32,221 nucleotides of DNA, taken from positions 1 through 32,221 of the forward strand of contig CACJRJ010000016.1 in NCBI GenBank assembly GCA_902595725.1. Direction: 5' to 3'. The notes beneath the pieces are model-generated. The model did not search any database and was not told the DNA's origin. It worked only from the letters and a program-made list of their open reading frames with translations. This document shows, piece by piece, positions 1 to 32,221 of this stretch; the stretch's first letter is position 1; every line of letters starts with the position of its first letter. This DNA comes from an uncultured Pelagibacteraceae bacterium (GTDB lineage Bacteria > Pseudomonadota > Alphaproteobacteria > Pelagibacterales > Pelagibacteraceae). A program made the position numbers and the translations under genes.

Positions 1-64
1 ATAATATTCTATGCATATCATGAAGATTTTTACAAGAATAGAAAAATATTACTTCTTTATTCAT
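1..64 (-). CDS. 5' end of an unidentified gene running off the left edge
   Basis: An ATG at 64-62 on the minus strand opens a frame that stays open to the edge of the window (21 codons, beginning MNKEVIFFYS). It starts 70 bases after the stop of the WbpG-like gene and has the same direction, so it may be the next gene of the sugar cluster. Too little is visible to name a family. A possible -10 hexamer lies upstream at 109-114. Confidence 0.4.
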   Translation of the reverse strand, partial: MNKEVIFFYSCKNLHDMHRIL

Positions 65-108
65 AAATTTGTTAAGACTTTAATTATCTAAAAACAGAAT
101 TTAAAAAA

Positions 109-114
109 ATTATA
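109..114 (-). promoter_or_regulatory. Possible -10 box for the gene at the left edge
   Basis: The minus strand reads TATAAT here, about 45 bases before the ATG at 64. No good -35 hexamer is visible at the expected distance, and perfect -10 matches arise easily by chance in DNA this rich in A and T. Confidence 0.22.
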
Positions 115-134
115 CCTAATGTTATTTTTTATTA

Positions 135-1358
135 TTAGTCATCAACGCCTGTTCTATTAGCATTATGTCTAAGTTTCCATATATTATTCTTTTTTATCCA
201 AATATGAGGAGATCTAAATTTATCACACCAGGAATTAAATTCTTTTTCGGTTATTTCTAAATAATTCATTATTTCATTAAAATATTTATTTGGAAACTCT
301 CCATCAAATCTATCTACTAAAGCGAGCGCCTCTTTTCTATCAATATGATTATTCCTTAGTTCCTGAGAAGCTTCATAAGTTGCTCTTCCAATGCCAAATT
401 TTATATATGTAGTATACCAATGAAGATCATCAACTTTATCGTCTATACTTACATACTTGCTGAATGATCCTTGTGTTCTATAAGGTCTGGCCTTAAAACC
501 AGTGTTTTCGATAGCATAATAATATGCTTCTTGTGGAATCCACTTTATAAAATATCCGAGATAATGTATTTGTAATCCTTTGAGCAATTTTTCCTTTCTT
601 TCTGGAAGAAAATTAACAAAATCCTTATATTTAAAATTATAATTCTTAATTAAATCCTTAATTTTTACTCCCGCTAAATATAACTCATTTAAATTTTTAT
701 ATATATACATTGACTGATCTGTTAATGAAGAGCTACTTTCGGCTAAAGACTCATTATGATCAGCATTATTTTCTCCATAAAATATTAATTTTATATTAAA
801 TTTTGTTGCAATTTTCGGAGCTAAATTCTTCTGCCCTAATATAAAGTTTTGAAATGGATGTAAAAGGTTTTTTATACTCATTCTAGTTAATCTTCTCATT
901 ACTTCTCCATTAGGAGCAAAGGTAAGATTATCAAATCCACCAATATTTATAAAATTCATTAAATTTTCTCTTCCATAGTCTGTATACATAATCGGGGGCC
1001 ATGTAATACATAATGGGTTCATTCCATATTTGTATTTTAGCAAATGTGCTTGCATCGCACTATCTTTACCCCCGCTTCCTGGTACTAAACAATCATAATT
1101 ATCATTATTAGATCTATATTTTTTTAAAAGTTGTAATAACTCTAATTCTCTTTTCTTCCAATCAATTTTATCTCTTCTATTATGAACTTTGCACGGATCA
1201 CAGATTCCATCTCTCCCAATATTCAAGTATTTTGCACCGCGTCTATTTTTAACATGTTTAAACTCTGGAATCGACCTAGGTACCTGATTTGATACAACGC
1301 ATTTTTTACAAAAGACAATTTTTTTTGGTAAATTAAATAAAACTTTATTTTTTTTCAT
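135..1358 (-). CDS. wbpG: N-acetyl sugar amidotransferase, WbpG/PseA-like
   Basis: The 407-residue protein has the marks of the N-acetyl sugar amidotransferase family (WbpG of Pseudomonas, PseA of Campylobacter). These ATP-dependent enzymes turn an acetamido group of a surface sugar into an acetamidino group, using ammonia from a HisH/HisF-like glutaminase pair. Two cysteine pairs near the N-terminus (FCKKC and CDPC) look like a metal site. The PP-loop that binds ATP is visible as PGSGGKDSAMQ at about residues 93-103. The hisF- and hisH-like genes lie directly upstream, with a 5-base gap to hisF, which matches the known three-gene arrangement. The substrate here is inferred to be a legionaminic-type sugar from the neighbouring legB, legG and legI genes. 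The length is normal for the family, and the ATG start is supported by the tight spacing. Confidence 0.88.
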   Translation of the reverse strand: MKKNKVLFNLPKKIVFCKKCVVSNQVPRSIPEFKHVKNRRGAKYLNIGRDGICDPCKVHNRRDKIDWKKRELELLQLLKKYRSNNDNYDCLVPGSGGKDSAMQAHLLKYKYGMNPLCITWPPIMYTDYGRENLMNFINIGGFDNLTFAPNGEVMRRLTRMSIKNLLHPFQNFILGQKNLAPKIATKFNIKLIFYGENNADHNESLAESSSSLTDQSMYIYKNLNELYLAGVKIKDLIKNYNFKYKDFVNFLPERKEKLLKGLQIHYLGYFIKWIPQEAYYYAIENTGFKARPYRTQGSFSKYVSIDDKVDDLHWYTTYIKFGIGRATYEASQELRNNHIDRKEALALVDRFDGEFPNKYFNEIMNYLEITEKEFNSWCDKFRSPHIWIKKNNIWKLRHNANRTGVDD

Positions 1359-1363
1359 TTATT

Positions 1364-2221
1364 TTAAATTTCTCTTGAAAATAATTTAGATTTTTTCATT
1401 TTATTTTTAATTTGCAACAAATCATATGCGCCAAAATTTTTAAATTTTTTTTTAGAATTTAAGAAAGTTAAATTTCCATTTAAATTGTGGTTTTTTATAA
1501 ATTTTTCGTCTCGATTTGCAACTATATTATAATGAAGCATTGAGGAAATTGATATTCCTGATACCTCTGTTTTTTTAAATATATTAATTATATCATCAAT
1601 TTCAGATGCTCCACCGTGTGCAACTATTGGAATTTTAGTTTTTTTTGAAATTTTTTCTGTAAACTCAAAATCTAATCCCTCACCAGTTCCTTCTCTGTCT
1701 ATTGAAGTAATTATAATCTCTCCAGCATGTCTACTCTCTGCTTCTAATGCCCAGTTAAGTGCATCTTTATCAGTTTTTTCTCTACCATTATCAGTAAAAA
1801 CAAAATAATTTCCATTCCTATCCTTTGTTACTTCAATAGCAACAACTATAGTTGAAGATCCAAATATTCTTGCTGCTTCGGTTATAAACTTAGGATCTTT
1901 AACTGCTGCAGTATTTATAATTATTTTATCTGCTCCTGCTTTAAGAATTTTTTTTATATCATCAACACTTCTTATTCCACCGCCAACAATTAAAGGAATA
2001 AAAATTTTTTTATTTATTTTGCTAATTTGATCTAAAAGTGAATTTCTCTTATACAAACTGGCTACTACATCTTGATATAAAATCTCATCAGCGCCTTTTT
2101 TATAATATTCAAAAGCGAACTCTTCAGGGTTTCCTAGAACTCTTAGGCCCTCTAAATGAATGCCTTTAACTAAATTTTCCCCTTTGATGTCTAAACGAGG
2201 TATAATTCTAAAATTTCTCAT
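1364..2221 (-). CDS. hisF: HisF-like ammonia-accepting partner of the amidotransferase
   Basis: A 285-residue TIM-barrel protein of the HisF family, about 30 residues longer than the usual histidine enzyme, with the extra length at the C-terminus. The N-terminal strand reads RIIPRLDIKGENLVKG, so the catalytic Asp11 is kept, and the GGGIRS phosphate-binding loop is at residues 80-85. The position matching the second catalytic aspartate of HisF (Asp130, usually AID) is Glu130 here (AIE). The ATG overlaps the hisH stop by 4 bases (ATGA), and the amidotransferase gene follows after 5 bases. Its place in a sugar cluster, rather than with hisA and hisB, says it channels ammonia to the WbpG-like enzyme. 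A role in histidine synthesis cannot be excluded from this window, but is less likely. Confidence 0.87.
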   Translation of the reverse strand: MRNFRIIPRLDIKGENLVKGIHLEGLRVLGNPEEFAFEYYKKGADEILYQDVVASLYKRNSLLDQISKINKKIFIPLIVGGGIRSVDDIKKILKAGADKIIINTAAVKDPKFITEAARIFGSSTIVVAIEVTKDRNGNYFVFTDNGREKTDKDALNWALEAESRHAGEIIITSIDREGTGEGLDFEFTEKISKKTKIPIVAHGGASEIDDIINIFKKTEVSGISISSMLHYNIVANRDEKFIKNHNLNGNLTFLNSKKKFKNFGAYDLLQIKNKMKKSKLFSREI

Positions 2222-2844
2222 TTTATTTTTAAAAAATTTTCAATAAGTTTTATTCCAAATTTACCACTTTTTTCTGGATGAAACTGGGATCCAAAAACAT
2301 TACCCTTTCTCAAAAAAGCTATAAATGGTTTTTCATACTTGCAATAAATAAAATAAACATCATTATAATTTTTTTTAAAGTCAATTTTGTATGAATGAAC
2401 AAAATAAAAAGAGCTTTTTTTAGGAATTTTTTTCCATATATAATGATTATCATGTTGAATTTTATTAAATCCAATGTGTGGAATTTTTAATTTTTTTGAT
2501 CTTATGTGAGAACATTTACCTTTAATTATGCCTAATCCATTAGATTTACCATGTTCTTCACTACTCTCAAACATTAGTTGCATGCCTAAGCAAATTCCAA
2601 AAAATTTTCCATTTGTATCAATAAAATTTTTTATATTTTTTTTTAGATTTTTTTTTTTTATTATTTTTGATGCCTCTTTAAACGAACCAATTCCAGGCAA
2701 TATAACATGGCTAAACTTATCTAATTGAGAATAATCATTTATAATTTCAACTTCTCTTTTTAAATGTGTAATTAAATTAGTTATAGATCCTAAATTACTT
2801 ATACCTAAATTTATTATTCCTACTTTTTTTGAAAAACTATTCAT
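2218..2844 (-). CDS. hisH: HisH-like glutamine amidotransferase subunit
   Basis: A 208-residue class I glutamine amidotransferase of the HisH family. It releases ammonia from glutamine for its HisF-like partner. The nucleophile elbow is intact (FGICLGMQLMF), and the His-Glu pair of the catalytic triad is seen near the C-terminus (GSQFHPEKSG). The conserved PGIGSFKEA segment lies near residues 50-58. Length is normal. The stop overlaps the start of the hisF-like gene by 4 bases, so the two are probably translated together. Upstream, the NeuB/LegI gene ends 7 bases before this ATG. The neighbours point to sugar amidination rather than histidine synthesis. Confidence 0.88.
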   Translation of the reverse strand: MNSFSKKVGIINLGISNLGSITNLITHLKREVEIINDYSQLDKFSHVILPGIGSFKEASKIIKKKNLKKNIKNFIDTNGKFFGICLGMQLMFESSEEHGKSNGLGIIKGKCSHIRSKKLKIPHIGFNKIQHDNHYIWKKIPKKSSFYFVHSYKIDFKKNYNDVYFIYCKYEKPFIAFLRKGNVFGSQFHPEKSGKFGIKLIENFLKIK

Positions 2845-2851
2845 AAAAAAA

Positions 2852-3919
2852 TTATATTAAATCGTCTGTTTGATAATTTTTTTTCGCCCTTTTTCCCAAA
2901 TAATTAACTATTTTTGATGCAGGCAGACCATATCCTGGTCTTTTAGCGGTTAAATTTAATAATGTAAACTTTTCTCCTTTTAATATATTTTTTTTTGCCA
3001 CAAGACTTTTTCTAACAACTTTAACGTTTTTAATTTCACATTGCTCAAGTTTCTTTACTCCGTTTCCTTTCATATTTTCTAATCTCCTAATATCGTTTAC
3101 CATATGTTTAAATTCGGTTGGAGATAAGGATGCTAAATGATCAGGTCCCTTCATCTTTTTATCTAGAGTAAAATGCTTTTCTATAACTAATGCACCTCTT
3201 GAGACTGCAAATAGTGGCGCTGCAATACCCAAAGTATGATCTGAGTAACCCACTTCAAGTTTAAATTGATTTTTTAAATTAGTTATACATTCTAAGTTTG
3301 CAAATTTATCTTTTACTGGATAATCAGTAATACAATGAAGAAGAATAATTTTTGATTTAATTTTTTTGTGGTTTCTTTGATTTAAAATTTTTACATTATT
3401 ATTTTTTACACTATAAACTTTTCTTTTAAAAATAGTATTTAATGCATATGAAATATCTTTAAAATCACTCATGCCAGTTGAAAGTAGTATTTTATGTTTT
3501 TTTATATTAAGACCATTTAAAATAAGATAATTATTTATTTCTCCAGATGGTATTTTTATAGTATTAATTTTTAAATCTTTATATAGAAAATCGATGCTAT
3601 ATTCATCAAAAACTGATGAAAGAAAATCTATTTTTTCTTTTTTACATAATTTAATAAGCTCAAAATAATTTTTTTTTTTTAATTGTAATTTTTTTAGCAT
3701 TAAAAACTGAGAATTATTATTTTTTGTATTTTTTATTTGATATGGAGCTTTTTTAGCAGATTTAGTTACTAAATTTTCAGCTGAAAAATTCTGAAATTTA
3801 ATTGCATTTGCACCACATTTTTTTGCTGAAAGTATTAGCTTTCTAGCTAGCCGCATATCTCCATTGTGATTTACACCCGCCTCTGCAATTATATAAGTTT
3901 GATTCTTATTTAAGATCAT
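2852..3919 (-). CDS. legI: NeuB/LegI family nonulosonic acid synthase
   Basis: A 355-residue protein of the NeuB family. It condenses phosphoenolpyruvate with a six-carbon sugar to make a nine-carbon nonulosonic acid. The N-terminal barrel opens with YIIAEAGVNHNGD and continues with IKFQNF, KIPSGE, LLSTGMS and GYSDHTLG, all typical of the family. The last 60 residues or so form the SAF (antifreeze-like) domain, seen as RKSLVAKKNILKGE followed by KRPGYGLP. Neighbouring legB and legG-like genes favour N,N'-diacetyllegionaminate synthase (LegI) over sialic acid synthase, but the sequence alone does not settle the substrate. The start overlaps the end of the epimerase gene by 14 bases. Confidence 0.88.
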   Translation of the reverse strand: MILNKNQTYIIAEAGVNHNGDMRLARKLILSAKKCGANAIKFQNFSAENLVTKSAKKAPYQIKNTKNNNSQFLMLKKLQLKKKNYFELIKLCKKEKIDFLSSVFDEYSIDFLYKDLKINTIKIPSGEINNYLILNGLNIKKHKILLSTGMSDFKDISYALNTIFKRKVYSVKNNNVKILNQRNHKKIKSKIILLHCITDYPVKDKFANLECITNLKNQFKLEVGYSDHTLGIAAPLFAVSRGALVIEKHFTLDKKMKGPDHLASLSPTEFKHMVNDIRRLENMKGNGVKKLEQCEIKNVKVVRKSLVAKKNILKGEKFTLLNLTAKRPGYGLPASKIVNYLGKRAKKNYQTDDLI

Positions 3920-5051
3920 AAAATTCTTTTTTAACTAAATTTTTTAATTTAATTTTCTTTAAAATATTAACTATTTTATTAGATGCTCCATATTTTCCGT
4001 ATGGATTAATAGTTTTTTTAACGATCTTTAGATATTTTAAATCATAAATTTTTTTAATTGCGGCATCTATTTTTTTAATATCACAGTCCACATTTATTAC
4101 ACTACTTGAAGCTATTCTTCCTTTTTGTCTTTCTCCAATATCAACTGTAGGTATTTTAAATGAAGGTACCTCTAATAGTCCACTTGATGAATTGCCTATT
4201 ACGCCATCTACAACTTTAAGTAATGAAAAGTAATTTTGTTGACCTAAAGATTTTATAAAATAAGAAAATTTTTTTTTTTTTATAAATCTATTTATGCTTC
4301 TTATAACCTCAAGGTTCTCTATTTCAGCACCTGGCATTGTAAAAATAAGTGTTGTATCATTAATTTTATTTAATGAGGTAAGTAACTTTTTTATTTGTAC
4401 CTTTGCAGAGTTTTTATTCATTGTTTCTGGATGAAAATTTATAATTAAATTTTTTTTTTTAAAATTTATATTTAATTTTTTTTCTAGTCTTTGCTTAGGA
4501 ACAATTTTATTATAATGAATACTATCAACTCCCATTCCACCCACTATAAATACACTACTGGGGTTTTCTCCTAATTGAACAACCCTTCTCTTATAAACTT
4601 TATTTGAAACAAAGTGTATTTGAGAAAGCTTAGTAATTGAATGCCTAAAAGCGTCATCTAATACACCATAAGTGAGTTCTCCACCATGAATATGCGCTAA
4701 TGGAATTCTATTGATGTACGCTGCTAAAGATGAGCCTAAAATTTCATATCTGTCTCCCAAAACTATAACGATATCTGGTTTTATCTTCTTTAAAACTTTA
4801 GAAGTTTTTACCAAAGTACTAGATAAAATTTTTGATATACTATTTGCACTTTTTGTATTTATTTGACTTGATATTTTATAATCAATTTTTATTTTGCTAT
4901 CATAAATTTCTTTATATGTGTTTCCATAATAATTAGAAAAATGAGTTCCAGAGCCAACTACTTTGCAATTAAAATTTTTCTTTAACTTTATTATTAAGTT
5001 TTTTAATAAACCAAAATCAGCTCTTGTACTTGTAATTACTGCAATTTTCAT
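3906..5051 (-). CDS. legG: Hydrolysing UDP/GDP-sugar 2-epimerase, NeuC/LegG-like
   Basis: A 381-residue member of the hydrolysing UDP-GlcNAc 2-epimerase family. These enzymes remove the nucleotide and invert C2 to give the ManNAc-like sugar used by the NeuB-type synthase. Family motifs are clear: an N-terminal TSTRADFGLL segment, VLGDRYEILGS, HIHGGELTYG with a following DDAFRHSITK, and the C-terminal GNSSSGLLEVPSF. The length matches NeuC/LegG rather than the non-hydrolysing WecB. It sits directly before the synthase gene (14-base overlap) and its start overlaps the deacetylase stop by 4 bases. Assignment to LegG rather than NeuC rests on the legB gene in the same run. Confidence 0.87.
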   Translation of the reverse strand: MKIAVITSTRADFGLLKNLIIKLKKNFNCKVVGSGTHFSNYYGNTYKEIYDSKIKIDYKISSQINTKSANSISKILSSTLVKTSKVLKKIKPDIVIVLGDRYEILGSSLAAYINRIPLAHIHGGELTYGVLDDAFRHSITKLSQIHFVSNKVYKRRVVQLGENPSSVFIVGGMGVDSIHYNKIVPKQRLEKKLNINFKKKNLIINFHPETMNKNSAKVQIKKLLTSLNKINDTTLIFTMPGAEIENLEVIRSINRFIKKKKFSYFIKSLGQQNYFSLLKVVDGVIGNSSSGLLEVPSFKIPTVDIGERQKGRIASSSVINVDCDIKKIDAAIKKIYDLKYLKIVKKTINPYGKYGASNKIVNILKKIKLKNLVKKEFYDLK

Positions 5052-5710
5052 TTTTTTTTTTCAAATAAAAGCTGAAATGATTCTGCATAGCGGAATCCAC
5101 TTTCGCTTCCACGTAAAATTGCCAAGGATTTTATTGATGATATACTCCTTGGAAACGGATGTTTTTTAATCTCTGAATTATAAATCTTGATAGTTTTTAA
5201 TTTATTATTTAAATTTTTTGAAATATCAAAATATACATTGGGACTAAATTTTTGCTTTTTTACAAAATTTTGATTTGTTTCAGATAATGTTTCATAAAGA
5301 TAACATTTATTTATAAAAGAATATCTAAAAGATTTTAATATGTGATTTAAAGCATAAGTAGAAAAAAAATGGTCTGAATGTGCATCATGAAGATATGGAG
5401 CAAATATTGTGTCAGGTTTAAATTTTTTTATATTACTTGACATTTTAGATATAAGTTCTTTTAAATTTCCTTTATTGAGGAATGACGCATCAAATTCAAG
5501 ATTAACTAATGAATTTATTTGCAAAGATTTTGAAACTTTATTTATTTCTTTATCTCTTTTTTTAATTTGTTTTTCATTATATCCACTTTTTTTTGACATT
5601 TTAGTAATTATCATCCAACATGATTTTTTATTTCTGAATTTATGCATAACTCCGCCACATCCTAATATTTCATCATCTGGATGAGGTGCAATAAACATTA
5701 TTTTTTTCAT
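5048..5710 (-). CDS. PIG-L (LmbE) family N-deacetylase
   Basis: A 220-residue protein of the PIG-L/LmbE zinc deacetylase family. The N-terminal APHPDDEILGCGG motif (residues 8-20) carries the metal-binding His and Asp and the catalytic Asp, and a second metal motif, HDAHSDH, ends at about residue 114. Family members remove N-acetyl groups from sugars. In this cluster it could free an amino group on the nonulosonic acid or a precursor so that another group, such as formyl, can be added by the next enzyme. That role is an inference from gene order: the gene overlaps both the formyltransferase-like gene and the epimerase gene by 4 bases each. Length is normal and no signal peptide is seen, so it should act in the cytoplasm. 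Confidence 0.83.
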   Translation of the reverse strand: MKKIMFIAPHPDDEILGCGGVMHKFRNKKSCWMIITKMSKKSGYNEKQIKKRDKEINKVSKSLQINSLVNLEFDASFLNKGNLKELISKMSSNIKKFKPDTIFAPYLHDAHSDHFFSTYALNHILKSFRYSFINKCYLYETLSETNQNFVKKQKFSPNVYFDISKNLNNKLKTIKIYNSEIKKHPFPRSISSIKSLAILRGSESGFRYAESFQLLFEKKK

Positions 5711-6633
5711 AGATAATTTGTTTTTTTTAAATTTATTTTCTTATTGGTTTTTAATATTCTAATAATTCCTGATCCACATCTTACATCAAAAAATGAGTTA
5801 TTTTTTAAAATTATATTTCCTGGCACAAAATTCTCATACTTTCTAGGAGTTTTTTTACTTATTAAATTTGATTTCATAACCTTTATTTCTTTACCTTTAA
5901 AAAAAAAATGAGCATATGGATATGGCTTATCTAAAGCCTTTATAAGGTTGCTTATAGAAAAAGCTGTCATTCTCCAATCAATTTTCCCATCACTATAGTA
6001 TCTTCTTCTCCAATAATTGGATTTACTATTAGTATTAATAATTCTAATCTTATTCTTCTTAAAGTTTCTTATTATCTGCTCTAATTGAATTATTGCTGCT
6101 CTCATTATTTTTTTGTAAAGACTTGCTGCATTATCTTCATTACTTATTACTACCTGTTTTTGGCTAATTACTTTGCCACTGTCTACTTTTTCATTTTTGA
6201 TTAAAAAAAAACTTGAAGCAGTTCTTTTTAAGCCTAGTGCAAGAGACCATATAATTGGGTGTTTTCCTCTATTTTTAGGTAATTTTGTGGGATGAAAACC
6301 AACAGTTGCAATTGATGGTAAATTAATTATTTTTTTTTTTAATATTTCTGACCATCCAAAACAAAATATTAGATTGGGAGATTTATTTTTTATCCAAGTA
6401 AAAACTGATGGAGAATTTATTTTTTTTATATATTTAAAATCAATTTTTTTATTTTTAATATTTTTTTTTAGGTCTACAAAATCAGAATTTTTGCTATTTT
6501 TTTTTGTGCAAACTCCAACTATATTCAATTTTAAACTTATACATTTTTTTAAAAGTAGTCTTGAGCTTTCTGCTGATCCAATAAATAAAATTCTTAAATT
6601 TTTTTTATCTATCGATCTGCTAAATTTTTTCAT
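5707..6633 (-). CDS. Formyltransferase-family protein, probable sugar N-formyltransferase
   Basis: A 308-residue protein with the fold of methionyl-tRNA and sugar N-formyltransferases. The N-terminal Rossmann half leads to a FHPTKLPKNRG loop (from residue 113) and a VDSGKVISQ segment, so the catalytic His (114) and Asp (151) are present. The Asn that normally stands two residues before the His is Gly112 here. The C-terminal half (ALDKPYPYAHFFF) resembles the second domain of such enzymes. It starts directly after legB ends and overlaps the deacetylase by 4 bases, so it most likely acts on an amino group of the nonulosonic acid or its precursor, with formyl-tetrahydrofolate as donor. It is not the housekeeping Fmt, judging by context and sequence. 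Activity is uncertain because of the missing Asn. Confidence 0.75.
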   Translation of the reverse strand: MKKFSRSIDKKNLRILFIGSAESSRLLLKKCISLKLNIVGVCTKKNSKNSDFVDLKKNIKNKKIDFKYIKKINSPSVFTWIKNKSPNLIFCFGWSEILKKKIINLPSIATVGFHPTKLPKNRGKHPIIWSLALGLKRTASSFFLIKNEKVDSGKVISQKQVVISNEDNAASLYKKIMRAAIIQLEQIIRNFKKNKIRIINTNSKSNYWRRRYYSDGKIDWRMTAFSISNLIKALDKPYPYAHFFFKGKEIKVMKSNLISKKTPRKYENFVPGNIILKNNSFFDVRCGSGIIRILKTNKKINLKKTNYL

Positions 6634-7635
6634 CTATACGTTATATTGATCTGGATTATATTTAGATAAATTTTTATTTTCTTTAAACCATTGAATTGTT
6701 TTTTTTAAACCTTCATAGAAACCTTTTTCCTTTGTAAATTTTGGCTTCCAACTTAAAATTTTTTTAGCTTTAAGATTATTAGATAACAATTGATTAACTT
6801 CGCTTTTTTTTGGTCTTAGCCTTTTTTTATCTAATTCGACTTCTATTTTAGTTTTTAGTATTCTACAGATTAAGTCTAGTGTTTCTTTAATTGTAAAACT
6901 TGTTCCAGTTCCTAAATTTATAACTTCTCCTATACTTTTTTTATTTCCTATTAATTTAATATAACCTTCTACTGTATCTTCTACATAAGTAAAATCTCTT
7001 GATGAATGTAAATTTCCAAGTTTAATTTTTTTTTTACCATTTATGATTTGATTGATTATAGCAGGGATGGCTGCTCTTTGTGACTGCCTTGGTCCAAACG
7101 TATTAAAAGGTCTTAAAACAGTTACGGGCAAATTAAAACTTCTATAATAAGATAAACATAAATGGTCAGCAGCAATCTTGGTAGCTGCATAAGGAGATTG
7201 GGCATTCATCGGATGATTTTCATCAATAGGAATATATTGAGCTGAGCCATATACCTCGCTGGTAGATGTGTTTACGACTAATTCCACATCATTTTCTTTT
7301 GATGCCTCCAAAATATTATATGTTCCATTTATATTTGTATCTATATAACTTTTGGGAGATTGATAAGAATAAGGAATTGAAATTAAAGCTGCTAAATGAA
7401 AAATAACATCTGTTTTTTTTGTTTTTTTTTTAATTAGATTAAAATCATTAACATCACCTAAAATTACCTCAATGTTATCTTTTATATTCTTATCAAAAGT
7501 ATCCATCCATCCCCAGGAACTATCTATATTGTATGGTGATAGAACTTTAACTTTGTGTCCAAGAGTTACGCACCTTTCCACTAAATGAGAGCCTATAAAG
7601 CCACCGCCGCCAGTTATTAATATATTTTTTTTCAT
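6634..7635 (-). CDS. legB: LegB-like NAD-dependent nucleotide-sugar 4,6-dehydratase
   Basis: A 333-residue extended short-chain dehydrogenase. The NAD-binding GGGGFIGSH is at residues 9-17, the TSEVYG motif at 125-130, and the catalytic Tyr149 and Lys153 are in SPYAATK. The segment SPYNIDSSWGWMD near residue 33 is characteristic of LegB, which opens the legionaminic acid pathway by making the 4-keto-6-deoxy sugar from GDP- (or UDP-) GlcNAc. It is the first gene of the eight-gene minus-strand run, preceded by a 174-base intergenic region shared with a divergent gene. The next enzyme of the standard pathway, the PLP aminotransferase LegC, does not follow; the formyltransferase-like gene does. 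Confidence 0.86.
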   Translation of the reverse strand: MKKNILITGGGGFIGSHLVERCVTLGHKVKVLSPYNIDSSWGWMDTFDKNIKDNIEVILGDVNDFNLIKKKTKKTDVIFHLAALISIPYSYQSPKSYIDTNINGTYNILEASKENDVELVVNTSTSEVYGSAQYIPIDENHPMNAQSPYAATKIAADHLCLSYYRSFNLPVTVLRPFNTFGPRQSQRAAIPAIINQIINGKKKIKLGNLHSSRDFTYVEDTVEGYIKLIGNKKSIGEVINLGTGTSFTIKETLDLICRILKTKIEVELDKKRLRPKKSEVNQLLSNNLKAKKILSWKPKFTKEKGFYEGLKKTIQWFKENKNLSKYNPDQYNV

Positions 7636-7768
7636 TAAATTATTTGATTTGTTAAATCATTTTTTAATTTACTAGCATTTATTAGCATTTAGATAAATTC
7701 TTAAAATTGCAAATTAATTTAATTATTTTAACTTAAAAAGTAAAAATGTAATTAAATTAAATTTAGTG

Positions 7769-7774
7769 TATAAT
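7769..7774 (+). promoter_or_regulatory. Possible -10 box for the frameshifted gene at 7810
   Basis: A perfect TATAAT lies 35 bases before the ATG at 7810, in the 174-base region between divergent genes. The matching -35 position (about 7746-7751) is poor. The rest of this intergenic region is A/T-rich and shows no other clear signal; I found no convincing promoter for legB on the other strand. Confidence 0.33.
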
Positions 7775-7809
7775 TTTAAGTCATACAATAAATATTTTTT
7801 ATACATTTA

Positions 7810-8597
7810 ATGAAAATAAAAAATCTTATAAATCATCCATTTGAGTCAGCAAAGCTTATTTCAAAGGTATTTATTGATAAATTATTTTATAAATTCATCG
7901 AAAATCAATCTAAAAAATTTTTCGAATATAATGATTTAGATAAATATTTTATACTAGGCAATCATGAAGAACTTAAAATAGAATATATTGATATAAAATA
8001 TTTATATAACCAAGTAATAAAGAGAAATCCAAAATGCGTTTTAGAATTTGGTTCAGGTTTTTCTACAATAGCAATAGCTTTAGCTCTAAAAAAAATGATG
8101 AACTTTATAAAACAGGTGGAAAACTTTTTTCAGTAGATGGAAATGAGGAATGGATAAAAAACACTAGAAATAAAATTAACAAGGATTTAACCAAATACAT
8201 AAAGTTTATATTTGATAAGCCATATATTTCAACGCACAAAGGTCAACTAGTCTCATATCATAAAAATCTTCCTGATATTTCTCCTAATTTCATTTATCTT
8301 GATGGCCCAGCACCTGATGATGTGATTGGAGATATCAATGGATTATCGTTTAATTCAAAAATAATTAAAGATGATGATGAAAATATTTTTTTTAAAAAAA
8401 ATTCAAGAAGGATAGTAGCAGCAGATGTGCTTTTATATGAAAGTACTGCCCCATCAGATTTTTTTATTTTAGTTGACAGGAGATATTCTAATTCAAATTT
8501 TTTAGAAAAAAATTTAATTTATGATTATAAAATTATAAAAAGTATAATTTTTGGTGGAAAAGTGACTTTTCAAAAAAAATATCAACCTTATCCTTGA
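7810..8597 (+). pseudogene. Methyltransferase-like gene interrupted by a frame change in an A8 tract
   Basis: Two overlapping frames together encode one protein of about 262 residues. The first frame runs from the ATG at 7810 and ends at 8136. The second frame, open from before 8034, ends at 8597. Homologous content passes from the first to the second at a run of eight A at 8088-8095, where a -1 shift (one A re-read or missing) joins them. The joined protein has VLEFGSGFST (residues 77-86), which resembles the SAM-binding motif I of class I methyltransferases, then FSVDGNEEW and FIYLDGP, which fit later strands of that fold. The target is unknown; a surface polysaccharide role is suggested only by location. 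It may be a true pseudogene, a sequencing or assembly error, or a gene expressed by slippage. Confidence 0.7.
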
Positions 8598-8601
8598 TGG
8601 G

Positions 8602-8626
8602 AAAAGTTGTTAATTTTTTAACTTTT
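8602..8626 (+). terminator. Weak hairpin between the two plus-strand genes
   Basis: AAAAGTT at 8602-8608 pairs perfectly with AACTTTT at 8620-8626. The loop contains a second possible stem. There is no clean run of T after it, so it is only a candidate terminator or mRNA end. Confidence 0.25.
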
Positions 8627-8642
8627 TAAGAATAATTAATTA

Positions 8643-9533
8643 ATGAAAAAACATGTCATAAACATTATATCTTTTTTTTTGATATATTCAGGTTTAATTT
8701 TTTTAATAGAAAAAAGAATTTTTAAATATAGATCTTTAAAATATGAAAATAAATCAATTTTTCCATTTTTAAATAAATACTATCATTTAATAGACTATTT
8801 TTTGGTCACAGTTGTATATTTTAAGAAATATTATTCAAAAATAAAAGATCCAAAAAAGCAAAGAGAAATATCTTTTAATACATTGAATGATAATGAAGGG
8901 GTTAAGTGGGCAAAACACTATTATAATGAAAATAGTAAAGGCAATTTTCACAGAAAAGAACGTGAGCAAATTTATATTAAAACTTCTGAACTGATAATAA
9001 GTAAATCTCTTAATAATAAAAAAACTTTATTTATTAATGTCGGCTCATCTAGTGGTTTGGATTTGATATACTTTTACAAAAAATTCAGTGAAATGAGCTA
9101 TTTATCCTCTGATATAAACGATGAAATTATTAATTTTCAAAGACAATTATATAAAGATTATAATATTAATTATTTTAAGGGATCGGCTGATTTAGTTGCA
9201 GAAAATTTAGATTATCTGGTTGAAAAGTATAATGCTGAAAAAGCAATAATATTTTGTAATGGATCATTACAATATGAGATACCTTATTATTTGGATAAAG
9301 GACTTAAATTTTTAAAAAACTCAAAAGTAAAATTTTATTTTTGTCTAACTGAAGCAATTGAATTAAAATTTAAAAGTGATGACAGTTACCATAGAAAAAA
9401 TATACTATGGATACATAATTATCCAAGTTACTTAAAAAAATACAAATTTAATATTATCTGGGAAAAATTATCTAAGGAAAATCAAATTAAAAATAATTCT
9501 ATAGGGATAATTTTTAACAATCTTTTTAGTTAA
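8643..9533 (+). CDS. Uncharacterised protein with methyltransferase-like fold and N-terminal hydrophobic segment
   Basis: A 296-residue protein that I do not recognise by name. Residues 4-23 are hydrophobic (INIISFFLIYSGLIFLI), enough for one membrane-spanning or anchoring segment, followed by a basic stretch. In the middle, LFINVGSSSGLDLIYF followed by YLSSDINDEI looks like motifs I and II of a SAM-dependent methyltransferase. Later, AIIFCNGSLQY and VKFYFCLTEAIELKF would be further strands of the same fold. It follows the frameshifted gene by 45 bases in the same direction and ends about 24 bases before the 23S rRNA end, converging on it. The function is unknown; a role in modifying surface glycans is a guess from the neighbourhood. 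Confidence 0.68.
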   Translation: MKKHVINIISFFLIYSGLIFLIEKRIFKYRSLKYENKSIFPFLNKYYHLIDYFLVTVVYFKKYYSKIKDPKKQREISFNTLNDNEGVKWAKHYYNENSKGNFHRKEREQIYIKTSELIISKSLNNKKTLFINVGSSSGLDLIYFYKKFSEMSYLSSDINDEIINFQRQLYKDYNINYFKGSADLVAENLDYLVEKYNAEKAIIFCNGSLQYEIPYYLDKGLKFLKNSKVKFYFCLTEAIELKFKSDDSYHRKNILWIHNYPSYLKKYKFNIIWEKLSKENQIKNNSIGIIFNNLFS

Positions 9534-9550
9534 TAATAATTCAAAAAATT

Positions 9551-9562
9551 TTTTTCAGTGCA

Positions 9563-9571
<9 letters not shown>
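9551..9571 (-). other. 3' arm of the 23S rRNA processing stem
   Basis: These 21 bases are complementary to 12309-12329 with a single mismatch, so the two ends of the 23S precursor can form a long stem of the kind cut by RNase III. The arm reaches to 17 bases from the stop codon of the convergent gene, and no 5S gene or separate terminator fits between. Confidence 0.75.
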
Positions 9572-12308
<2,737 letters not shown>

Positions 12309-12315
<7 letters not shown>

Positions 12316-12329
12316 TATGCACAGAAAAA
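12309..12329 (-). other. 5' arm of the 23S rRNA processing stem
   Basis: The partner of 9551-9571: 20 of 21 positions pair. The inner 14 bases (12309-12322 with 9558-9571) pair without a mismatch. Confidence 0.75.
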
Positions 12330-12359
12330 AATTCTGTGTTGAATCAAATTTTTTTTAAA

Positions 12360-12403
12360 TGTTCATCTATTCGAACATTCATGATTGTTCATCTATTCGA
12401 ACA
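12360..12403 (-). repeat. Two copies of an 18-base hairpin unit in the 16S-23S spacer
   Basis: TGTTCATCTATTCGAACA occurs at 12360-12377 and again at 12386-12403, 26 bases apart. Each unit is itself an inverted repeat (TGTTC/GAACA), and the second extends to seven pairs (ATTGTTC/GAACAAT). They lie between tRNA-Ala and the 23S 5' stem. They may be recognition sites for RNA processing or a recent local duplication. Confidence 0.7.
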
Positions 12404-12461
12404 ATCGGATATAGATATTGATAATATAAAAATATTTACAAATTAAATAACTAAGTGTTTC

Positions 12462-12537
12462 TGGTGGAGGATAGCGGGATCGAACCGCTGACCTCCTGAA
12501 TGCAAATCAGGCGCTCTCCCAGCTGAGCTAATCCCCC
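12462..12537 (-). tRNA. tRNA-Ala (anticodon TGC)
   Basis: The minus strand folds as a 76-base tRNA. The acceptor arm GGGGGAT pairs with ATCCTCC (one G-U), the D arm reads TAGCTCAGCTGGGAGAGC, the anticodon TGC is at 12504-12502, and the T arm contains GGTTCGATCC. The CCA end is encoded. Its place in the 16S-23S spacer after tRNA-Ile is the standard arrangement. Confidence 0.96.
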
Positions 12538-12545
12538 TTTTAAAT

Positions 12546-12622
12546 TGGTGGGCCGAGAAAGACTCGAACTTTCGACCCCACCCTTATCAAGGGTGTGCTC
12601 TAACCAACTGAGCTACCGGCCC
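12546..12622 (-). tRNA. tRNA-Ile (anticodon GAT)
   Basis: A 77-base tRNA on the minus strand. The acceptor arm GGGCCGG pairs with TCGGCCC, the D arm reads TAGCTCAGTTGGTTAGAGC, the anticodon GAT is at 12588-12586 within CCCTTGATAAGGG, and the T arm contains AGTTCGAGTCT. The CCA end is encoded. Only 8 bases separate it from tRNA-Ala. Confidence 0.96.
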
Positions 12623-12649
12623 TAATGCAGAAAAGAGAAACACTTTAAA

Positions 12650-12672
12650 TTAAGAAGAGAAATGAGGACGGT
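12650..12672 (-). other. 3' arm of the 16S rRNA processing stem
   Basis: These 23 bases pair with 14290-14312 with two mismatched positions, bringing the flanks of 16S together as a likely RNase III substrate. Confidence 0.75.
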
Positions 12673-12696
12673 CAACATTAACCTGTTAAATATTTA

Positions 12697-12718
12697 GATT
12701 AAGAAAAAATCCTTAATC
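12697..12718 (-). other. Small hairpin just after the 16S 3' end
   Basis: GATTAAG at 12697-12703 pairs perfectly with CTTAATC at 12712-12718 across an 8-base loop, 8 bases beyond the 16S end. It may help 3' maturation. Confidence 0.4.
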
Positions 12719-12726
12719 ATCCTTAG

Positions 12727-14201
<1,475 letters not shown>

Positions 14202-14211
14202 AAAAACGGCG

Positions 14212-14266
14212 CACACTAGCTTCTATATAAATTCTAAGAATAAAATTTATATAATTTTGAAGTGTG
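14212..14266 (-). other. Large imperfect hairpin in the 16S leader
   Basis: CACACT (14212-14217) pairs with AGTGTG (14261-14266), and inside it TATATAAATT (14224-14233) pairs perfectly with AATTTATATA (14244-14253), with short unpaired segments between. It begins about 11 bases upstream of the mature 16S start, so it is probably part of the precursor fold. Confidence 0.5.
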
Positions 14267-14289
14267 TACGACAAATTTTGGTAACCTTA

Positions 14290-14312
14290 ACCGTCCACAC
14301 TTCTCTTCTTAA
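14290..14312 (-). other. 5' arm of the 16S rRNA processing stem
   Basis: The partner of 12650-12672 (21 of 23 positions complementary). It lies about 75 bases downstream of the putative start of transcription. Confidence 0.75.
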
Positions 14313-14387
14313 ATTTTTACTAATAAAATAACTAATTAAGCTTAATTAAGCCTAATAATAAACAACTTTTCTATGTTGAGTGTGACG

Positions 14388-14415
14388 CTTATAGTATAAA
14401 TAGATAGGAAATCAA
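14388..14415 (-). promoter_or_regulatory. Probable rRNA operon promoter
   Basis: On the minus strand TTGATT (14415-14410) is followed after 16 bases by TATAAG (14393-14388), then GCGTCAC, a GC-richer stretch of the kind seen at the start of stable RNA genes. Transcription would start near 14381 and give a leader of about 180 bases with the folded elements described. The leader also contains the palindrome AATTAAGCTTAATT near 14340. The facing region up to 14483 holds no clear promoter for the plus-strand peptidase gene. Confidence 0.5.
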
Positions 14416-14483
14416 GTAATTAGATTTGAAAAAAGAGGTAAAAAACATACAAAAACCAATGCTTTTTTGCTATTTCTATTAAC

Positions 14484-15779
14484 ATGTTTAAAACTAGTTT
14501 AAATAAAATAATAAAAAATAATCTTTATCCAATAATATTAATTTCAATAATATCTTTTACAATTCTAATAACAAATTTTTATTCCATATATAAAAAAAAT
14601 AATCAGGACCATTTAATCAACTTTTTAGATAATTCTTATTTAAAAAAATCATTAAATTTAATTATACAAAATTTAAATCCAAAATTTGATTATATAGATG
14701 TCAAAGTTATCAAGGGTGATACATTTGAAAAAATTATAGATCAATTAAACTTACCTTTAAAAGAGAAAAAATTAGCAATTAAAAATTTTTCTAAATTTAA
14801 ATTTATAAATAGTTTATATGAAGGTCAAAAAATTACATTTAAATTAGATAACTCAAAACCAAAAAAGATAATTGAAATGAAAGTTGAACAGTCAAAAACA
14901 AAATATTTTCTCTTTAGTCGAAAAGAAAATTTAGATAATTTTGAATATAAAGAATTAAATAAAAGTCTAACAAAAGTCCTAGTTTATAAAGAAACATTAA
15001 TTGCCAACAGTTTATATTCAAGTGCAATTAAAGTAGGAATAAAACCAAATATAATAATCGAATTTGCAAGGATATATGGATTCCAGGTAGATTTTCAAAG
15101 AGATATTTGGAAAAATGATAGTTTTCAAATAATTTATGAAACCTTTCTAGACTCAAATAATAAAATTATTGAAACTGGAAATATAATATATGCTAATTTA
15201 ATTTTGCAAGGTAATGAAAATAATTTATATATTTATAAAACTAAAGATGGTTACGAACATTTTGATGCTGCTGGGAAAAGTGTAAGAAAAAGTTTGATGA
15301 AGACTCCGATCAATGGAGCAAGATTATCATCAAGTTTTGGAATGCGAAAGCATCCAATATTAGGATATAATAAAATGCACCGAGGCACAGATTTTGCTGC
15401 TCCAGAAGGAACGCCTGTAATGGCTTCTGGCGATGGCAAAATTATTAGAGCAAGATGGTGTGGTGGTGGTGGAAATTGTATAAAAATAAAACATAACTCT
15501 ACTTACTCTACTGTTTATGCGCATCTAAAAAACTTTGCACGAGGCATTAAGGAAGGGAAAAAAGTTACTCAAGGTCAAATAATTGGATATGTAGGGTCTA
15601 CAGGAATGTCTACTGGGCCACATTTGCACTACGAAGTTATTATTAATGGAAAAAAAGTTAATTCACAAACATTAAAGTTACCTTCAGGAAAAATACTTAA
15701 AGGGAATGAAAGAAAACTTTTTGAAGTAAGTAAAATTAAAATAAATGTTTTGAAATCTAAATTAATTAGTTCTTTATAG
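14484..15779 (+). CDS. M23 family metallopeptidase (murein endopeptidase-like)
   Basis: A 431-residue protein with an N-terminal membrane segment at about residues 14-35, which anchors it in the inner membrane facing the periplasm. A LysM/OapA-like segment (VKVIKGDTFEKII) is near residue 75. The C-terminal M23 (LytM) domain has the zinc ligands His299 and Asp303 (HRGTDFAAP) and the HLH motif at 380-382 (GPHLHYEV). These enzymes cut peptidoglycan cross-links during growth or division. All the metal-binding residues are present, so it should be active rather than a regulatory homologue. It is divergent from the rRNA operon and its 3' end overlaps the convergent DUF4167 gene by 14 bases. Confidence 0.9.
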   Translation: MFKTSLNKIIKNNLYPIILISIISFTILITNFYSIYKKNNQDHLINFLDNSYLKKSLNLIIQNLNPKFDYIDVKVIKGDTFEKIIDQLNLPLKEKKLAIKNFSKFKFINSLYEGQKITFKLDNSKPKKIIEMKVEQSKTKYFLFSRKENLDNFEYKELNKSLTKVLVYKETLIANSLYSSAIKVGIKPNIIIEFARIYGFQVDFQRDIWKNDSFQIIYETFLDSNNKIIETGNIIYANLILQGNENNLYIYKTKDGYEHFDAAGKSVRKSLMKTPINGARLSSSFGMRKHPILGYNKMHRGTDFAAPEGTPVMASGDGKIIRARWCGGGGNCIKIKHNSTYSTVYAHLKNFARGIKEGKKVTQGQIIGYVGSTGMSTGPHLHYEVIINGKKVNSQTLKLPSGKILKGNERKLFEVSKIKINVLKSKLISSL

Positions 15780-16179
15780 AAGCTGTAGCTTCCGATTTCT
15801 GATCTGATTCACTTGTATTACTTTGATCTTTGTTTGATTTTTCTTCAGTTAAATCACTCTTAACTTCTTGATCAGAATTTTGTCTCTTATTTAAAAGCAG
15901 AGATTTTTCTCCAAGAACTCTTATAAAATGTTCTGCATGCTGATAATAGTTTTCTGAAAGAATTTTATCTCCATTTGACAGAGCTTCTAGAGCTAAATTA
16001 GAATATTTTTCCACCAATTTAGATGCATTATGGTTATTTCTGCTTGAATTTTTTCTTATAAAATTTGATCCATTTTGAAAATCATTAATTATTTTACTTC
16101 CGTTTTCATTTTTATGATTATTTCTATCTGAATGATTTTTATATCTACTTCTTCTAAAATTATTTCTAAAGTTTCGCAT
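15766..16179 (-). CDS. DUF4167 domain protein
   Basis: A 137-residue protein of the alphaproteobacterial DUF4167 family. The N-terminal half is rich in Asn, Arg and Lys and probably disordered. The conserved part is KYSNLALEALSNGDKILSENYYQHAEHFIRVL at about residues 58-90. The C-terminal tail is acidic and serine-rich. The basic N-terminus suggests RNA or ribosome contact, but the function is unknown. It sits just after prmC and prfA in the same direction (20-base gap), the usual place for this family. Confidence 0.85.
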   Translation of the reverse strand: MRNFRNNFRRSRYKNHSDRNNHKNENGSKIINDFQNGSNFIRKNSSRNNHNASKLVEKYSNLALEALSNGDKILSENYYQHAEHFIRVLGEKSLLLNKRQNSDQEVKSDLTEEKSNKDQSNTSESDQKSEATASIKN

Positions 16180-16199
16180 TAATTAATTTAAATTTTTAT

Positions 16200-17042
16200 T
16201 TATATTTTTGTAGAAATTATACATCTATTCTTTCTTCCAAGATCTTTGATAACTCTATTATTATAAAAACCATATAATTGTAATATTTTTAAAACTTCTC
16301 TTGTTTGGGTAAATCCTATTTCCAAAAACAATTTTCCACTTTTTTTTATCAAATTTGAACTTTTGCTTACTACTAGCCTTATTTTAGATAAACCATCTAT
16401 TCCCCCACTTAAAGCAACTTTGGGCTCGTAGTATCTTACATCTTTGTCCAAACCATTAATTTCATTAAACTTTATGTAAGGAGGGTTAGATACGATAAAA
16501 TCATATTTATCTACGTTAAAATTGTCAATATTTGTATTAAAAAACTTAATTCTATTTTTAAGGTGTTGTATTTTTGCATTATATTTTGCTAGTTTTATTG
16601 CATTTTTTGAAATATCAATTCCTACACCTCTACATTTTTTTCTATCATTTAATATTGAAATAATAATGCATCCAGATCCAGTGCCTATATCTAGTATTTT
16701 TTTTTTAGAATTAATACTAATTTCACTTAAAACTTGCTCTACTAGCGTTTCAGAATCTGGTCTTGGTATTAACACATTGTTATTAACTTTAAATTTATTT
16801 TTCCAGAATTCCTTATAACCAGTAATATAGGCTACAGGCTCATTTTTTTTTCTTCTTTCAATAAAATCAAAAAAAATTTTTGTTTCATTATTTTTAATCT
16901 CTTTTTCTAAATTTAAGATTAGATTAAATCTATCAATTTTCAATATTGATGAAAGTAATAACTCACTATCTAAATTAAATGATTTTATATTATTAAATTT
17001 TAAAATTTTTGATCCTTCAAAAAGTATTTCTTGATAGTTCAT
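16200..17042 (-). CDS. prmC: Peptide chain release factor glutamine methyltransferase PrmC
   Basis: A 280-residue SAM-dependent methyltransferase of the PrmC/HemK family, which methylates the Gln of the GGQ motif in release factors. Motif I, ILDIGTGSG, is at residues 116-124 and the catalytic NPPY at 186-189. The N-terminal helical domain that recognises the release factor is present. Its target gene prfA lies directly upstream with one base between them, the classic prfA-prmC pair. The start codon is the ATG immediately after the prfA stop. Confidence 0.96.
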   Translation of the reverse strand: MNYQEILFEGSKILKFNNIKSFNLDSELLLSSILKIDRFNLILNLEKEIKNNETKIFFDFIERRKKNEPVAYITGYKEFWKNKFKVNNNVLIPRPDSETLVEQVLSEISINSKKKILDIGTGSGCIIISILNDRKKCRGVGIDISKNAIKLAKYNAKIQHLKNRIKFFNTNIDNFNVDKYDFIVSNPPYIKFNEINGLDKDVRYYEPKVALSGGIDGLSKIRLVVSKSSNLIKKSGKLFLEIGFTQTREVLKILQLYGFYNNRVIKDLGRKNRCIISTKI

Positions 17043-17043
17043 T

Positions 17044-18117
17044 TTAATTTAATTTTTTTAATTCCTCTTCTTGAGCTCTTAAAGTTAAATTTTCAATCAT
17101 TTCTTCAAATATTTCTCCCTGCATAAATTCTTCAAGCTTATGTAAAGTAAAGTTAATTCTATGATCTGTAACTCTGCCCTGAGGAAAATTATATGTTCTT
17201 ATTCTTTCAGATCTATCACCAGTTCCAATTTTATTTTTTCTATCTTTAGATCTAGCTTCGTCTAATTTCTGTCTTTCATGCTCATATATTCTTGATCTAA
17301 GAATTTTTAAACCTTTTTCTCTATTTCTTATTTGGGATTTTTCATCTTGTTGGCTTACTACAATGCCAGTTGGAATATGTGTTATTCTAACTGCAGAGTC
17401 TGTTGTATTCACACTTTGTCCGCCAGGCCCACTACTTCTGAATACATCAATTCTTAAATCTTTTTCTTCAATTTTTACATCAACTTCTTCGGCTTCTGGT
17501 AAAACTGCTACTGTCGCTGCAGATGTATGAACTCTTCCTTGAGTTTCAGTATCTGGTACTCTCTGAACACGATGAACGCCACTTTCATATTTTAATAGTG
17601 AATAAATATTTTTTCCTTTTATATTTCCTATTACTTCTTTTAATCCACCAGCTTCACTTTTAGAAATACTAATCACTTCTAAAATCCATTTTTTTTTGTG
17701 GCAAACTTTTTCGTACATTTTAAACAAATCAGAAGCAAATAAGCTCGCCTCAAGACCTCCAGTTCCTGCTCTGATTTCAATTATCGCATTTTTTGTATCA
17801 GCATCATCTTTGGGAAGCAAAAATAATTTTATTTTTTTTTCAATTAATTCATTATTTTTTAATAATTCATTTAATTCTAATTCTGCCATTTCTTTAATTT
17901 CTTTTTCACTACCGCTATCGTTAATTATTTTTTCTAAATCTTTTTTATTTTTCTCAAATTCTATGTATTTTTTGGCGTGAATAATAATTTCATTTATATC
18001 AGAATATTCTTTTGATTTTGTTGCAAATAATTTTTTATCAATGCTTCCTGAAGATAGTTCGCTCTCAAGACTTTTATGTCTCAAAACTAATTCTTCAACT
18101 TTTTTTACTGGTATCAT
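17044..18117 (-). CDS. prfA: Peptide chain release factor 1
   Basis: A 357-residue class I release factor. The GGQ motif that triggers peptide release is at residues 232-234 (GPGGQSVN). The stop-codon recognition tripeptide of RF1, of form P-x-T, is PDT at residues 188-190 (RVPDTETQG), which marks it as RF1 (UAA/UAG) rather than RF2. Length is normal. The ATG lies inside the 3' end of ispG, with a 23-base overlap, so translation is likely coupled. Confidence 0.96.
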
Positions 18118-19216
18118 TATTCTTTATTTTGAATTCTTCTGCTTTTTTTTCAACTAATTCAACTACCTTTGAAATAATATCTTTATTACCAAGCTTTTCT
18201 GTTTGAACTCCTTTCAAATAAAGCATGTTACTATTTTGACCACCTCCAGTTATGCCTATATCAGTTTGTGCTGCCTCTCCTGGGCCATTTACGACACATC
18301 CTATAATAGATAAAGTTATTGGAGTTTTAATATGAGATAATTTTTCTTCTAAAATTTTAACTGTATCTATAACTTGAAAACCTTGTCTGGCGCACGAAGG
18401 ACAAGATATTATCTTAACTCCCCTATTTCTAAGGTTTAATGATTTTAAAATTTCATTTCCTATTTTGATTTCTTCAACTGGATCATCAGAGAGGGAGACT
18501 CTTATTGTATCTCCAATGCCTTCTAACAATAAATTTCCTATACCGATAGAAGATTTTATGCTCCCAGGAATGAAACTTCCTGCTTCTGTAATTCCCAGAT
18601 GAAGAGGATAATCTATAACTTTTGAAAGTTCTTTATATGCTTTTATTGATAAAAATACATCTGAAGATTTAACACTTACTTTAAAATTAAAAAAATCTAA
18701 ATCTTCTAAAATTTTTACATTTCTAATAGCGCTCTCTACTAACGCTTCCGGACATGGTTCTCTGTGCTTTTCCAAGATATCTTTTTCTAATGAGCCAGAA
18801 TTGACACCAATTCTCATAGAACAATTATTATTTTTTGCAGCTGAAATAACTTGGACAATTTTATTTTTATCACCAATATTTCCCGGATTAATTCTTAAAC
18901 AGTCAGCTCCATTTTCTGCAGCTTCTATAGCCCTTTTAAAATGAAAATGAATATCAGCAACTACTGGAATAGGAGAATGTTTGGTAATTTCTTTTAATGC
19001 ATTCGTAGATTCTTCATCAGGACAAGAAACCCTTATAATATCTCCTCCAACTTCTGAAATATTATTAATTTGATTTAATGTTTCTTTAATATTGCTAGTT
19101 AAAGTATTTGTCATTGACTGAACTGAAATTGGGTTATTGCCTCCAATTTTTACATTTCCTACATTGATAACTTTGGTGTCTCTACGATATATATCCCTGA
19201 AAGGTCTAATGCTCAT
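18095..19216 (-). CDS. ispG: 4-hydroxy-3-methylbut-2-en-1-yl diphosphate synthase IspG (GcpE)
   Basis: A 373-residue iron-sulfur enzyme of the MEP pathway of isoprenoid synthesis. The three cysteines that bind the 4Fe-4S cluster are Cys272 and Cys275 (SCPSCARQ) and Cys307 ([11 protein letters not shown]), with Glu314 as the fourth ligand, matching the E. coli enzyme closely in position. The N-terminal barrel starts at [10 protein letters not shown]-like sequence near residue 17. It follows lysC by 9 bases and overlaps prfA, so it is part of a lysC-ispG-prfA-prmC-DUF4167 run. Confidence 0.96.
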
Positions 19217-19225
19217 TATTTTGAA

Positions 19226-20440
19226 TTATTTTTCTAATCTAAATTCTTTATGTAAAACATTTACTGCTTTATTTAAATCTCTTCTATTTAATAATACAGA
19301 TATTTTAATTTCTGATGTTGAAATTACAATAATATTTATATTCTTTTTAGCCAGTGCATTAAACATTCTATAGGTAACTCCTGGAGTTGTAATCATTCCT
19401 ACGCCAATTATTGATACTTTTGATACTTTTTTATCAACAATTAATTTTCTAAAATTTATTTTTTTATTTTTTTTTAATAACTTTTCAGTTTTAGCTGAAT
19501 CTTCCGATTTAATTGTAAACGTTAGGTCTGTTTCTCGACCATTCGAAGATATATTTTGTACAACCATGTCTACATTGATTGAATTTGTATAAAGTGGTTC
19601 AAATATTGAAGCTGCAACACCTGGTCTATCTTTTACTCCAAGCAAGGTAATTTTAGCATCATTTTTTGTAAAAGAAACTCCTCTAATAATTTTATTACTC
19701 AATATATTTTTTTTTTTTGTAATTAAAGTTCCAGAAACTTTTTTAAATGATGATCTTACATCTACATCAATTCTATTTAATCTTGCATCTTGAATGGAGT
19801 GGGGTTGCATAACTTTCGCTCCCAGTGAGGCCATTTCAAGCATTTCTTCATAAGAAATTATTTTTATTTTTTTTGCTTTTTTAATTATATTTGGATCCGT
19901 TGTATAAACGCCATCTACATCAGTATAAATTATACATTTTTCTGCATTAAAAAACCTTGCAAGCATAATTGCACTCGCATCAGTACCTCCTCTTCCTATA
20001 GTAGTTATTCTAAAGTTAGAGTTAATTCCTTGGAATCCTGCAACAATTGGAATCCCACCAGATTTTAAATAATTCATTAAATTTTTTTTATATATATGTT
20101 TAATCCGTGCTGCAGAATAATTTCCTTCTGTTAAAATAGGTACTTGCCAGCCTAACCATGATCTAGATTTATAACCTAAATGATTTAAACTTCCTGCTAT
20201 TAGTGAGCAAGACATTTGTTCGCCTGAGGAAACTAAGACATCATATTCATCACTTATAAAATTACTTGAAATTTCTTTTGATTTTTTGATCAAATCATTT
20301 GTTACTCCTTTCATAGCTGATGGAGTAACAATTACCTTATATTTTTTTTTTATATAAGAAATTATTATTTTTGAAACCTTATTTATTCTATCTGTCGAAC
20401 CAACAGAGGTTCCTCCAAATTTTAAAACTACAATTTTCAT
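19226..20440 (-). CDS. lysC: Aspartate kinase
   Basis: A 404-residue aspartokinase, the first step toward lysine, threonine and methionine. The kinase domain begins KFGGTSVGS and includes SSGEQMSC and TTIGRGGTDASA. The C-terminal part has two ACT domains (ITLLGVKDRPGVAASIF and VSIIGVGMITTPGVTYRMF), the sites of feedback control by lysine and/or threonine. It is a stand-alone enzyme with no homoserine dehydrogenase fused. It heads the minus-strand run and is divergent from ubiG across 75 bases, where no convincing promoter pair is visible. Confidence 0.95.
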   Translation of the reverse strand: MKIVVLKFGGTSVGSTDRINKVSKIIISYIKKKYKVIVTPSAMKGVTNDLIKKSKEISSNFISDEYDVLVSSGEQMSCSLIAGSLNHLGYKSRSWLGWQVPILTEGNYSAARIKHIYKKNLMNYLKSGGIPIVAGFQGINSNFRITTIGRGGTDASAIMLARFFNAEKCIIYTDVDGVYTTDPNIIKKAKKIKIISYEEMLEMASLGAKVMQPHSIQDARLNRIDVDVRSSFKKVSGTLITKKKNILSNKIIRGVSFTKNDAKITLLGVKDRPGVAASIFEPLYTNSINVDMVVQNISSNGRETDLTFTIKSEDSAKTEKLLKKNKKINFRKLIVDKKVSKVSIIGVGMITTPGVTYRMFNALAKKNINIIVISTSEIKISVLLNRRDLNKAVNVLHKEFRLEK

Positions 20441-20515
20441 TGATCAATTTTTTTTTTTTAAGTAAATTATGTTGATAAAATACATCTTAATTGTAATGTC
20501 AACTATCAATCACTT

Positions 20516-21238
20516 ATGAGCTCTATAAACAAAAAAGAAATTGAAAAGTTTTCAAAAATAGCAGACGAATGGTGGGATATAGAAGGAAAGTTCAAGCCTT
20601 TACATAAATTTAATCCCTTAAGAATAAAATATATTAAAGATAGCGTAATTGCTCACTTCAAAATTAATTCGAAATTACAACCACTAAAAAATATTGAACT
20701 TTTAGATATTGGTTGTGGAGGAGGCCTCTTATCTGAACCAATGTGTAGATTGGGGGCCACAGTTACCGCTATAGATGCATCTCAAAAAAATATAGACGTT
20801 GCAAGCTATCATTCAAAAAAAAATAACTTAAAAATTAATTACTTATGTTCTTCACCAGAAAAAATAAATATAAATAAAAAATTTGATGTAATTTTAAATA
20901 TGGAGATTGTAGAACATGTTAATGACTTAAATTTTTTTTTAAAAAAAAGTACATTATTGCTAAAAAAAAATGGATTGATGTTTGTAGCTACTTTAAACAA
21001 AACACTTAAATCATACATGTTTGCTATAATTGGAGCTGAATATATATTAAATTGGCTTCCAATAGGAACACATGACTGGAATAAATTTGTAAAACCCAAA
21101 GATCTTATTTTTATAGCAAAAAAAAATAATCTAAAATTAATTAAAACAGAAGGAGTAAGTTTTAATGTACTAAAAAATGAGTGGTTAATTTCAAATGATG
21201 AGTCTGTAAATTACATTTCTAAGTTCAAAAAAGTTTAA
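20516..21238 (+). CDS. ubiG: Ubiquinone O-methyltransferase UbiG
   Basis: A 240-residue SAM-dependent methyltransferase that carries out both O-methylation steps of ubiquinone synthesis. Family marks are the N-terminal FSKIADEWWDIEGKFKPLHKFNPLRI, motif I LLDIGCGGGLLSEPM, and AIIGAEYILNWLPIGTHDW in the C-terminal half, which forms the membrane-contacting region. The length fits. The stop overlaps the convergent DUF1178 gene by 4 bases. Confidence 0.95.
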   Translation: MSSINKKEIEKFSKIADEWWDIEGKFKPLHKFNPLRIKYIKDSVIAHFKINSKLQPLKNIELLDIGCGGGLLSEPMCRLGATVTAIDASQKNIDVASYHSKKNNLKINYLCSSPEKININKKFDVILNMEIVEHVNDLNFFLKKSTLLLKKNGLMFVATLNKTLKSYMFAIIGAEYILNWLPIGTHDWNKFVKPKDLIFIAKKNNLKLIKTEGVSFNVLKNEWLISNDESVNYISKFKKV

Positions 21239-21660
21239 TTTTCATTATCGTTGATCCAAGGTATCATTTCTGTTTCAATTCCTTCCTCAGATAATTCTTT
21301 AATTTCATTGATTGATGCCTTACCATAGATTCCTTTGCTTCTTTTTTTATCATTATAATGTATTGATCTAGCTTCATATGAAAAATTGTCTCCAACATAA
21401 TCAAAATTATTTTTTATAAATTTTTTATATTTTTTTAATTTTTTCTTAACTTCTAGAAACTTTTTTGAATTTAAATTATTATTTTTAGTCTTATTATTAA
21501 TTATTGATGGTGACATTAATGATTTTTCAATTTTAACTGAATTACAATTTGGACAACTCAAAAGTTTATTTTTTTTTAATTTTTCAAATTCATTTGAAGT
21601 ACTAAACCAACTATCAAAATCTTTAATACAATTACTACAAAACAGCTTATATTTAATCAT
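21235..21660 (-). CDS. DUF1178 family protein
   Basis: A 141-residue protein of the DUF1178 family found across alphaproteobacteria. It begins MIKYKLFCSNCIKDFDSWF and has a second Cys pair, LSCPNCNS, so the N-terminal 45 residues can bind zinc as a small ribbon. The middle is lysine-rich, and the C-terminal part (DNFSYEARSIHYNDK, IYGKAS, IKELSEEGIE) is the conserved family tail. The function is not known. It is 39 bases downstream of argJ in the same direction and overlaps the end of ubiG by 4 bases. Confidence 0.87.
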   Translation of the reverse strand: MIKYKLFCSNCIKDFDSWFSTSNEFEKLKKNKLLSCPNCNSVKIEKSLMSPSIINNKTKNNNLNSKKFLEVKKKLKKYKKFIKNNFDYVGDNFSYEARSIHYNDKKRSKGIYGKASINEIKELSEEGIETEMIPWINDNEN

Positions 21661-21699
21661 TTTTAATATTTAATTATTAATTCATTTATTTCAATAACA

Positions 21700-23001
21700 C
21701 TAAGTTCTATAGTCTGAATTTATCTCAATGTATTTTTTTGTTAAATCCATAGTATACGAAGTAAATTCTTTTTTACCCAAATTTAAATTTATTAAAATAT
21801 CTATTTTTTCTTCTTTCATATAATTTGCTGCTTCTTTTTCTTCGTATGTGTTTGATAATTTACCATTTTCTATTATTAAAATATTTCCAAATTTGATTGA
21901 TAATTTATTCGGATTTAAGTTTACTTTGGATTTTCCAATTGCCATAATTACTCTACCCCAATTAGGATCTTCTCCAGCAATAGCCGTTTTTACTAACGGG
22001 GAATTTGCAATAGAAAAACATATTTTTTTTGCGTCCTCTTCAGTTTTACAATTTTTAACTTTAATAGTTATAAATTTTGATGCTCCTTCACCATCTGCCG
22101 CTACTCTTTTCGCAAGGTTTAAAAGAACTTTAAATAAAGCTGAGTCAAATCCAGTCAATTTATTATCTTTTATACTTTTCAAATTTGAGTTTTCAACTTC
22201 ACCTGTTGCAAATATAGAAACCATGTCATTAGTACTTGTGTCTCCATCACATGAAATTGCATTAAATGTTTTATCTATATTTTTTTTTAATAATTGTTTT
22301 AAAATATTTGACGAAATTTTTGCGTCTGTAAATATAAAACCTAATGTTGTTGCCATATTTGGATAAATCATGCCAGAACCTTTGGCAATTCCATAAATTT
22401 TTATTAATTTACTTCCAATGTAACATTCTTCCATTGCAATCTTTGGTTTTAAATCAGTCGTTAAAATCCCCATCGATGCTTTAATCCATATATATTTATT
22501 TTGGTTATATTTTATTTTATTTACTAAATCTGGTATAATTTTTTTTATTTTTTCTGTAGGAAAAATCTCACCTATCGTTCCAGTGCATGCAAATAAAATT
22601 TCATTTGGTTCAATTTTTTTTGGTTTTTCTTCATCATTTTTTTGCTTTTGTGTTAACTCTAGAGATAGATTCTCTGCTAATATTTTTAAACCTTTAAATC
22701 CTTCTTTGCCCGTAAAAGCATTTGCATTTCTAGTATTAATTAATAAAGCACTAATTTTTTTTTTATTTATTTTTAAATTCCATTTAATATTTTCTGAAAT
22801 TAACTTTGATTGAGTATAAACTGAAGCAAATGTAGCTCCATTTCTAAAATAAAACAAAACAACATCATCTCTTTTTTTTGAATATAAATTAGCAGAGCTA
22901 GTAGATATAGATACTCCGTCGAGATGATCAAGGTCTTGAAAATCACCCATTTTAGAGTTTTTATTTATTGAATTAAATAAATTATTTAGATTAATTACCA
23001 T
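21700..23001 (-). CDS. argJ: Glutamate N-acetyltransferase / amino-acid acetyltransferase ArgJ
   Basis: A 433-residue ornithine acetyltransferase. It moves the acetyl group from N-acetylornithine to glutamate in arginine synthesis. The self-cleavage site that creates the alpha and beta chains is at the Thr in the NMATTLGFIFTDA segment; upstream is KGSGMIYPN. The beta chain carries CDGDTSTNDMV. The C-terminus keeps GEDPNWGR. Whether it also uses acetyl-CoA (bifunctional) cannot be told by eye. An insert rich in Lys and Glu (about residues 118-130) is a little longer than in many homologues. It is divergent from secA across 71 bases. Confidence 0.94.
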   Translation of the reverse strand: MVINLNNLFNSINKNSKMGDFQDLDHLDGVSISTSSANLYSKKRDDVVLFYFRNGATFASVYTQSKLISENIKWNLKINKKKISALLINTRNANAFTGKEGFKGLKILAENLSLELTQKQKNDEEKPKKIEPNEILFACTGTIGEIFPTEKIKKIIPDLVNKIKYNQNKYIWIKASMGILTTDLKPKIAMEECYIGSKLIKIYGIAKGSGMIYPNMATTLGFIFTDAKISSNILKQLLKKNIDKTFNAISCDGDTSTNDMVSIFATGEVENSNLKSIKDNKLTGFDSALFKVLLNLAKRVAADGEGASKFITIKVKNCKTEEDAKKICFSIANSPLVKTAIAGEDPNWGRVIMAIGKSKVNLNPNKLSIKFGNILIIENGKLSNTYEEKEAANYMKEEKIDILINLNLGKKEFTSYTMDLTKKYIEINSDYRT

Positions 23002-23072
23002 GCTATTTAAAAATTTGATTTAGCTACTATATTAAACCTTAAATTTAAATTATAAAACAATATACTTATTAA

Positions 23073-25616
23073 ATGCTCAATCCACTAAAATTTTTATCAA
23101 AAATTATTAAATCTAGTAACCAAAAAGAGCTGGAAAGATTAAATAAAATTACAAAAAAAATTAATGATTTAGAAGATCAAATAAAAAATTTAGAAGATGG
23201 GTCTTTTCCACAAAAAACTAAAGATTTAATAGAAAAAATTGAAAATCGAGTTTCTTTGGAAGAAATACTTCCTGAAGCATTTGCTTTAGTAAGAGAAGCG
23301 TCTAGAAGAATAAATAATGAACGTCACTTTGATATTCAAATGGTGGGTGGGATTGTTCTTCATGAAAATAAAATAGCAGAAATGAAAACTGGAGAAGGTA
23401 AAACGCTGACAATTACTCTAGCAGCTTATTTAAATGCATTAACAAAAAAAGGTGTCCATATAGTTACAGTTAATGATTATCTTGCAAAAAGAGACTGCGA
23501 AAATATGAAAGGAATTTATAATTTCTTAGGTCTTACTGCTGGATATATAAATAATGACCAAACCGACGAGGAGAGAAAGATAAATTATGATTGTGATATT
23601 ACCTATGCAACAAATAGTGAATTAGGATTCGATTACCTAAGAGATAATATGAAGTTTTCTTTTGATTCCATGGTTCAACGTGGTCATAACTATGTAATAG
23701 TAGATGAAATTGACTCATGTTTAATCGATGAAGCAAGAACCCCTTTGATTATTTCAGGAGGAGTTGAGGATAAAACAAATTTATATATTGCTGTAAATAA
23801 ATTGGTTAAACATTTAAAAAAAGAAGATTTTGAAATTGATGAAAAAGACAAAAACGTTCTACTAACAAATCAAGGAATAGATAATATAGAAAAAATCTTT
23901 TCAGATGCCGGCATACTTAAAAATAATAATTTTTATGATCCAGATAATTTAAATTTAGTTCATCATGTTAACCAAGCACTGCGAGCTAATCATTTATATT
24001 TGAATGGTAAAGATTATATTGTTAAAGATGGTCAAATAATTATTATCGATGAACAAACTGGAAGGCAATTACCGGGAAGAAGATTTGGTGATGGTCTTCA
24101 TCAAAGTATTGAAGCAAAAGAGAAAGTTGAAGTGCAGAACGAGAATCAAACCTTAGCCTCTATAACATATCAGAATTATTTTAAACTTTACTCAAAGCTT
24201 GCGGGATGCACGGGAACAGCGGCAACAGAATCTGAAGAATTTTACGAAATTTATGGACTTCCAGTAGTTGCTATTCCCACAAACAAAAAAATGATACGGC
24301 AAGATTGGAATGATCAAATATTCAGATCATTAAAAGAAAAAGATGAAGCAATTATAAAAAAAATAAGTGAATGTAATAAAAAAGGCCAACCTTTATTAGT
24401 TTTTACTGCAAATATAAATAAATCAGAGCACTATTCAGAATTATTAAAAAAAGAAGGAATAGAACACACAGTATTAAATGCAAAAAACCATGAAAGAGAA
24501 GCTGATATTATTGCAAATGCGGGTAAGAAGAATTCATTAATTATAACAACAAGTATTTCTGGAAGAGGTGTTGATATAAAGCTAGGAGGAAAAAATCTAA
24601 AAGAAAATAGTGATAAAGAAGAAATTAAATCATTAGGTGGTTTGTTTGTAATTGGAACAGAGAGGATGGAAAGTCGAAGAGTTGATAATCAAGCAAGAGG
24701 ACGTTCAGGAAGACAAGGGGATGAAGGAAGTTCAATATTTTTTGTTAGTCTCGAAGATGATTTAATGAGGATTTTTGGATCTGAATCAATGAACAATATT
24801 CTTGAAAAGCTTGGTCTAAAAGATGGTGAAAGTATTGATCACCCATGGATAAACAAAGCACTAGAAAGAGCTCAACAGAAAGTTGAGTCTAGAAATTTTG
24901 ATGTAAGAAAAACTTTACTTAAATTTGACAATGTTCTTAATGATCAGAGAAAAGTTATTTTTGGTCAACGAAATAATATAATTGGTAGCAAAAATGCTTT
25001 TGATTATTCAGATGAATTTTTGGGAGAAATTATAATTAGATTGAAAGATTTAAAAAAACTGAATTTATCAAAGGATAAAAATAGCGAACAAACCAATCAA
25101 ATAAAATCTATTTTAGGAAATTCTTTTGAAGATAATGAAATCAAGTCCCTCTTAGACTTTAATGAAGAAAAGTTTGAAAAAGAAATTAAAGATAGGTTTT
25201 TAAAAAAAAGAGATGAAAGAAAGTCAATTTTGGGTGAAGAACAAGCATTAAATTTAGAAAAAAGATTATTGTTACAGATCATTGACCAGAGCTGGAAATC
25301 GCACATTCAATATTTAGAACAACTGAGAGGAGTTATAGGTTTAAGATCTTATGGTAATAAAGATCCCTTAATAGAATACAAAAAAGAAGCATTCTCTTTA
25401 TTTGAAAATTTATTAAATAAACTTAAAACTGATTTAATTACAGTTCTATTAAATCTTAAAATTGTTGAACAGAACAGGCAAAGTGAAAATGAAATTAAAA
25501 AACAAGAATTTAATAAAAAAGACTTAGAAAGACTTGCAAATAAGAAAATAGGAAGAAATGAGCCTTGTCCCTGTAAATCAGGAAAAAAATTTAAATACTG
25601 TTGTGGTGCTTTATAA
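23073..25616 (+). CDS. secA: Preprotein translocase ATPase SecA
   Basis: An 847-residue SecA, the motor that drives proteins through SecYEG. The Walker A motif MKTGEGKT is at residues 104-111. DEIDSCLIDEARTPL holds the Walker B region, and YITYATNSELGFDYLRDNM-like helicase sequence is intact. The second helicase domain has TTSISGRGVDIKLGG and QARGRSGRQGD. The C-terminus ends in the zinc-binding tail NEPCPCKSGKKFKYCCG, which binds SecB or the ribosome. The protein is slightly shorter than the 901-residue E. coli form, mainly in the linker before the tail. The stop overlaps that of convergent accA by 6 bases. Confidence 0.97.
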   Translation: MLNPLKFLSKIIKSSNQKELERLNKITKKINDLEDQIKNLEDGSFPQKTKDLIEKIENRVSLEEILPEAFALVREASRRINNERHFDIQMVGGIVLHENKIAEMKTGEGKTLTITLAAYLNALTKKGVHIVTVNDYLAKRDCENMKGIYNFLGLTAGYINNDQTDEERKINYDCDITYATNSELGFDYLRDNMKFSFDSMVQRGHNYVIVDEIDSCLIDEARTPLIISGGVEDKTNLYIAVNKLVKHLKKEDFEIDEKDKNVLLTNQGIDNIEKIFSDAGILKNNNFYDPDNLNLVHHVNQALRANHLYLNGKDYIVKDGQIIIIDEQTGRQLPGRRFGDGLHQSIEAKEKVEVQNENQTLASITYQNYFKLYSKLAGCTGTAATESEEFYEIYGLPVVAIPTNKKMIRQDWNDQIFRSLKEKDEAIIKKISECNKKGQPLLVFTANINKSEHYSELLKKEGIEHTVLNAKNHEREADIIANAGKKNSLIITTSISGRGVDIKLGGKNLKENSDKEEIKSLGGLFVIGTERMESRRVDNQARGRSGRQGDEGSSIFFVSLEDDLMRIFGSESMNNILEKLGLKDGESIDHPWINKALERAQQKVESRNFDVRKTLLKFDNVLNDQRKVIFGQRNNIIGSKNAFDYSDEFLGEIIIRLKDLKKLNLSKDKNSEQTNQIKSILGNSFEDNEIKSLLDFNEEKFEKEIKDRFLKKRDERKSILGEEQALNLEKRLLLQIIDQSWKSHIQYLEQLRGVIGLRSYGNKDPLIEYKKEAFSLFENLLNKLKTDLITVLLNLKIVEQNRQSENEIKKQEFNKKDLERLANKKIGRNEPCPCKSGKKFKYCCGAL

Positions 25617-26714
25617 AAATAATAAAGAAATTGTTAAAGTTAAAATTATGAAGCAAGTTAAAATATGAATTTTATATTTAGAGAATTTTTTTATAAATAT
25701 ATTTAAGTAACTAGTTTTCATAGATAATTTATCAGTTGTTTCATCAGTACTAATAAATCCTTTACTTCTTCCAATCGATAAAAATTTGTTTTTTCTATGC
25801 AATAGAATCTGATCACTAATCATGTTATCAAAAAAATCTAAATTTTTTTTAATTGAATTTTTCACATTTTCTATAATTAAATCTCTATCCCTATGTGCTC
25901 CACCTACAGGCTCTGAAATAATTTCGTCAATTATTTTTAAATCAAAAAGATCTTTAGATGATAATTTCATTGCTTTAGAAGCCTCTAGAGTTTTTTTAGG
26001 GTCTCTCCATAATATAGTAGCACATCCCTCTGGTGATATTACTGAGTATATTGCATTTTCTAACATTAAAACTTTATTAGAAGAAGCCAAAGCTATTGCA
26101 CCTCCTGATCCACCTTCTCCAATAATTACTGATATTGTTGGGACAGTTAATTCCATACAGCACTCTATTGATCTAGCAATTGCTTCTGCTTGACCTCTTT
26201 CTTCCGCTCCAACTCCCGGGTAAGCTCCTGGAGTATCTATAAATGAAATTACAGGAATTTTAAATTTATTTGCAAGTCTCATTAGTCTTATTGTTTTTCT
26301 ATAACCCTCAGGCCTCATCATTCCAAAATTTCTCTCAATTCTTGTTTCAAGGTCCTCGCCCTTTTCTTGTCCAATTACTAAAACCGATTTTTTCTCAAAT
26401 TTTGCAAACCCACATATTACTGATTGATCTTCGCCATAAAATCTATCACCAGCGAGAGAAATAAAATCTTCAAAAAGGTTATCTATAAAATACTTTGCTT
26501 TAGGTCTATCTTCGTGTCGAGCAACAAGAGTTGTTTGCCAAGGATCCAAGTTAGAATAAATGTCTTTCAACCTTATATCTATCTCATTTTGAATTTTCGA
26601 AATATTTTGAGTATCAACTTCTGATAGGCCTTCTTGGTTATATGGATCTTTAAGTTTATCGAGTTCTACTTCTAAATTTTTAATTTCAGTTTCAAAATTT
26701 AAATAGTTTTTCAT
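25611..26714 (-). CDS. accA: Acetyl-CoA carboxylase carboxyltransferase subunit alpha, with hydrophobic C-terminal tail
   Basis: The first 320 residues are a normal AccA, the alpha subunit of the carboxyltransferase that makes malonyl-CoA for fatty acid synthesis. The N-terminal helix, SLAGDRFYGED, MMRPEGYRKTIRLM, FIDTPGAYPGVGAEERGQ and IIGEGGSGGAIAL are all present. E. coli AccA is 319 residues long; this one is 367. The extra 47 residues (321-367) end in a lysine-rich stretch and then about 18 hydrophobic residues (ILTCFIILTLTISLLFL), which look like a single membrane anchor. The frame is continuous and ends 6 bases into the end of convergent secA. The tail may hold the enzyme at the inner membrane, or may be a chance extension after loss of the original stop. 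Confidence 0.94.
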   Translation of the reverse strand: MKNYLNFETEIKNLEVELDKLKDPYNQEGLSEVDTQNISKIQNEIDIRLKDIYSNLDPWQTTLVARHEDRPKAKYFIDNLFEDFISLAGDRFYGEDQSVICGFAKFEKKSVLVIGQEKGEDLETRIERNFGMMRPEGYRKTIRLMRLANKFKIPVISFIDTPGAYPGVGAEERGQAEAIARSIECCMELTVPTISVIIGEGGSGGAIALASSNKVLMLENAIYSVISPEGCATILWRDPKKTLEASKAMKLSSKDLFDLKIIDEIISEPVGGAHRDRDLIIENVKNSIKKNLDFFDNMISDQILLHRKNKFLSIGRSKGFISTDETTDKLSMKTSYLNIFIKKFSKYKIHILTCFIILTLTISLLFL

Positions 26715-26789
26715 ACTTTCTTTTCTTACAGTGTTTATAAAGCAAAAAAAGGCAATAAAATGGTAAATTTTTAAATTATTAATTATAAA

Positions 26790-26819
26790 TTGACTATTTT
26801 ATAACCAAAAAGTTATATT
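26790..26819 (+). promoter_or_regulatory. Likely glcB promoter
   Basis: TTGACT (26790-26795) and TATATT (26814-26819) are separated by 18 bases, close to the sigma-70 consensus. Transcription would start near 26826 and leave an untranslated leader of only about 27 bases before the ATG at 26853. That is too short for a riboswitch. Confidence 0.5.
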
Positions 26820-26852
26820 GAATACTAATAAAGACTTTTGCAAATTACCATA

Positions 26853-29027
26853 ATGAAAGAAAAGTACTTAAAAATCAAAAATCTATCAATTTCAGAAAAT
26901 TTAGCAAATTTTATAAATAAAGAATTGTTGCCTGGAACTAACATTAATAAGAAAAGATTTTGGAATGGCTTTGATAAATGTGTTCACGAACTTGCACCTA
27001 AAAATAGAAAACTACTTCAAAAAAGAGAAAGATTACAAAAAGCAATTGACGCATTACACATAGATAAAAAAAACAATAAATTAAATTTAAAAAAATATAC
27101 CAAATTTTTAATAAAAATTGGGTACTTAAAAAAACCTGGAACAAACTTTAAAATTAAAACTAAGAACATTGATACAGAAATATCAAGTATATGTGGCCCC
27201 CAGTTAGTTTGTCCTGTTTCAAATGCAAGATTTTTATTAAATGCAGCCAATGCAAGATGGGTAAGTTTGTATGATAGCTTATATGGAACAGATGTAATTC
27301 CAGAAACTGGTGGCGCAGTGAAAGGAAAAACTTACAATCCAATAAGAGGAAAAAAAGTGATTGAATACTCTAGAATACTATTGGATAAGTTTGTACCTTT
27401 AAAAAAACAAAGTTGGCAAGACTTAAAAAAAATTCCAGAAATTAAAAATAATAAAATAAATTTAAAACTTAAAAATCCTAACCAGTTTGTAGGTTATAAT
27501 AAAAAAAAAAATAAGATTAGCTCTCTTCTATTTATTAATAATGGTCTGCATATTGATATTTTATTTGATCAAGATGACAAAATGGAAATTAATAATCCAG
27601 AAGGTAATCAAGACAAAATTAAAATACATGATATTTTTTTGGAATCAGCAATATCTACTATTTGCGATCATGAAGATAGTGTCGCCGCTGTAGATGCTGA
27701 AGATAAAGTTCTAGGATATAAAAATTGGCTTGGTTTAATGAAGGGAGATCTAAAAGTAGAATTTATTAAGAATGGCAAAAAAAAATCGAGAAAATTAAAT
27801 TTAGATAGAAACTATATTTCCTCGAAAGGAAAAAAATTAATTCTGCACGGAAGATCTTTATTATTGAATAGAAATGTAGGACATCTAATGACAAATCCAG
27901 CTATTCTTTTAAAAGATGGGTCCGAATGTCCTGAAGGAATACTTGATGCTTTTGTAACTTCTCTTGCATGCTTGCACGATTTTAAAAAAAAAGGAAATTC
28001 CAGAGTTAATTCTATTTATATAGTTAAACCTAAAATGCACGGACCCGAAGAATGTGATTTTACTAATTTAATATTTGGAAAAGTTGAAAAAGTTTTAAAT
28101 TTAAAAAAGAATCAGATTCTTTGTGGAATTATGGATGAAGAAAGAAGAACATCAATTAATTTAAAAGAATGTATCAGAGCTTTAAAAAATAGAGTTTTTT
28201 TTATAAATACTGGTTTTTTAGATAGAACTGGAGATGAAATTCATACATCGATGGAAGTTGGACCAATGATTAAAAAAGGTGAAATGAAATCATCTAAATG
28301 GATAAGAGCATACGAAAATAACAATGTAGACATTGGATTGAAATGTGGCTTTTCAGGTAAATGCCAGATTGGTAAAGGCATGTATCCTGCGCCAGATTTA
28401 ATGGGTGAAATGATGAAACAAAAAATTGTTCATCCTTTATCAGGAGCTAATTGTGCGTGGGTACCATCTCCAACTGCCGCTGCATTGCATGTTCTACATT
28501 ACCATGAAGTTGACGTATTTGCTAAACAAAGAGAATTATCAAAAAGAAAAATTGCAAAACTATCTGATCTTTTAACTATCCCAGTGGCAAAAAAACCTGA
28601 TTGGTCTATGGAAGAAATTACAAAAGAATTAAAAAATAATGCACAAGGTATTTTGGGATATGTAGTTAGATGGGTAGATCAATCTGTTGGCTGTTCAAAA
28701 GTACCAGATATTAACGGTATTGGTTTAATGGAAGACAGAGCCACCTGCCGAATAAGCAGTCAACACATTGCTAATTGGCTTCACCATGGAATATGCAGCA
28801 AGAAACATGTTTTAGAAATTATGAAAAAAATGGCTAAAGTTGTAGATAATCAAAATTTGAAAGATCCAAGTATGAAAGGCCATTCTCCTTATATACCAAT
28901 GTCGGATAACTTCGCTAAGTCAATCGCTTTTAAAGCTGCTTGTGAACTTGTATTTCATGGAAAAACTCAGCCATCAGGCTATACTGAGCCGATTCTTCAT
29001 CTTAATAGACTTCTGAAAAAAAATTAA
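26853..29027 (+). CDS. glcB: Malate synthase G
   Basis: A 724-residue malate synthase of the G isoform, which joins glyoxylate and acetyl-CoA to give malate. Conserved blocks include SICDHEDSVAAVDAEDK, the catalytic Arg region GIMDEERRTSINL, RVFFINTGFLDRTGDEIHTSMEVGPM, and the catalytic Asp in GLMEDRATCRISSQHIANWL. The length is that of the E. coli enzyme. I take the ATG at 26853: a TTG 15 bases earlier would add only five residues (MQITI) and would sit closer to the promoter. No clear Shine-Dalgarno sequence precedes it. The stop lies 7 bases from the end of convergent recR. Confidence 0.96.
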   Translation: MKEKYLKIKNLSISENLANFINKELLPGTNINKKRFWNGFDKCVHELAPKNRKLLQKRERLQKAIDALHIDKKNNKLNLKKYTKFLIKIGYLKKPGTNFKIKTKNIDTEISSICGPQLVCPVSNARFLLNAANARWVSLYDSLYGTDVIPETGGAVKGKTYNPIRGKKVIEYSRILLDKFVPLKKQSWQDLKKIPEIKNNKINLKLKNPNQFVGYNKKKNKISSLLFINNGLHIDILFDQDDKMEINNPEGNQDKIKIHDIFLESAISTICDHEDSVAAVDAEDKVLGYKNWLGLMKGDLKVEFIKNGKKKSRKLNLDRNYISSKGKKLILHGRSLLLNRNVGHLMTNPAILLKDGSECPEGILDAFVTSLACLHDFKKKGNSRVNSIYIVKPKMHGPEECDFTNLIFGKVEKVLNLKKNQILCGIMDEERRTSINLKECIRALKNRVFFINTGFLDRTGDEIHTSMEVGPMIKKGEMKSSKWIRAYENNNVDIGLKCGFSGKCQIGKGMYPAPDLMGEMMKQKIVHPLSGANCAWVPSPTAAALHVLHYHEVDVFAKQRELSKRKIAKLSDLLTIPVAKKPDWSMEEITKELKNNAQGILGYVVRWVDQSVGCSKVPDINGIGLMEDRATCRISSQHIANWLHHGICSKKHVLEIMKKMAKVVDNQNLKDPSMKGHSPYIPMSDNFAKSIAFKAACELVFHGKTQPSGYTEPILHLNRLLKKN

Positions 29028-29034
29028 TTTTTAA

Positions 29035-29640
29035 TTACTTTTTAAAACCTTGTCTATTTTTAAAAGCTGATATTAATGTACCATCGTCTAAATTTTCTAT
29101 CTCTCCACCAACAGGTAGACCTTGTGCAAGTTTTGAAATTTTTACATTAGTATTTTTTAAACTATCTTGAATGTAAAATGCAGTTGTTTGACCTTCTACT
29201 GTTGCACTAGTTGCTAAAATTACTTCCTCTATGTTATCTTTTTTAATTCTATCAACCAAAGAATTGATTAGTAAATCTTCTTTTTTTTCGTTAGTTGAGG
29301 AGGAAATTGTTCCACCAAGAATATGAAAATAACCTTGATATACACTGGAAGCTTCTATGCTCCATTGATCAGCTATATTTTCTACTATACAAATTTTATT
29401 GTATTTATTTTTATTATTTTCACAATTATTACAACCATTTACATTTGATTTTAAAGAACCACAATTCTTGCATCTAGAAATACTTTTATATACTTCAGTC
29501 AAAGTCTTTGTTATCGGCTTAACTAATTCCTCCCTATTATTAATTAATTTTAATACTATTCTTTTTGCTGATTTTGGTCCTAGTCCAGGAAGTTTAGATA
29601 TCAATTTAATTAATTCATCAATTTCAGAAATATTTTGCAT
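29035..29640 (-). CDS. recR: Recombination protein RecR
   Basis: A 201-residue RecR, which loads RecA at gaps with RecF/RecO. The N-terminal helix-hairpin-helix is KLPGLGPKSAKRIVLKL, the four-cysteine zinc finger is CKNCGSLKSNVNGCNNC, and the Toprim domain begins ICIVENIADQWSIE with GGTISS and LATSATVEGQTTAFYI further on. It is last in the conserved ffs-dnaX-ybaB-recR order, 5 bases after ybaB. Confidence 0.96.
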   Translation of the reverse strand: MQNISEIDELIKLISKLPGLGPKSAKRIVLKLINNREELVKPITKTLTEVYKSISRCKNCGSLKSNVNGCNNCENNKNKYNKICIVENIADQWSIEASSVYQGYFHILGGTISSSTNEKKEDLLINSLVDRIKKDNIEEVILATSATVEGQTTAFYIQDSLKNTNVKISKLAQGLPVGGEIENLDDGTLISAFKNRQGFKK

Positions 29641-29645
29641 TTAAA

Positions 29646-29963
29646 TTACAATGGAAATTTAAAATCTGGTATTCCAAAACCACCAGTTGCCTTAGAAATT
29701 TCTTCTGATGTTTTGAACTTTAATTGAGATTTAGCATTATTATGGGCTGCCTTAATTAAATCTTCAATTATAGTTTTATCTTCTTTTAAAATTTCTGGCG
29801 AAATATATATTTCAACAATTTCTCCTTCTCCATTAAGAGTAATTTTAACTGAATTTCCTCCAGATATACCTGTTGCATTTATATTTTTAATTTTTTCTTG
29901 GCTCTCCTTCATTTTAATTTCGAGTTCTTTAGCCTTGTCTAAAATTTTATTAAAATCAGTCAT
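29646..29963 (-). CDS. ybaB: YbaB/EbfC family nucleoid-associated protein
   Basis: A 105-residue protein of the YbaB/EbfC family, which binds DNA as a dimer. The coiled N-terminal helix (KILDKAKELEIKMKESQEKIKNI) is followed by VKITLNGEGEIVEIYISPEIL and the C-terminal helix. I choose the ATG at 29963, which shares one base with the dnaX stop (TGATG); the frame could also begin one codon earlier at a TTG. The gene sits between dnaX and recR, as in most bacteria. Confidence 0.94.
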   Translation of the reverse strand: MTDFNKILDKAKELEIKMKESQEKIKNINATGISGGNSVKITLNGEGEIVEIYISPEILKEDKTIIEDLIKAAHNNAKSQLKFKTSEEISKATGGFGIPDFKFPL

Positions 29964-31636
29964 CAATCATCATAATTTAATTTTATATCAATTAATTCAG
30001 CATCTGGGACTGAATCTGTAATCTTTTTATATATATCTCCTTTTTTTTCTCTCTCAATCATATTTATTTTTTCTTCTTTTTTTTTATTTTTTCTAGATAA
30101 CTTTCCAATTTCCTTAGAAAAAGCAATTATCCATCTTTTTCCTGTCCATTCATATAATTTTGAGGATAGTTCTTTTACAAAATTTTTATCTAAGTTTTCG
30201 TTAAATGAAATTTCAATTTTTTGATCTGTAAAACTTACCAAACTAACATTGGTTTCTAATTCATATTTTAATTTTAATTCTTTTTTTTCATCACATAAAT
30301 TAATTAATTCTTCAAAATTTATTATTTTAACTTTCTTTAATTCATCTTCTACTTTTCTCTCGACATTTAAAGTTTCTTCTTGGGTAAAATTTTTAATTTG
30401 ACTTATAGTTTTATTTTTAGTTTCTATATTAATTTCATCTTTGATTATATCAATCTGTTCTTTTTGAATATTATTTTCTAAGTATTTTTCTTGATTAAGA
30501 ATTTCATTTTTTTTATTATCAATATTTATGTCTTTTTTAATATACAGTAGTCTTATCAAAAACATTTCCATCGATAAATTTTGATTTGAAACCACGTCTA
30601 ACTCACTTAACGTTTTAATTGTAAATTGCCAAAATAATAATAAAATTTCTGGACCTACTTCTTTTGAAATTAAATCTATATCATTAAATTCTTTATCGTT
30701 AAGAGAAAAATTTGTTCCTTCTTGCTTTATTGATGAAATATTTTTAACATAATATAATATTTCTAAAAAATCATTAAGAAATATCTTGGGCTCAACTCCT
30801 TGATTATAAATTGATCTATAAATTTTTATCACCTCTTTTTCGTCTCCTTTAAATAAAAATTTAAATAAATTTATGAGGTAACTTTTTTCAAAATAGCCAA
30901 ATATTTTTTGTGCTTCTTTTAAGTCAAGCTCAGATTTTTCATTTTGACTTAATAATGCTCTATCCAGAAGAGAAAGTGCATCTCTTACTGATCCTTCTGA
31001 TATTTTAACAATCAATTTTAGAGCTTCATCGTTTATTTTCCCATTTTCCTTATTTTTGACTTCTTTAATAAATTTAAATAATTCGGCAGAATTTACTCTA
31101 GATAAATCAAACCTTTGACATCTTGAAATAATTGTTACTGGTACTTTTTTAATTTCTGTTGTTGCAAATATAAATTTTAAATATTCTGGTGGCTCTTCCA
31201 AAGTCTTAAGCAAAGAATTCCAGGCTTGACGTGATAACATATGGCACTCATCTAAAATATATATTTTGTAATTAGATGAAGTTGGTGCATATCTAGAAAA
31301 TTCAATAAGTTCTTTTGTATTTTCAACAGAACTACGACTAGCAGCGTCAAGTTCAAATATATCTATATGATTTGAATTACTAATTTCTTCACAATTTTCA
31401 CAAAATTTTTCTTTACATAAATTTTCTATACCATTTTTACAATTTAAAGCTTTGGCAACAATCCTTGCTATAGTTGTTTTTCCAACTCCCCTAATTCCAG
31501 TAAACAAATATGCATTGGCGGCTCTGTTTTGCTTAATTGAGTTATAAATTGTTTCTGCAATAATTTCTTGACCAATTAAATCTTTAAATGTTTTTGGTCG
31601 ATACTTTAGTGCCAAAACTTTTGAGTTCTTATTCAT
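29963..31636 (-). CDS. dnaX: DNA polymerase III subunit gamma/tau
   Basis: A 557-residue clamp-loader ATPase. Near the N-terminus are YRPKTFKDLIGQE, Walker A GIRGVGKTT, four cysteines of the zinc site (C-K-N-G, LC, FCENC), Walker B YILDECHML and the SRC sensor motif (TIISRCQRFDL). The C-terminal third is lysine/glutamate-rich and ends in a region like the tau tail. A run of nine A at 30085-30077 encodes three Lys near residue 518; slippage there would only trim the last 30 or so residues, so it is unlikely to give a gamma-like form. The ATG lies 14 bases after the SRP RNA gene. Confidence 0.96.
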   Translation of the reverse strand: MNKNSKVLALKYRPKTFKDLIGQEIIAETIYNSIKQNRAANAYLFTGIRGVGKTTIARIVAKALNCKNGIENLCKEKFCENCEEISNSNHIDIFELDAASRSSVENTKELIEFSRYAPTSSNYKIYILDECHMLSRQAWNSLLKTLEEPPEYLKFIFATTEIKKVPVTIISRCQRFDLSRVNSAELFKFIKEVKNKENGKINDEALKLIVKISEGSVRDALSLLDRALLSQNEKSELDLKEAQKIFGYFEKSYLINLFKFLFKGDEKEVIKIYRSIYNQGVEPKIFLNDFLEILYYVKNISSIKQEGTNFSLNDKEFNDIDLISKEVGPEILLLFWQFTIKTLSELDVVSNQNLSMEMFLIRLLYIKKDINIDNKKNEILNQEKYLENNIQKEQIDIIKDEINIETKNKTISQIKNFTQEETLNVERKVEDELKKVKIINFEELINLCDEKKELKLKYELETNVSLVSFTDQKIEISFNENLDKNFVKELSSKLYEWTGKRWIIAFSKEIGKLSRKNKKKEEKINMIEREKKGDIYKKITDSVPDAELIDIKLNYDD

Positions 31637-31650
31637 AAACTAATTAATTA

Positions 31651-31734
31651 GGAGACTAGAACCTGAACAACTGTCTTTACGATTGCTTCCGTTAGGATCT
31701 GGTCGGGTTCAAGCAGCGCTCACCTCTAGCCTCC
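31651..31734 (-). ncRNA. ffs: Signal recognition particle RNA (4.5S, small bacterial type)
   Basis: The minus strand has the domain IV signature GACCAGATCC-TAAC-GGAAGCAATC, where TAAC is the apical tetraloop (31694-31691) and GGAAGCA is the asymmetric loop contacted by Ffh. The ends pair (GGAG.CTAG with CTAG.CTCC), giving a hairpin of about 84 bases. The tetraloop is of the URRC class rather than the GGAA of E. coli. It lies between pheA and dnaX, the usual alphaproteobacterial site, and its 5' end fits the promoter start just upstream. Confidence 0.9.
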
Positions 31735-31741
31735 AAAATGT

Positions 31742-31771
31742 ATTATAACAGTAAAGATTCTTATTCCACAA
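31742..31771 (-). promoter_or_regulatory. Probable ffs promoter
   Basis: On the minus strand a perfect TATAAT (31747-31742) is preceded at 18 bases by TTGTGG (31771-31766). The expected start, 7 bases past the -10 box, falls at the 5' G of the SRP RNA near 31734. This agreement makes it more convincing than most A/T-rich matches. It may also supply dnaX, ybaB and recR. Confidence 0.6.
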
Positions 31772-31784
31772 GAAAAGTAATAGA

Positions 31785-32221
31785 TTATTTATCTCTAAAT
31801 TTGTCAGCCTCAAAAACACCTAACACGTGCATATCATCACAATGGAGTCCTAGTTCTTCTAGTGAATTTTTTACTTTTTTCTCCTCTATGTGCCCATCAA
31901 GCTCACATAAAAAAAAATAAGATGAAAAGGAATTTTTCTCAGGAAAGCTTTGTAATTTTGTTAAATTTACACCATTAAGGGTAAAACTCCCTAAGGCGCT
32001 GTAAAGTGCTCCTGCCTTACTTTTCAATTTAAATAGTAAAGAAGTTATATATTTATTTTTTTTAAGTTCTGGTTGAAATATATCTTTTTGCATAATTAAA
32101 AACCTTGTAACATTCTCTTTTTCATCTTGAACATTTGAGTCTAATATTTTTAAATTATATATCTTCGCACTCAATTTTGATGCAATTGCACCCTTTGTAA
32201 TATCTTTTTTCTCAGAAATAT
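31785..32221 (-). CDS. pheA: Prephenate dehydratase, C-terminal part (5' end outside the window)
   Basis: The frame is open from the right edge to a TAA at 31785, about 145 residues. It begins in the end of the catalytic domain (KGAIASKLSAKIYNLKIL, followed by NVTRFLIM) and then gives the ACT regulatory domain (TSLLFKLKSKAGALYSALGSFTLNGVNLTKL). Prephenate dehydratase makes phenylpyruvate for phenylalanine synthesis. The phenylalanine-sensing ESRP motif of many homologues reads QSFP here (31955-31941 region), so feedback may differ. An internal TTG at 32174 is not the real start. It precedes ffs in the same direction. Confidence 0.9.
   Translation of the reverse strand, partial: ISEKKDITKGAIASKLSAKIYNLKILDSNVQDEKENVTRFLIMQKDIFQPELKKNKYITSLLFKLKSKAGALYSALGSFTLNGVNLTKLQSFPEKNSFSSYFFLCELDGHIEEKKVKNSLEELGLHCDDMHVLGVFEADKFRDK

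Follow-up and report, generated by a model that had tools for sequence, protein, structure and literature searches.

What surface sugar would be made by a cluster in which legionaminic acid (Leg)-type genes are joined by an amidotransferase trio, a PIG-L family deacetylase and a formyltransferase-like protein (FT), and what would the last two contribute to it? The cluster lies in a 32,221-nt stretch of Pelagibacteraceae DNA (the window), which corresponds to positions 1–32221 of contig C16 in a genome assembly of 1.08 Mb, 43 contigs and 84% completeness.

Organization and setting of the cluster

The cluster contains eight minus-strand open reading frames spanning window positions 135–7635, all open and nearly contiguous, with the transcription order LegB, FT, PIG-L, LegG, LegI, HisH, HisF/WbuZ, WbuX/WbpG. 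Intergenic distances are short or negative (LegB/FT 0 bp, FT/PIG-L −4 bp, PIG-L/LegG −4 bp, LegG/LegI −14 bp, LegI/HisH +7 bp, HisH/HisF −4 bp, HisF/WbpG +5 bp). Families were assigned using Pfam and NCBIfam bit scores relative to the family cutoffs, and with these assignments and intact key motifs the eight-gene cluster described in an earlier note on this DNA stands. The contig starts 135 bp past WbpG, on its downstream side, and the cluster is thus cut and incomplete as seen.

The cluster adjoins a 23S rRNA gene (9563–12315, minus strand; identified with Rfam), and no 5S gene is present in the window. Region HVR2 of 'Ca. Pelagibacter' HTCC1062 is a 48 kb segment between the 23S and 5S genes that is rich in surface-polysaccharide genes (PMC2217521), and the cluster sits at the HVR2 position of SAR11 genomes. 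Two overlapping reading frames at 7810–8597 resemble one protein whose frame shifts at eight consecutive A residues near 8090; this may be a broken gene or a sequencing error.

Nonulosonic acid core genes

The LegB-like NDP-GlcNAc 4,6-dehydratase (333 aa; 6634–7635, minus strand) has its best match among 34 families to LegB, although slightly below the cutoff (TIGR04180, 447 bits; cutoff 475), and is ~47–57% identical to the LegB proteins of other FT-positive clusters. The NeuC/LegG-type hydrolysing 2-epimerase (381 aa; 3906–5051, minus strand; TIGR03568, 413.8 bits, cutoff 235.9) and the NeuB/LegI-type nonulosonic acid synthase (355 aa; 2852–3919, minus strand; TIGR03569, 408.9 bits, cutoff 400) both score above their cutoffs, and the Leg-type core proposed in the earlier note is supported. 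LegI scores 234.7 bits against the PseI family, short of the cutoff of 340, and its KIPSGE motif contains the Gly of Neu and Leg synthases rather than the Phe of Pse synthases (alignment to 1xuu and 8h2c). These features together place the sugar, as predicted from the proteins, in the Neu/Leg class. Among the specificity positions described for the NeuB family, NmNeuB-184 is reportedly Tyr in Leg synthases (PMC7371886); LegI has Thr at the aligned position, which gives no clear class by this rule, and neuraminic-like or modified substrates may therefore also be used.

No LegC, LegH or LegF gene is present within the window, where the contig end cuts the cluster. In the 84%-complete assembly, LegC has no match over the cutoff, the only match of any kind being to an RfbH-like aminotransferase (107 bits; cutoff 420), and LegH-type N-acetyltransferases likewise have no match above cutoff. 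Contig C7 was rejected as the missing half, as the aminotransferase at its end is a better match to RfbH (269 bits) than to LegC (135 bits). A 7.4 kb contig of the same genome, C29, contains a PtmE-like nucleotidyltransferase gene side by side with a gene for a CMP-sugar synthetase-like protein, a candidate for the LegF role that is a below-cutoff, PseF-like match (147 bits; cutoff 205.7), and these two genes may be the missing flank of the cluster. A NodU/CmcH-type carbamoyltransferase gene (L116, 4768–6468 in G000:C29) is located beside them.

The amidotransferase trio

The last three genes encode a HisH-type glutaminase (208 aa; 2218–2844, minus strand; TIGR01855, 205 bits, cutoff 105) with intact GICLG (containing the catalytic Cys) and FHPE motifs, a WbuZ/HisF2-type cyclase-like subunit (285 aa; 1364–2221, minus strand) and a WbuX/WbpG/PseA-type N-acetyl sugar amidotransferase (407 aa; 135–1358, minus strand; TIGR03573, 315 bits, cutoff 203) with an intact PP-loop, SGGKDS. 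The cyclase-like subunit scores under the WbuZ cutoff (TIGR03572, 258.6 bits; cutoff 300), which is still the best of all families (HisF, 235.7 bits). A true HisF is encoded elsewhere in the genome (contig C25, 351 bits), showing the window HisF to be a paralogue and a member of a sugar amidotransferase trio.

The earlier note had proposed an amidinated sugar. The trio genes are co-located, but their action on the same sugar is a proposal: across 21 FT loci (see below), the trio directly adjoins Leg genes in three, is nearby in four more, and is absent from most clusters with FT and PIG-L. Amidination of the same nonulosonic sugar is plausible.

A formyltransferase-like protein with Gly in place of the catalytic Asn

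FT (308 aa; 5707–6633, minus strand) contains the Pfam Formyl_trans_N and C domains, and its AF2 model (pLDDT 85) has Fmt and ArnA as top Foldseek matches, with a TM score of about 0.75 to ArnA. The Asn-x-His...Asp catalytic set is altered, with Gly112 where the catalytic Asn is expected and His114 and Asp151 retained; the latter two are invariant in an alignment of nine SAR11 members. FT belongs to a 'G-x-H-P' clade (24 rows, support 98/98), in which Gly is present in every member showing the motif. Fmt, ArnA and GART carry the Asn at this position, where it is crucial (PMC4388273), and it is also retained in the Fmt of the same genome and in a formyltransferase of another SAR11 locus (L095, below). 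These comparisons point to a clade in which the Asn-His-Asp rule of the enzyme family does not hold.

Plasmid-borne FT relatives (Sinorhizobium pSymB, 31%) share the Gly motif, and neither PIG-L nor Leg genes are listed in their vicinity. One clade member in a polysaccharide region of Sinorhizobium meliloti pSymB (L103, 9004–9948) is annotated as a methionyl-tRNA formyltransferase, which is probably a misannotation.

Conserved pairing of FT and PIG-L

The gene overlapping FT by 4 bp encodes a PIG-L family N-deacetylase (220 aa; 5048–5710, minus strand; Pfam PIG-L, 70.8 bits) with the zinc-site motifs HPDDE and HSDH (HxDH) intact. PIG-L enzymes of established function N-deacetylate GlcNAc units at C2. 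Relatives in the PDB include diacetylchitobiose deacetylase and BshB-type deacetylases, and the HPDDE and HxDH metal site is shared with these, with MshB and with GlcNAc-PI de-N-acetylase; the window protein differs from them in its translational coupling to FT within a nonulosonic acid cluster, and its substrate is a prediction.

Among 397 genomes searched within the same family, 10 contain close FT relatives (three of 140 among the better genomes), and profile searches across the class and phylum yielded further loci plus one 469-kb viral contig; a contig scan with the single FT sequence gave three distant relatives only, and phage records contain distant FT matches only. The resulting set comprises 21 loci, window included, two of which end at a contig edge with no readable sequence after FT. 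PIG-L is directly 3′ of FT in all 19 loci with readable flanks, whose sources are SAR11 and other Alphaproteobacteria, further classes of Pseudomonadota and the viral contig. Among 18 pairs measured, 16 share an overlap of exactly 4 bp, and LegG flanks the pair at 18 of 20 loci, including clusters lacking the trio. The viral contig (IMGVR_UViG_3300028840_006907, 469,617 bp; L050, 6297–14187) contains the pair together with LegB-like, LegC-like, NeuB-like and PseG-like genes.

Two complete clusters from other Alphaproteobacteria (L056 and L057) share the order PtmE-LegB-LegC-LegH-LegI-LegG-FT-PIG-L, and a LegH-type acetyltransferase is retained in ten FT-positive loci; the window, L024 and L026 have no LegH nearby. 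The gene combination of the window recurs, both in a different family (L058; HisH-HisF-WbpG-LegI-LegG-FT-PIG-L-LegH-LegC) and in SAR11 (L023; LegI-HisF-HisH-WbpG-LegG-FT-PIG-L-PtmE). At one locus (L059) the pair is present without Leg genes nearby.

In the converse search with a PIG-L profile, 14 SAR11 genomes scored at least 270 bits. FT is beside PIG-L in nine of these, and in the other five a 614–618-aa asparagine-synthetase-like protein occupies the FT slot within a different nonulosonic acid gene order. Such a pattern would suit a plug-in arrangement, with PIG-L exposing an amine and the neighbouring enzyme deciding which group is attached. A second recurrent cluster is found in five SAR11 genomes (L094–L098), composed of NeuB, SDR, aminotransferase, WbqC-family, NeuC-like, asparagine-synthetase-like and PIG-L genes, often with PtmE and the amidotransferase trio nearby. 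L095 also encodes an N-x-H formyltransferase of another clade (12340–13197) between LegC and LegI, the usual LegH slot, which is a candidate 7-N-formyltransferase.

The suggestion that the deacetylase and formyltransferase form a unit is supported by their pairing at every readable locus and by the existence of 5-N-formyl-legionaminic acid as a known sugar (PMC6137143). The conserved coupling of the pair is the strongest evidence, and the product stays a prediction.

Predicted pathway and alternatives

On balance we favour an HVR2 pathway to a CMP-legionaminic-type sugar with an added PIG-L/FT acyl exchange at C5, the trio probably amidinating a remaining N-acyl group. We infer its substrates, modified positions, step order and product from sequence. 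LegB, LegG and LegI, with LegC, LegH and LegF encoded outside the window, would build the nine-carbon skeleton. PIG-L would remove the N-acetyl group at C2 of a GlcNAc-derived intermediate, a position that becomes C5 in the finished sugar. FT would formylate the freed amine using 10-formyl-tetrahydrofolate as donor, while the LegH-type N-acetyl group would be retained at C7, giving a predicted 5-N-formyl-7-N-acetyl-legionaminic acid. The exchange could precede the LegG step, follow it or come only after LegI, all of which are compatible with the sequence. HisH, HisF and WbpG would then probably amidinate one remaining N-acyl group. The C7 N-acetyl is the likeliest target; the other would be the N-formyl, which would become a formamidine. 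Alternatively, the trio may act on another sugar. Placement of the exchange at C5 is suggested by the complete clusters: acylation of the C4 amine by FT would make the LegH that they keep redundant, so FT needs a different amine, and with the C2 specificity of characterized PIG-L enzymes the simplest reading is a C2 acetyl swapped for formyl. Counting against this pathway are its incompleteness, the Gly in place of Asn in FT, the Thr at position 184 of LegI, the absence of the trio from most clusters and the L059 pair lacking Leg genes.

The ten loci retaining LegH also weigh against FT acting in place of LegH by formylating the C4 amine (C7), as in the known Pse5Ac7Fo, with PIG-L separately freeing C5, possibly for a group made by the trio. 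Nonulosonic acids carrying a 7-formamido group do occur, for instance in Pseudoalteromonas distincta (PMC3210612), the three loci with no LegH nearby and the N-x-H enzyme in the LegH slot of L095 are consistent with the substitution, but FT is almost everywhere paired with PIG-L and not located in the LegC-LegI slot, and we consider this reading unlikely. The position of the pair bears similarly on a division of labour in which the trio makes ordinary Leg5Am7Ac, in the style of Campylobacter and Legionella, and FT and PIG-L act on another sugar of the glycan. Acetamidino derivatives of Leg are well documented (PMC7371886, PMC3210612), a glycan may hold several sugars, and L059 has the pair on its own; the adjacency of LegG, even in clusters lacking the trio, argues against this arrangement and makes it distinctly improbable.

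The remaining alternative concerns FT itself, which may no longer formylate sugars and could instead hydrolyse 10-formyl-THF, serve as a scaffold or work as a transferase on another acceptor. The invariant Gly would suit such a change, and the related 10-formyl-THF dehydrogenase (FDH) has Ile at the Asn position in a domain that hydrolyses 10-formyl-THF (PMC4388273). However, FDH, though lacking the Asn, still passes formyl to ACP (PMC6802093), and loss of the Asn is thus by itself no proof of inactivity and need not mean loss of function, the amino-sugar activity of FT being predicted. His114 and Asp151 are invariant, and conservation of the FT sequence across many lineages indicates an active site that is under selection and not decaying; repurposing of FT accordingly seems very unlikely.

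A broader version of the favoured C5 exchange, which we put forward tentatively, is that FT and PIG-L constitute a horizontally shared cassette replacing N-acetyl with N-formyl at C5 by means of an Asn-free clade, and that in combination with the trio it could yield a sugar with both formyl and amidine groups, possibly a formamidine. No description of a sugar bearing both groups was found in the open-access literature searched.

Relationship to known systems and implications

A close parallel by description is Halorubrum sp. PV6. Mass spectrometry identified 5-N-formyl-legionaminic acid on its glycoproteins, and a putative FT gene (about 950 bp) lies directly next to LegG, downstream of it in the same transcript (PMC6137143). 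Both PV6 and the window combine Leg genes with a gene for a putative FT. The PV6 sugar differs in being part of an archaeal N-glycan, the deacetylase and trio are not described there, and the likeness rests on gene order and product as described. Beyond the Halorubrum paper, nothing was found in the open-access literature searched on a deacetylase-formyltransferase pair in nonulosonic acid clusters.

The Leg5Am7Ac pathways of Campylobacter, Legionella and Aliivibrio share the LegB-LegG-LegI core and acetamidino-forming genes, and relatives of the window cluster have a PtmE-type nucleotidyltransferase, as in the GDP-linked Campylobacter route; to our knowledge these pathways contain no FT–PIG-L acyl-exchange module. 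The sugar N-formyltransferases ArnA, WbkC, FdtF and WlaRD have the FT fold and a sugar-gene context in common with it, but their substrates are 3- or 4-amino nucleotide sugars and they have no partner deacetylase, and ArnA has the catalytic Asn (PMC4388273) where the FT clade has Gly.

N-formyl nonulosonic acids are chemically known, and FT and PIG-L provide a concrete gene pair for them, including a putative acyl-exchange deacetylase of a kind that was not found in the open-access literature searched. For SAR11, among the most abundant bacteria in the sea and with tiny genomes, the cluster is a case of elaborate surface-sugar chemistry kept in a hypervariable region.
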